From Pseudomonadota bacterium (GTDB lineage: Bacteria > Desulfobacterota > Binatia > Binatales > Binataceae), in NCBI GenBank assembly GCA_021324755.1, contig JAJPIL010000009.1, positions 113,109 to 177,108 of the forward strand: a stretch of 64,000 nucleotides of DNA, given 5' to 3'. The notes beneath the pieces were generated by a model. It was not told where the DNA came from and made no database searches. It was given only the letters and a program-made list of their open reading frames with translations. Positions 1 to 64,000 of the stretch are shown here, piece after piece. The position numbers and the translations under genes were made by a program. Each line of letters opens with the position of its first letter. The stretch's first letter is position 1.

Positions 1-643
1 GGTGGGAAAAACAGCTGCCGTCGCTCCCCTTGACGACGATGACCTGATGGTCGCGCGTATGGCCCGCTGTGACCAAGGCGCTCACTCCAGAGACGAACTC
101 GCCCGTACCGTCGAGCAATTCGATCGCCCCTTTTAGCGGCTCAAAACACTGCTCAACGTGCCTATAAGCGGCCCTAAGCCTCACATTTGGATGGTTGCGG
201 GCGACGTCGTATTCGCCGCGCTGAATCAGGTAGCGAGCCTTGGGAAAGGCAGGCTTGAGCGATCCCGAACGGTCGCGTCGTACCACCCCGCCGCAGTGAT
301 CAAAATGAAGATGGCTAAGGAAAACATAGGTTACGTCGCCGGGTTCCATGCCGAGCTCGCGAAGCCCGTCACTGAGTTTCTCTTCCGCATGACAGTAAGC
401 CTCGCTTTCGGCCTCCGACAGGCGGTTGCCTATACCCGTATCTATCAGGATCGCCTCCTTGCCCCTAACCACCAGCGGACACGTCAAACCCAGGCTCACT
501 CGGTTGCGCTCGTCAGCCGGATGCTCGCGCTGCCAGAGCACGCGCGGCACGATGCCGAACATGCAACCGCCATCGTTGCGCCAAAGCCCGTCGCTCAGCA
601 GGTAGATCGTAAACTCACCCACTCTTAAGTGCGGTACACCCAT
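1..643 (-). CDS. MBL-fold metallo-hydrolase, 3' end truncated by window edge
   Basis: My own translation of the minus strand from ATG at 643: MGVPHLRVGEFTIYLLSDGLWRNDGG...VYVFLSHLHFDHCGGVV...-like region containing HLHFDHCGG (HxHxDH motif) and TAGHTRDHQ. Missing from the ORF track because it runs off the window edge. Confidence 0.9.
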   Translation of the reverse strand, partial: MGVPHLRVGEFTIYLLSDGLWRNDGGCMFGIVPRVLWQREHPADERNRVSLGLTCPLVVRGKEAILIDTGIGNRLSEAESEAYCHAEEKLSDGLRELGMEPGDVTYVFLSHLHFDHCGGVVRRDRSGSLKPAFPKARYLIQRGEYDVARNHPNVRLRAAYRHVEQCFEPLKGAIELLDGTGEFVSGVSALVTAGHTRDHQVIVVKGSDGSCFSH

Positions 644-772
644 TATAAGCTCCACTTGTTACTGCGAAACTTAACTCCGCCAAAAAGGTAGCCTCGAGGC
701 GTCAATTAACAATTAAACCCGCTCGAAAAGATTACGCCTTCTTCGTGCTCGGCAAAGCGACTCGTCACCTAC

Positions 773-1234
773 CTACCGACACCCCCCCACAAGCCATATT
801 CCCAAAGCCAGCGCACAAATGCCTGCCGCAGTACTGAGGGCAGTCAAAACCGTCACTCGTCTTGGGAGGCTCTGGAAAGCCTTACCCAGAACGTCATCAT
901 ACGCCTGCGAACCGACATTTCTACGAGTCGCCGCGTACGAGTGCCATGCCACACCAACCATCAGCGCAAATAAGCCCGTCTTAGCACCTATCACTGTCCA
1001 GAACGCCGCCGGGAGACGAAAACTAGCCGCATACATCAGATTCGCTAATTGGAACACACCCGTGAGGAAGACCACAGCCGCGGCAACTAGATTTGCTCGC
1101 GCAGTTATCGGCAACACTCGCAGCCCGAAGGATCGAAACTCGGCGCTATCTGGAGTAATAATCGCTCCTGCCACGACGACGCAGAGGTTGACACCTATCC
1201 ACACCGCTGCGGCGATGACGTGAAGCCAAACCAT
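773..1234 (-). CDS. CopD-like / integral membrane protein
   Basis: 153 aa, four hydrophobic segments, MVWLHVIAAAVWIGVNL start resembling CopD-type membrane proteins. Confidence 0.65.
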   Translation of the reverse strand: MVWLHVIAAAVWIGVNLCVVVAGAIITPDSAEFRSFGLRVLPITARANLVAAAVVFLTGVFQLANLMYAASFRLPAAFWTVIGAKTGLFALMVGVAWHSYAATRRNVGSQAYDDVLGKAFQSLPRRVTVLTALSTAAGICALALGIWLVGGCR

Positions 1235-1475
1235 CGGCAGAGTCTTTGCTCACTTTCGAACCTTAACGAACGACCGGCTTCTTAGGCACGCGCCACAAAA
1301 TAGCGCGCCTAGCTCGCTAATTGAGCGCAAAACGCAAAACCGCGCCTTCCACTAGATGCCAAATTTTTTCAACGCCGCCGCCGAGCTTCCCACCGTCAAC
1401 CTGAACTTTGCGCACATAAGCCCGCTTTTGTCGGAGTGAGTTTTAACAAGCCGAGAGCAAGATACTAATTTCGCT

Positions 1476-2558
1476 CTAACTTAGGACGGATAGCCAAGGC
1501 GGGCTTAGGCGACTACCTTTGCCACGAGAAGGAGCGCTTTTTGAAATTCGTGCCGACCCGCTCTCAGCGAGAGTTGCATCTATTAGCTCCAAAATAACGC
1601 CCTCACGCAAAGCCCAGTCGCTGATCCGCACGGTGCGCTGCCCAAAGGCGTCCATTAAAGCTTCGGCGACTACCGCTCCAGCTACAATTACGCGCGCTCG
1701 GCGTTGGCTCAACCCGGACATTCGCTCGCGCTCGGCTACGGTCTGAGCGCACAAAAGCGCGCGTAGACGCGAAAGCTCTCGCCGCTCGAGCTCGCAACCG
1801 TGAATATCAGCGGGCGCTTTACCCGTGCGCCGCGCGTGAGCCATCGCCGCAAGCCGCCGAAACGTTCCCGATGTAGCGATCATAAGGTCTGACTTCACGC
1901 CAAAAGCCCTTAACTTCAAGGGTCGCAACCTCTTGTCGACGTAAGTTCGCAGCGCGCATATTTCGGTTGGCTCAGGAGGATCCGACTCGATAAATTCCTC
2001 GGTCATCCTCACTGCCCCGAGCTTAAGGCTACTTTGCCACTCGATTTGTCCGTCGTAGGCTTGGACCACTTCTACGCTGCCACCACCGATATCGGCGACA
2101 AGCACGCGTTTGCCCGCCAGATCGAAGGCACTCGATACGGCTCGAAAAATAAGCCTTGCCTCGTCGTGTCCCGAGATTACCGCGACATCTACGCCAAGCT
2201 CGGTTCGAGCCCTTTGGATAAACTCAGCTCCGTTTGCAGCTTCGCGAATCGCGCTAGTAGCAACTGACAAAACGTACTCTACACCTTCCCTGGCAGCCGA
2301 AGCGGCCATCGCTTTTAGGGTTCGCAAGCCGGCCGCCATGACTTGAGGCGACAGGCGCCCCTCGACGAGTGTCCCGTACCCTAGACCCACGGCCTCGCGG
2401 TAGCGGCCGACGATCCTGAATCCGCCTTTGCGGATTTTGGCTATGACCATGTGGATCGAATGGGACCCGACGTCTATCACAGCCACCTTGCTCGGTGGGC
2501 CTTGATGCGACCTCGACGTCGCGCCGTCCAGGGACATCCATGACATCGCGCGGACCAT
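1476..2558 (-). CDS. Ppx/GppA family phosphatase (exopolyphosphatase-like)
   Basis: 360 aa; VAVIDVGSHSIHMVIA, SVATSAIREAANG, VADIGGGSVEVV actin-like ATPase-fold motifs of Ppx/GppA. Confidence 0.92.
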   Translation of the reverse strand: MVRAMSWMSLDGATSRSHQGPPSKVAVIDVGSHSIHMVIAKIRKGGFRIVGRYREAVGLGYGTLVEGRLSPQVMAAGLRTLKAMAASAAREGVEYVLSVATSAIREAANGAEFIQRARTELGVDVAVISGHDEARLIFRAVSSAFDLAGKRVLVADIGGGSVEVVQAYDGQIEWQSSLKLGAVRMTEEFIESDPPEPTEICALRTYVDKRLRPLKLRAFGVKSDLMIATSGTFRRLAAMAHARRTGKAPADIHGCELERRELSRLRALLCAQTVAERERMSGLSQRRARVIVAGAVVAEALMDAFGQRTVRISDWALREGVILELIDATLAESGSARISKSAPSRGKGSRLSPPWLSVLS

Positions 2559-2766
2559 AATTTACTAACTATAGCAACTTGCGCGTATCCTTCGAGCGTG
2601 CGGCCTTGCTAACGCAAGCGCAAGCAAGGCGCAGGTTCGGACGTGGATCGCAAATTCTTTCTCGTTTGAAGCTCGCGCGCCCAAATGCGACAATCTTAAG
2701 CTGGCGCGATCGCCGCTCATCTTACGTTCGCGCCTTACAAGGGTCCGCCCACCAGGGGGTACTCCA

Positions 2767-3819
2767 ATGCAACGATCGCAGGAAGCTTCGACGACCTTGC
2801 CACAGGTGGAGAGCGCCCTGACCACGCCTAAGACAGCCATCGCCAGCACATTGAACCAATTGATGCACAAGCGCCTGCGCAAGTTCGTCGCCCAGCTGCC
2901 CAAGGTGCTCAGCGAAGAACATGCCGAAGCTGTACATGACCTGCGGGTAGCTAGCAGGCGGCTCCAACAAGTTATCGCTGCCCTGTTCCCCAAGCAGCGC
3001 TCGCCCCAGGCGCAAGAGGCGGTTCGTACACTTAAGCGGGCGCGGCGCGCAGTAGCGAAATGGCGGGACTGCGACGTCCTGCTCGAACTGGTCGACCGCA
3101 AGCTCAAGCGCCTGCGCAACGATGAGGAGCGCCTGGCATGGCAGTTTGTGCGCGATTACTTGCGCGAAAAGCGACTTAAAGCTATCGCACGAGCAAGAGA
3201 CCGACTTGCCAGCCGGCGGCTACTCATGTTGGCGCAAGCGGTCAAAGAGCTCGAGCACCAAGCGCTTGAGACGTCCCGGGACGGGGCTCAAGGCCGGTCG
3301 CTTCATCCCACAATGGTAGATGGTGTGCGACGCGCGTGGGACTCCTGGCGCGAGGCGCTAGCATTGGCAGCTAAAAACGCCGACCCTGAAAGTCTTCACG
3401 CTTTTCGCATCCAGACTAAACGCTTGCGCTATCGGCTCGAACTAGCGCTCGAAGCCGGCACAGCAAATGCCTCATCCGCCCTGGCATGGCTGCGACATCT
3501 CCAGGACAGCCTCGGTCGGCTGCATGACCGCGACGAACTTGCTCGCATTGCGTCCAAGGCGCTCGCTCAACCCGACTTTCTGCTGAACCATCCTCGCGCT
3601 GCGAGCCAAATTCTACGAAAACTCGCGCAACAAAAGGTGGCTCAACGAGTCGAAGCCCAAAGGCTTATCAGCGAAGCGACGAAATGGGCTTCGGCGAATC
3701 ACTTGAGCGACCTACTAAGCGCAGAGGACCAGCGGCACAGTGGCACCGAGCTATCCGAGCAACCAGACAAAAGCGCGCAGTCATCTGCCCAGGAAGCTAA
3801 CATCAAGCCACAGTCTTGA
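2767..3819 (+). CDS. CHAD domain-containing protein
   Basis: 350 aa; EHAEAVHDLRVASRRLQQVI and ESLHAFRIQTKRLRYRLELA, the His-rich helical CHAD repeats. Confidence 0.93.
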   Translation: MQRSQEASTTLPQVESALTTPKTAIASTLNQLMHKRLRKFVAQLPKVLSEEHAEAVHDLRVASRRLQQVIAALFPKQRSPQAQEAVRTLKRARRAVAKWRDCDVLLELVDRKLKRLRNDEERLAWQFVRDYLREKRLKAIARARDRLASRRLLMLAQAVKELEHQALETSRDGAQGRSLHPTMVDGVRRAWDSWREALALAAKNADPESLHAFRIQTKRLRYRLELALEAGTANASSALAWLRHLQDSLGRLHDRDELARIASKALAQPDFLLNHPRAASQILRKLAQQKVAQRVEAQRLISEATKWASANHLSDLLSAEDQRHSGTELSEQPDKSAQSSAQEANIKPQS

Positions 3820-4058
3820 CGTCGTTAGGCCGGAAAAACAGAGAAGAGAACAACAGGAGCGCCAAGCGCGTTACACCCCTTTTCGCCCCTGTGACAAGAC
3901 TTCCAGTACTGCCGTTGGCGTGTCTAAGTTTATGCCCGAGTTTTTACGGAGAAGCCTACACGACCCCGCAAGTTAATTAGCCATGACCTACGACGAACAC
4001 CACCGGCAACGGAGGACAACGCTCGAAGGCGAGCGCGCGCCAAAGATTCGGCCTTATT

Positions 4059-4559
4059 TCACTTTGCCAGCCGGCGCAGATGGCGCTGGGTCAACATCCA
4101 GCAAAGCTGGCCCGATCCAGGCTCGATACGTCGGGGAAGCTCGATCGCTACACAAGCGCCTTTTTTCAGCCTAAGGCGCAGCCTGTCGCTGGACCCAGTA
4201 AGCAGAAGCGAGACGAGCTCGCCCAGTTGTGGCTCGTGGCCGACCACCGCCACGCTTTCATTACGGGCGTGGGGCGCAAGCGCCGTCAGAGCTTGCGTTG
4301 CTGGCACGCCGGTAGCCAAAGCCTCTACGACCTGCGGCGAGACATCGTCGCCATAGGCTTCCGCGATTAGCTTTGCGGTTTCAACCGCACGTACCAGCGG
4401 ACTTGTCAAAATCACGTCGAACTTAAGCCCCAGCGCCGCCATCCCCAGAGCAGCTTCTCGCATCTTTATCCGCCCGCGCGGGGTTAGCTTTCGAGCCTCG
4501 TCTGTCGCGCCGGAGCCAAGTTTTTCTGCCTGCGCGTGGCGCACTACATAGACCATCAT
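4059..4559 (-). CDS. sixA: SixA-like phosphohistidine phosphatase (histidine phosphatase superfamily)
   Basis: MVYVVRHAQAEKLG (RHG-type motif), ILTSPLVRAVETAKLIA, VAVVGHEPQLGELVSLLL. Confidence 0.9.
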   Translation of the reverse strand: MMVYVVRHAQAEKLGSGATDEARKLTPRGRIKMREAALGMAALGLKFDVILTSPLVRAVETAKLIAEAYGDDVSPQVVEALATGVPATQALTALAPHARNESVAVVGHEPQLGELVSLLLTGSSDRLRLRLKKGACVAIELPRRIEPGSGQLCWMLTQRHLRRLAK

Positions 4560-4900
4560 GGACGCATCGACGCTTTATAAACGGCGCTCGAACACTCTAC
4601 ACCCCATTGCAACGCTCGTCCATCCAAGCGCCGCATATCATACGTTCATCGACATTCACCTTTCAACCGCCGCACATCCAACTCCCACGAGTTAGGCGCT
4701 GTGAGTCGAGCTCCAAACTCAGCGCTTTATGCCGCCATCTTGTAACGCCAGAACGGTCAGCATCCAGCTTTTATCTGCGCAGTCGCAAACGCTCTAATTA
4801 TGGCGGCTACGGCGTACGATTTGGCAAGCTTCGGGCGCGATTTTTTCTTTAGGCTCCTTACGAGTCGGCGACGGTATACCTGAAGCTCGACTGTTTGGCT

Positions 4901-5659
4901 TCAGTCTTGCGGCGCGTTCTCGGGAGAATCGTCCTCGGGCTTATGACTTCCAGCCGCGCGCAAGTATTCCAGAATATGCGCCCGAAGATCGTTCTGGACC
5001 TCCTCGATCGAGCGGCGAGCGTCGATCGTGATGAAGCCGAATTCGCGTGCAAGCCGCCTGTATTCCTCTATGAGACGGCTTTGATAGCGCACGAAGGAGT
5101 CGAACAAGTCAGTGCCCAGCGCAAGATGCATCCCTGACTCCCAGTAATCCATCCCCTTGCCCTGCACGACGCGAGGAATCAGCGTCTCTACGTCGATGTC
5201 GAGATGAAGCACGAGGTCGGGCAAAAGCGCCATGCCAAAAAGCCCGCGCGTCCATTGCGGGTCGGCACCCATCACGGTATTGCGCGCAAACGCGGTGTAC
5301 ATGTAGCGGTCAGCGATCACGATAAAGCCCGCTTGCAGAGCCGGCAAAATTTCATGTTCGAGCCGATCGGCAAAGTCAGCGGCGTAAAGCAAACTAAACG
5401 TCGTGACGGTGAGCTGATGGCCGGCCTTGGCCTGATTGATGGTTTCGTGCAGCAGCGGAGAGCGAGTCCATCCAGTATTGCTTACCGCATAACCCTCCAC
5501 TTCCAGCCAAGGCCGCAGCAGTTCGATCTGGGTGGAACGCCCTACCCCGTCGGTGCCCTCGATAACGATGAGATGCCCGCGTAAAGGTTTCTGCGGCAGA
5601 TAGGGCATCCCATATCCGTACCAGGTTTTACCGCGTTTGCCAGACGATGCCATTGCCAT
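4901..5659 (-). CDS. thymidylate kinase-like P-loop protein, copy 2 (Walker-A Lys to Arg)
   Basis: HLIVIEGTDGVGRSTQIELL, IADRYMYTAFARN; overlaps the upstream tmk-like ORF by 32 nt. Confidence 0.85.
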   Translation of the reverse strand: MAMASSGKRGKTWYGYGMPYLPQKPLRGHLIVIEGTDGVGRSTQIELLRPWLEVEGYAVSNTGWTRSPLLHETINQAKAGHQLTVTTFSLLYAADFADRLEHEILPALQAGFIVIADRYMYTAFARNTVMGADPQWTRGLFGMALLPDLVLHLDIDVETLIPRVVQGKGMDYWESGMHLALGTDLFDSFVRYQSRLIEEYRRLAREFGFITIDARRSIEEVQNDLRAHILEYLRAAGSHKPEDDSPENAPQD

Positions 5660-6596
5660 TTTTTGCGCGGGCCTGGTCGTAATCTCGAAGCACCTCTCTC
5701 ACCATGCGCCGCACCTGGCGCTGCTGGTCAAGGATCTCAGCCGTAGCGTCAATCGTACGCATTCCGAACTCTACCACTAGCTCGTCGTAAAGCTTAAGCA
5801 CGCGCTCTTGAAACAAGGCGAAACTCTCCACCGGATCGGACGACAGGCCGAGATCCATCCCCGCCTCGTGATACTTGAGCTTGGCTCTCCCAGCCAGAAG
5901 CCTCTCCAGCGACACCTGAATCGGCACGCGGAAATAAATCGTCAGGTCCGGCCGCAACGCGAAGCTGTAAACTTCGCGTACCCATTCGGGATGCACACCG
6001 CGGGCAACGTCCCGAGCAAACGCAGTGTAAGCGTACCGGTCCGAGAGCACGATCATGCCAGCCTTGAGCGGGGGCAAAATGTTGTAAGTTAGACGGTCGG
6101 CAAAATCCACCGCATGCAGCAAGCTGAACGTTGTGGGGGTAAGAAGATTCTTCTTTTTTCCGCGACGAAGCGACTGACGCACCAGGCGCGAAGAGTTCCA
6201 CTCCGTGAAACGTACCGGATAGCCTTGCGCGCGAAGCCAGCGTTCAAGAAGAACTAGCTGGGTCGATTTGCCTGACCCATCGATACCTTCAACCGCAATT
6301 AACCTGCCCGGGTAGGGATGGGGGCGATAAAGCAAACTTCTGCGCTTCTCTTGCGCGCTCTCCAACTGCTCACCCGACGAGTCGTGCACCGACGCTGACC
6401 GCGCTTGGTCCGGCAAAGAACCTGGCTCGCCCACCGTAGTTTGGTTTTCGCTGTCTCGGATTTCCGTCCCCATTGCCTGACGTTGGCCCCTCTCCTCCAT
6501 TGTGCCGCAAGACAGAGCTCGCTTACTGTGGCTGGCATCACCGGCACACTGTGGAGGACCGGGCCCGCAGGAAGCGATATTGCAAACTAAATTCAA
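5628..6596 (-). CDS. tmk: thymidylate kinase-like protein, copy 1 (N-terminal start uncertain)
   Basis: GRLIAVEGIDGSGKSTQLVLLERWL Walker A, LSDRYAYTAFARD; about 100 aa N-terminal extension may be partly non-coding. Confidence 0.88.
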   Translation of the reverse strand: MNLVCNIASCGPGPPQCAGDASHSKRALSCGTMEERGQRQAMGTEIRDSENQTTVGEPGSLPDQARSASVHDSSGEQLESAQEKRRSLLYRPHPYPGRLIAVEGIDGSGKSTQLVLLERWLRAQGYPVRFTEWNSSRLVRQSLRRGKKKNLLTPTTFSLLHAVDFADRLTYNILPPLKAGMIVLSDRYAYTAFARDVARGVHPEWVREVYSFALRPDLTIYFRVPIQVSLERLLAGRAKLKYHEAGMDLGLSSDPVESFALFQERVLKLYDELVVEFGMRTIDATAEILDQQRQVRRMVREVLRDYDQARAKNGNGIVWQTR

Positions 6597-6863
6597 TCAT
6601 ACATCGGAAGGCACGTCTAGGACACTCGCGTAAAATTGGCAGATTTAGCCTAATCGCCCTTTATTGAAGCCTTTCCTTTACCGCTGGACCGCCAGACCTC
6701 GGCTTAGCGCACGCCGATACTGCAGTACATTGTAGCTTTTGAGCCAAACCCAAATCGAACTAGCAACGGTAAGTTCACGGGACTGCTTACCCCACAATTA
6801 ACCCAGGGACCTCTCACGCTCGCTTGAATATGCCCGTAGCTGCAGGCTTTTTACGTGGCTTCC

Positions 6864-7724
6864 TTACGCTTGGTGACCGAATGGCCCTGATTCCCTGGTT
6901 TCCGTCCCAACCGCCGTCGATGCGACCGATGACGAGGCAGACGTAAGATGCTTGAGACCTTCCTTCATATTCTTAACTTTGCGCCCCTGGACAGCAGGTC
7001 GACGGTCACCTCGCTCGCGCCAAAGAGCAATACCGCCCAGCAATCCACTGATGTTATCGATCACCTGAACGTTAGGCGGCAATGCAAACGATATATACTT
7101 CGTGTTGCCGCCGCCCAGATATAAGCGGTCGTAGTTAAACGTGCGACTAAGGTCGTCGATCGCTTCGCGAAGCAGTTTGTTCCATTTGCTCTTTCCTTTC
7201 TTTTTGAGGGCGCGCTTGCCGAGCTCCTCCTCGTACGTTTTTCCTTTGTGGAACGGATGGTGGCCGATCTCGAGGGGAACGGGTCGACCATCGTCGAAAA
7301 GCACTGACCCAACTCCGGTGCCGAGCGTGATCACGAGTTCAACGCCTCGGCCACTTACAGCAGCAAGTCCCTGCACCACGGCGTCATTGGCCACGCGCAC
7401 AGGGCATCTAAATTTCTTCTCCAGCGCCCTGGCCAGATCGAATCCCTTCCACCCTTCGCCGAGATTCGGAGCAGTATATACAACGCCGTCCTTGACTACT
7501 CCAGGAAAGCCGACCGAAATGCGGTCGAACCCCGCTTGAGCTTTGGCGAGTTTTGCGATCGCGCGAACAACTTTCTTCGGCGTGGCGTTTTTCGGCGTTC
7601 GCACGCGCAAGCGCTCGCTTATCGGCTGCCCGCGTTCGTCAAGCAGCACAGCCTTGATTCCGCTTCCGCCAACGTCTACCGCAAGCGTGCGAAGCAGCGC
7701 AGAGACAGGTTCGGGAGCAACCAT
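6864..7724 (-). CDS. ROK-family kinase, polyphosphate glucokinase-like
   Basis: LRTLAVDVGGSGIKAVLLD, VANDAVVQGLAAVSGRGVELVITLGTGVGSVLFDDG, LEIGHHPF; resembles actinobacterial-type PPGK. Confidence 0.85.
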   Translation of the reverse strand: MVAPEPVSALLRTLAVDVGGSGIKAVLLDERGQPISERLRVRTPKNATPKKVVRAIAKLAKAQAGFDRISVGFPGVVKDGVVYTAPNLGEGWKGFDLARALEKKFRCPVRVANDAVVQGLAAVSGRGVELVITLGTGVGSVLFDDGRPVPLEIGHHPFHKGKTYEEELGKRALKKKGKSKWNKLLREAIDDLSRTFNYDRLYLGGGNTKYISFALPPNVQVIDNISGLLGGIALWRERGDRRPAVQGRKVKNMKEGLKHLTSASSSVASTAVGTETRESGPFGHQA

Positions 7725-7969
7725 GGCGTTTTACCCCTCAAAGAAACCTACCGTTGCTAACTTGCTTCCACGCTACTCCGAAGTTTGCGCGTCTTGCAAC
7801 GCCTCTCTCTCGAGTTGCAAAAGATGTTGGGCGACGTCGCGATGAGATGAACCTTGAATTACAGAGCCGAACGTACAAGCAAGGCCGCAGGTTAGACGAA
7901 ACAGGAGTTATGACGTCGTTTGGGGCGGCGCGGCTTGTATCCCGCCGAATTCACCTTGACAGCCAAAGG

Positions 7970-9010
7970 TCAGGTGGCGACTTTGGCCAAAGCCAAGGCA
8001 AATTGCCCAGCGCTGTCTTCGAACCAGCCACACAAGCGCATGCTCGCCGCCTGAAACATTTCAAGCACCGAGCGACGGGTGAACTTATAGCAGTTCTCCG
8101 TCCAGATCCTATCGCCTGGGGCAAAATGCACTGTCAGCTCGATTGCGCGCACGCGCACCGTTTGCTCGCATCGCGACACCAGATGCATTTCAACGCGCGT
8201 GTACTCCGGGTTATAGAAAGCCAGGTGGTCGAAAGCCTCGGGCTCGAAGTTCGCCTTGAGCATTCGATTCACCGCAAGCAAGATGTTCCGATTGAAGGCT
8301 GCAGTGACATGGGCGGAATCATTGTAAGCTTTTTCAAGAATCCTAGAATCTTTAACTAAATCCAACCCGATGAGTAACTGGCCATCCGGACCAATCAAGT
8401 TTCGCAGCTCCAAAAGCAATCGGATACGGTTTTCAGCTTCAAGGTTCCCCAATGTGCTGCCAAAGAAGACCGCGAGGCGGCGACCCCGAGGCGGCGGCAC
8501 TCGCACGAGCTCGCGTTCAAAATCTCCCACGATCGCATGAACTGTCAACCACGGATAGTCGTCGAGCAACTCAAGGGCGCTCTGCTCCAAGGCGCGTGCG
8601 CTGATGTCTATCGGAATGTAGCGAATTTCGCGCCCCGAAGGCTTGAACGCATCGAGAAGGTAACGTATTTTGGTCGTTCCCCCAGCGCCGAGCTCGACAA
8701 TATCGACCGGCGCGACGTTTTTGATAAGCACAGGAGCAAGGGCATGTAAGATCGAACACTCGGCACGGGTAAGATAATATTCGGGTAAACGGGTGATCTG
8801 ATCGAAGAGCTCGACGCCTGCGTCGTCGTAAAAGTATCTAGGCGGCAGAAATCTGGGGAAACTCGTAAGGCCTCGCAAGACATCCCGAGCCATCAGCGCG
8901 CGCAGCGAATCTTCGTCGAGATAAGTGTCGCACTGGTAGCGGGAGGCGAAATATAGGCTCTTACGCCGATCGCCGGGCGCGCGCTCCTTTTGAAGAGAAG
9001 ATTTGCTCAC
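7970..9010 (-). CDS. egtD: L-histidine N(alpha)-methyltransferase EgtD
   Basis: RYFYDDAGVELFDQITRLPEYYLTRAE and FFGSTLGNLEAENRIRLL, typical of EgtD; adjacent to egtB. Confidence 0.95.
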   Translation of the reverse strand: MSKSSLQKERAPGDRRKSLYFASRYQCDTYLDEDSLRALMARDVLRGLTSFPRFLPPRYFYDDAGVELFDQITRLPEYYLTRAECSILHALAPVLIKNVAPVDIVELGAGGTTKIRYLLDAFKPSGREIRYIPIDISARALEQSALELLDDYPWLTVHAIVGDFERELVRVPPPRGRRLAVFFGSTLGNLEAENRIRLLLELRNLIGPDGQLLIGLDLVKDSRILEKAYNDSAHVTAAFNRNILLAVNRMLKANFEPEAFDHLAFYNPEYTRVEMHLVSRCEQTVRVRAIELTVHFAPGDRIWTENCYKFTRRSVLEMFQAASMRLCGWFEDSAGQFALALAKVAT

Positions 9011-9033
9011 TTCGCCCTTTCGCTATTTTGCCT

Positions 9034-10326
9034 TTAAGCATCCTGAGCGAGCCGAAGCCCCGAGAATTGCCAGCGCGCGTCGTGCGGGAAAAAGTTGCGG
9101 TAAGTCAAACGAACATGGGAGGGTGGCGTTGCCCACGAAGCGCCCCGCAATACCATCTGATTCACCATAAACTTGCCGTTGTACTCGCCAAGACCGTCGG
9201 GCCAAGGGCGAAATCCGGGATACGGAACGTAAGGGCTTCGCGTCCACTGCCACACGAGGCCGACCATCTGCTCGAGCGCGCCCGCCCCACGGGCAGTGCG
9301 TTCTGGCCGCGCAGCGTCGCATGTGCGAGCGTCGACCATCGCCTGATGCCATAGACGCGCGGCGACCTCCCACTCCTGTTCGGTCGGCAGACGAGCACCT
9401 GCCCATCGCGCGTAAGCGTCAGCTTCATAATAACTCAGATGGCAAACAAAGTCCTCGTCCCTGAGCGGGGCCATACCGTTCATGGTATAGACCCACCACT
9501 GCTCGCCGCGCCTCTCCCAGTAAAGAGGCGCTTGCCAACCAGCTTTCTGCACTAGATTCCATCCATCAGCAAGCCAAAAGCGCCAATCTTGGTAGCCACC
9601 AGCCTCGACAAATTCGCGAAACTCGCCGTTGGTGACCAAGCGCGAAGCGAGGCGAAACGGGCGTAAATATACCTGGTGAGCGGGGCATTCGTTATCGAAC
9701 GCAAAGCTGTCCCCGGCGTGACCCACTGTGTATACGCCGCCGTCAAACTCGATCCATCGAAGCTCGGACGGCGAGATACTGCGGGGCTCGACCGCGCCGT
9801 AAGCTGGTCGGAGCGGGTTAGTCCACAAATTGTACTTGATGTCGGTAACGATTAGTTCCTGATGTTGTTGCTCGTGATGCATGCCAATCCATATCAGCGA
9901 GCCCACTTCGGCTAGCTCGTCCGGTCTAGCTCGCTCCAAGAGCTCTTGCATAGCCTTATCGACGCGAGCGCGGTACGAGTAAACCTGCGCCACCGTGGGG
10001 CGCGAGAGCAGTCCACGCGCTGGCCGATAATACTGCGGTCCGACGGCGTTGTAGTACGAATTGAAGATGAACTGATAAGCGTCGTCGACCGGCCGGTAGC
10101 CGTTCAGGTATCGTCTCAGTACGAACGTCTCAAAAAACCAGGAGACGTGACCGAGATGCCATTTCGTGGGGCTCACATCAGGCATCGCCTGCAGCATGTA
10201 GTCGTCGGGCTCGAGCGGCTCGCACAATCGCTCCGTGGCCCGGCGCACATCAAGATACGCTTCTAGCAACGAATCCCTGGAGGAGGGAACATCAGCAAAA
10301 AGCAATTTCGTATCCATCGTACGCAT
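9034..10326 (-). CDS. egtB: ergothioneine biosynthesis sulfoxide synthase EgtB
   Basis: DinB-like N-terminus (WHLGHVSWFFETFVL, HEQQHQELIVTDIKY) plus FGE-sulfatase domain (GARLPTEQEWEVAA, LRGASWATPPSHVRLTYRNFFPHDARWQFSGLRLA). Confidence 0.95.
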   Translation of the reverse strand: MRTMDTKLLFADVPSSRDSLLEAYLDVRRATERLCEPLEPDDYMLQAMPDVSPTKWHLGHVSWFFETFVLRRYLNGYRPVDDAYQFIFNSYYNAVGPQYYRPARGLLSRPTVAQVYSYRARVDKAMQELLERARPDELAEVGSLIWIGMHHEQQHQELIVTDIKYNLWTNPLRPAYGAVEPRSISPSELRWIEFDGGVYTVGHAGDSFAFDNECPAHQVYLRPFRLASRLVTNGEFREFVEAGGYQDWRFWLADGWNLVQKAGWQAPLYWERRGEQWWVYTMNGMAPLRDEDFVCHLSYYEADAYARWAGARLPTEQEWEVAARLWHQAMVDARTCDAARPERTARGAGALEQMVGLVWQWTRSPYVPYPGFRPWPDGLGEYNGKFMVNQMVLRGASWATPPSHVRLTYRNFFPHDARWQFSGLRLAQDA

Positions 10327-10736
10327 TCACCCCAAGCGCGGGCCTTCGCTTGCGTCAGCATCTGGGATGGGAAGCAACCGGTAATGAGAGCGCCCTACAC
10401 TCCGCTCATTGAGATCAGCGTGCCTTAAAGCGCAGAGGCCGCGCAATAGGCAGAAGCATTGCGTGTCGGCGCTCGACAAGCGGTTCATGGCGGCAAAGGC
10501 TCGCTTCTAGCGCATTCAGTGTCGGTGCGACCTGTCAGCGACTGGAACTCGGCGAGAAATTAAGATCGGTCAACATCCCGGCAAGCATCCTCGGCAAGTT
10601 GCGAGAAAGAGACCGTTAAAAAAGAGGTATCGCTACGGACATGAAAGCCCCAAACGCACCGGGCGCGGTTTCCCAACATGAGGCGGTTTGTTAATTGGTT
10701 CGGAAGAGCTACGCCACAAAGGAAGTCCGAGAAATA

Positions 10737-11864
10737 ATGAGGATTCCAATAGATCGCGTCCACGGCGGCAACAGAGCCCCGGGCGTCGTCGACTTCAGTA
10801 TCAGCGTCAATCCTTTCGGCCCACCCGCAGAAGCGTTGCAAACCATTTGCGAGAGCGCTCACGAGGTGGCTTTCTATCCCTCGCCTTACAGCGAGGCGCT
10901 GGTTGGCGCGATTGCTAGACGCAACGGCCTTGATCCGAGCGAAATTCTGGTAGGCAACGGCTCGACGCAGCTTATCTATCTGCTCGCGCGCGTGCTAGCT
11001 CCAGAAGTAGCGTTCGTGGCAATTCCAACGTTTAGCGAGATCGCCAACGCGCTTTGGTGCGCGCGCTGCGCGGTCGAAGGCTTGATACTTGCTCGCGAGC
11101 GCAACTTCGAGCTCGCCGAGACAGACGTCGAGTTCGCTTTGAAGCGCGGGGCACAGGCAATTTTTATCGGCAGACCGAACAGTCCCACCGGCAGCCTGCT
11201 CAAGCTTGCCGCGGCCCGCAGGATCGCGGCGTTATGCGAGCGTTATCGCGCCTGGTGTGTTTTCGACGAGGCCTTTATCGACTTCGTTCACGAAAAGCAA
11301 TCGTGTGTCACTTTATGCCGTGAATTCCCCAGGGTCATCGTTTTGCGCTCGCTGACCAAGATATTTACGCTTCCCGGTCTGCGTGTCGGCTACTGTGTCG
11401 GCGCTCGCGACGTTATAGGGCGAATGCGCGAGGCGCTGGAACCATGGTCGGTAAATGTGCTCGCCGAACTGGTAGCGCTCAAATGCCTTGAGATAGAAGG
11501 CGCTTTCGTCGCACAGACGCGCAATCTAATACATCGAGAGCGGCAGTTTCTCCAGCGTAGCCTTGGGCAGATCGGTGGGATAAGAGTTTATTCGTCGTGC
11601 GCCAACTTTCTCATGTTCGAGGTAGACTGCGAAGACCGGCGTGGAAACTTCGGGCGTTACATGCTCGAGCACGGCGTCGCGGTGCGCGATTTGCGGACTC
11701 TGCCAGGATGCGGTCCCGGAATGTACCGAATCGGAGTACGCTTGCGTCAAGACAACGAGCGTTTTCTTGCTGTCGTCCAGAGTTACTTCCATTCTCACCC
11801 GGTCAGCCTTTCGGTCTCCCAGACCGGGCCGGTGTCCAGGTCGGAACTTCGAGGCGATCTCTGA
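10737..11864 (+). CDS. class I/II PLP aminotransferase, CobD/HisC-like (threonine-phosphate decarboxylase type)
   Basis: HGGNRAPGVVDFSISVNPFGPP, VGNGSTQLIYLLARVL, RSLTKIFTLPGLRVGYC; ATG at 10737 chosen as the likely start within ORF 10695-11864. Confidence 0.85.
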   Translation: MRIPIDRVHGGNRAPGVVDFSISVNPFGPPAEALQTICESAHEVAFYPSPYSEALVGAIARRNGLDPSEILVGNGSTQLIYLLARVLAPEVAFVAIPTFSEIANALWCARCAVEGLILARERNFELAETDVEFALKRGAQAIFIGRPNSPTGSLLKLAAARRIAALCERYRAWCVFDEAFIDFVHEKQSCVTLCREFPRVIVLRSLTKIFTLPGLRVGYCVGARDVIGRMREALEPWSVNVLAELVALKCLEIEGAFVAQTRNLIHRERQFLQRSLGQIGGIRVYSSCANFLMFEVDCEDRRGNFGRYMLEHGVAVRDLRTLPGCGPGMYRIGVRLRQDNERFLAVVQSYFHSHPVSLSVSQTGPVSRSELRGDL

Positions 11865-12000
11865 TAGCAAAACAATCGTCGTCCCATCCGCTGCTGCAAT
11901 AAATCGCCCAATAATCAGGCGCCCTGGCTCAAAATTCGATAGCGCCGCTACATCTTTTCGCGGGTTACGCTGAAAGGTCATAAAGCTTTCGAGACAACGC

Positions 12001-12486
12001 TCACCACTCAAGCTGGGTCCGCTCGGGATCGACCCGAAAGCATTCGTACTCCCGGGTCATCAATGGGCTCGATAAAATGAAATCGGCGGTAGCACGGTTG
12101 CACGCAATCGGGATGTTGTACATCACTGCCACCCGCAAAAGCGCCTTGACATCGACGTCATGGGGTTGCGGCGTCAGGGGATCCCAAAAGAAAATCACAA
12201 AATCGATTCGACCCTCGGCCACGGCTGCACCAACTTGCTGGTCGCCTCCCAGCGGGCCGCTCAGAAAGCGGGTCACTTGCAAACCCAGCTCGCGCGAGAG
12301 AAGCAGACCGGTCGTACCAGAGGCGAACAGTTCGTGCTGACTGAGCGTGTCGCGATTGTAGCGCGCCCAATCCAGCAAGTCCGCTTTGCGATTATCATGC
12401 GCTATAAGCGCGATCCGCTTTTTGGGAGCCATCTTAAATACTGCAACCTGCATCATGGTCGACCCACTTCTTTCACCCGCGAACAT
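12001..12486 (-). CDS. mgsA: methylglyoxal synthase
   Basis: KRIALIAHDNRKADLL, SGTTG, GPLGGDQQVGAAVAEGRIDFVIFFWDPLTPQPHDVDVKALLRVAVMYNIP. Confidence 0.95.
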   Translation of the reverse strand: MFAGERSGSTMMQVAVFKMAPKKRIALIAHDNRKADLLDWARYNRDTLSQHELFASGTTGLLLSRELGLQVTRFLSGPLGGDQQVGAAVAEGRIDFVIFFWDPLTPQPHDVDVKALLRVAVMYNIPIACNRATADFILSSPLMTREYECFRVDPERTQLEW

Positions 12487-12800
12487 TCAAACCGGCATCT
12501 CTAAGCATTTCGACTGCACCATTCACCCACTATCTGTGCTAGCATTCGCCGTGCCAGGGCGGAGATGGCAAGTTATGCCTTCTCGCTACTAAAACGCGTA
12601 GTGTTCAACTCGGTTCAAAGTATGGGCGGAGCAGGAATATGCTCGCCACTTGCATGCTGATTTGCAAATTGAGAAAAGTTGAAATTTGGAGCAAAAGAAA
12701 AGAATCCAGGCAGCTCGGAGTCTGATTTCACCGAGCTCAGCTTAGGCGTGCTCAAATCGAGGTGCCGAGGGTGCGCTTGTATCTTGCTTGACCCAGCGGG

Positions 12801-13724
12801 CTACTTTTTCGTCTGGGGTTCGCCGCCGGCTGCTGGCAATTCAAACCCAGCCCATCGTTCCAGAAGGGTGATTACCGCGGTCAAATCAGCCTCCGCTCCA
12901 AGCGCGTCGCGCGCAAAGAGCATGTGCTCCTCGGTAGCTGTCAGCATTGGGGCGGGCACATCCATTGACCTGGCAAGACGGGCTGCTATCGTTAAGTCCT
13001 TGGCCATCAGTCCCACCGTAAAGCCGTAGTCGAAGCTACGGGGCAGCACCGCTTTAGGTATTTTCACTTCGACGGCGTGAGAGCGAGCCGTTCCAGTCTT
13101 CCACACCTCGACCATCGTTTCGGGGTCGAGCCCCGCGCGAGCTCCGATCAGGAGCGCTTCGCACGACGCCCACATCGCGACAGCCGAGAGATAGTTGTTC
13201 AGCGCCTTCATGGTGTCGCCCGCGCCAATGGGACCGACGTGTCTGATAGAAGAGCACATGTGGGCAAGCAATCCCTTGCACCGGGCGAACGTTTCCGAGT
13301 CGCCGCCGACCATCGCCGATAGCTCGCCGGTTTTGGCGCGCGGCACGCCCCCGCTCACGGGGCTATCGAGCATCGCGATCCCCATTTCCGCAAGCTCCCG
13401 TGCAAGCGACCGCGTAGCGCTCGGCGCAGAGCTCGACATGTCTATCAGTACCTCTCGTTTGAAGCCTCTTACTGCACCCCGATTCCCCAGCATCGCTTCG
13501 CGCACCTCCGCATCGGTCGGCAGCATCGTTATGACGATCGTTCCCTCGAGTTCGTCGGGAAAGCGGGAGACGGGCACGCCGAGTTCTTTAAACGGAGCCA
13601 AAGCGGCCTCGGAGATGTCTGCCACTGCTAGCCGAACGCCGGCCTGATGGAGTCGTCGGGCCATCGGATTACCCATCCGTCCTACGCCGATAAAAAGTAC
13701 GCTCTCTTTTTCTTCGCGATTCAT
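12801..13724 (-). CDS. NAD(P)-dependent oxidoreductase, 3-hydroxyisobutyrate dehydrogenase family
   Basis: FIGVGRMGNPMARRLHQAG, DSPVSGGVPRAKTGELSAMVGG, KALNNYLSA, GLMAKDLTIA. Confidence 0.92.
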   Translation of the reverse strand: MNREEKESVLFIGVGRMGNPMARRLHQAGVRLAVADISEAALAPFKELGVPVSRFPDELEGTIVITMLPTDAEVREAMLGNRGAVRGFKREVLIDMSSSAPSATRSLARELAEMGIAMLDSPVSGGVPRAKTGELSAMVGGDSETFARCKGLLAHMCSSIRHVGPIGAGDTMKALNNYLSAVAMWASCEALLIGARAGLDPETMVEVWKTGTARSHAVEVKIPKAVLPRSFDYGFTVGLMAKDLTIAARLARSMDVPAPMLTATEEHMLFARDALGAEADLTAVITLLERWAGFELPAAGGEPQTKK

Positions 13725-14074
13725 TGCTCGAATTCCCCTTCTGCCGAAATCCTTTATAAACCCGTGAATTACGTTGCGCCTGGGAGACGGTCGCAGCGCT
13801 TATGGGATTCACGGCCGAGTTTTTGCTTGACGGGAGATTCGTCGTTGTCTGCGAAGCAACGCCTTCTCAAGATATGTCACCGATCGCGAAGGGGCTGCAA
13901 GCAGCTCAGCCTGCGATGCGATTGCACGGCCGAGCGTTAAGAAAGCGCGAAGTTTTGGCGGGTGAGACGGCGAGCGATTAGAATATATCGTACTAGCCAA
14001 AAGATGGGTGGAATGAGACTTGGCATGCCAGGCAAAGACTCTAACGTCTCACCCGCGGTCGGACACAGCTTGGG

Positions 14075-15466
14075 TTAAGCGTTGAAGGGTCTAGCTTGCG
14101 CCTTATCTCCCCAGCTCGCAGCTAGACGCTTGAGCTTTTCATGAACGCCCCCCATTGGCACCTTATTCGGCGGCAAGTACTTTTTGGGAAACTTGGCGAT
14201 AATTGTGTAGTTCGGGTCGACTACGTTTGCCACGTGAGTTTTGGAAACCTGGGAGACGAGCTGGTAGGCGTCCATCAGCGAGAGGCCGAAGTCGGTCGAG
14301 AGCCAGCGCACCATCTGCGTATAGGCTATACGGAAGCAATCTTCAAGCGGCCTGTAGCTCCCAGCGGTCATTATATACTCGTCGTTTTCCAGACGTGGCC
14401 AGTCGACATAAACATTCTTTATCACGTCGACCGTAAGCGTAGTGTACATCGCGCCCTCGACCGCAACGCCACAAACTTCGCCTTCGCTTTGTGAGTAGTG
14501 GCCATCGCCTATACTGAAAAGAGCGCCCTCGACGTTCACCCCGAGGTAGATCGTCGTTCCCGCTCTCGCTTCTGGGCTATCCATGTTGCCACCGAAGGCT
14601 TCAGGTACCAAAACGTTGCGCACCTCCATCGCTTTAGGTGCAACACCCACCGTGCCGTGAAAGGGCATCAGCGGTATTTCCACGCTCATGTCCGAATCGT
14701 TAGCCTGGTAGACCACCACTCCGCGGTCGGGCTTGACCTGGTACATCCAAACCACCTCCGGCAGCGCGGGATTCAGCAATTGGGTGTAGATCGTACCGGT
14801 CAGACTGCCGAACAGCGGAATCGTGCAGCTCGCGGCCCAGTCGCGGGCAGGCTTGAGGTCGATGAAGTGGATAGCCAAGGTATCGCCGACCGAGGCTCCT
14901 TCGACGTAAATCGGGCCGGTCTGAGGATTGACGAACGGGAACTTGAGCACCTTCGTGGGAAGGTCGTTTTTAGAGCGGATCCCGCCGGCGAAGGCGTCTT
15001 CGGTCCAAAGACGGACGAGCTGACCGGGTTTGACCGAAATAATCGGCTTGTAGCCGCCAAATGTCCACGCGAAATTGTCGGGCTTGGGCTTGAACGCTAC
15101 CTCAGGCAAATCAGTCTGACTCGGGTTGGCAAGCGATTGAACGTCGACGGCCGCCTCGGCCTTAGTTACCAAGGACGAGAACTTTGGCAGCGCGAGCAAC
15201 GTTGCAGCCGCGCCAGTCGTGGCCATCAGAAACCGGCGTCGAGCGAGATCCACCTTCTCGCCGGTCGCTTGAGCAAAGTCTCTTATCCTAGCCTCGACTT
15301 CTTCCTCGTTGTCTTTCGGGGAAAGTAACTTGCGCGCCTCTTCTTGGGGGCTTTCTTGGTCAGGATGTCGCCATGCGTGGCTGAAAGCGTGCCGATGCAA
15401 ACTTTCGCCCCTGGCGCTATCGCTCTGCGTAGGTCTTTCATTCGATTCATCTAAATCCCGTTTCAT
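14075..15466 (-). CDS. acetamidase/formamidase family protein with internal Tat-like signal
   Basis: 463 aa; FmdA/AmdA-like core (EGASVGDTLAIHFIDLKP, PLFGSLTGTIY); RRRFLMATTGAAATLLALP at about residue 76; strong SD (GGAGGAGGGAACG) before the ATG at 15466. Confidence 0.9.
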   Translation of the reverse strand: MKRDLDESNERPTQSDSARGESLHRHAFSHAWRHPDQESPQEEARKLLSPKDNEEEVEARIRDFAQATGEKVDLARRRFLMATTGAAATLLALPKFSSLVTKAEAAVDVQSLANPSQTDLPEVAFKPKPDNFAWTFGGYKPIISVKPGQLVRLWTEDAFAGGIRSKNDLPTKVLKFPFVNPQTGPIYVEGASVGDTLAIHFIDLKPARDWAASCTIPLFGSLTGTIYTQLLNPALPEVVWMYQVKPDRGVVVYQANDSDMSVEIPLMPFHGTVGVAPKAMEVRNVLVPEAFGGNMDSPEARAGTTIYLGVNVEGALFSIGDGHYSQSEGEVCGVAVEGAMYTTLTVDVIKNVYVDWPRLENDEYIMTAGSYRPLEDCFRIAYTQMVRWLSTDFGLSLMDAYQLVSQVSKTHVANVVDPNYTIIAKFPKKYLPPNKVPMGGVHEKLKRLAASWGDKAQARPFNA

Positions 15467-16086
15467 CGTTCCCTCCTCCGATATGGTTTGCCGTAATTAT
15501 ATCGGGCGCCTCTGTCTCAACGTCAGGCGCTCCTCGAACACCGCTCTGCCAATTTGAGACTTTCAGGAACCTCATCGCGAATGTCCCCGTAGCTAACGCT
15601 TTAGACCTGCCGCTTGACTTTAGCTCGGGGTCCCCCGAGGCGAGCTGACCGAGAAGTTTCGGCATAGCCCGAGAGCTGCTAACCCCGAAAAGTCACTATC
15701 GTTTTGCGTAAGCGACGGTGCTCCGTCTGTCAGCGCTCGCTTCGACGTGGTCGAACCTAATAGCTGATGGGGAAGCTAAGCGACTGCAAACTCCCTGCCT
15801 GACGGTTCTGACGCACAGTTAGCCGGTCGAGCAAAACGTACTTTTCTGCTCAAGGCTTTAACGACCGAGTCCGCTGACCCCCCTTAAGCTCCACAGAGAG
15901 CGGTTTAAAGAAGCTTACGCCTTGCCGATGGAACGGGCAAGTTCCAAATTCGACAGTTCTGGTCTAGAACGACTGACCAAATTTAAGCGGGCGGTTTAAG
16001 TCTTTCTCTTTCATGGGGCAGCCTTTGTCGCTAAGTTGCAATGATTACGGATCAAGTTTTATCGTCAGCGACAATAACGACGAACG

Positions 16087-16115
16087 TTAAACCGTTTTGC
16101 TGCTGGGTATATAAT
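16087..16115 (+). promoter_or_regulatory. putative sigma-70-type promoter upstream of the selenoprotein gene
   Basis: TTAAAC (16087-16092), 17-nt spacer, TATAAT (16110-16115); the -35 match is weak. Confidence 0.4.
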
Positions 16116-16257
16116 ACAGACGCAAAAACATGGCGTGTCTGGTTAATGCGCGTGGAGAAAGCTACGACTTCTGGCTGTCGCGTGCGGCTTATCGCTGTTC
16201 GCTGAACCAGAGCCTGGCACGCGGGATAGTCGTGGAAAGCCTGGTAAGGAGACGCTC

Positions 16258-17148
16258 ATGGCTGATGACTACGTTCGGTACATAGAACGGACCAGGGAAT
16301 ACTATTTAGCTGAAGGCTACAATAACCCATATCAATGGGCTCATTTCGAGGATATTCCGTTCACCCCGCTCACGAAGTCTCTGCGCGAATGCCGGGTGGG
16401 ACTCGTCACGACGAGCGACATAGCCGTGCGATCGGCGACGGGCGAACGAGAGCGAGTAGAGGCTCAAACTCAGGTCGGCGGCGTATACTCGATCCCCTTC
16501 GATACGCCGGCCGAGCGATTGTTTAGCCGTAACGAGTTTTACGACCGCTACGAGACGAACCTCAACGACGTGAATGCCTATTGCCCAGTAACCCGGCTTA
16601 GAGAGTTTGCGACCGAAGGAAGAATCGGGTCGCTGCCCCCGCGTTTTCACGGCGTTTACACGGCTTATAGCAATCGCCTGATTATGGAGCGAGACGCGCC
16701 CGAAGTGCTCAGGCGCTGTCGCGAGGACAAGGTGGATGCTGTGATTTTGACTCCCATATGACCTGTCTGCCACCAGACCGTGAGTCTGGTCGCGCGCCAT
16801 CTCGAAGCCAACGGCATTCCGACCGTGATCTTCGGCGTCGCTCGCGATATTGTCGAATACGCGGGCGTACCGCGGTTTGTCTTCACGGATTTTCCGCTCG
16901 GTAATCCGTGTGGCAAACCTTTCGACGCAGCCATGCAAAGAGCGATTCTCGAAACCGGATTTGATCTGCTCGAGCACGCCACTGGTCCCGGAGTTACGGT
17001 TACGACGCCTTTTGTATGGAGCGAGGACGATTCGTGGAAAAAGAAGGTCTTTACTAAAGAGCGTCCCTTTATGGAGGGCGAAGTGCTCGAGCGCTGGGAA
17101 AAAGCTAAGGAAAGGTACCGCCGCCAAAAAAGGGAAGGAAACGTGTAG
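16258..17148 (+). CDS. glycine/sarcosine/betaine/D-proline reductase selenoprotein B-like (GrdB/PrdB family), predicted Sec at codon 168 (TGA 16759-16761)
   Basis: ORFs 16258-16761 and 16780-17148 are in the same frame and separated only by TGA; read-through gives ...VDAVILTPI-U-PVCHQTVSLVARHLEANGIPTVIFGVARDIVEYAGVPRFVFTDFPLGNPCG...; SD AAGGAGA before the ATG. Confidence 0.88.
16772..16790 (+). promoter_or_regulatory. candidate bacterial SECIS hairpin
   Basis: ACCAGAC-CGTGA-GTCTGGT: perfect 7-bp stem (16772-16778 / 16784-16790), 5-nt loop with G at position 2, loop starting 17 nt after the TGA. Confidence 0.75.
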
Positions 17149-17191
17149 CAAAAGAACAGGAGTTTTGTCGACTTTTTAGCGGAGCGCTTCG

Positions 17192-17464
17192 ATGTCAAAC
17201 CCGTCAGACAAGATAAGTTGCTCGGGCGCAGAGGTCATCGTATACTCCTCACCGCTCTGCCCGGCATGCGAACAACTGAAAGCTTACCTTCGCAGACGAG
17301 GCATAAGCTTTAAGGTGCGAGACGTAATGGTTGACGAGGAAGCGGCGGCATTTCTGGAGGAACGCAATATTCGTTCAACGCCGGTGCTGTCGGTGAACGG
17401 CAAACTCGCCGTGGGACTAGACGTTGAGCAAATAGAAGAATTGCTGGCCGACGTGGAATCCTAG
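17192..17464 (+). CDS. glutaredoxin-like protein
   Basis: VIVYSSPLCPACEQLKAYLRRRGISFKVRDVMVD (CPAC), STPVLSVNGKLAVGLDVEQIEELL. Confidence 0.9.
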   Translation: MSNPSDKISCSGAEVIVYSSPLCPACEQLKAYLRRRGISFKVRDVMVDEEAAAFLEERNIRSTPVLSVNGKLAVGLDVEQIEELLADVES

Positions 17465-17609
17465 CGCTCAGCGGTTGGGCAAGTACCCGGATCCGATCGG
17501 AGCTAACCGAACAATATCACTGGCGGCTTAAGGCAAAAACGACGCTGTACGACACACCTCGCCTTGAGGCTAACCTCAGCGCACGCAACCAAAAAAGTGG
17601 GGGGACGTA

Positions 17610-18821
17610 ATGACTTCAAAGAACGAGGCTGAAAAGGGGTTAAGCTTTACCCTTTCTGAAGAACAGGAGAAGGTGCGCGACCTTGCGCGACGCTTCGCAC
17701 AAGAAGAGATAAGGCCCGTCGCTCTCAAGTTCGAGGATGACCGAGAAGGGACGCTTGCAGAGCAGGTCATCGACAAGGCGGCGCAGGCGGGAATTCTCGC
17801 ACTCGCGGTTCCGCAAGAATTCGGAGGGGGAGGCGGATCGAACGTCGAGTGTTCGCTGGTGTTGGAAGAGCTGGCTTGGGGATGCGGCGGCATAGCGACC
17901 GCGATCGGCGCAAGCTGGTTCGGGCAGACGCCGATTCTGATGGCGGCAAGCCAGGAGCTCAGAAGACAGATCTTTCCGCCTTTGGCCGGGCGCGACAAGG
18001 GGCGCTTGGTCTGTATGGCGATGACCGAGCCCGCAGGCGGGACCGATATTGAAAATCCCCACATGCACTCGCGCACGGTGCGCACGATCGCGCGCGAAGA
18101 CGGCGACTATTTCGTAATTCAGGGCAAAAAGATTTGGCCGAGCAATTCCACGAATGCCTGGCTTTACACTGTGGTAGCAACCGTTGATCCTGCTCAGGGG
18201 GATGCGGGTTCGTGCCTCTTTGCGGTGCCGGCGGACAGTCCCGGACTTTCGGTGGGCAAATCTATTCCCAAGATGGGGATGCACGCCGACCAAAACGCAG
18301 AGATCATTTTCAGCGACGTTCGCGTTCCGCGCCAAAACTTGCTAGGCAAGATCGGCGACGGCGCCCGCCTACTCCAGCGTACGCTCATCTACAACCGAGT
18401 CGGTGCAGCGGCTATCGCCGTAGGTATCGCGCGCGGCGCGTTCGAGACTGCGCTCGATTGGGCCAAACGGAGAATTACGATGGGGCGACCACTGATCGAA
18501 CATCCGATAATCGCGGCGATGATCGGCGACATGGCGACCGGAATCGAGGCCGCGCGTCTGCTATATCTGCGCGCCGCATGGGTGAACGCGCAGCCAAAAG
18601 GAGCTCGCATGGATTGGTCGACGATGGCCAAAGTGTATGCAAGCGATATGGCCATGCGTGTGACGACTGACGCCGTGCAAATCATGGGCGCTTACGGCTA
18701 CGCCAAGGAGTACGGCGTTGAAAAAGCGATGCGCGACGCGAAGATCGTGCAAATATTTATCGGCGCCAATGAGTTCGCGCGCCAACTTGTCGGCGAGCTC
18801 ACCGCCGGCGGCAACCGATGA
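17610..18821 (+). CDS. acyl-CoA dehydrogenase family protein
   Basis: VRDLARRFAQEEIRPVA, MAMTEPAGGTDI, GKKIWPSNSTNAWLYTVVA, QIMGAYGYAKEYGVEKAMRDAKI; good SD. Confidence 0.95.
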   Translation: MTSKNEAEKGLSFTLSEEQEKVRDLARRFAQEEIRPVALKFEDDREGTLAEQVIDKAAQAGILALAVPQEFGGGGGSNVECSLVLEELAWGCGGIATAIGASWFGQTPILMAASQELRRQIFPPLAGRDKGRLVCMAMTEPAGGTDIENPHMHSRTVRTIAREDGDYFVIQGKKIWPSNSTNAWLYTVVATVDPAQGDAGSCLFAVPADSPGLSVGKSIPKMGMHADQNAEIIFSDVRVPRQNLLGKIGDGARLLQRTLIYNRVGAAAIAVGIARGAFETALDWAKRRITMGRPLIEHPIIAAMIGDMATGIEAARLLYLRAAWVNAQPKGARMDWSTMAKVYASDMAMRVTTDAVQIMGAYGYAKEYGVEKAMRDAKIVQIFIGANEFARQLVGELTAGGNR

Positions 18822-18926
18822 CAGAGATTGGATAGTAGCGCACGATATGCGGCAAACGGTTTGCGCTTTGAAAAACGCGCTTGCCGACAGATGCGAAGTT
18901 CTTAGCCTCGCGGGAGACTTTTATAT

Positions 18927-19535
18927 ATGGCAGAAAAATGGGAGATTGAAGGCGAATATTTTGAGTCCTGTAATTGCGAGGTTCTATGCCCATGTCTTTT
19001 AAGCCGCGCTCAGGCTCGGCCCACCGAAGGCCACTGCAACGTTGCCATGGCTTTTCACATAACCAGAGGGCGGTACGCGAACGTGAGCCTAGACGGGCTT
19101 AACGTCGTTGCAGCTTTTCACACTCCGGGTATCATGGCGCACGGAAACTGGACGGCCGCTCTGTACGTCGACGAGCGCGCCGATTCGGAGCAGCGCACGG
19201 CGCTCGAGCGAATCTTCTCGGGCGAGGCGGACGGACCTTTCGGCCGCCTGAGCGCCCTGGTCGCCACCCGATTGCCCACCAAAAGCGTTCCGATCGAGTT
19301 TACAAGCGAGGACCGCAAGCGCAAGATTACGATCCCCAAAATCGCAGAAATCACCGTAGAGGGGATCGTAGGGATAAAAGATTTGGTCGTATGGATTGAC
19401 AACGTAGCCCATCCGTGCGCCACTCGCCTCGCCGCGGCCCGCGGTATCGAGAGTCGTCTCGTCGACGGCAGGCTCGTGTTCCACAATTCGGGCCGAAACG
19501 GGCATTTCGCGCCGATCAAGTGGTCCGGCCCATAA
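18927..19535 (+). CDS. DUF1326 domain-containing protein
   Basis: WEIEGEYFESCNCEVLCPCLLSRAQARPTEGHCN, the Cys-rich N-terminus characteristic of DUF1326. Confidence 0.88.
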   Translation: MAEKWEIEGEYFESCNCEVLCPCLLSRAQARPTEGHCNVAMAFHITRGRYANVSLDGLNVVAAFHTPGIMAHGNWTAALYVDERADSEQRTALERIFSGEADGPFGRLSALVATRLPTKSVPIEFTSEDRKRKITIPKIAEITVEGIVGIKDLVVWIDNVAHPCATRLAAARGIESRLVDGRLVFHNSGRNGHFAPIKWSGP

Positions 19536-19815
19536 ACAGATGTCGCCAAGCGCCCTGTCTCAACGCTTGAAACAATGATCGGCCCGGGAACGAGTTTTTT
19601 TGCCGCCGAGCAAAAAGACTCGCTGGCTGAGCGGCTTTACCAAGTAGTTCGGCTGCACAACGAATGTGCGCTACTGCCAGCAGCGAGAAAGCAAAACCGC
19701 GAAGAGATAATTTCGCGGTCTAGCGCTTGGCGTAAGTATTGACCAAGACCCGGCGCTACAGCGGCAAATACTGAGGATAACCGGGCACTTAAAAGCCAAA
19801 CTCGCGCGGACTAGT

Positions 19816-21201
19816 CTAGGCTGCCGCCCCCTGCGCGTGCGAAAGCTCGCGCACGATCGCTCCGACAAAAGCCTTGGCGTCGCCGAACAACATCAGAGTC
19901 TTGTCGAGATAGTAGAGCTCGTTATCTACGCCCGCAAACCCTGGGCTTAAGCTTCGCTTTATCACCATCACGGTGCGCGCTTTGTCCACCTCGAGAATAG
20001 GCATGCCGTAAATGGGGCTCAAGCGGTTGGTGCGCGCGGCAGGATTAGTGACGTCGTTGGCACCGATGACCAGCGCGACGTCGGTCTGGGGAAATTCGGG
20101 ATTAGCTTCGTCCATGTCGAGAAGCTTGTCGTACGGAATGTCGGCTTCGGCCAACAACACGTTCATATGTCCGGGCATCCGTCCGGCAACCGGATGGATG
20201 GCGAACCTCACATTTATTCCACGCCGAGTAAGAAGGTCGTAAAGCTCCCGTACGCGGTGCTGCGCCTGTGCCACCGCCATGCCATAACCCGGTACGATTA
20301 TGACCGAGGAAGCGGATTCGAGAATTGCGGCTGCGTCCTCGGGGCTGGCGCTGCGTACGGTCCGGTCCTCGTGGGCGTCGGCGCTGGCCTGCACCTGACC
20401 GAATGCGCCAAAAAGCACGTTAGTGAATGACCGATTCATCGCCCGACACATAATGACGGACAGGATAAAGCCCGAGGAGCCGTCCAGCGCGCCTGCAACG
20501 ATTAAAAGCTTGCTGTTCAGCACAAAGCCCATCGCCGCCGCCGCAAGGCCAGCGTACGAATTGAGCAAGGAGATCACGGTGGGCATGTCGGCACCGCCGA
20601 TCGGGATAATCATCAAAACCCCGAAGACAAGCGGTATGACCACAATCAACGGGAAAAGGTAGCTCGCCTCCGGGTGAATGATGAGATAGATTCCGATTAA
20701 GATAGCGGCCCCAAGGATGGAAAGGTTGACAAAGTTCTGGCCTCGATAAGTAATCGGGCGCTGGGGCAAAACCTCCTGCAGTTTGCCAGCAGCCATCAAA
20801 CTTCCGGTAAACGTAAGCGAGCCGAGTATTACCTCCATCACCAGGGCGAACATCATGAAATGGGCGATCTTGGGAACTTCTAAGTAATATTCGGCCGTGC
20901 CGACTAGGGTTGCGGCAAAGGCGCCGAAGGCGTGACTCAGGGCCGTACGTTGAGGCACGGCTGTCATCTGTACTAGGCCAAGCGGAATTCCGATCGCGCC
21001 GCCAATTACAAATGCGATAAATATCCAACGGTAGCTCACTATCTCGGGGTTTAGTAGCGTGGCGCCGATCGCGAGCGCCATCCCGATTTCGCCGGCCAGG
21101 ACGCCGCGGCGAGCCGTACTCGGCGCGCTCAACCAGCGCAACGAAAGAATAAACAGCGCCACAGCAAGGATATAAGCAACTTGGATAAATTGCTCAATCA
21201 T
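19816..21201 (-). CDS. pntB: NAD(P) transhydrogenase subunit beta
   Basis: VIIVPGYGMAVAQAQHRVRELYDLL, HPVAGRMPGHMNVLLAEADIPYD, VIGANDVTNPAA. Confidence 0.97.
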   Translation of the reverse strand: MIEQFIQVAYILAVALFILSLRWLSAPSTARRGVLAGEIGMALAIGATLLNPEIVSYRWIFIAFVIGGAIGIPLGLVQMTAVPQRTALSHAFGAFAATLVGTAEYYLEVPKIAHFMMFALVMEVILGSLTFTGSLMAAGKLQEVLPQRPITYRGQNFVNLSILGAAILIGIYLIIHPEASYLFPLIVVIPLVFGVLMIIPIGGADMPTVISLLNSYAGLAAAAMGFVLNSKLLIVAGALDGSSGFILSVIMCRAMNRSFTNVLFGAFGQVQASADAHEDRTVRSASPEDAAAILESASSVIIVPGYGMAVAQAQHRVRELYDLLTRRGINVRFAIHPVAGRMPGHMNVLLAEADIPYDKLLDMDEANPEFPQTDVALVIGANDVTNPAARTNRLSPIYGMPILEVDKARTVMVIKRSLSPGFAGVDNELYYLDKTLMLFGDAKAFVGAIVRELSHAQGAAA

Positions 21202-21494
21202 TGTTGTTTCCGCTCCCCGCGCCGAAACATGCGTAGCATCCGGTCGGTGATCAAAAATCCTCCGACCACGTTACTCATCGAGGCGATAACGGCGAGCGTT
21301 CCCAAGACGGTACCGAGTGTGCTTTGCTGGCGACCGGCGATTACGATCGCTCCGACGACGGCGATCGCGTCGAGTGCGTTGGTCAACGACATCAGCGGAG
21401 TGTGCAAAAGGGGCGAAACCCGGCGAATCACCTCGAACCCAACAAAACCGGCAAGCACAAAGACATAAAGGCTTGAAATCATGTCGGAACTCAC
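21198..21494 (-). CDS. pntAb: NAD(P) transhydrogenase alpha subunit, membrane part
   Basis: FVGFEVIRRVSPLLHTPLMSLTNALDAIAVVGAIVIAG. Confidence 0.95.
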   Translation of the reverse strand: MSSDMISSLYVFVLAGFVGFEVIRRVSPLLHTPLMSLTNALDAIAVVGAIVIAGRQQSTLGTVLGTLAVIASMSNVVGGFLITDRMLRMFRRGERKQQ

Positions 21495-21532
21495 GGCTTC
21501 CTCCTAATTGCGCGTCGAATCTGAATGCCGCT

Positions 21533-22705
21533 TTATGCGGTTGCTTGTGCAGGGGACGAGACCAACAACTCGAGCACACGCGGATGGACCACCTGGCCGT
21601 CGCGCGCGACCAAGGTCTCGCGCGTGATCTCATCTTCCATGTCGACTACGATTTGGCCGTCCTTGATCAGATGCTGCAGAAAGGCGGCGAGGTTGCGCGA
21701 GTACATGAGGCTTGCGTGAGTTGGGGTGCTGCTGGCCAAATTGAAATAGCCAATGATAGTTACGCCGTCTACAACCGCGACTTGATTTGGGACGGTCACT
21801 TCGCAGTTGCCTCCCCGTTCGGCAGCCAAGTCAACGATGACCGATCCGGGAGCCATTCGCGCGACCATCTCCCGCGTCACCAAAACCGGCGCCCTTTTGC
21901 CGGGTACAACAGCCGCGGCAATCACGACGTCGCTTTCAGCCACGACCTGCCCGAGAAGCTCGCGCTGACGTTGGTAGAAACTTTCGTCTTGGGCTCGCGC
22001 GTAACCGCGCTGGTCTTGAGCGTCTTTGGCTTCCAATCCAAGTTCGATAAAACGCCCACCGACGCTTTGCACCTGTTCTTTAGCGGCTGGCCTAATGTCA
22101 TAGGCTGAAACGACGGCTCCCAGTCTGCGTGCGGTAGCGATCGCTTGCAGACCTGCGACCCCCGCGCCAATCACCAAAACCTTGGCGGGCGAAATGGTTC
22201 CAGCCGCAGTGACCATCATGGGGAAAAGCTTCGGCAAGGTATCTGCGGCTAGCAGGACCGCTTTGTACCCGCACACGGTTCCCATCGAAGATAGCGCATC
22301 CATCGGCTGAGCGCGCGTAATGCGCGGCATCATCTCTACAGCAAAAGCCGTCACGCCCGTCTCGGCCACCTCTTTGACCGTTCCCGGAGAACCCAGCGGA
22401 CGCAAAAAGCCGATCAGGGTCTGCCCCCGGCGAAACAATTTCAAGTCATCCCGTCCGGTTCGGTCGTTAGCGCCATGGCAAAGAACCTGAAGTATAACAT
22501 CCGCCTCGGCAAAAACCTCGGCTCGGCTAGCCGCTATACGGGCCCCCTTTTCCGTATAGGCCTCGTCGGGCCATCCCGCCGCCACACCCGCCCCCGTCTC
22601 GACCGTCACGCTGCATCCCAGCTTAGTCAGGCTAGGAATCACAGCGGGCGCCATCGCGACCCGGCGTTCACCTGGGAAACTTTCCTTAGGTACTCCGACG
22701 ATCAC
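21533..22705 (-). CDS. pntAa: NAD(P) transhydrogenase alpha subunit, soluble part
   Basis: VPKESFPGERRVAMAPAVI, VLVIGAGVAGLQAIATARRLGAVVSAYDIRPAAKEQVQSVGGRF. Confidence 0.96.
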   Translation of the reverse strand: MIVGVPKESFPGERRVAMAPAVIPSLTKLGCSVTVETGAGVAAGWPDEAYTEKGARIAASRAEVFAEADVILQVLCHGANDRTGRDDLKLFRRGQTLIGFLRPLGSPGTVKEVAETGVTAFAVEMMPRITRAQPMDALSSMGTVCGYKAVLLAADTLPKLFPMMVTAAGTISPAKVLVIGAGVAGLQAIATARRLGAVVSAYDIRPAAKEQVQSVGGRFIELGLEAKDAQDQRGYARAQDESFYQRQRELLGQVVAESDVVIAAAVVPGKRAPVLVTREMVARMAPGSVIVDLAAERGGNCEVTVPNQVAVVDGVTIIGYFNLASSTPTHASLMYSRNLAAFLQHLIKDGQIVVDMEDEITRETLVARDGQVVHPRVLELLVSSPAQATA

Positions 22706-23532
22706 GCGAATCTGCCAAAGTCAGCACGTTTAAGAGCAATTGTAAGTCACTTCCCCACGTGCCGCGCTCTTCGGTAACCCGGCGCCCGACGCCTTTTTCT
22801 TGACCAATCGACTACCGCCGTCAGATGACCGTGTATGATGGCCTCTTTAAGACTCGAGCCACGGTATTAAGAAACCTCAACTCTGAAGACGCAAATCGAC
22901 GCATTTTATTTGACTCTAGCCGATACTTCGCAATCTCATTCTTCGCAGTCTCAGACGTCGAACACCCCGGATAGCCCGCACCACGCTCGAGCGCCCAATG
23001 CTCGCCGTCGCTGGGCGGGCTTAAAAAGCGTTAGCCTCTCGCTCCCGCCACCGGTTCGAGCAACCTTATTTCGCTCGTTTACTCTCCAAAGTTGCGTACT
23101 CCCAAAACTCAATCGTACGCAGGGCCAATTGTTAGGTTAATAGGGTCAGTGGAACTGGGCTTGTTCGTGACGCGGGCTTCGTAGCGCTGGATTTGCGAAC
23201 GCTCGTTGTCATCAGAGGCCGACCTGGCGCGGTTGAGCAGCTTGCCACACGGGCAAAAAGCCAGACGCTATTTTCGGCCGAAGCTCCCCTGATTGAGCTT
23301 TAAATGATAAGGACAGCGGTTATTTCCTTCTTACTTCTTTAGCGCGAGACAAGATTCCCTTGCCCCTGCGCGGCTCAAGATTTGGCCCGAAATGTGCTTG
23401 TCCTTAGCTCAAGGCTGAGTCGCGCTAGAGAGAAGATGTTGCATAATTAAGTCGAATATATTAGTTTAGCGGTACTAATGGCATTTAGCTGGTGACACGA
23501 GTCACGAATACTCGGGGGCGACAGCGCTCAAT

Positions 23533-24039
23533 ATGGAAACAACACGACACGTCGCGGCGAATCAAAAAGATACAAATAGGGCAGCGGAGCGTCGCCAAGT
23601 GGTGCAGAGCGAAGTTTCTGGGCTTGAAGCAGATATCTTGCTGCCTAGCCAGTTCTATGCACTACGAGGCGGGCGATGCTTTAGCGGCGAGCAGCGCCTG
23701 ATGCTCGCGATTTTAGCTGATGCGATCAATATTTTTCAGGGATGCCACTGCTCGGGGCAGGCCACTAAAAGCCGCCTTTTTCGTGAAGCGGAGGAGTGGA
23801 TCTTTGGTTCTGACGACCGTTGGCCCTTTTCCTTTGTAAACGTCTGCGAGGCTCTAGGCATCGAACCACAAGCGTTGCGCAAACGCCTGCGTGCCTTGGA
23901 AGAAGAAATTCGCTCCGGGGTGCGCAGTGCAGAGTCCTTTCGTCTTAGGCTTAAGGAGTCGAACCGCGCTCAACACATGACCGTAAACCGCGAACGCACA
24001 CATCGACGTCGTCAGTGTTCCTTTGCAAGCCAACACTGA
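23533..24039 (+). CDS. hypothetical protein, paralogous to 25733-26245
   Basis: 168 aa; LLPSQFYALRGGRCFSGEQRLMLAILADAI...LFREAEEWIFGSDDRWPFSFVNVCEALGI shared with the second copy. Confidence 0.75.
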   Translation: METTRHVAANQKDTNRAAERRQVVQSEVSGLEADILLPSQFYALRGGRCFSGEQRLMLAILADAINIFQGCHCSGQATKSRLFREAEEWIFGSDDRWPFSFVNVCEALGIEPQALRKRLRALEEEIRSGVRSAESFRLRLKESNRAQHMTVNRERTHRRRQCSFASQH

Positions 24040-24534
24040 GGAGAATCTGCTCTACAAAGTTCGGGCTACCTTAGGCAGAGAGGTTTCTTGCGTAAGTCTT
24101 AGCGTGTGAGCAGTCGGCGCAAGGGCTTGCTCCGAGTTCGTACCTAAAAGTTTCGTTGAAGAACTTTGGCAAGCTTGCTCAAATCTCATGCGCCAAGAAA
24201 GCTAGCACCACACAGGCGAAGTTTTTCTCTGGCTCCTGCTCTTTATAGGGTTACCGTCGGAGGTTCGACGGCCTATCCCAAGCGCCAGCTAAGCGTGATT
24301 ATTGTGCCGCGGACCCGACGAGAGACCAAAACTCCTACTTAAATCGCTTAGAACCGATACTGAAGGGCAAGCCGACTTGATTGCATCGCTCAGTCGTCTC
24401 TCACTGGTAACTGCAAGCGTCTAACAAAACCAGCGCTTTCCTGTATGAGCCCGGATAAGGGTACCAGGCACGAGTCAGTTGACTCGCTGTCGAGCGGCTA
24501 CCTATCCTAGCGGTATTGCGAGGAAACTGCTGCC

Positions 24535-25026
24535 ATGAGGATGCTTGTGCCTCATCTGAGCATACGGAGGGAAATCGACCAAAATTTGGTGGCATTTTTT
24601 CGTCGCCACAACCAAAAGTACTTTAATCGCGCAATCTCACAACTTTGTAAGTTTTACAGGGTAAAACGACCCAAAATAGAATGGTATGCTTATATCGACT
24701 GGGGCAAGACAGCCGGAAAGACCTATGAGAACGGTGAAATTCATCTAGTCCATCCGCTTTACTGGAAGCGCGGGCGAATATACAACCGCGAGCGGATGTG
24801 GGTTCAAACTGTATATCACGAATTAGGCCATTATCTTTTGTGGAGCGACCCGGAGAAGAAGGCCGAGGCCTTTTGCCGTAGAATGGTTTATGGATTGCGC
24901 CAATCAGCTCGCCGCAAGGCCTCGACCGCGTCTCGCGCAAGCTCCGGGCAAAGGCGGCGGGCTGAAAAATCTAGCAGTCGGCGAATGCGCAACCGGTCTC
25001 GCAGAGTGAAGCGCGCTGCAGCATAA
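24535..25026 (+). CDS. putative zinc metallopeptidase-like protein (HExxH) with Arg/Lys-rich C-terminal tail
   Basis: 163 aa; MWVQTVYHELGHYLLWSDPEKKAEAFCRR followed by about 50 residues of RR/KS/SR-rich sequence. Confidence 0.75.
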   Translation: MRMLVPHLSIRREIDQNLVAFFRRHNQKYFNRAISQLCKFYRVKRPKIEWYAYIDWGKTAGKTYENGEIHLVHPLYWKRGRIYNRERMWVQTVYHELGHYLLWSDPEKKAEAFCRRMVYGLRQSARRKASTASRASSGQRRRAEKSSSRRMRNRSRRVKRAAA

Positions 25027-25038
25027 TGCACAATACCG

Positions 25039-25587
25039 GTGAGCGAGAAAACACGCCCTGAATACGGCTGGTGGGTCGAGACCAGCGTAAGGAAACCCAA
25101 ACGGAACGAGTCACAAAAGGCTAAGTCGGCTTTGCCCGTCGGCATGAAGTTCTATGCCGCAGCGGCCGACTATGATCAGGAGCTAGCCAAGGAGCATCTG
25201 ACCGACAACAACCTAAGGCTGGCTCGGTCAGCCAATCCGCCGTTGGGAGGATGGGCTTACGTCCGATTGACCGAAGAAGAGTCGCCGCAAGAATTAATCG
25301 ACCGGCTACGCCGTCAATTCCCGCTTCCAGCACAAGCCCGGGGCGTGATTGTCGACCACGGGCGAGTGGTACGCCTACTGATCTGCGGTCCTCAGTTCGA
25401 GGATTGGATGATCGATATACGGCTGGCCGAAGAGAACTCGGTGGACGTGTACGTGTGGGGTGTGTTGTACCGCGAGAAGGTGTTTCGACGACGCTCAAGT
25501 GCGCTTAAGCAAGCGCAAGCCTGGGCGCGAAATTTAATCGACTTCCCTCCTTCCCGTCACGAGCTTTTTCGTGGTTCGACGTTATAG
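25039..25587 (+). CDS. hypothetical protein
   Basis: 182 aa, begins (GTG) 12 nt after the HExxH gene, protein-like composition. Confidence 0.65.
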   Translation: MSEKTRPEYGWWVETSVRKPKRNESQKAKSALPVGMKFYAAAADYDQELAKEHLTDNNLRLARSANPPLGGWAYVRLTEEESPQELIDRLRRQFPLPAQARGVIVDHGRVVRLLICGPQFEDWMIDIRLAEENSVDVYVWGVLYREKVFRRRSSALKQAQAWARNLIDFPPSRHELFRGSTL

Positions 25588-25732
25588 GCCCGTTTGAACC
25601 GCCGGTGCCTGACAGCGGCAGACAATCGCAAGCGGCAAAAAAGCCAGTACTCGCAGATCGCCCTCTAGCCGCTGGGGCATCTTTTGCGCCACTTTGCCGA
25701 CTTTGGCTCGAGACCATCGGCTTTATGCCTTT

Positions 25733-26245
25733 TTAAGCACGAGCTTCCTGAAGGTGCGCTGCTTTGGCCGTCTTACGCGTTTTAGCCACAGCTCGCCTTG
25801 CGCTTTTCGGACGCGACGGTTGCGTTTGGGCGGTTTCCTGCGTTGGAGCGCTCGGCTGGCGCTCTACCGACCCAGAGGCAGTCTTTCGCTCCTGTTCGGC
25901 TAACTGCTGAAGGCGCCGTTCCTTCCACATCCGCAGGCCCCGCCGCATATACTCAGGGTTAATGTCCAACATCTCGCAAACGTTATCGAAGGAGAAAACC
26001 CACCGTTTGTCTTCCAGATTGATCCACTCCTCGGCATCCCGAAACAGCTTTTGGCCTTTACTGCTAGTAGAGCCGAGATACTTCATGTAGCACTCGATCG
26101 CGTCTTCCAAGACGCTCAAGACGAGCCGCTTTTCGCCTTCCAGCAGATGCTTTCGCCGCATCGCATCGAAGTACTGGACCGGCAAAAGCGTATCCGGTTC
26201 GAACAAGCCTGGAAGGCGTTCATCCAAAGTCTCTTTTTCCTGCAT
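25733..26245 (-). CDS. hypothetical protein, paralog of 23533-24039, with basic tail
   Basis: LLPVQYFDAMRRKHLLEGEKRLVLSVLEDAI...KLFRDAEEWINLEDKRWVFSFDNVCEMLDINPEYMRRGLRMW; ATG at 26245 preferred over the track start 26293 (AGGGG SD-like sequence). Confidence 0.8.
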   Translation of the reverse strand: MQEKETLDERLPGLFEPDTLLPVQYFDAMRRKHLLEGEKRLVLSVLEDAIECYMKYLGSTSSKGQKLFRDAEEWINLEDKRWVFSFDNVCEMLDINPEYMRRGLRMWKERRLQQLAEQERKTASGSVERQPSAPTQETAQTQPSRPKSARRAVAKTRKTAKAAHLQEARA

Positions 26246-26363
26246 CGTGTTCTTACCCCTGGAAGATTTGTGCACCCCCTTTTGCGTAACCACTTCCCTA
26301 CAACCCTACCCTTAAGTTAGGACGAGTCAGTTAAGTAGTATATTCAATATAGGAATTGCAAGT

Positions 26364-26585
26364 TTAATCTTCGTCCTCGTTCTCTTCCCGGTATATGTCT
26401 AGCCAAGCCATCTGGATCGCCTCCAGCACGGCCTCGTTGGAAGCTGCCGGGTCATCGTCAAACTCATCTAGGTCAAGTACCCATTGCCGAAGATCAGTAA
26501 ATCGCACCTCGAGCGGGTTTAAACCTGGATGGTTTTCAGCTAACAGCTCGGCGATTTCTTCTGCCTCATCCCATTTGAGTCCCAT
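26364..26585 (-). CDS. iscX: Fe-S assembly protein IscX
   Basis: 73 aa; LKWDEAEEIAELLAENHPGLNPLEVRFTDLRQWVLDLDEFDDDP...LEAIQMAWLDIYREE. Confidence 0.95.
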   Translation of the reverse strand: MGLKWDEAEEIAELLAENHPGLNPLEVRFTDLRQWVLDLDEFDDDPAASNEAVLEAIQMAWLDIYREENEDED

Positions 26586-26687
26586 CTTTTTGGCACCTCC
26601 CCGATGAGCGCAAATCAGAATTAAAAATCAACCTAGTCGGATAAAATCAAATCCATCTTCAGCCTGCGGTAACCTACGTTCTGGCTA

Positions 26688-28541
26688 TCAGGAAGAAATT
26701 TCGTCCACAGACTTATGTTCCAGCGCCTGTTTGATCGCCCGGTCCATAATTCGATGGGCGAAGGGAGTGGTGAGCTCGTTGAGCTCGTCCGTCAACCGCT
26801 TGATAGTCTCTCTGTCGGCACCCTCGTCAAGGGCAGCGCGCAGCTTCTGTGCTACCGCCTCTGCTTGGCTCCGCTCTTCGGGCTCGATCAAGTCCGGAAA
26901 TTCGTTGAGCTGTTTAGCGAAGGCGTTTAGAATCTGCTCGGCCTCGGTGCGGGCCACGATACGTAAGCGCTCTTCGATATCTTGCTCGCCGTAATCAATC
27001 GCCTCCTCAAGCATTCGCTCGATTTCCTCTTCGGTCAGGCCGTAGCTTGGTTTGACTTCGACCGAATGCTCGAGTCCTGTGCGCTCATCTCTGGCGGTCA
27101 CGTTGAGGATACCGTTGGCGTCGATCATGAAGGTTACTTCGATTCGTGGCACGCCAGCCGGCTGCGGCGGGATCGGGCCAAGTTTGAAACGCGCAAGGCT
27201 GCGGCAATCACGAGCGAGCTCGCGCTCTCCTTGCAACACGTGAATATCGACGAAAGTCTGATTATCGACGGCGGTCGTAAACCGCTCCTTTACACTGGTC
27301 GGTATGGTCGTATTGCGATGGATAAGACGTTCCATCACGCCACCCATCGCCTCGATCCCCAGTGACAAAGGCACAACATCAAGCAGCAGCACGTCGTCTC
27401 GCTTGCCCATCAGCACACCCGCCTGGACTGCCGCCCCCATCGCAACCACCAAATCCGGATCGAGCGAGCAAAGCGGTTTTCGTCCGAACAACTCTTCGAC
27501 CGCTCGCTGAACCAGCGGAACTCGGGTGGCTCCTCCGACAAGCACTACCGCGTCAATCTCTCCTGGCGCGACGCCCGCGTCCTTGAGCGCCATCGAACAT
27601 CGCTCGATTGTCCGGTCAACCAGCGGCTTTATCCTGCGCTCGAACTCCTCACGGCTCACTACTCGCTCGATTCGCGTGCCGTCGAGCTCGAGCTCAACTT
27701 TCGAAACCATCTCGGCACTGAGCCGCCGCTTGCAACTTTCGGCGGCAGCCCGAATCAACGGCCAAAACCGACGATCATGCGCTAGGCTTTCTGGCAGTCC
27801 CTCGGTGATAAACTCGGCAAGCGCCTGATCCATGTCGTCGCCGCCCAGATGTGTATCACCGTTCGTGGCCAGAACTTCAAAGATTCCCTCCTTGATGCTC
27901 AAAATAGAAATGTCGAAGGTTCCGCCGCCAAGGTCGTACACGGCGACCTTACCGCTTGCCATCTCGCCCAGACCGTAGGCCAGCGACGCCGCGGTCGGTT
28001 CGTTCAGCAACCGCACGACCTCGAGGCCCGCAAGCCGACCGGCATCCTTGGTTGCTTGGCGCTGAGCGTCGTTAAAGTATGCGGGAACAGTTATAACCAC
28101 CCGCTCGACTTTCTCGCCGAGCGCGGCCTCAGCCCGGCTCTTAAGAGCGCGCAAAATGTCGGCTGAAATTTGAGGCGGAGTATAGACACGCTCACCGACC
28201 CGGAACTTAACCACGGGCCCACTTAATTCGGCAAAGGAATAGCGTCGGCGCTCTTCAGGGGCAAGTTCGTCTCCCCCCAGCCCCATGTAGCGCTTGACCG
28301 AGCGAATCACGACAACCTTATTTTCGTCGCTGCCGGCCGAGGCTTCACTTTGACTAAACTCCTGCTCAAGTTCCACCGCTCGCTGGCCGACAGCCAAGGT
28401 TCCGTTTGGCCCTAGCGCAACCACGGAAGGGAGAAGCAACGCACCGGTTTGAGGGTCTGGGATGATCCGGGGTTTCCCTTCTTCCATGACCGCGATAAGA
28501 CTGTTGGTAGTGCCGAGATCGATTCCGAAAATTCGACTCAT
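26688..28541 (-). CDS. hscA: Fe-S protein assembly chaperone HscA (Hsp70 family)
   Basis: [77 protein letters not shown] context. Confidence 0.96.
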
Positions 28542-28667
28542 ATGCGAAGCAAACCTTCTTTGGATTTAACCCAGCGCTTGAGCTTGGCCCGAAGGCTGGT
28601 AGGGAACGATATGTTCGGGCAAGGCCTTTTTCTGGCTTGCGCCCCCGGCGCTAGCCCCAAAGAAAGG

Positions 28668-29309
28668 CTAGCGCGGAACCGACGGTTCTATCTCGCGATC
28701 GATATCGCGCAACAACGTACGCAGATAGGCTATTCGAGACAAAAGCGCCTTGAGCTCAGCGAGAAGTTCTGCCTGACTGGCGCTCTTTTGGTCCCATTTC
28801 GCAAAGTTTGCCACAAGCTGTTCGCGCGCCTGGTCCATCTCGCGTTGGGCGGCCTCGCGGCTTTGAGCGATAGTTTCTAAAAGCGATTGCCGCGAAGATG
28901 GCTCCTCAGTATCGCGAAGCTCGGCCAGTTGCTCTTGTACCTCGAAAACGAGAGCCGCAAGCTCGGAAGGCACCTGTTTGTTGTCCTCGGCCAGCTTCGT
29001 ACCGTGAAGTTCAAGCCAATAGAGGCCACGGCTTACCGGATCCCGCAAGGTGCGATAAGCGCGTGTAACAAGCGCGGTGCTTTTTAGACTGGCCTCGCGA
29101 ACTTCTTGAGGACTATTGGCAAAGCGGTCAGGATGAATTCGCCGACTTATCTCGTGGTATATCCGCTCAAGCTCAGCTGGTTCAAGCGACAAACGACGCT
29201 CGAGACCGAGAGCGGCAAACAGGTCAAGGTCGACCGGCAAAGGACCCGTGCATTGCTCGCACACGATTTTTTCGCTTTGTTCGCAGCCGCATGAGGGGCA
29301 GCGTATCAT
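28668..29309 (-). CDS. hscB: co-chaperone HscB with N-terminal Cys-rich zinc-ribbon-like segment
   Basis: J-domain with HPD (EISRRIHPDRFANSPQEVREASLK); MIRCPSCGCEQSEKIVCEQC N-terminus. Confidence 0.93.
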   Translation of the reverse strand: MIRCPSCGCEQSEKIVCEQCTGPLPVDLDLFAALGLERRLSLEPAELERIYHEISRRIHPDRFANSPQEVREASLKSTALVTRAYRTLRDPVSRGLYWLELHGTKLAEDNKQVPSELAALVFEVQEQLAELRDTEEPSSRQSLLETIAQSREAAQREMDQAREQLVANFAKWDQKSASQAELLAELKALLSRIAYLRTLLRDIDREIEPSVPR

Positions 29310-29355
29310 AAAACAAAACGGTCAGGCCCCAGGACCTGCCGATCCCACTTAAGCC

Positions 29356-29673
29356 CTAAACGGAGAACGACTCGCCACAGCCGCAAGAGCGCTTAACGTT
29401 AGGGTTCACTAACCGAAAACCCGCCGACATAAGCTCTTCGGCGTAATCCAGAATCGAGCCGTTCAAGTAGAGAAAGCTCTTTTTGTCGACAATCAACCGA
29501 GCACCGTCGTGCTCAAAAACCCTGTCACGCTCTCCCGGTTGGTCGATCTCCATGCGGTACTGCAAGCCGGAGCATCCTCCACCGACGACCTTGACTCTAA
29601 GGCCGGAGCCTGGCGCTCTATCGGCGGTAAGCGCCTTTATCTTTTGAACAGCGCTCTCCGACAACGAAATCAT
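29356..29673 (-). CDS. iscA: A-type Fe-S carrier (IscA/ErpA family)
   Basis: VVGGGCSGLQYRM ... NPNVKRSCGCGESF conserved Cys pattern. Confidence 0.94.
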   Translation of the reverse strand: MISLSESAVQKIKALTADRAPGSGLRVKVVGGGCSGLQYRMEIDQPGERDRVFEHDGARLIVDKKSFLYLNGSILDYAEELMSAGFRLVNPNVKRSCGCGESFSV

Positions 29674-29697
29674 ACGCCGAACAGAAGCTGCGAAACG

Positions 29698-30111
29698 TTA
29701 AGCGGCCTCCTCCTTTTTCTCAGCTGGCTTGATTCCCTTTCGCTTCTGCCAGTCCGCTATAGCGGCCTTGATCGCGTCCTCGGCAAGCACCGAACAGTGT
29801 ATTTTTACCGGTGGCAGATTCAGTTCTTGAACAATTACACTGTTCTTTATCGCCAAAGCCTCTTCAATTCGCTTGCCTTTGACTAGCTCGGTCACATAGC
29901 TCGAGCTTGCAATTGCGCTGCCACAGCCGAAGGTCTTGAACCGAGCATCCTCGATAACTCCGTCGTCGTTGATCTTCAGCTGCAGCTTCATCACGTCGCC
30001 ACATTCGGGCGCGCCCACGATCCCCGTTCCAACGTTGGGCTCATCCTTGGGGAAGCTCCCCATATTACGAGGATTCTTGTAGTGGTCGATAACCTTGCTT
30101 GAATATGCCAT
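29698..30111 (-). CDS. iscU: Fe-S scaffold IscU
   Basis: YSSKVIDHYKNPRNMGSFPKDEPNVGTGIVGAPECGDVMKLQLKI, FKTFGCGSAIASSS, LPPVKIHCSVLAEDAIKAAI. Confidence 0.97.
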   Translation of the reverse strand: MAYSSKVIDHYKNPRNMGSFPKDEPNVGTGIVGAPECGDVMKLQLKINDDGVIEDARFKTFGCGSAIASSSYVTELVKGKRIEEALAIKNSVIVQELNLPPVKIHCSVLAEDAIKAAIADWQKRKGIKPAEKKEEAA

Positions 30112-30157
30112 ACGTCTACCCCTGCCTAAATTCGGTGGTCAAAACAATAGAACAATG

Positions 30158-31378
30158 TTAGTCGCGTCGCCAGGCCACGCTCTTCAGGTCGATACCTTCT
30201 TTGGCCATTTCGTAAAGCGGCGACATATCGCGCAACCGATTGACCTCCTGAGCGACTCGCTCGACCACGTAATCGACCTCCTCTTCGGTGTTGAACCGAC
30301 CAAGGCCGAAACGGATCGAGCTGTGCGCCAGCTCATCGTCGATGCCCAAAGCACGGATTACGTAGGATGGCTCGAGAGTGGCCGAGGTACAAGCTGAACC
30401 GGAGCTCACCGCCACTTCGCTGATTCCCATCAGCAACGACTCACCTTCGACGTAGGCGAAGCTCAAATTAAGGTTCCCCGGCAAACGCTCGGTCGGATGA
30501 CCGTTCAAGTAGACCTCATCTAGCCGCTCAAAGATGCCCGCCTGCAAACGGTTGCGCAAATCGGTCAACCGCTGCATCTCTTCCGCCATCTCCTGGCCGG
30601 CGATCTCGCATGCCGCGCCAAATCCGACAATACCCGGAACATTAAGCGTTCCCGACCGCAGACCGCGCTCATGCCCACCGCCATCGATCAGCGGTGTCAG
30701 GCGCACGCGCGGCCCCTTCGACCGCACATAGAGAGCACCTACACCTTTCGGACCGTAAAGCTTGTGGGCCGAAAGCGACATCAAGTCGATCCCGCATTTT
30801 TCAACGTCGACGGGCACGTGTCCGACCGCCTGAGTAGCGTCACAATGGAAAATAACGCCTTTCTCCTTGGCTATTTTGCCAATCTCGGCGATCGGATGAA
30901 TCGTCCCGATCTCGTTATTGGCGAACATAATAGAGATAAGCACGGTCTTATCCGTTATCGCCTTGCGCACGTCGTCGGGATCGACCATCCCGTACTTGTC
31001 TACAGGCAAATAAGTGACGACCGCTTTTCCAGCGCGCTCAAGCGCCTTGCAGCTATCCAAAACCGCCTTGTGCTCGGTAACGCAAGTGATGACGTGGTTG
31101 CCCTTTTCCTTGTAAAACTCGACCACGCCCTTTATCGCCATGTTATCGGACTCGGTTGCGCCGCTGGTGAAAATAATCTCCTTGGGCTTAGCGTTAATAA
31201 GCGCGGCGATCTGCGCCCGAGCCTTGTCGACCGCCTCTTCGGCTTCCCAGCCAAAACTATGGTTTCGGCTGGCAGCATTACCGAATTTGGTCGTCAAATA
31301 CGGCATCATCGCCTCCAGCACCCTCGGATCGAGTGGTGTGGTGGCATGATTGTCCATGTAAATAGGTAGCTTTACCAT
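30158..31378 (-). CDS. iscS: cysteine desulfurase IscS
   Basis: [59 protein letters not shown]. Confidence 0.98.
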
Positions 31379-31707
31379 CTTGTCCGTTACCTCTTGCTGG
31401 GCGTTTTGTAGCGGCCAGAATTAGTCGACCTATTTGGTATACTATTCTTACCTACCCGTCCTGTCAAGGATAACTTAAACCTCTTCAAATATGAGTTTGG
31501 GCCGTCTAGCCAGGCGGCAGGTCTTAACAAGAGCTCGTCCGCTTAATTAATCGCAGCACTCATTTGATTAAGGCTGCAAAACTACTTTCTCAAGACCTAG
31601 ACCTCTCGCGCTTAAGGCATGACGGCCGCTTTGCGCAACTCAAACGGACGCAAGCTTATACTTAAATGACTACGCAACAGCAAACGAAAGCTTTTAACTC
31701 AGCCAGA

Positions 31708-32055
31708 TCAAGCGCTTTTCGCGGGCATAGTGAGCTCATAGAGTTTTTTCTCTGCTCGCCACGACTTCAGTGCCGCTTCCCGCAGTCGTTCAAAGTCTCG
31801 GCTGACATGCTCGCCGATTCGGGCCAACACTTCCGACAACTCATCCCCCTCCCGCACGGCTGCCCATGCTCCGAGCAGTCGGCAGACGAACCCTAAACGC
31901 TCGAGGCCCTCTTTATGTTCGAGAACGATAGGCAACACCAACGCGTCGGATTCCTGGCGAGGCTTGTCACCGAGTTTTAGCGCATACAGTCCCCGTCCCG
32001 TCTTGAGCAATAGCTCTTGAGCAAGTACGTCGGCCATAACTAGCGTCGGGCGCAA
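31708..32055 (-). CDS. hypothetical protein downstream of secF
   Basis: 115 aa, same strand, 12 nt after the secF stop. Confidence 0.65.
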   Translation of the reverse strand: MRPTLVMADVLAQELLLKTGRGLYALKLGDKPRQESDALVLPIVLEHKEGLERLGFVCRLLGAWAAVREGDELSEVLARIGEHVSRDFERLREAALKSWRAEKKLYELTMPAKSA

Positions 32056-32067
32056 CTCTCCACTCTC

Positions 32068-32997
32068 TTAGGCAGCCCGTGACAGCGCTTGAGAGCGAAT
32101 ACGTTGCTCCCAAAAGAGCACCACCGGGCTCGCGATGAAAATCGACGAATAGGTTCCGGTAATAAAGCCTACGAGCAGGGTGAAGGCGGACGGGCGAAGA
32201 ATCGGACCGCCCAGCACCAGCAGCACTATCAGCACGGCGATTGCGGTACCAGAGGTGAGGATCGTTCGGGAGAGAGTTTCATTGATCGCACGGTTCATGA
32301 TCGAAGCCAAACTCTCGCGCCGACGTACCATCGCGTCCTCTCTGATGCGGTCGGACACGATAATCGTGTCATGGACTGAGTAACCTATAACCGTCAGCAA
32401 AGCGGCCAAAGTGGTGAGGTCGAACTGTAATTGAGTCACTACCAGCGCGCCTACCACCACCAACACGTCGTGAATCAACGCGATAACAGCACCAGCGCCG
32501 AAGCTCCAGCTGACTTTGCGAAACCGTATCGCGATAAACGTGCCCATGAACAAGGTAGCGACTATCACCGCCCCAAAAGCGTCGCGCCTGAGGTTTCGGC
32601 CCACTTTGGCCCCAACGCTTTCGACGCGCACGACTTGGCTTTTACCCGCGCCGAGCTTCCGATCGAGAACGCGCTGTACCTCTCTGCCTAAGCTCCCCAT
32701 GTTCTCCACTTTGCCGAAGCGCACCAAATACTCACGTCCGCTGCGGCCGAAATCCTGAACGGTGACATCGCTCAGTCTCAACTGGTCCAGCGCGCTACGA
32801 ATCGTATTTGGTGAAACCGGCGCGGCAAGTCGCACTTGAACCACGGAGCCACCGGCAAAGTCGACGCCGTAATTAAGCCCCACTACCATCAGCAACACCA
32901 AAGCCACCACATTGATAACTGTGGACAGCGCGACAAAAAACTTACGTTTTCCAACAAAATCAAGATTGATATCGGGTGGAATTAGCTGAAGCGACAT
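32068..32997 (-). CDS. secF: protein translocase subunit SecF
   Basis: LNYGVDFAGGSVVQVRL, LAALLTVIGYSVHDTIIVSDRIRE, SRTILTSGTAIAVLIVLLVLGG. Confidence 0.96.
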   Translation of the reverse strand: MSLQLIPPDINLDFVGKRKFFVALSTVINVVALVLLMVVGLNYGVDFAGGSVVQVRLAAPVSPNTIRSALDQLRLSDVTVQDFGRSGREYLVRFGKVENMGSLGREVQRVLDRKLGAGKSQVVRVESVGAKVGRNLRRDAFGAVIVATLFMGTFIAIRFRKVSWSFGAGAVIALIHDVLVVVGALVVTQLQFDLTTLAALLTVIGYSVHDTIIVSDRIREDAMVRRRESLASIMNRAINETLSRTILTSGTAIAVLIVLLVLGGPILRPSAFTLLVGFITGTYSSIFIASPVVLFWEQRIRSQALSRAA

Positions 32998-33224
32998 AGA
33001 TTATTTCCTGTTTCCTTGTCAGTATAACTTTTCCCCTCGCCAAAGCTAACTTCCTACTATCCATGTCCACTTGCGCGAAAGAGCATCAACGAGCGCACAA
33101 GCTAAACGCCTGCAGTAAGCCGTAGAATGGCTTACCCATGTGCAAAACTGTGCGGAAACCAGGAGTTTGTGCTCCACCAGCACCGAGCAAAGTATTTTTA
33201 CTCGAGCTGATGTTAACCGAACTT

Positions 33225-34421
33225 TCAAGCTCCAGCAGACTTATACGTAAAATCGCGCCTGTAGACTACGAAGTTGCTGGTTACGCGCCCGCCGAGCTTT
33301 TCGGCCGTCTTACGAGAGGGCCAGTTATCATCCAGCACGAGCGTATAACCCGCATACTTCATCGCCCGCTTAGCCATCGCTAGAAATGACTCGGCGGCCA
33401 TCGCAAGGTTGACCGTCCGTCCGCGCCAGCTTTCGATCACTCCGATGTTTATCAAGGCGCCCCTGCTGCCGCCGCCACGTTCTGCGGCGAGCTTGAATCC
33501 GGGCCGAATTCGCGCCAATGCCAAGCTCAAATCGGGCAGCGCGAAGACGACGCCGACCGCCTCGCCTTGCGCCACCGCCACAACCGACAAGTCGGCGACT
33601 TCCGTGGCCTCCAGTGGAGCAAGAGTGGGACGCACTTCCTCGTGCGCAACGGGATTCCATCCCCAGTGCTTGGCGAAGGCCGCATTGGTCACCGTCGTCC
33701 ACGCCTCGATGGCCTTATTGAATCCGTACCGGCGCCAACTGAGCACCTCGAATCCGTAGCTCGGCGCAGCGCTGACAATCGCCCGATAGCGCTCGAGGAT
33801 CGGCTCGGTCAGCGCGATCGTGTAGTCGACCATGCCTTTTTCCGTGTAGAAGCCCGCATTTTTGAAGTACGAATGGTAATAGTCCGGGGTGGAGCGTAGT
33901 AAAAACGAAGGGAACCCCTCGTAGTTGTCGATCGCGTACGGGTAGTCGAGAAAGGTCGCAAACCCGCTTCGGGCTGCTTGTGCGCCCCGCTCTTGCAGCC
34001 AGCGACACGCCTCGTCAAGCATCGCAACAACGCTTTCCGTTTCGTTCGGCAAGGCTTCGAAATGAATTAGATGACCCAGCCTTTCGTTCCAATGCCGCTG
34101 GTAGCGGTAGTTGATCACGGCGCTCACGCGGGCCACGACTTTACCGCCGTGTTTGACCCAAAATGGGCTGATCTCAAGACTAGACGAGATGGGCGCCCGA
34201 CCTCTCAAAAGCTCGACTTCGCCCCGTATATCTGGCGGCCACCATGCAATCCGGGCAGAGTAGACTTGGTGGGGAAAAGCCGCAAATTGTTCTAGCTCGG
34301 CGGGCGTTCTCGGACGTTCGACCTGTATTTTATCCACACCCACCCTAAGTCTCCCAAAAAGCCCAAGCTTGCAATCGGCCCGGTCAGGCAGTGGAATAAT
34401 GCGACAAGAAACGGCCCGCAA
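33225..34421 (-). CDS. GNAT-family acyltransferase-like (YghO-like), start uncertain
   Basis: PRTPAELEQFAAFPHQVY...FDYP-type pattern (GFATFLDYPYAIDNYEGFPSFLLRSTPDYYHSYFKNAGFYTEKGMVDY); ESWRGRTVNLAMAAESFLAMAKRAMKYAGYTLVLDDNWPSRKTAEKLGG. Confidence 0.8.
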   Translation of the reverse strand: MRAVSCRIIPLPDRADCKLGLFGRLRVGVDKIQVERPRTPAELEQFAAFPHQVYSARIAWWPPDIRGEVELLRGRAPISSSLEISPFWVKHGGKVVARVSAVINYRYQRHWNERLGHLIHFEALPNETESVVAMLDEACRWLQERGAQAARSGFATFLDYPYAIDNYEGFPSFLLRSTPDYYHSYFKNAGFYTEKGMVDYTIALTEPILERYRAIVSAAPSYGFEVLSWRRYGFNKAIEAWTTVTNAAFAKHWGWNPVAHEEVRPTLAPLEATEVADLSVVAVAQGEAVGVVFALPDLSLALARIRPGFKLAAERGGGSRGALINIGVIESWRGRTVNLAMAAESFLAMAKRAMKYAGYTLVLDDNWPSRKTAEKLGGRVTSNFVVYRRDFTYKSAGA

Positions 34422-34478
34422 AAAGGTCCGAGAAGGGCGGGGTCGCCTGCGTCCTAAGCTTCCTCACACGTTAGCGCG

Positions 34479-35351
34479 TCAGCAAAGACCCGCCTCGCTC
34501 ATCACTGAACGTACGCGCTCGGCACAAATTGGGGAGAGCGGCGTCAGTGGAAGCCGCACCTCAGCCGTGCACTTGCCGAGCAAGGAGGCGGCAAACTTAA
34601 CCGGAATAGGATTCGTTTCCACGAACATCGCGCGCATCAAGGGAAGCAACCTATAGTGGAGCTCCCGCGCCCGTGCGAAATCGCCCGCCAATGCGCTATC
34701 GACCAGTTCGCGCATCGCGGCAGGTACGATGTTGGCGATCACCGAGACAACGCCTTTGGCGCCCAACGCTATGAGCGGCAACGTCAATGAATCGTCGCCC
34801 GACAGGATCACAAACCTGTCGCCACAAAGCCGCCGGATATCGGAGGCTTGCTCCATCGAACCGGAAGACTCTTTGACACCGACGATTTGTTTTATCTCGG
34901 CCAGGCGCGCCATCGTTTCGGGCAATATGTTGGACGCAGTTCGCCCCGGAATGTTGTACACAAGCAAAGGCAAATCGACCGCCTGCGCTACTGCTTTATA
35001 GTGTTGAAAGATCCCCTCCTGCGTCGGCTTGTTGTAGTAAGGCGAAATCAAGAGCGCTCCGTCCGCCCCGCACTGGCGCGCAAAAGCGGTCAAGCGAATA
35101 GCTTCGGCGGTCGAGTTCGACCCAGTGCCTGCGATCACCGGCACTCGACGGCGCACTTGCTCGACCGCTACCTTGATAAGACGTTCATGTTCACCGTGGG
35201 TCAAAGTAGCTGACTCTCCTGTGGAGCCGCAAGGCACAATTCCCTGGACTCCACTTTGGATCTGCCACTCGATGAGCTCGCGAAATGCCCGCTCATCGAT
35301 TTCACCGTTCTTAAACGGCGTGATGACTGCAGAAAGCGTGCCGGTAAACAT
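34479..35351 (-). CDS. dapA: 4-hydroxy-tetrahydrodipicolinate synthase
   Basis: GTLSAVITPFKNGEIDERAF, GIVPCGSTGESATLTHGEH, LLVYNIPGRTASNI, VGVKESSG; SD GGAGGAAG. Confidence 0.98.
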   Translation of the reverse strand: MFTGTLSAVITPFKNGEIDERAFRELIEWQIQSGVQGIVPCGSTGESATLTHGEHERLIKVAVEQVRRRVPVIAGTGSNSTAEAIRLTAFARQCGADGALLISPYYNKPTQEGIFQHYKAVAQAVDLPLLVYNIPGRTASNILPETMARLAEIKQIVGVKESSGSMEQASDIRRLCGDRFVILSGDDSLTLPLIALGAKGVVSVIANIVPAAMRELVDSALAGDFARARELHYRLLPLMRAMFVETNPIPVKFAASLLGKCTAEVRLPLTPLSPICAERVRSVMSEAGLC

Positions 35352-35626
35352 CGGGGCTTCCTCCCACTCTAGCCGTTGTGCTCTAAGTTACGCTCGCAAA
35401 CAAGCTCGCTCACCAAGGCCTGGGTCACTGCTCGATTCTGCGCGACGCTTCGATCAGGAAACTCCCTCTCGGCTGTCGGCTTACCTGCTGCGAAAAAGAC
35501 CCATCCAGAAGCTCCTTCGATCCGGTAGCCACTTGCTTTATGGTTTGTCGGCGGTACGAAAAAAGCCAATCCACGGCGCGAAAACCGCTTTGAAATTTCT
35601 CACCTATAACAAGCCAAAGCTCAGGG

Positions 35627-36517
35627 CTACGCAGCTACCAGCTCATTATCCATGACGTCGACCTCGCCGCGAAAGACCTCGATCGCCTCTCCGGTCATCA
35701 GCACATGATCTTTGAGTTCGCCGTCCTCACACCATTCGATTTCGAGCTTCCCGCCCGGCAACTCTACTGTTGCCCTGCGTTGCGCGCGACCAGCCAGCGC
35801 CGCCGCTACAAGCGCGGCGCACGCTCCCGTACCGCAGGCTAAAGTTTCGCCTGAGCCTCGCTCCCACACTCGCAGCTTTAGGCGGTCGGGTCCACACACT
35901 TTCACAAACTCCGTGTTCACGCCTCGTGGGAAGAACGGATGGCGCTCGAATTGGCGACCGATGCGCGCAAATTCGCTCTCCGAGAGCGCGAAAATCGCAT
36001 CGTCGTCGACAAAGACCACGGCGTGCGGATTACCCATCGACACCGCAGTGACGCGGCTTGGAACTCCCTCGATTCCTAAGTCATAGTCCACGACCTGCCC
36101 GTCCGCTTTGGCCGGAATTTTTCGTGCTTCTAGGATGGGTTGTCCCATGTCGACCGTAACCGAGGTAATCGCGCCGTCGCCGGAAAAATTAAGCTTGACC
36201 GTTTTCACTCCGGCGTCGGTTTCGACCGAAATCGGGCTTTTGCGCGCGATCCCGCTTTGGTAGGCAAGCCGCGCAACGCACCGTATACCGTTGCCACACA
36301 TCTCGGCACGGCTTCCGTCTGCGTTGTAGATCTCCATTCGCAAATCGGCGACTTTCGAAGGCAAAAGAAGAATAAGCCCATCGGCGCCAATTCCAAAGCG
36401 CCGATTTGAAAGGCGACGGGCAAGGCGCTCTGGGTCGGCAAGCCTAAAATCGAAGGCAGCGACGTATATGTAATCGTTGCCGCATCCGTGCATTTTGACA
36501 AATTTAAGCGTTGCCAT
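35627..36517 (-). CDS. dapF: diaminopimelate epimerase
   Basis: KMHGCGNDYIYV, NADGSRAEMCGNGIRCVA, GNPHAVVFVDD, RGSGETLACGTGACAA. Confidence 0.98.
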   Translation of the reverse strand: MATLKFVKMHGCGNDYIYVAAFDFRLADPERLARRLSNRRFGIGADGLILLLPSKVADLRMEIYNADGSRAEMCGNGIRCVARLAYQSGIARKSPISVETDAGVKTVKLNFSGDGAITSVTVDMGQPILEARKIPAKADGQVVDYDLGIEGVPSRVTAVSMGNPHAVVFVDDDAIFALSESEFARIGRQFERHPFFPRGVNTEFVKVCGPDRLKLRVWERGSGETLACGTGACAALVAAALAGRAQRRATVELPGGKLEIEWCEDGELKDHVLMTGEAIEVFRGEVDVMDNELVAA

Positions 36518-36544
36518 CGGCTTCGTACCGCGGAAGGTGCCGAG

Positions 36545-37804
36545 CTACTCAGGGCTTAAATCCACAAGCCTTTCTCCGCGCATCAAGTCCTCGACCGTTT
36601 CCCGCTGCCGCACGACATACCAACGGTTTCCATCGACAATTACCTCGGCTGGCCGCGGACGGCTGTTGTAGTTCGAAGCCATCACGAAGCCATACGCCCC
36701 AGCGCCCATCACCGCCAGTAAATCACCGGCTTGCGGCAGAGGCAAAAGGCGGTCGCGGGCGAGAAAATCGCCGCTTTCGCATATCGGACCTACCACGTCA
36801 GCAACGACCAACGGGGCCGAGGCGCGCTGCTCAACTGGCCAAATCGCATGATAGGCATCGTACAGAGACGGCCGAATAAGGTCATTCATGGCGCTGTCCA
36901 CCACGATAAAGCGCTTGACGTCGGTATCTTTGACGTACAGCACCCGAGTGAGCAGCACTCCCGCGTTGCCAACAATAACCCGTCCTGGCTCTGCAATGAG
37001 CGTAAGCTTCAACTCGCGCAATGGCTCCACAATAGCCCGAGCGTAGTCGGCCAGGTCAAAGAACTCGTCGTCATAGCGTATACCCACACCGCCGCCGAGG
37101 TCCAGGTACTTGAGTTCAAAGCCTCTGGCCCGCAGTTTCAAAACTATATCGATCAATTTTTCGCCAGCCTCGCGGAACGGGCGCGCTTCGGTAATCTGTG
37201 AGCCTATGTGGGTGCTCAGGCCAACGACTTCGAGGCTGTCCAATTTGCGCGCTTGCTCGTAGTAATCGAGAATCTGAACTAACGGGACGCCGAACTTGCT
37301 TGTCCGATGGCCAGTGGAGATGTGGGGATGGGTGCCAGGGTCGAGCGCAGGATTGACGCGCAGGCTTATCGGAGCGCGCGCACCCAGGCTTTGCGCTACC
37401 TCGGCGATGGCGTAAAGTTCGGGCAACGACTCGACGTTGAACATAAGAATTCCCGCCTTTAGAGCGGCAGCAATCTCCTCTTTGGTTTTGCCAACGCCGG
37501 AAAAAACGATTTTCTGCGCCTGAGCCCCAGCACGCAGGCAGCGCTCGAGCTCGCCCACCGATACGATGTCGAAACCGGAGCCCATCGCAGCAAAAAGCCT
37601 AAGCACGCTGAGGTTGGACAGCGCTTTAGTGGCAAAACAGATCAGATGGTCTACGCCCGCAAAAACCTGGTCAAACACCTTGAAATGGCGGCGCAAAGTC
37701 GCCGCGCTGTAGACGTAGGTCGGCACGCCCGTGTTGGCCGCGATTTGCTTAAGGGGCACCTCTTCCGCGTAAAGCTCGCCTTGCTTGTATTCGAAGTAAT
37801 GCAT
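36545..37804 (-). CDS. lysA: diaminopimelate decarboxylase
   Basis: MHYFEYKQGELYAEEVPL start, ICFATKALSNLSVLRL, SLRVNPALDPGTHPHISTGHRTSKFG, DVVGPICESGDFLARDR; ATG at 37804 preferred to the track start 37942. Confidence 0.96.
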   Translation of the reverse strand: MHYFEYKQGELYAEEVPLKQIAANTGVPTYVYSAATLRRHFKVFDQVFAGVDHLICFATKALSNLSVLRLFAAMGSGFDIVSVGELERCLRAGAQAQKIVFSGVGKTKEEIAAALKAGILMFNVESLPELYAIAEVAQSLGARAPISLRVNPALDPGTHPHISTGHRTSKFGVPLVQILDYYEQARKLDSLEVVGLSTHIGSQITEARPFREAGEKLIDIVLKLRARGFELKYLDLGGGVGIRYDDEFFDLADYARAIVEPLRELKLTLIAEPGRVIVGNAGVLLTRVLYVKDTDVKRFIVVDSAMNDLIRPSLYDAYHAIWPVEQRASAPLVVADVVGPICESGDFLARDRLLPLPQAGDLLAVMGAGAYGFVMASNYNSRPRPAEVIVDGNRWYVVRQRETVEDLMRGERLVDLSPE

Positions 37805-38053
37805 TGTCGAACGTCGTTTCGTACGAAAATCGTGTTGGAATGTAAGATCCAGCTTTACCTTCTGTGGCTCGGCCGCGCTACATGGTGCGCTCACAAGCGA
37901 GCTCGCGAGCGGCGGATTGCCAAACTTTTCTCGTCTACGCAATCGATTACATCAGTAAGCACCATAGCTAGCTCAAACCAGCTAGCCCAGGCCGCTCGCT
38001 GCTTGACGGGTAATACGAGCTTGCGCAAGAAGCTCGCTTTAAGCGAATGCTGC

Positions 38054-38560
38054 TCATTTCGGCAACGCGGCTCCCGCGCTGGTAAACGGTTTAGCCGAGG
38101 GGACGGAAGTGACCGCTCGGGTTACGGTGACTTCGTTTGACGGAGCACTCTTATCGCCGTCGTCGGTCACCGAAACGATTACATAGCGGTAAGTATGTCC
38201 CACCAGCGTGTTGCGATCGAGATAAGAAAGGGTTCTCGGCTTTTGAATTCGCTCGCGGTCAGGCACAGGGGCTTCGACGTATGGGATTAGGGGGCCTTGG
38301 TCTTCCGCGCGAAGGATAATGAAGTGGTTGAGGTCGCGCATCTCTTTTCCGCTCACGTAATGATCGGGCCTACTGAAAGTAAGTCTGATTCCGTCGGGCT
38401 CCTGGGTTGCGCGCAAGTCGGTGATAGTGGCCGGAATCGCGTCCGGCAGCGGCACTGGGCGAGTCTTATTACCGCATCCGAGGATCGAAAATACCACTAC
38501 GAACAAGAACAAAGACGCCAGGCGCGACCGGCAAACTACCCCGCCTCTGTTCAAGGCCAC
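38054..38560 (-). CDS. lipoprotein with fibronectin-type-III-like region
   Basis: Signal peptide with lipobox SILGC at CGNKTRPVPLP; YRYVIVSVTDDGDKSAPSNEVTVT. Confidence 0.82.
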   Translation of the reverse strand: MALNRGGVVCRSRLASLFLFVVVFSILGCGNKTRPVPLPDAIPATITDLRATQEPDGIRLTFSRPDHYVSGKEMRDLNHFIILRAEDQGPLIPYVEAPVPDRERIQKPRTLSYLDRNTLVGHTYRYVIVSVTDDGDKSAPSNEVTVTRAVTSVPSAKPFTSAGAALPK

Positions 38561-39966
38561 AGTTCCTTTCTGAGCTCGGCAAGTCTTCGGCGAACGGTCT
38601 GAGGCGCTGGGCCGCCGACTACTTTGCGTGCGCGTACCGAGCCCTGCGCTGACAGCAGCGCAAGCGCCTGCGGCCCAAACAGCGGAGAGTAGCGTCTTAA
38701 GTCGGCAAGGGTCATATGCTCGGGCTCTCTGGCCTGTGCAAGCGCATCACGTACCATCCGACCAACACACTCGTATGCCTCGCGAAACGGCACCCCGCGC
38801 CGCACCAGGTACTCGGCAAGATCGGTTGCAAGCGCCCATCCGCCCGCCGCCTTATGCATCGCGTCGGTCTTGAACACAAGTTGCGGCCAAAGCTTGGCGC
38901 TGAGAGCTAGCGACGGCTTTAGGGTGTCGAGCGTGTCGAAAACCCGCTCTTTGTCCTCCTGAAGGTCAGAGTTGTACGCAAGCGGAAGTCCTTTGAGCAC
39001 AGTCAACATCGCCTGGAGATTCCCCATCACCCGGCCCGTCTTAGCGCGAATAAGTTCGAGCAAATCGGGGTTCTTTTTCTGCGGCATCATCGAGCTTCCG
39101 CTCGAGAACTCGTCGGGCAGACTGACGAAGCCGAACTCGGCGCTCGACCACATGATCAGTTCCTCGCTCATGCGCGACAGATGCACCATGCAGAGGGCAG
39201 CAGCAGCGAGGAAGTCGATCACGAAGTCGCGGTCAGATACGGCGTCGAGACTATTTTCGCTAACCGTTGGGAAACCCAATTCGCGCGCTACGGCCTGGCG
39301 CTGGATGGGCAAGGTAGTGGCAGCAAGGGCGCCCGAACCAAGCGGCATCACGCGCGCGCTCTCTCGCGCTGCGGCAAAGCGCCGCTGGTCGCGTCCGAAC
39401 ATCTCCACGTAGGCGAGCACGTGATGGGCAAGGGTAACCGGCTGGGCGCGTTGCAGATGGGTATAGCCAGGCATCACGGTTTCAACGTTCTTCTCGGCCA
39501 CGCTAACTAAACTTCGCCGCAGCGCGCGCGTAAGCTCGATTACTTCCTCGAGCTCCTCGCTGAGATAAAGCCGCAGGTCCAAGACGACCTGGTCGTTGCG
39601 CGACCGCGCCGTGTGAAGCTTGCCCGCAACCGGCCCGATTAATTCCCGCAGCCGACGCTCAATCGCCATGTGAATATCCTCGTCGGCTACATCGAAGTGG
39701 AATTTCCCAGCTTCGATCTCTCGCTCGATAGCGCGAAGCCCGCGCTCGATTTTCCGCGCTTCCGCTTGGGAAATTATCCCTGCCTTGGCAAGCATCCTGA
39801 CGTGCGCGGTCGAACCCTTTATATCTTGCCGATAAAGCCGCCTATCGAACGGTAAGGACGCGGTGAACGCTTCCACTTCTGGTAGGCGCGGGCGCTCGAA
39901 GCGGGCCCTCAAAAGATTGTGCTTCCTTGTATTGGAGCTAAAACGCCTTGCTTCCATTCCTACCAC
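38551..39966 (-). CDS. argH: argininosuccinate lyase
   Basis: EDIHMAIERRLRELIG, HTARSRNDQVVLDLRLYL, GSSMMPQKKNPDLLELIRAKTGRV. Confidence 0.98.
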   Translation of the reverse strand: MVGMEARRFSSNTRKHNLLRARFERPRLPEVEAFTASLPFDRRLYRQDIKGSTAHVRMLAKAGIISQAEARKIERGLRAIEREIEAGKFHFDVADEDIHMAIERRLRELIGPVAGKLHTARSRNDQVVLDLRLYLSEELEEVIELTRALRRSLVSVAEKNVETVMPGYTHLQRAQPVTLAHHVLAYVEMFGRDQRRFAAARESARVMPLGSGALAATTLPIQRQAVARELGFPTVSENSLDAVSDRDFVIDFLAAAALCMVHLSRMSEELIMWSSAEFGFVSLPDEFSSGSSMMPQKKNPDLLELIRAKTGRVMGNLQAMLTVLKGLPLAYNSDLQEDKERVFDTLDTLKPSLALSAKLWPQLVFKTDAMHKAAGGWALATDLAEYLVRRGVPFREAYECVGRMVRDALAQAREPEHMTLADLRRYSPLFGPQALALLSAQGSVRARKVVGGPAPQTVRRRLAELRKELWP

Positions 39967-40511
39967 TTACAAGGTCAATAAAAATTCTCAAGCCAGCATG
40001 CGTCGCCCAAGGTTTTCGTCTCCCCATCCGACAATTAAAACTTTCGGCGTTGACCTTCCCCAAAATCCATGTGCACTTTCGATCTCGCTTGTCTTGCCGG
40101 CCTTGCTTGTCTTGCCGGTCACGTGCCACGGGCAAGCCAAAAGCTTGCGGTCACAGTCCCAATCCGTCGAGCTCATAGTCACCGAACGCGCCAATTCAAA
40201 ACATCTTACGCTCCAGAGTCGGAACGTGCGACGCTCACCGCTACGGAAATGTCAAAGTGGCCCTACTTAAGAGTCGAGGCTACTCAACCGAAGTGTCAAG
40301 CTCGGACGTCGAGACCGTCTGTTAGCCGTTAGACAGCGCAGGCGAAGCACGCGACAAACACTTCAATGGATAGCAGCACTCTCGGCATAGACAGCCATTC
40401 GTTAGGGCCACACATTTTTTACGTAAGGCAAGCAAGTGTCTCAAGAGACAAGGCAGATTGCGAACTGGGTAGAGGTTTCGGTAACGGCGAAGCGGTTGAA
40501 ATGAAAGTTCG

Positions 40512-41252
40512 CTATGGATGGTCGGGACTGCCTACACCGATCGCCGACTCTTCGGGCAAACCCAGCTCGGCTCGCCGCCATCCCTGGGCGAACGCTTCAG
40601 CCCGCTGCGCGCTGGTGCCGTGATCGTGCGGTATGCCGGTAAAATCGTCGCCCGTAAGCCGGTAGTAGTCGGTAAGATCGTCAATTCTGATGTTCAAACG
40701 GGAAAGCGTGTAGCCGGCAAACCGATCGGCTTCGAGCTCGCGCTTTACCGGATCGATCTGGAGTCTCTGGGGCGAAAAGTCATCGTGCGCGAGATGCCCC
40801 AGTTCGTGGGCCAAGATCGCGTACAACATAGGCTCGAGCAGGTCGTCCTCTTGTAGCCTGAACCAGTTCGAAAAAAGCGCACGCAATTGCGTCTCGCTAT
40901 ACAAGATGCAACCTCCAGCACGGGCATGAGGGCCAACCGGCCGCACCGACTCGTACACTTGCGCCGAAGCACCAGAAACTCGTTCCAATTCTTCGACTAT
41001 GGCGCGAACCGAATCGCTGGCCGGTCGCGCTTTCTCGCCACAGGCAAGCAGTTCTGCGTCAGAGCCGGACTTGCTCCTGGCTGCGGGGCGAAGGGAGTTG
41101 TCCTCAGGCACGCGCTGGCTCTCTTCTTTCTCAACACTAGTCCCCACGTATTGCCAATCGCCTTGCGCGTGTAGAATCGGCAAAGCACCATACAAGGCTA
41201 ATACAGTTGCGAAAATAATAATCGCGATTCTTTGGCTTCGCCGCCAAATCAT
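40512..41252 (-). CDS. secreted zinc metallopeptidase-like protein (HExxH)
   Basis: N-terminal signal peptide; YAILAHELGHLAHDDFSPQRLQIDPVKRELEADRFAGYTLSRL (HELGH + ExxxDRFAG). Confidence 0.82.
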   Translation of the reverse strand: MIWRRSQRIAIIIFATVLALYGALPILHAQGDWQYVGTSVEKEESQRVPEDNSLRPAARSKSGSDAELLACGEKARPASDSVRAIVEELERVSGASAQVYESVRPVGPHARAGGCILYSETQLRALFSNWFRLQEDDLLEPMLYAILAHELGHLAHDDFSPQRLQIDPVKRELEADRFAGYTLSRLNIRIDDLTDYYRLTGDDFTGIPHDHGTSAQRAEAFAQGWRRAELGLPEESAIGVGSPDHP

Positions 41253-41332
41253 TGATTATCCCGCTTAAAAGTCGCTCTGCTTCAGAATTCCAGCTCCGCA
41301 GCGCATCGGTCATGCAGGCCAGCGCTTCTTAA

Positions 41333-41348
41333 GCGTACCAGGGTACGC
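41333..41348. promoter_or_regulatory. 16-bp perfect palindrome, candidate operator
   Basis: GCGTACC-AG-GGTACGC about 80 bp upstream of the metallopeptidase start codon. Confidence 0.35.
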
Positions 41349-41902
41349 AAAACTTGTGCGCACAAAGCTTAGCGTAGGTGCCCTGCCGGAGCCTCATCTT
41401 GCTGAAAATGCGCACTAAGGCTGGTCATCTACCAGAGGTCGGTTGCGCAAGGAGCGCGCTGTGCGAATCGGCATCAGAGCGGAGGCGAACTTAATTGAGT
41501 TTTTTCGCCTTACGTTACTCGATTTGCGCCGCTACGCCTTTCCAAAACGCTGAGCGGGAAAAGTCGTGCTTTGCGGCCGCTCGAGGAAACACGCGCAGGC
41601 TTGCGGTGACTTTGACGGGGACATAAGCCTGCCACAGTGTCCCAGATACGGGCTGCCTAAATAAACGAAAAGCCTAAATTGTGAGCTCCTTTAGCTTAGG
41701 GCAAAGCTCTCGCTTACGCCTTACACGTCTTGTTTTCGAGCTGGAAGCTTTTTCGCGGACTTCGCTTTTCGAACGAATCACCCCGAATCGTCGAGCACAC
41801 AAAACCGGGGTTACGACTCTCGGCCAAAAAGGCGCCACTCTGAAAGCCTTGCCTCAGGCTTGCCGGCTGGAAGACCGATAGATAAAAGCGCTTTTTAAAA
41901 CC

Positions 41903-42097
41903 TCACTTCTCTGGCCTGCTTTCGCACCGACATCCTCGCACCACACAGCTGACGATGCCGTTTGGATGGGTGATATGAACATTAAGAAAATGCTGACACT
42001 TCGGACATCGCGCCTCGCTTTTTGCCTCCTTTGCTTGCGATGGTGAAGGGATAGGTCTTGGCCGAAGCGGTACGACTTTGCCCATCGTGCCTACCAC
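41903..42097 (-). CDS. small zinc-ribbon-like protein
   Basis: 64 aa; CPKC...SCVVRGCRC cysteine pairs. Confidence 0.55.
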   Translation of the reverse strand: MVGTMGKVVPLRPRPIPSPSQAKEAKSEARCPKCQHFLNVHITHPNGIVSCVVRGCRCESRPEK

Positions 42098-42211
42098 CCA
42101 AAGTCACGTAGTACGCATCATGAGATTCCAGCTCTAATTGTCGAAGAACAATCCGCACCTGGACTTGGCAGAATTCACAGTAAGCTTCCAGGTAAAGTTT
42201 TCTACCTTCGG

Positions 42212-43426
42212 CTAGGGCTTGCTCGATAGCCTTGAAAGCGCGCGCAGCCTCAAGGCGTTCAGTCTGATAAATCCGTCGGCATCACTGTGTCGATAGCCGC
42301 CTGCCTCATCAAAACTTGCCAGGGCCGGATCGTACAGCGAGCGGCTTGATTTTCTGCCCACGATAGACACTGAACCCTTGTAAAGTTTAAGCCTCGCAAC
42401 GCCTGTCACCCTGCGCTGCATGTGATCGATAAGCGCCTGCAATGCCTCACGTTCCGGGGCGAACCAAAAGCCGTAGTAGACCAGTTCGGCGTACCGTGTC
42501 ATAAGCGAGTCTCGCAGATGGAGCTCTTCGCGATCCAAGGTGAGTTGCTCGACCGCGCGATGGGCATGCATCAGAAGCGTCACGCCCGGGCTCTCGTAAA
42601 CGCCGCGCGACTTTATACCGACAAAGCGATTTTCCACCAGATCGACCCGGCCGACACCATGTGCACCAGCGATTTTATTGGCATAGGCGATAAGCTCGGC
42701 GGGCGTCATCCGCTTGCCGTTAATCGCCACCGGGTCGCCGGCTTCGTACTCGACCTCGACGTACTCAGGTTCGTCCGGCGCATCTTCGGGCGCAACCGTC
42801 ATGCGAAACATAGCGGGGTCTGGCTCGCGCCACGGATCTTCGAGAATGCCTCCTTCGTAGCTGACATGAAGCAAATTCCGATCGGTCGAGTAAGGCTTTT
42901 CCGGACTGACCGGCACAGGTATTCCTCTTTCGTTAGCGTAAGCGATAAGGTCTTGGCGGCTTTGAAACCTCCAATCTGGATGGCGCCACGGAGCGACAAC
43001 CTTAAGGTCCGGAGCAAGCCGAGCAAAAGCCAGCTCGAAGCGAACCTGGTCGTTTCCCTTGCCGGTAGCTCCGTGCCCAACTGCGTCGGCGCCTTCGCGC
43101 CGTGCCACCTCCACTTGACGTTTTGCTATGACCGGGCGGGCGATGGACGTCCCGAGCAAGTAGTAGCCTTCGTATACTGCGCCGCACCGAAGCATCGGAA
43201 AGACAAATTCGCGCGCAAACTCCTCGCGTAGGTCTTCGAGGCAGAATTTGCTGGCGCCGGTGCGCAAAGCTTTCTCCTCGAGCCCCGATAGTTCTTCGGC
43301 TTGTCCGATATCGGCGCAAAAAGCGATCACTTCGCACCCATAGTATTCCTTTATCCAGCGCAAAATGACCGAGGTATCCAGCCCTCCTGAATAGGCCAGC
43401 ACCAATCTCCTAATTTTTTCTTTCAT
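42212..43426 (-). CDS. argG: argininosuccinate synthase
   Basis: [61 protein letters not shown]. Confidence 0.98.
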
Positions 43427-43599
43427 CTTCCATCCGCCTGAACCTTTAGCTCGAACCTAAATCGCGCCAGCACCGCAGCCACCTCTGCTGCTCTTGAACC
43501 ATCCCTGGCAACTACACAGTTAGAGACCCGATTTTTACTGCGAACCAAACGCCCACTTGCCTCATTCCATATCCGAGTCGCGCACGAGGGATGCCGCGC

Positions 43600-44526
43600 T
43601 TATTCGTTCAAAATCTCTGGCCTCAACAGCCATAGGAGGAGCGCCTTTTGCGCATGCAGACGGTTTTCGGCCTGATCCAGCACGATCGAGTTCGGTCCGT
43701 CGATTACGTCGTCGGTGATTTCTTCGCCGCGATGGGCGGGCAAGCAATGCATCACCAGGACGGTAGCCTTGGCGTGCTTCAGAAGTTCGCGGTTGACCTG
43801 AAATGCGCGAAAATCGCGCCTTCGCTTTTCCGCTTCATCCTCTTGCCCCATCGACACCCACGCGTCGGTGTACACCACGTCGGCGTCGTTCACCGCAACG
43901 ATCGGATCATTGACCAGCAAAGCTCTCGGGTTACGCTGCAGGCGCTCGCGAAATTCGCCCTTGGGCTCGTAGCCCTGAGGGCAAGCCATCCGAAGTTCAA
44001 AGCCGACCAGCTCCGACGCTTCGATCCAAGAGTTAGCTAGGTTGAAGCCGTCGCCTACGAAAGCTACCCTGAGCTTTTTTAAATTACCGAAGCGCTCATA
44101 CAGGGTAAGCAGGTCAGCCAAAAGTTGGCACGGATGGAGCGTATCGGTCAGCCCGTTTATCACCGGTACGTCAGCTTCGCGCGCCATGTCAAGGCATGTG
44201 GAATGAGCGAAAGTCCGAATCATGATTGCGTCGACCCATCGCGACAGGTTGCGAGCAACATCCTTGACCGCTTCGCGTCGCCCCAACCCGACCTCTTGCG
44301 GGCCAAGATAAATCGCGTGTCCTCCGAGCTGCGCCATGCCGGTCTCAAAGGTGATCCGAGTGCGCAACGAAGGCTTCTCAAAGATCATCGCCAACGTCTT
44401 GCCGCGCAAGTAAGGATGGTCGAAGCCGTAGAGTAAGTCTCTTTTAAGGCGACTGGCCAGCTTCAAAAGCTTTTCGAGCTCGTCTAAAGTAAGTGAGCTA
44501 AGCTCGATGAAATCGCGCTTCATCAC
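43600..44526 (-). CDS. argF: ornithine carbamoyltransferase
   Basis: MIFEKPSLRTRITFETGMAQLGGHAIYLG, VINGLTDTLHPCQLLADLLT, VMHCLPAHRGEEITDDV. Confidence 0.97.
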   Translation of the reverse strand: MMKRDFIELSSLTLDELEKLLKLASRLKRDLLYGFDHPYLRGKTLAMIFEKPSLRTRITFETGMAQLGGHAIYLGPQEVGLGRREAVKDVARNLSRWVDAIMIRTFAHSTCLDMAREADVPVINGLTDTLHPCQLLADLLTLYERFGNLKKLRVAFVGDGFNLANSWIEASELVGFELRMACPQGYEPKGEFRERLQRNPRALLVNDPIVAVNDADVVYTDAWVSMGQEDEAEKRRRDFRAFQVNRELLKHAKATVLVMHCLPAHRGEEITDDVIDGPNSIVLDQAENRLHAQKALLLWLLRPEILNE

Positions 44527-44605
44527 TAAAATACAGTCCCTACGACGGGTGCTGCGCCTTTTGCTTAGACCTCTGTGGCACCGGTCGGTTTAAACTTGTG
44601 TGGGG

Positions 44606-45793
44606 CTAGGCGCTCTTTAGCACTCGTCGAATAATTTCGAATCCCTCCTTAGCCTGGGCAATGGTGAGGTTTAGCGGCGGCAGAAGGCGTAGAACATTGC
44701 CAGCCGTAGCGTTCACGATAAGCCCTTGCTCAAGACACGCTTGCGCGAGCGGACGAGCTTCTCGATCGAGCACGACGCCAATCATCATTCCTCTACCGCG
44801 TACTTCCCGAATCTTGGTTTCGCCGGCCGCAAGCGCCTTGAGCTCGCCCATCAGGTAATTCCCCACCTGCGTGCAGTTCTCAAGAACGCTACCATCCTCC
44901 AACGCCTCGAGGACCGCGAGCGCCGCAGCACTGGCAACGGGATTGGCGCCAAAGGTGCTGCCGTGTGTGCCGTGCGTCATGCAGGCCGCAACCTCATCTC
45001 GCGCGATCGCGGCACCGATCGGCAGGCCTGCGCCGAGCGCCTTGGCAAGGGTTACGATGTCCGGCTTGACTTGCCAATGCTCGTAGGCGAAGAACTTACC
45101 GGTGCGGCCGACGCCGGTTTGAATCTCGTCAAGAATGAGCAGTAAGTTGCGCTGGTCGCACAGCTCGCGCAGGCCGCTCAGGTACCTTTCATCACGGGGC
45201 ACGACGACCCCGCCTTCTCCCTGAATCGGCTCTATCATTATCGCCACAGTTTCGTCGCGCACAGCCGCGCGAGCCGCATCCAGGTCGTCGAACGGAACCA
45301 TGCGAAAGCCGAGGGGCAGCGGCTCGAAGCCTACGTGATATCGCTGCTGTCCAGTGGCGGCCAGGGTCGCCAGCGTTCGACCATGAAATGAGTTGTGCGC
45401 CGTGATGATCTCGTAGCGGCCGCCGCGGCTGGCTCCCCATCGGCGGGCAACCTTAATCGCCGCTTCGTTGGCCTCTGCCCCAGAATTACATAAAAAGACC
45501 TTCCCACCACCAAATTTCAGCGAAAGCTTGCTTGCCAGGCGCGCGGAAACTTCCGTATGAAACACGTTGGAGACATGGGTCAGCTTGCCGACTTGTTCTT
45601 GCACCGCCCGCACCACACTCGGATAAGCATGGCCAAGGCTCGTCACTGCCAGACCGCAGAAAAAGTCGAGGTAGCGGCGGCCCTCGACGTCGAACAAGTA
45701 CGCCCCTTCGCCGCGCTCGAAGGCAACCGGCATGCAGGCATAAACGTCCATCAGCGCGCTGTGAGCGAGCGCAACCACGTCAGCATTAGTCAT
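44606..45793 (-). CDS. argD: acetylornithine aminotransferase
   Basis: DVEGRRYLDFFCGLAVTSLGHAYPSVVRAV, HNSFHGRTLATLAATGQQRY, LILDEIQTGVGRTGKFFAYEHW. Confidence 0.97.
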   Translation of the reverse strand: MTNADVVALAHSALMDVYACMPVAFERGEGAYLFDVEGRRYLDFFCGLAVTSLGHAYPSVVRAVQEQVGKLTHVSNVFHTEVSARLASKLSLKFGGGKVFLCNSGAEANEAAIKVARRWGASRGGRYEIITAHNSFHGRTLATLAATGQQRYHVGFEPLPLGFRMVPFDDLDAARAAVRDETVAIMIEPIQGEGGVVVPRDERYLSGLRELCDQRNLLLILDEIQTGVGRTGKFFAYEHWQVKPDIVTLAKALGAGLPIGAAIARDEVAACMTHGTHGSTFGANPVASAAALAVLEALEDGSVLENCTQVGNYLMGELKALAAGETKIREVRGRGMMIGVVLDREARPLAQACLEQGLIVNATAGNVLRLLPPLNLTIAQAKEGFEIIRRVLKSA

Positions 45794-45841
45794 TCGATAC
45801 CCCTCGAAACGTCGACTTTGAGCCTCAACAAATCCGCCCGC

Positions 45842-46804
45842 TCAGCTTGCGCCCACACCGTTAGTCAAATTCGTGGGGCGCCCCCCGAAGTCGGCCTTGC
45901 GTTTAATTGAAGCTACGACTTCCGTGCCGACGCCGGAGCGAGTGAAGATCTCCAGCAGCGCCGCATGGCGCAGTCGCCCATCGATGATATGCGTCTTGGC
46001 AACTCCTTCACGCAAGGCCTCGATACAGCACTCGACCTTTGGGATCATGCCCTCGGATATGACGCCTTGAGCGATAAGCTTTTTGGCGCGCTCGACCGAA
46101 AGTGTCGAGATGAGCTTGCCGTTGCGGTCGCGGATTCCCTCGACATCCGTCATCAAGATTAACTTTTCCGCTCTGAGCGCAGCTGCCAGCTTTCCGGCGG
46201 CGGTGTCAGCGTTGATGTTGTACGTTACTCCGTTCATGTCGCAACCAACGGGAGCCACGACCGGAATAAAGTTGGCCCGGTGCAGGGTATTGAGAACGCT
46301 TGGATTGACGTCAACGATTTTTCCGACCAGGCCCAGGTCAACCGCGCTCGTCTTGCCGTTTTTTGCTTGCAATTGAACGCGCATCTTTCGCGCCAGGATC
46401 ATCGCGCCGTCTTTGCCCGACAGTCCCACGGCCGCTCCGCCGTGACGTCCGATAAGCGCCACCAGGTCCTTGTTGATACGTTGCAGGACCATCTCGACCA
46501 CTTCCATAGTTTTTTCGTCGGTGACGCGCAGTCCCCGCACGAAGCGCGCCTTAACGCCCATCTGTTCCATCAGCGCGGAGATCTGGGGCCCGCCCCCATG
46601 GACCACGACGACCTTGATTCCCACCAAGTTGAGCATCACGACGTCTTGCGCGAAGCTCTCCTTTAGGTCTTCGGCTTCCATCGCATGGCCGCCGTACTTG
46701 ACCACAAAGGTCGAACCTTGAAAGCGCCGGATATACGGCAGCGCCTCCATCAAGACCTCCGCTCTTTCAACCAGTTTTTTTGCTTCCTGCTTCACCCCCT
46801 TCAC
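45842..46804 (-). CDS. argB: acetylglutamate kinase
   Basis: FVVKYGGHAM, VVVHGGGPQISALMEQMG, GLVGKIVDVNPSVL, LMTDVEGIRDRNGKLIS. Confidence 0.97.
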   Translation of the reverse strand: MKGVKQEAKKLVERAEVLMEALPYIRRFQGSTFVVKYGGHAMEAEDLKESFAQDVVMLNLVGIKVVVVHGGGPQISALMEQMGVKARFVRGLRVTDEKTMEVVEMVLQRINKDLVALIGRHGGAAVGLSGKDGAMILARKMRVQLQAKNGKTSAVDLGLVGKIVDVNPSVLNTLHRANFIPVVAPVGCDMNGVTYNINADTAAGKLAAALRAEKLILMTDVEGIRDRNGKLISTLSVERAKKLIAQGVISEGMIPKVECCIEALREGVAKTHIIDGRLRHAALLEIFTRSGVGTEVVASIKRKADFGGRPTNLTNGVGAS

Positions 46805-46939
46805 CTCGAAAGAAGTGCTCAGGCGTAACGCTTAAGCCAAAAGCCTCGCCGATAGCGATCCCGGCGATCTAAATAAAACAGGCGCAAACGCAACACGTGT
46901 CTTATACGTCATCGCGCGCATAAGGTTAAGAGTGGGAGC

Positions 46940-47089
46940 ATGAAACCGACTCCGCAGTCGGCAAACCGACGCAAGCGCAGAAGAGCTTTTCGCCCTAGGC
47001 GCAGGCGCAACCCTAAGCCGGTTGAGCCCCAAGAGCTTTTTGTGCGCGCTTTAGTCTCGCCGCTGGACAGTTTTTGCCGCGTCGATTAG
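46940..47089 (+). CDS. candidate Arg-rich micro-protein
   Basis: 49 aa: MKPTPQSANRRKRRRAFRPRRRRNPKPVEPQELFVRALVSPLDSFCRVD; ATG preceded by GTGGGAG; lies in the 46805-47104 gap, opposite strand to neighbours. Confidence 0.3.
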   Translation: MKPTPQSANRRKRRRAFRPRRRRNPKPVEPQELFVRALVSPLDSFCRVD

Positions 47090-47104
47090 AGATTGTGGCC
47101 CCTC

Positions 47105-48490
47105 TTACAGGATGTAGCGCGATAGGTCCTGATCCTGAACGATGTGGTCGAGCCGTTTGTGCACGTACGCGGCGTCGATCGTGATTCGCTGACCGCTCAT
47201 CTCAGGCGCGTTGAACGAGATCTCATCCAGCAGGCGTTCGAGCACGGTATGCAGCCTGCGGGCTCCGATATTTTCCGTGCGCGCGTTGACCTCGGCGGCG
47301 ATTTCCGCAAGCGCCACGATCGCGTCATCGGTAAAGCTCAAGTGAACGTTTTCGGTGGCCATCAAGGCGATGTACTGCTTGCTCAGCGCATTGTCGGGCT
47401 CGGTCAGGATTCGCACGAAGTCGTCGCGAGTCAGCGCTTTGAGTTCCACGCGAATGGGGAAGCGACCCTGAAATTCAGGAATCAAGTCCGAAGGCTTGGC
47501 GATATGGAACGCGCCCGAAGCGATAAACAAGACATGGTCGGTCCTGACCGGTCCGTACTTAGTGTTGACCGTTGTTCCCTCAACGATCGGCAAAAGGTCG
47601 CGCTGGACGCCTTCGCGCGAAACGTCGGGGCCACGGGTTGAGTCGCGCCCGGCGATCTTGTCGATCTCGTCGATGAAAACGATCGCGCTTTGCTCGACGC
47701 GCTGAACCGCCTCGCGAACGACCTGGTCCATGTCGACCAAGCGCGCCGCCTCCTCCTGGGTTAGCATGTCGAGCGCCTCGGGTACCTTGACACGACGGCG
47801 TTTGGAGCGCTTGGGCACGAACTGGCTAAAGAGCTCCTTCATGTTCAGCCCGAGCTCCTCCATCCCCTGGGGCGCGAAAACCTCGATCATCGGCATCGCC
47901 TGAGCGCTGATTTCAATCTCCACTTCGCGGTGGTCGAGCTGTCCGGTCCTGAGCATGCGGCGCAGCTTTTCTCGCGTCTCCCGGTAAGAAGCGTCGGCGC
48001 TTGCCGTATCGGCGCCGCCGGCCTCAGCACCGGGCCCATGATGACGCCGACTTCGGGGGGGAGGAGGATAAAGGATGTCGAGCAAGCGCTCCTCGGCCTG
48101 CTCGCGGGCTTTGACTGCAACCTCCGCCTGTGCCTCCTCGCGCACCATTTTGACCGCGACCTCGACGAGATCTCGGATTATCGACTCGACGTCGCGGCCC
48201 ACGTATCCGACCTCGGTGTAACGCGAGGCCTCGACCTTAAGGAACGGCGCCTGAGCAAGCTTGGCCAGACGGCGCGATATCTCTGTCTTGCCCACTCCGG
48301 TAGGACCGATCATCAGGATGTTTTTCGGGGCAATTTCATCGCGAAGCTCCGGCGGTACTTGCTGGCGACGCCATCGGTTGCGCAACGCTATCGCTACCGC
48401 TCGCTTGGCCTCGGTTTGCCCGACGATGTAGCGGTCGAGTTCAGAGACGATCTCGCGCGGAGTCATTACGTGAGGAACTGAAGTCTTCAT
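47105..48490 (-). CDS. hslU: HslU ATPase subunit of HslVU protease
   Basis: [67 protein letters not shown]. Confidence 0.98.
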
Positions 48491-48502
48491 CGTCGTAAGG
48501 GC

Positions 48503-49063
48503 TTAAAGTTCTTCGATCGTAAACTGGGAATTGGTAAATACGCAAATTTCTGCGGCGATGGTCATGGCTGCTTCCACCACCTGGCGCGCGCTTAGCTGCG
48601 GGTTGAAGCGCAGAAGTGCGCGCGCCGCAGCCAGGGCGAAGTTGCCTCCTGAACCGATTCCTATAATACCATCATCAGGCTCGATCACGTCCCCGAGCCC
48701 GGAAAGCAGCAGCGTGCTCTCTCGGTCAGCCACCACCAGCATCGCCTCGAGCCGGCGCAACACCCGGTCGGTGCGCCAATCGCGCGCCAACTCCACGGCT
48801 GCGCGTCTTAGATTGCCGTTGTACTCCTGAAGCTTTCCTTCGAACTTGTCAAACAGCGTAAGCGCATCAGCCGTCGCTCCGGCAAAGCCCGCGAGCACGC
48901 TTTCGTTGTGAAGCCGCCGCACCTTGCGCGCTCCGCGCTTGAGCACTGTGTTGCCCAAGCTCACTTGACCGTCGCCCGCCATCACGATCGAGCCCTGATG
49001 GCGCACCGTCAAAATGGTTGTTCCGTGAATCACGTTTGCTGAGTTAGGAGCGAGGATGGGCAC
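48503..49063 (-). CDS. hslV: HslV peptidase subunit (start uncertain: GTG at 49063 or 49033)
   Basis: [47 protein letters not shown]. Confidence 0.97.
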
Positions 49064-49946
49064 GGCGGTAAACCTCTTTAAGATGTTGGATACTTACTTG
49101 TGTATAGCGCTGAGTCGTAGCCAAACTGGCATGACCGAGCATCTCCTGGATTGAACGCAGGTCGGCGCCGTGGTTCAGCAAATGGGTTGCAAAGCAGTGG
49201 CGCAAGCCGTGCGGAGTTAAGCCCGTATCCAGTCCGAGCGACGCTATTCGGCGTGCCACAATTCGCTGCACGCTGCGCGGGCTGAGCCGACCGCCCCGCA
49301 AATTGGTAAACACAGGCCCGTCAGCTGGAGCCGGGCCTGTAGCATCGCGCCACGCTCTTAAGGCAGCCAGAGCAACCTCCCCGATCGGTACCAGTCGATC
49401 TTTACGGCCCTTGCCGCTACGAACCCTTACCATTCCGACTTCCTCATCGATGTCTTTCCAGTCAAGGCCAACCAGTTCACTGACGCGAAGCCCGCAGGCA
49501 TAGAGCGTCTCCATCATCGCGCGGTCGCGCAGGCGCGCCTTGGAGTTCGTGCAGCTGTCTGCCTCGAGAAGCCTGCAGACCTCATCCTCGCGTATCACAG
49601 TTGGCAGCCGCGCTTGGCGCCGCACCGTGCGCAGCCGCGAAGCTGGGTCCGGGCCGCCAAAAAACTGTTTGCGGTAGCGGAAAAACGCCTTGATCGCGGC
49701 GAGACGCCGTTGCACGGTCGAGCGCTCGGCCCGGTTCTTAAGCAAGCTCGCAAGGTAGAGCCGGATATCGTCGGTCTGGACACTCTCTGGCGAAACCTTG
49801 CCGGTTGCGGGGTCGCGAGCAAGGTTTTGTTCTTCAAGAAACTTTGCAAAGCAAAGCAGGTCTGTGCGGTAGCTCTTTACCGTGTTCGCAGCCGCTCCAA
49901 TTACGGCCGACAAATAATCGGTGAAAGCGTCGACCTGCTCGACCAT
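49044..49946 (-). CDS. xerC: tyrosine recombinase XerC/XerD
   Basis: [64 protein letters not shown]; xer-hslV-hslU context. Confidence 0.95.
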
Positions 49947-50286
49947 CTAAAAGTCCAATTGTTGGCCGCTCTTAAACGCAATGCTATCAGCCGGCGCGCC
50001 AGGCGCAAAAGAGGGGTTAAACCAAAGCGTTATCCAAAGCCGAGCTACCAGACTGGCACATTGCACACGACAGTGTAGCTAATCGGAGTCAAACCTAAAG
50101 TGCCGCCACATCTACGCGTCTCAGCAGATCCCGATTTGTGCTCCGCGCTATGATTAGAAGTTGTCAAAGCTGGAACCTGTTTTTCCTAGTCGGAAACCTC
50201 TGCACTCGTGAACACGCACGCAGTAGCTGTGCAATAGGACGATCCGAAGAAAATTAATCGCTCGAGAGTTTAGAGGCTTGGCATCG

Positions 50287-50577
50287 ATGAATTGTTGGTC
50301 GTGTGGACACTCACTTGGCGACATAGGCAAGATTGGATTTCGCGACGAATGCCCGCGTTGCGCAAGTCCGCTCCATTGCTGCCGCAACTGTAAATTTTAC
50401 GATCCCGGGTATCATAACCAATGTCGCGAACCGATGGCGGAGCGGGTCGTTGATAAAGAGCGAGCCAACTTTTGTGAGTTTTTCGCTCCCGCACCTGACG
50501 GTCAACATAGAGCGAAAGTCGAAAAGGCTGATGTTCGAGAAAAACTCGAAAAGTTATTTAAGAAAAGAAGCCCGTGA
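50287..50577 (+). CDS. small zinc-ribbon protein
   Basis: MNCWSCGHSLGDIGKIGFRDECPRCASPLHCCRNCKFYDPGYHNQCREPMAERVVDKERANFCEFF; ATG at 50287 within ORF 50278-50577. Confidence 0.85.
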   Translation: MNCWSCGHSLGDIGKIGFRDECPRCASPLHCCRNCKFYDPGYHNQCREPMAERVVDKERANFCEFFAPAPDGQHRAKVEKADVREKLEKLFKKRSP

Positions 50578-51048
50578 GCGCACAAAAGTTAGCTCACGCG
50601 AGAAAATGTCCGAGGGGTGCAAATAGCCGACTAAATTTCACTTCAAGAGCGGACACTTGATTAGTCGCTTACGAAAAACTGCTCTCTTCCGTAGCTGAAA
50701 AGAGCCGGAGGACAGCGCAGCTGGCGCTCGGCGTGCTTGTAGTCGGTTTGTTAACCGCTCACCAATCGGAATTTCCAAAGTTTTGGTCGAGTTTAACGGT
50801 CGCGGATGTGGCAAGCTAGTTGCTAGGAAACGCGCGGCTTTAAACGACGAGACTGCTTCGACGCTGCACAAGACACAAACGCGACTGGACCTCAAAGAGA
50901 AATACAGCTAGCGAACTTGCTTGTTACATAATGCATCGAATGTGAGCTGCGGCTCGGAATAGCTTATCGACGATTGTTAGAGTTGTGTTTAAAAGTTCGT
51001 GCGAGCTCGAGACTGAAATTTTGTGAGCGAAAAATTGGGAGTAACCAG

Positions 51049-52470
51049 ATGGAACGACCGTTGGCTGGCATAGTGCTTGCTGCAGGACAAGGTGTGCGCA
51101 TGAAGTCGCACCGGGCCAAGGTGCTGCACGAAGTGGGCGGAGTTGCGCTCATACTTCGAGTATTGCGAGTGCTGAGAGCCCTCGACACGGAGCCGGTGGT
51201 TGTCGTCGTTGGCCATCAGGCCGACGAGGTCAAAGCTGCAGTCCAAAGGACCTGGAACGATTCGCGTCTGCGCTTCGCGATGCAAGAGCAGATGCTTGGC
51301 ACCGGGCATGCGGCGCTTTGCGGGCTTAGAACGCTACCGTCCGGCTTCGACGGCGACGTGTTGATCGTTTATGGCGACATGCCCGTGCTGAGTACAGAAA
51401 CGCTCAAGGAGTTTATCGCCGCCCACCGCGCGGCTAAGTCAAAATTGTCCCTCGTCGCGCTTAGGCTCGAGCCTGCCGCCTCCTACGGGCGCCTTGTGCG
51501 CCGCCATGACGGCTCGATCGCTAGGGTGGTCGAGGCTTCGGACGCCACCCCAGAAGAGCTCGCGATAGAGGAGGTAAATGCAGGGGTCTACGTCGCTGAC
51601 GCAACGCTTCTTCGGCAACTGCTCGACCGAGTAAGGCCTAATAACGCGCGTGGTGAGTACTATCTGACGGACATCGTCGAGCTAGCCACGCAAGCTGGCG
51701 TGCGGGTGTTCGGCTGGCGAGCGCCCAGGCCAGAGGAGTTTTTGGGCGTAAATTCTCGCTACGAGCTGGCGCAAATCGAAGCTTTGGTACGCCAGTCGGT
51801 AAATCGCCGCTTGATGGATAGCGGCGTTACCTTGCTTGACCCTTCGACCACATACATCGGTGAAGAAGTGGAAATTGGGATCGATTCGGTGATAGGCCCA
51901 AACGTGCAAATCCTCGGACGTTCGCGAATTGGAGCGCGAGTGCGCATCGAAGGATGCGCTCTGATGCGCGAGGTAATTATCGGCAACGACTGTATCATCA
52001 AGCTAGGCGTACGAGCCGAGCAATGCACTATCGGACCCGGCAGCGAGATTGGACCGTTTGCCAATCTTCGCCCGGGCACACAACTTGAGGGGTCTAATCG
52101 AATCGGCAACTTTGTCGAAACCAAGCAAGCACGTATCGGCCGCGGCACCAAAGCAAGCCATCTAAGCTACCTCGGCGACGTAATTATCGGCGAGCAGACG
52201 AACATCGGGTGCGGCGTGATCACGGTAAACTTCGACGGCTACGAAAAGCATCTCACCCAGATTGGCAGCCGATGCATGGTGGGATGCGACAGCCAGCTTA
52301 TTGCGCCAGTCAAGATCGGCGACGACGCCTACGTTGCCAGCGGCACAACCGTACGGCACGACGTTCCCGCCGGAGCGCTTGCATTTTGTGACCATCGGCA
52401 ACAGGAAAAACCAGGCTGGACACTTAAATGGCGCGAGCGCCATCAAGCAGACGGTCGCCATCATGACTAG
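51049..52470 (+). CDS. glmU: bifunctional UDP-N-acetylglucosamine diphosphorylase / glucosamine-1-P acetyltransferase
   Basis: MERPLAGIVLAAGQGVRMKSHRAKVLHEVGG; left-handed beta-helix repeats; GDVIIGEQTNIGCGVITVNFDGYEKHLTQIG. Confidence 0.97.
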   Translation: MERPLAGIVLAAGQGVRMKSHRAKVLHEVGGVALILRVLRVLRALDTEPVVVVVGHQADEVKAAVQRTWNDSRLRFAMQEQMLGTGHAALCGLRTLPSGFDGDVLIVYGDMPVLSTETLKEFIAAHRAAKSKLSLVALRLEPAASYGRLVRRHDGSIARVVEASDATPEELAIEEVNAGVYVADATLLRQLLDRVRPNNARGEYYLTDIVELATQAGVRVFGWRAPRPEEFLGVNSRYELAQIEALVRQSVNRRLMDSGVTLLDPSTTYIGEEVEIGIDSVIGPNVQILGRSRIGARVRIEGCALMREVIIGNDCIIKLGVRAEQCTIGPGSEIGPFANLRPGTQLEGSNRIGNFVETKQARIGRGTKASHLSYLGDVIIGEQTNIGCGVITVNFDGYEKHLTQIGSRCMVGCDSQLIAPVKIGDDAYVASGTTVRHDVPAGALAFCDHRQQEKPGWTLKWRERHQADGRHHD

Positions 52471-52598
52471 CCGCGACCTCTCGGCGGCTAGCTTCTGAGC
52501 GTCGTTAGAGGCGCGGACGGTCGAAGGTGCCAAGGATAAAGTACGCTCCAAATGCGGGCAAGACGGAGCACGTAAGCGAATAGCTGGAGTGGCATTCG

Positions 52599-54434
52599 AT
52601 GTGTGGAATTGTCGGATACGTCGGGGCGCAAGAGGCTTCGGCGATTTTACTGGCCGCTTTGCGCCGCCTTGAATACCGCGGCTACGACTCTGCGGGAATC
52701 GCGACTTTGCCAGGACCAGGCGCTCGTCTGGAGGTCAGGCGAGCAGCGGGAAAGCTCGATAACCTTGAAAAGCTGCTGTGCGAGCGACCGGCGCCCGGCT
52801 GCATCGGCATCGGCCACACGCGATGGGCCACTCACGGCGCACCATCCGAGCGCAACGCCCATCCCCATCAGGCAGGCCCGGTTGCCCTGGTCCATAACGG
52901 CATCATCGAAAACTACGCCGAACTCGCAGCGAGCCTGCGCCAGCGCGGTCATCGACTGCTTTCCGAGACCGACACCGAGGTTATTTCGCATCTTCTGGAA
53001 GAACGAGTCAAAGCCGGATTAAGCCTCAGGGAGGCGGTTCGCTTGGTTGTGGCCGAGCTGCGCGGCTCATTTTCATTCGTGGCACTTTCCGAAAACGAGC
53101 CCGACACCTTGGTGGCGGCTAAAACAGCCACGCCGATCGTAATCGGACTGGGCGAAGGCGAAAACTTTATCGCATCGGATATTCCGGCGCTGCTCGACCA
53201 CACCCGGCAAACGATCGTTCTGGAAGACGGCGAAATTGCCGAGGTCAAGCGCGATCAGGTGAGGGTCTTCACCTTTGACGGCGCGCTGGTCCATCGCCGC
53301 CCCCGTCGTATCGAATGGGATTCGGCGCACATCGGCAAGGGCCCGTACCGCCACTATCTACGAAAGGAAATTTCCGACCAGCCGCAAGCGTGGATGGATA
53401 CGCTAAGGGGGCGCGCCACGCTAGGCTCAGGCGAGGTACGATTCGAGGAAGACCCGCTACCGCCCAAGGGAATAGACGCCGTGCAACGAATCGTTATAGT
53501 GAGCGCTGGCGCCTCCTACATCGCCTCGCTGGTGGGCAAGTTCATGATCGAAGAACTAAGCCGTATTCCAGTCGAGGTCGATTACTCAGCCGAATATCGT
53601 TACCGCTGCCCGGTGGTGGATGAAAATACGGTGCTCATCGCTGTGTCACAATCGGGCGAGACGGCCGATACGATGGCCGCGCTGGAGGAAGGCAAGGCGC
53701 AAGGCGCATGGACCATAGCCTTGACCAACACGCGCGACTCCTCCATAGCACGGCGAGCCGACGTCCGACTTTACACTCGATGCGGCCCTGAGATCAGCGT
53801 TACCACGACCAAGTGCTTCATCACCCAGATCGAATCGTTCTTCCTGCTTGCCATTTACCTGGCCCTGGCACGGGGTAAGCTTGCACCGTCGCGCGCGGCC
53901 GAACTGCTCGCCCCGGCGTTCGCGATTCCGGCGCGAATCGAGGCTATAATCAATAAGGAACGAGAAATTGAACGAATCGCGAAAAAATTCGCTTCCGCAA
54001 CCGATTTCCTTTTCCTGGGACGCGGGATTAACTATCCGATAGCGCTTGAGGGAGCACTCAAGCTCAAGGAAATCTCTTACATCCACGCCGAAGGTTACTC
54101 GGCGGGCGAGATGAAGCACGGGCCTATCGCCCTGGTGGATGAAAAAATGCCCGTCGTCGTAATTATTCCGCGCGACAAGGTCTTCTCGAAAACGCTATCC
54201 AACCTCAAAGAGGTCGAGTCGCGCAACGGCCGCATAATCGCCGTCACCGACCAGGCTGACGAAGATCTCCGAGCGATCGCCGAAGAGGTTATCGAGACGC
54301 CGAAAACCTCTGAGATGCTTACGCCCGTGCTGATGACTATTCCGCTTCAGCTCCTGGCCTACCATATTGCGGTATATCGCGGAACGGACGTTGACCAGCC
54401 GAGAAACCTCGCAAAATCGGTAACCGTCGAGTAG
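52599..54434 (+). CDS. glmS: glutamine-fructose-6-phosphate aminotransferase
   Basis: MCGIVGYVG N-terminal Cys, GIGHTRWATHGAPSERNAHPH, AVSQSGETADTMAALEEGK, DVDQPRNLAKSVTVE C-terminus. Confidence 0.99.
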   Translation: MCGIVGYVGAQEASAILLAALRRLEYRGYDSAGIATLPGPGARLEVRRAAGKLDNLEKLLCERPAPGCIGIGHTRWATHGAPSERNAHPHQAGPVALVHNGIIENYAELAASLRQRGHRLLSETDTEVISHLLEERVKAGLSLREAVRLVVAELRGSFSFVALSENEPDTLVAAKTATPIVIGLGEGENFIASDIPALLDHTRQTIVLEDGEIAEVKRDQVRVFTFDGALVHRRPRRIEWDSAHIGKGPYRHYLRKEISDQPQAWMDTLRGRATLGSGEVRFEEDPLPPKGIDAVQRIVIVSAGASYIASLVGKFMIEELSRIPVEVDYSAEYRYRCPVVDENTVLIAVSQSGETADTMAALEEGKAQGAWTIALTNTRDSSIARRADVRLYTRCGPEISVTTTKCFITQIESFFLLAIYLALARGKLAPSRAAELLAPAFAIPARIEAIINKEREIERIAKKFASATDFLFLGRGINYPIALEGALKLKEISYIHAEGYSAGEMKHGPIALVDEKMPVVVIIPRDKVFSKTLSNLKEVESRNGRIIAVTDQADEDLRAIAEEVIETPKTSEMLTPVLMTIPLQLLAYHIAVYRGTDVDQPRNLAKSVTVE

Positions 54435-54796
54435 GAAAAAGCCAGCTAAGACCTTAGCTTGGCAACTAACGTGCCCAGCTCGGCCGCTTTACCGGACGCC
54501 TGCTGGAAGAGCCGAAACTAATACCTAGCGGTAAAAAAGAATAACGCGCCGTTCTGCACGTAGCCGACTTGTAAAGTGGGCCGAAATCGCCGAACCTGGC
54601 GCAGAAACTCGAGGCCGCAGATCCACGCTTGGTAAGCGAGGCTTTTCAGAGGAGCCAGCGTGCTCTCGGGTTCTCTAAAGACGATCACTTCTGCCGTACT
54701 CTGCAGCCGAGTTCCCCAGACGGAAACGAAGCAGCGCAGACATATACGCCAGCCGGCGCAACCTCGCTTGAGGCCTGAGGTAGACTTTATGGGTGG

Positions 54797-56545
54797 CTAG
54801 CTTCGATCGGCGAAACTGTCGAGGTTGCCTTTGCGAGATACGGCACGCAGTTTGCGCAGCGCTTTAGCTTCGATTTGACGGATCCGCTCCCGCGTCACTG
54901 CGAACTTCTTGCCGACCTCTTCCAGGGTATAGTCGACCTTCTGACCGATTCCAAAACGCATCTTTAAGATTTGCTCTTCGCGCGGCGTCAAGGTTGCCAA
55001 AACCTTGCGCGTCTGCTCGCTAAGATTGCTCTGGATAGCGGATTCGACCGGCGAAGGCGCAAGCTCATCTTCGACAAAATCGCCAAGCGAGCTTTCCTCT
55101 TCATCGCCGATCGGCGTCTCCAAAGAAATAGGCTCTTTGACGATCTTGAGCACCTTCTGCACCTTGTCCAGAGGCATCTCCATCTGAGCAGCGATCTCCT
55201 CTGGCGTCGGTTCGCGCCCTAGGCGCTGCACCAGAAGGCGCGTGACCCTTAACAATTTATTTATGGTTTCCACCATATGGACCGGGATGCGGATCGTGCG
55301 CCCCTGGTCTGCGATCGCCCTGGACATCGATTGGCGAATCCACCACGTGGCATAGGTCGAGAACTTATATCCGCGCTGATACTCGAACTTCTCGACCGCG
55401 CGCATCAAGCCGATGTTGCCCTCCTGGATAAGGTCGAGGAAGCCGAGACCACGGTTGGTGTAACGCTTGGCCAAACTGACCACCAGACGCAAATTTGCCT
55501 CGGTGAGTTCCTTTTTCGCCTGTTTGCTCTTTTCTTGTCCAGCTTCAATCCGCTGGATGGAACGCTCCAGTTCGTCTGGGCCGGTCTTCACCCGTCGCTC
55601 GATATCCTTGAGCGTTCGTTGAGCCTCGCGAATGCGGGCCGCTATGTCAGCCAGGCTTTCGCGCGTACCGTTGACGTTGACCGATACTCGGCGGTCCTCA
55701 GCTTCAGCAGCCTCACGCAGCAATTGAGTCTTGCTGCGGTTTGTCGCTTCGGCGTAATGGCGGATCAGGTTTTGGGCAGCCCGATAATCGGCTAACAGCG
55801 ACTTAAGCTCGGAAATAACTGCTTGGATGAACGAATTCGAGAGCTTGGCGCGCTCGAGCTCCTGGCGAAGCCTCTTTTTGAGCCTGGCGAGATTCTTTTC
55901 GAGCTGCGGGCGGGTACGGCGGCTCGGTTTGGCGCGCAGCTTCTCTTCGACCTCCTCGATCTGTGCCTGAAGCTTTTTGAGCTTCTCCGCAAGCGCAATT
56001 AAGCGCTCTCTTTGCTCGTCGTCGCTTTCAGAACTTCTTTCCTCGTCCCGCTCGGTGTCGTCTGCTTCTTCGAAGATACCCCTAACCTCTGCTTCGCCCT
56101 CCTTAGCCCGCTCGCCAAGCTCAATTATCCTCTGAACCGTAACGGGCGAGTTAAAAATCTCCTCCTTAACCTCGTTTTCGCCCGCCTCTATCCGCTTGGC
56201 GATCTCTACTTCCTGTTCGCGCGAGAGCAACTGAAAGTTGCCCATCTCCTTTAGGTAGAGGCGAACAGGGTCGGAAGACTCGCCAAACGAGTCGAGCTCG
56301 GAGAGCGCACCTTCTTGGTCTTCGCGAGGCTCCTCTTCGATGTCCAGCTCGGAAGTCTCCGGCGGGATCTCGTCGAGGACTTTAATATCCATGTCCTCGA
56401 GACTGTCCAACGCCGCCCGTAAGTCGCTCGGCGAGGTCATCTCCTCGGGCAGGAAGTCGTTCACCTGGTCAAACGTGAGATGCCCCTGCTCGCGACCAAG
56501 ATCCACTAGTCCTTGCAGGTCCTTTGGTTCGTACTTGCGTTTCAT
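54797..56545 (-). CDS. rpoD: RNA polymerase primary sigma factor RpoD
   Basis: [86 protein letters not shown]. Confidence 0.99.
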
Positions 56546-56991
56546 TGCTTGGTCTGGCTTTCCACTAAGCCAAAAAGAAAAAATACACGCTCTTCGGTGC
56601 GCGATCGGCCAAAACTATACCGAAAAGCCCGACGCCACACCGAATCATTAACTTCCACTTAATTAATGACGACCGTGGGGACCAAATAGATCAGTCGGTA
56701 GCTAAAATTAGCCGAAACCTAAGATGTACCTTGTCCGGTACGTGAAAGTCAACAGCCAAAGTGTTCACCCGCGACCGCTAATCACCGGCTTTGGCACCGG
56801 CAGCCTTTTCGGAGCGTTGCTTGACTGATAAACTCAAATTTTACCCGTCCAGTTTCTGCCGTTTTATCGAAGATGGGACCTTCTGGCCAAGTTGCCCGCG
56901 CCGTGCCCGATCCCAAAACCCGAGGGGCCTTGTCTCAGCAAGATTCAAGCCGGCCATCAGCTCACTATGCCACCATTATTTATTATACTCA

Positions 56992-57087
56992 CGCTTCGAC
57001 CGTTGGCCAAGCGCTTGAAAGGCGCCTTGGTAAAGTCATCACTGCGCGCTTTTCCCCGCGGGTGACGTTCGAATCCCGCGCGAGGCG
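56992..57087 (+). other. degenerate tRNA-Ser-like element (probable relic)
   Basis: 96 nt; CGCTTCG...CGAGGCG closing 7-bp helix (one G.U), GGCCAAGCGCTTGAAAGGCGCC D-arm-like block, TTCGAATCCCGC T-loop-like block with 5-nt TGACG insert; no anticodon stem. Confidence 0.3.
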
Positions 57088-57283
57088 AAAAATTGATAGC
57101 GCGTTCTTCGTCATTTTTAGTGACTTTCTCCATAAACTGTATGACTTAGACCCCGTCTCTCGCCCGCAATTTCCGACAAATCGTGAGACCACAGGCATGC
57201 GTCGGCAGTGATATAGTCGGTAGGAAAAGTTCGGCTATCGACGCTTCAGTCACTCAATTTAATGCGAGGCTTGATAATTTTTC

Positions 57284-59596
57284 ATGAGCAGTACGCACCA
57301 ACTTTTCAGTGATTTTTACACTCGCAATCCCGCCCTTTTCGGCGATCTAAACGAGCGAGCAATAGTAGCGGTCGAGGTCGCTTCCGACCAGGAGGTGGAA
57401 ATTTTCAGGAGACACGGCGATTCGGTGACGACCGAGCGCCGTCCCCTCTTGCTATTTGCTTTGTTGACCGACCCCGAGGTACTCGAAGGGTTCCAAGAAC
57501 CCTACGAAATCGAAGAGTTGCAGGGCAGCTTCCCCCTGCGATTCTTGGTGAAGCTGCGCAGTCTACGGGCCCAGGACAAGCTCAAAAAGCATCTGAAAAA
57601 GAAGGTCTCTGCCGACCCGCACCAACGACCCGACACCCGCTACTTTATGCTCAATGATCCGGTCGAACAGTTTCTGACGTTGACCGGCATTAACTACTTT
57701 ATCGGAATGCAGTTCAGCGACCTTCGGCGACTTCAGCTCGATATCGAAACCTACATTACCGCCGGCTTCGAGTTCCCCAACCCACAACGCGAAGGCGACC
57801 GAATCGTCGTAATCGCGATTCGCGACAGCACCGGCTTTGAGTGCGTCCTCTCAGGACGTGATATGGACGAGGGTTCGATGCTGCGTGAGATGGTGCGCAT
57901 AATCAGGGAACGCGATCCCGACGTTATCGAGGGCCACAATTTGATGCGTTTCGACCTCGAGTACATCAACGCCCGGGCTCGTCTGCACGGCGTAAGCCTT
58001 GCTCTGGGACGAGGCGGGCAAGTAATCGAAGCGCGGCCTTCGCGACTCCAAATCGGCGAGCGCGCAATCTCATACACCCGCTATCACATCTACGGACGCA
58101 ACATCATCGACACCTGGATGTTGAGCCAGCTCTACGACATTTCCAGCCGCGAACTGGAAGGCTTCGGTCTCAAGGAGCTCGCTCAACACTTCGGTCTTGC
58201 ACCCCGAGAAAGAACCTACCTCGACCCCGCGCGCGTCAGCCACTACTTCGACCACGAACCCGAGCTACTACATCGCTACGCGCTGGACGATGTTCGCGAG
58301 ACCGGCGCGCTGGCGGAGCTACTTTCGGGCAGCTACTTCGTTCAAGCCCAAATCTTTCCCTACTCGTACCAAAGCGTCGTCGTGCGAGGAAACGCGACCA
58401 AAGTCGACGCCCTGCTGTTGCGCGCATACCTCAAGGCTCGCCACTCGATCCCTTTGCCGCAGGAGCCAACACCCGTCACCGGCGGTTACACCGAAATTCG
58501 ACGAGTCGGTGTAGCGCGAAACGTTCTTCATTGCGACGTCACGTCGCTTTATCCCTCATTGATGCTTCATTTCCGGCATGGCCCCAAAAACGACCGACTC
58601 GACATCTTTTTGACGCTCCTGCGCGACCTTACCGATCTGCGCGTCAAAGCTAAGCAGCTTGCGCGCGAGCTAACCGGCACCCAATATCACTTCGTGCAAG
58701 CGCTCCAGCAAACATTCAAAATCCTAATTAACTCCTTCTACGGCTACCTGGGCTTCACGCTCGGCCACTTCAACGATTTCGAGCAAGCCAACCTCGTAAC
58801 TGCGCGAGGCCGCGAACTTGTAAGGCGCTTGGTCGACGAGCTAGAAAAACGCGGCGCCCAGGTAATCGAGGTCGACACTGACGGTATCTACTTTGTGGCG
58901 CCTTTTCCGCTTGATGACGTTCAGGCCGAAGCTCGACTGCTCGAACAACTGTCGAGCCTGATGCCCGGTGGTGTGCGGCTTGAAATCGACGGTCGTTACC
59001 CGTCGATGTTCAGCTATAAAATGAAGAACTACGTGCTGCTGGACGACAAAGGCGAGATCACCGTCCGAGGCTCGAGCCTTCGCTCGCGAGGAATCGAGCG
59101 CTTTCAGCGCCAGTTGATGGAAGAGCTATTCCGATGTTTCCTGGAAGGAAGGTACAACGAAATTGAGGCGATCTTCGAGTCTTATCGCTCAAAATTGATA
59201 CGCTATGAGCTCGATATTCGCGAACTCGCCAAAACCGAAACTCTAACCGACTCGCCTCAAGTTTACCTCGATAAGGTCGGCGCCAAACGGCGCAACGTCT
59301 CAGCAGCCTATGAACTGGCTATAAAATCAGGCCGTCCGTACGGGCCCGGCGACCAAGTGTCGTACTACGTGGCGGGCAAGGGAGCTCGGGTCAAGGTCGC
59401 CAAGGCGGCGCGTTTGGTCTCGGACTACAACCCGGAGCAACCGGACGTAAACATCGAATACTATCTCGCTAAATTGGACGACCTGTACCAGCGGTTTAAG
59501 CCATATATCGACAATCCCGAACTGTCACCAGCGAGCTCAGTTGAGCAAACTGGAGCGGACCGTGAAGGCGACCTCTTTGTTTCGCAGGACGAGTAG
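57284..59596 (+). CDS. family B DNA polymerase with 3'-5' exonuclease motifs
   Basis: LDIET (ExoI), GHNLMRFDLEYI (ExoII), YALDDVRET (ExoIII), DVTSLYPSLML (motif A), KILINSFYGYLG (motif B), EVDTDGIYF (motif C, archaeal-like DTDG). Confidence 0.93.
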   Translation: MSSTHQLFSDFYTRNPALFGDLNERAIVAVEVASDQEVEIFRRHGDSVTTERRPLLLFALLTDPEVLEGFQEPYEIEELQGSFPLRFLVKLRSLRAQDKLKKHLKKKVSADPHQRPDTRYFMLNDPVEQFLTLTGINYFIGMQFSDLRRLQLDIETYITAGFEFPNPQREGDRIVVIAIRDSTGFECVLSGRDMDEGSMLREMVRIIRERDPDVIEGHNLMRFDLEYINARARLHGVSLALGRGGQVIEARPSRLQIGERAISYTRYHIYGRNIIDTWMLSQLYDISSRELEGFGLKELAQHFGLAPRERTYLDPARVSHYFDHEPELLHRYALDDVRETGALAELLSGSYFVQAQIFPYSYQSVVVRGNATKVDALLLRAYLKARHSIPLPQEPTPVTGGYTEIRRVGVARNVLHCDVTSLYPSLMLHFRHGPKNDRLDIFLTLLRDLTDLRVKAKQLARELTGTQYHFVQALQQTFKILINSFYGYLGFTLGHFNDFEQANLVTARGRELVRRLVDELEKRGAQVIEVDTDGIYFVAPFPLDDVQAEARLLEQLSSLMPGGVRLEIDGRYPSMFSYKMKNYVLLDDKGEITVRGSSLRSRGIERFQRQLMEELFRCFLEGRYNEIEAIFESYRSKLIRYELDIRELAKTETLTDSPQVYLDKVGAKRRNVSAAYELAIKSGRPYGPGDQVSYYVAGKGARVKVAKAARLVSDYNPEQPDVNIEYYLAKLDDLYQRFKPYIDNPELSPASSVEQTGADREGDLFVSQDE

Positions 59597-59736
59597 TAGC
59601 GCTCCAGAGGCGATATGAGCTTGTGGGCGATGGGCCAGCCGTCAGGGCGTGCGTTCGAGCTCCACTCTTCCCCTGAACCGCTCGCCAAAGGGTCTTAGCC
59701 GCCGGGTTTATCGAAAACCTAGCAGATTGACGCAAG

Positions 59737-61581
59737 CTACTTGCCCAGGCGCTTGGCGAGCGCGGCGGTCAGTGCGGGAACGAGAGTTTGCCAGTCGCCG
59801 ACAAGACGGAGCGCGGCGCGCTCGAAAATCGGCGCCTGCGGATCGTTATTGATCGCGACGATCGTTTGAGCACGCTTGATGCCGACCATATGGTTGGGGG
59901 CGCCGCGGATCCCCACCGCGAAGTAAAGCCGTGGAGCGATCGCCTTGCCGGTCAAGCCAACCTGCAGCTGGCGAGGCACCCATCCGGCGTCGGTTACGCG
60001 GCGCGTGGCGCACAGCGCCGCACCCATCACGCGAGCTAGCTCCTTGACCTTCTCCACTCCTTCGGGCCCGCCGACTCCCATGCCGATACCGACCACCACC
60101 TCAGCGCCATCCAGAGCCGCCACCGACTCGTCTAGCAACCGATGCGATCGTACCAGGCGCGAAAGCGGACTTTTGACTCGACGCGGCCACACCTCGATAA
60201 GCTCGGCTTGACGCGCGGGGTTCGGCTGCGGAAGCTCTAAGACCCCTGGTCTGACGGTTGCCATCTGCGGATACGTTTTCGACAGGATGCGCGCCACCAG
60301 ATTACCGCCAAAAGCGGGCTTGAGCGCCACCATTCGTCCCTGCTCATCCAGTTCAAGTCCGATCGCGTCGCCCGTAAGTCCCAGCTCGAGGCGGGCAGCC
60401 ATTCGTGGCGCCCAGTCTCGTCCGTGCTCGCTCGCAGGCACGAGCAATCCCCACGGCTTTCGTTCTTCCACCAGTTCAGCGAACGCTGCGGCTTTGGTGT
60501 CAGGCGAATAGGGCTCGAGCGTCTCGCCTTTCACGACCACAATCTGGTCTGCGCCGTAGCTCGCCAACGTGCGAGCTTGAGTGTCACTGATCTCGCCGCA
60601 AACAAAGGCCGCCACAGAACCGCCCGTTTTTGACGCAAGCTCATCTGCCGCCGCAACAAGCTCTAGGCTTGCGCGCGTAAGCTCCCCGCTGAGATTCGTC
60701 TCGCAGGCAACCCACACGTCGCGCCCCATCTGCGGCTTACGCAGAGCCGCCGATACGGCCCGTAATGTTTTTGTCTGCGGCGAGAACGCGCCGAGGCGAT
60801 CGAGCGCCTCGATGGTTTGTTCAGCCGCGCGGCGTGGGTCGCTGGTGTCGATCGTCTGGCCGACGACCGGTTTGAGCTCGAGGGCAATAATGTCGGCAAC
60901 CCAGGTAGGAGAACCGTCGAAACCGAATTTTCCCGGCCTTCCATCCAGATCTGCTGCTCGCAGAGTGCGAAGCGGCTTCTCTTTCGCTGCCGCCAGCGCC
61001 TGTGGTCCAGTTCGCAGCGGTTGCGCGACGCGCTCAGCGCACGTGAGCACGGCAGGCATCTCGCACTCGACCTCGTCGTATCCTTCGTCGCTTTCGCGCT
61101 CGGTTCTTACCAATTTCCCGACGACTTCGAGCTTGCGCACGTTAGTGACGTGCGCGATGCCGAGCATCTCGGCTATCTCGGGCCCCACCTGCCCGGTTTC
61201 CGCATCGAGCGAGTAGCGACCAAGGAGCACGAGGTCAAAACCTTGCGAGCCTAGATAACGCGAAAGCGCGCGCGCCGTGGCAAGCGTGTCCGAGCCAGCA
61301 AACGCCCGGTCCTCGAGATGTACGGCCTCGTCCGCGCCCATCGCCAAAGCCTCTTCCAGCGCGCGGCGTGCCTGCGGCGGCCCCATCGTCACCGCCACCA
61401 CTTGTGCGCCGAACTCTGTTTTCAAGCGGACGGCCAAGGCGATCGCGCGCAGGTCGAAAGCGCTTATTACCGCTGGCCCATCACGCCTGATCGTCTTTGT
61501 AACAGGGTCGAAGTTTGCGTCCTCGACGAGCGGAATCTGCTTAATACATACGGCTATTTTTCTCGGCTTAGGCTCGTTCAT
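59737..61581 (-). CDS. fused electron transfer flavoprotein beta-alpha (EtfB-EtfA)
   Basis: EtfB-like N-half (AVCIKQIPLVEDANFDPVTKTIRRDGPAVISAFDLRAIALAVRL, GRYSLDAETGQVGPEIAEMLG) and EtfA-like C-half (AKAFGGN-type KPAFGGNLVARI, TGKAIAPRLYFAVGIRGAPNHMVGIKRAQTIVAINNDPQAPIF); ATG at 61581 has SD GGGAGGAGCG. Confidence 0.95.
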   Translation of the reverse strand: MNEPKPRKIAVCIKQIPLVEDANFDPVTKTIRRDGPAVISAFDLRAIALAVRLKTEFGAQVVAVTMGPPQARRALEEALAMGADEAVHLEDRAFAGSDTLATARALSRYLGSQGFDLVLLGRYSLDAETGQVGPEIAEMLGIAHVTNVRKLEVVGKLVRTERESDEGYDEVECEMPAVLTCAERVAQPLRTGPQALAAAKEKPLRTLRAADLDGRPGKFGFDGSPTWVADIIALELKPVVGQTIDTSDPRRAAEQTIEALDRLGAFSPQTKTLRAVSAALRKPQMGRDVWVACETNLSGELTRASLELVAAADELASKTGGSVAAFVCGEISDTQARTLASYGADQIVVVKGETLEPYSPDTKAAAFAELVEERKPWGLLVPASEHGRDWAPRMAARLELGLTGDAIGLELDEQGRMVALKPAFGGNLVARILSKTYPQMATVRPGVLELPQPNPARQAELIEVWPRRVKSPLSRLVRSHRLLDESVAALDGAEVVVGIGMGVGGPEGVEKVKELARVMGAALCATRRVTDAGWVPRQLQVGLTGKAIAPRLYFAVGIRGAPNHMVGIKRAQTIVAINNDPQAPIFERAALRLVGDWQTLVPALTAALAKRLGK

Positions 61582-61846
61582 CGCTCCTCCCAGATTAACC
61601 AACCGACGTTAAAGCCCGCAACCAAAAATCAACGGTGCCTCAAAACTCGGGCCCAGCGACAAACCTTTCAACAAGAAAAGCCGAAAATCTTACCCCCCTG
61701 GCTTTCAGGACTCGCCCGCCTTGAGCATTAAAGCTGGTCAGGTCGAAGACTTAAAAAACTTGTGGACACAAAGACGCGAGCCTATCTTTCGGCAAAAACG
61801 AGGTCAGAAAAGCCTCGTTGCAGCTCTGCAAAACTAAAAGAGAAGC

Positions 61847-62503
61847 TTATTGCGGGGGTATCGAGCCACCGCCTTGCTTACCCTTGCCAGCCTTGCGCTC
61901 CTCGACCTTGAAGGCGAGCAAATCGTGAAGGTAGCGCGTGCGGTCATTCAAAGCTTCGAGCAGTGCCTGCTTCTCCAACGGAGTAAAGTCGAGATAAAAG
62001 CAAAGAAAGTTTACGATCTGCTGGTCACTTAGATTGTAGTCTGTAAGCGTGGACCAGAGTTGCTCCAGTTCGCCTTCCATCAGGTAGGCTAAGAACTCGC
62101 GAATTTCCTCGTAGTCGAACGACTCGGCACTGTAGGTTCCAGTTCCCAGCGTACTCGGGCACCAATCGACTCGCGCCTGGCGATATGGGCGGTCGCGTAT
62201 TTCGGCCTGCACACGAAATTCGGCAAATCCGGCGAGTAATATGTTGAACCGGCCATCCGGCAACGCTTCGAGCTTGGTAATTTTGCCAGCACATCCGAGC
62301 GAATAGATCTCAGGATACCCGTAGTAGTCTGCTTCCCACCCCGGTTTGAGCAAAACCATTCCGATTACCTTGTCACCTTTGTACGCATCGGCGACCATCG
62401 CGCGGTAGCGCGGCTCGAAAATATGAAGCGGCGTGGTGACCTCGGGAAACAAGACCAAATTCGGAAGCGGAAAAATAGGTATAACTGAGGGCAGAGAAAT
62501 CAT
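61847..62503 (-). CDS. LON peptidase N-terminal substrate-binding domain protein
   Basis: VIPIFPLPNLVLFPEVTTPLHIFEPRYRAMVADAYKGDKVIGMVLLKPG. Confidence 0.92.
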   Translation of the reverse strand: MISLPSVIPIFPLPNLVLFPEVTTPLHIFEPRYRAMVADAYKGDKVIGMVLLKPGWEADYYGYPEIYSLGCAGKITKLEALPDGRFNILLAGFAEFRVQAEIRDRPYRQARVDWCPSTLGTGTYSAESFDYEEIREFLAYLMEGELEQLWSTLTDYNLSDQQIVNFLCFYLDFTPLEKQALLEALNDRTRYLHDLLAFKVEERKAGKGKQGGGSIPPQ

Positions 62504-62692
62504 GCCAAAGAAGCTCTTTATGGGCGATTATTAAAACCTAATAAACCTTCTGTGCCTTGCATTGCTCAGCAAACTAATTCAGTTTATCGTCACAGACAGC
62601 ACTCGTGCTAGATGCCATGCTTCACGATCACGAGTAATCACCCAGGTAGCGATCCAGTTTTTGCGGTTAAAGCCATTGTTTGCGGGTGAAGA

Positions 62693-63418
62693 ATGACGCG
62701 GTTGCGCAAAGCCGGACGGTTATGGCGAAACTGGCAAGCGCAAGCGGCCGCGCTTGAGGTGCTGGTCAACGCCGATGATACACAACCAGTGTTTAAAGTC
62801 GAGCTAGAAAGATGGTTCGGCCGGTCGGCTCCGTTGGAGGTCGAGCTTGGCGCTGGAAAAGGCGAGTTTATCATCGAGCAGGCCCGCACCTTTCCTAATC
62901 GTAATTTCTTGGCAGTCGAGCTACCGCTTTCTATCGTCCGGCTTCTGTGCGCGCGGGTTGCCCGAAGCGGGCTTGGAAATCTCAAAGTACTGCGCGCGGA
63001 CGCAAGAAGTCTGGTGGGCTTTCTGATGCCATCAGAGTCAGTTGATGTCTACCACATATATTATCCCGATCCTTGGCCCAAGGCGCGCCACGCAAAGCAT
63101 CGCCTGTTTTCCCCAAACTTCGTTGCGGGGCTGGCGCGGACCCTTAAAGAGGGCGGTATACTTTGCGTTGCGAGCGACGTTGAGCAGTGGGCGTTGCAAA
63201 TATTCGAAAGCCTGAGGCAGGGAGGGTTCGAACCGCAGATTCAGCCTGTGGTGGGCGCGACAAAAACCGGGTATGGCAAGAAATATTTGGCCGAGAAACG
63301 GACTATTTTTGCCTGTGCGTTCAAGCGCCCAACGTTAAAAGAACTGTCAAAACATACCCCTAGCGGAGCAAACGAAAGCGCCGCTATGTTACAAGCTATG
63401 GACAGGCTGCCCGATTAG
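62693..63418 (+). CDS. trmB: tRNA (guanosine(46)-N7)-methyltransferase TrmB
   Basis: LEVELGAGKGEFIIEQARTFPNRNFLAVEL, VDVYHIYYPDPWPKARHAKHRLFSPNFVAGLARTL. Confidence 0.96.
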   Translation: MTRLRKAGRLWRNWQAQAAALEVLVNADDTQPVFKVELERWFGRSAPLEVELGAGKGEFIIEQARTFPNRNFLAVELPLSIVRLLCARVARSGLGNLKVLRADARSLVGFLMPSESVDVYHIYYPDPWPKARHAKHRLFSPNFVAGLARTLKEGGILCVASDVEQWALQIFESLRQGGFEPQIQPVVGATKTGYGKKYLAEKRTIFACAFKRPTLKELSKHTPSGANESAAMLQAMDRLPD

Positions 63419-63590
63419 AGAACCCCTCCCCTGGCCACTGGTTCATAATTTCGCAGACTTTCGTAAATAAAGATTAATTAGAGCTATTTTTAGCAGATTC
63501 GGTGCTACGAGCTTCTTATAAGTACGGCTTGCACGCCCTGATAGAGCAGTTATAACTTTGGTAAGTTCAAAGTGAATTGACTCGGTGCGG

Positions 63591-64000
63591 GTGCTGGGTA
63601 AGTGGCATATAACGTCTAGGCTTGCCCTGATTATGGGAGCGGCCCTTATTGTCCTAGCAGCGGCCGGCTGCGGGACGAAAAAGCGCGAAGTACTCGAAAG
63701 TCAGGAGTATTACGCCCAAGGGAACTACTTCTACGAGACTGGTGATTACGAGGACGCCAAGGAGGCGTACCAACATCTGATCGAGGAATATCCATTCAGC
63801 CCGTACACGGAAGAAGCGGAATTAAAGATAGCCTTGGCCAATTATCACCTGAAAAATTACATCGAGGCGAGCGCTGAATTGGAAGACTTCGAGCGGATGC
63901 ATCCGACCAGCCCTCAGGCTGCGCTTGCGCAGTACTATCTTGCGATGTGCTATTTCAAACAGCTCGGCCGACCGGACCAGGACCAGGCTACCACCGTAAA
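63591..64000 (+). CDS. bamD: outer membrane assembly lipoprotein BamD, 3' truncated by window edge
   Basis: My translation: GTG start, signal peptide with LAAAGC lipobox, then TPR-like GNYFYETGDYEDAKEAYQHLIEEYPFSPYTEEAELKIALANYHLKNYIEASAELEDFERMHPTSPQAALAQYYLAMCYFKQ; absent from the ORF track. Confidence 0.9.
   Translation, partial: MLGKWHITSRLALIMGAALIVLAAAGCGTKKREVLESQEYYAQGNYFYETGDYEDAKEAYQHLIEEYPFSPYTEEAELKIALANYHLKNYIEASAELEDFERMHPTSPQAALAQYYLAMCYFKQLGRPDQDQATTV

Follow-up and report, generated by a model that had tools for sequence, protein, structure and literature searches.

The described systems closest to the genes considered here are the phage late regulators RinA/Ltr, the Rrf2 regulators IscR/RisR, and sigma-70 region 4 together with generic helix-turn-helix (HTH) domains. 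The late activators RinA and Ltr are described as lying directly before terS-terL (PMC13123087), and the RisR palindrome of Myxococcus is T(t/g)GAC-N7-GTCC (PMC9973013). The protein family to which two genes of the window, copies A and B, belong compares with each of these only in part. Like RinA/Ltr its members are small (about 130 aa) and regulator-like, and one phage relative, L252, has the same position before terS-terL; however, that exact position is seen on this one phage contig only, the Binatia copies lie in cellular operons, and the likeness is one of size and gene position. Like IscR/RisR the family is encoded in or near isc clusters and consists of predicted HTH proteins of similar size, but A and B have no Rrf2 domain (PF02082) and no three-Cys cluster site, and an Rrf2-type operator at the isc promoter suggests an Rrf2 protein separate from B. 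The HTH residue pattern and an Arg at position 16 are shared with sigma-70 region 4 and generic HTH domains, from which the family differs by the long loop that links helix 1 to helix 2 and in reaching no curated cut-off.

The window is the whole 64,000-nucleotide stretch that was analysed, part of a 3.07 Mb genome of the class Binatia in which our search found two family copies, A and B alone. The original prediction of a paralogous, convergent pair about 1.7 kb apart with two genes inside is borne out, as both open reading frames and the shared motifs are present as described, and the proteins are 42% identical over 106 aa (BLASTP, E=2e-27), far past chance. The stop codons are 1,694 bp apart, with two open reading frames in between that share one strand (Table 1), and the orthologs of B begin MQEKE, which supports its ATG start at 26245. 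The pair did not arise by recent duplication: the family tree places A and B in different clades, and the only DNA-level inverted repeats between them are coding matches just 27 and 16 nt long. Judged by sequence, the two are true paralogs that diverged anciently. Basic tails had been noted in both, and the two proteins do have pI values of 9.3 and 9.1; with a median pI of 7.0 across the family, however, such tails are no family trait. The 827-bp gap from pntAA to A (22706-23532) has no convincing open reading frame, and TTGCAA-N17-TATGGT-like sequences can be seen by eye in front of the orthologous A genes at the position of A's putative promoter.

Table 1. Positions of the features discussed, in window coordinates, and the viral contigs carrying family relatives.
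Feature	Position	Strand	Remarks
pntB	19816-21201	-	follows pntAB
pntAB	21198-21494	-	follows pntAA
pntAA	21533-22705	-	divergent from copy A in the window's clade; sequence and gene order
Putative copy A promoter, TTGCAT-N17-TAGTTT	23439-23467	+	by eye
Copy A	23533-24039	+	168-aa family member; heads the A-HExxH-unknown block
HTH-like 20-mer of copy A (FVNVCEALGIEPQALRKRLR)	23833-23892	+	alignment with B; weak Pfam HTH_1 match
HExxH metallopeptidase-like protein	24535-25026	+	HELGH, Arg-rich tail; in 48/57 class genomes
Uncharacterised gene	25039-25587	+	182 aa, GTG start; 12 bp past the HExxH gene
Copy B	25733-26245	-	170-aa family member; ends the isc operon
HTH-like 20-mer of copy B, residues 86-105	25931-25990	-	AlphaFold helices and HTH residue pattern
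iscX	26364-26585	-	PF04384 3e-28; TIGR03412 1.2e-27
hscA	26688-28541	-	isc gene order in relatives
hscB	28668-29309	-	isc gene order in relatives
iscA-like gene	29356-29673	-	same cluster as PF01521 protein in related loci
iscU-like gene	29698-30111	-	position and conservation; named from gene order
iscS	30158-31378	-	first gene of the operon; isc gene order
RisR/IscR-type operator over isc promoter -10 (TATACCAAATAGGTCGACTAAT)	31420-31441	-	conserved in Binataceae
Profile-supported phage relatives	L180/L249, L181/L250, L182, L183/L251, L252-L254		family profile
tblastn-only phage relative	L184

No Pfam or NCBIfam model covers the family and the majority of its members match no Pfam family whatsoever, and yet every one of the 57 Binatia genomes searched contains it. 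Copy counts per genome, a check that the original prediction had proposed, range from one to 17 across the class (Binataceae 2-10, median 5; other families of the class 1-17, median 8). The whole-genome distribution searches sampled the one phylum, in which nine of 285 genomes outside the class gave a match, mostly one weak copy, and four such loci have contexts other than isc. Among 89 members Gln24, Leu41, Trp74, Cys90 and Arg101 are near-invariant or, for Arg101, invariant; Cys52 is common, and residue 108 is basic. Clades of the tree keep their own stable neighbours (a Lon-N protein, pheT-HU-surE, GCS2-YkuD, pnt, isc and the ispG block). The family, uncatalogued, numerous in one class, attached to conserved operons and found in phages as well, is the part of the finding that merits attention. 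We note that the pheT-HU-surE clade sits on the opposite strand in the gap between pheT-HU/IHF and surE (L209, L211, L223, L242 and L243).

An AlphaFold prediction made from 25 family sequences gives a core (residues ~40-120) that is all helical with a pLDDT of 96-98, and includes helices at 62-76, 86-92 and 97-127 with pLDDT about 96-98; the secondary structure of this model can be read as containing a helix-turn-helix. Residues 86-105 obey the classical HTH residue rules (position 5 small, position 9 Gly/Asp, positions 4, 8, 10, 15 and 18/19 hydrophobic) in 88/88 scorable members and no other segment comes close, these criteria having been chosen post hoc, after the sequence was seen. The invariant Arg101 and the basic residue 108 also speak for an HTH. 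Eight of the 15 family names among weak Pfam matches are HTH families, three of them from A alone; HTH_1 is weakly matched at residues 100-126 of A (1.7e-4, under the cut-off), and among the cut-offs shown, no member reaches that of a Pfam HTH family. Profile searches of the PDB with the family gave nothing significant, and a Foldseek search of the PDB returned no significant match (best E=1.5), although sigma-factor or RNA-polymerase-holoenzyme chains make up seven of its 39 weak matches (E 3.8-9.5, none significant). The helical, DNA-binding-like C-terminal half claimed by the original prediction is thus retained as a predicted HTH with its residue pattern but not as a significant PDB fold match, and the lack of fold similarity to DNA-binding domains that was named beforehand as counting against it was in part what we found.

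Relatives of the family are encoded on eight metagenomic viral contigs, seven recognized by the family profile and one by tblastn alone, and the seven match the Binatia family in profile-profile comparison with E=1.8e-33. PHROGs gave the family itself no confident match, and identified terL near three of the phage relatives and a tail sheath gene near a fourth. In L252 the order is RuvC-like resolvase, family gene, terS and terL; in L251 terL is the third gene downstream of the family gene, in L250 it is nearby on the other strand, and in L180 and L182 the family gene is not directly upstream of terS/terL. Among predicted viral structures, the folds closest to that of the family belong to uncharacterized proteins of Caudovirales (E=8.5e-4 and 1.5e-3), and searches of named-phage collections with two phage relatives found nothing. 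The L180 relative and the pheT-HU-surE clade share 46% identity, and exchange of the family between phages and Binatia is therefore likely; if its members are regulators, this would offer an example of regulator exchange between phages and hosts. That Binatia acquired a phage late-activator-like HTH family, which then expanded into class-wide, operon-bound local regulators, with one copy made permanent in isc and another tied to a zinc-protease block, is a tentative extension of this scenario that we regard as possible rather than probable.

We consider that A and B are most likely small HTH regulators of phage type, which became numerous in Binatia and for which DNA binding is the part that we infer. 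They would be old and diverged members of a Binatia-rich HTH-like family that also occurs in tailed phages, each acting as a small DNA-binding transcription regulator in the style of phage late-gene activators and serving the operon with which it is inherited; A would regulate its own block and the divergent neighbour, and B the genes co-expressed with isc. The parts of this explanation concerning the family and its synteny are ones in which we have high confidence. For action of A and B as DNA-binding regulators we judge the chances to be even, and the explanation as a whole (a Binatia-rich HTH-like family, two conserved units, regulators) we think somewhat more probable than its converse. 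A family-specific conserved operator was sought and none was found. If the family members are regulators, they may explain a large part of local gene control in an uncultured and widespread soil class.

The alternative that fares best is that the family is an HTH-shaped protein-protein adaptor and that B aids Fe-S assembly, possibly via Cys90 and Cys52. Cys90 is present in 88/89 members and Cys52 in 56/89, and B lies inside the isc operon, where a DNA target for it is not evident, as no gene downstream of B is conserved across the Binataceae and the operator upstream of the operon is of the Rrf2 type. Cys90, however, corresponds to position 5 of the HTH, at which one expects a residue that is small and buried, and most copies lie away from Fe-S assembly genes, with family members occurring also in phages; we regard an adaptor as unlikely.

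A regulatory role for B has to be considered in the light of its position in the isc operon. B comes last, after iscS-iscU-iscA-hscB-hscA-iscX, in every Binataceae locus that we examined, and this isc-B order recurs in one further Binatia locus (L062). The isc operon thereby gains a new conserved gene whose role is directly testable. The operon in the window (26364-31378, leftwards) includes iscX, and iscR and fdx are absent from its genes. In several other Binatia families a family gene lies inside isc clusters, where it is often immediately preceded by an Rrf2 gene and followed by one for an M17 aminopeptidase. That B is a dedicated isc repressor or activator that replaced IscR in the Binataceae would fit both its fixed place at the operon end and the absence from the Binataceae operon of the Rrf2 gene that directly precedes the family gene elsewhere. 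But every Binataceae genome retains Rrf2 genes outside the isc operon (two to seven; three in the window's genome, each protein with three candidate Cys ligands), and upstream of iscS an automatic match in 25 of 26 Binataceae loci finds TTTGAC, a spacer and TATA-T, overlapping ATACCTAnCAGGTCCACTAAT, with promoter and operator seen by eye in the 26th (L032). Several of these promoters contain the exact RisR palindrome, lying over the -10, and in the window's genome the isc operator is a single site genome-wide at two or fewer mismatches. The conserved RisR-type operator and the presence of Rrf2 genes in every genome make an Rrf2 protein the likely regulator of isc; the operator weakens the case for B as an isc repressor and, with the Rrf2 genes elsewhere, for B as a substitute for a lost IscR, and we find this role for B improbable.

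Copy A, in turn, is the first gene of a block whose other two members are widely conserved. The gene following the HExxH gene is present in 51/57 class genomes and is adjacent to the HExxH gene in most that have both; its product, conserved across the class, has no Pfam match and has an invariant LTDxN motif and invariant Trp residues. A and the HExxH gene lie no more than about 2.2 kb apart in 24 of 35 Binataceae, often with A directly 5' of the HExxH gene, and in several of these genomes a CoA-transferase gene is inserted between the two. Among 32 orthologs of the HExxH protein H95, E96 and H99 are invariant, as are Glu107 (+8 from the last His of the HExxH), K109, A110 and F113. A third zinc-ligand His downstream of HExxH is a feature of SPRTN/Wss1, and no such conserved His follows H99 in the 32 orthologs, for which reason we do not place the protein in the SprT class. 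It resembles SprT/SPRTN/Wss1 in its HExxH, its basic tail, a SprT-like Pfam match (PF10263, 20.7 bits, under the gathering score of 25.6; seen in 15/32 orthologs with E up to 0.1) and best Foldseek matches to Wss1 and selecase, but the latter are not significant (E=1.4).

By analogy with ImmR-ImmA or DdrO-IrrE, A and the HExxH protein might be a repressor and its protease, and both the proximity of the two genes and the invariant Glu after the HExxH would suit such a pair. A is nevertheless missing where other Binatia families, and at least six Binataceae, have the HExxH gene and the gene following it, and the weak Pfam and fold matches indicate SprT/Wss1 rather than ImmA/IrrE; we think this pairing doubtful indeed.

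Comparison across the Binataceae provides a context for the arrangement in the window. The ispG gene is beside A in 23/35 genomes, usually divergently, and beside the HExxH gene in eight more (31/35 in sum). Of the remaining four, three carry the block in the interval from pnt to isc-B, namely the window's genome and two from the sister genus g16, and the fourth (G031) has no ispG on the available stretch. The predicted cassette bracketed by a pair therefore does not hold as a unit, since the A-HExxH-unknown block is separate, and the proposed synteny check finds the four genes together only in the window's genome (genus g1) and g16. Their presence in three independent MAGs argues against misassembly. 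What looked like a bracketed cassette is thus two conserved units that have come to lie side by side in one clade. We infer that the ispG-side block would have relocated between pnt and isc in the common ancestor of g1 and g16, and this move would have turned the block and the isc-B unit into neighbours.

The A/B pair does not form a unit in function, and the patch, although it had been described as accessory-looking, is not accessory, since B is core and fixed to iscX and all four genes are conserved in the Binataceae. A mobile or recently duplicated element is highly improbable: GC at 23-25 kb is slightly lower (51-53% vs 57%) and the position between pnt and isc is limited to g1 and g16, but sister-genus orthologs of the four genes are ~60-73% identical, and the simple form of such an element is refuted by the tree, the synteny and the absence of long flanking DNA repeats, with no match in plasmid or named-phage collections searched with B or in plasmids searched with the product of the gene following the HExxH gene. 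A defence system was also considered and rejected, PADLOC matches being at chance level only.

Among the other loci, we note that in family f4 (L221 and L231) a family gene lies directly 5' of pntAA-pntAB-pntB on the same strand, and that it is not an ortholog of copy A, though A is divergent from the pnt operon. In another Binatia family two family copies flank a glutamate-cysteine ligase gene and an S24-like gene (L176 at 1955-5484, and also L203 and L207), which is a second instance of a paralog pair placed around other genes.
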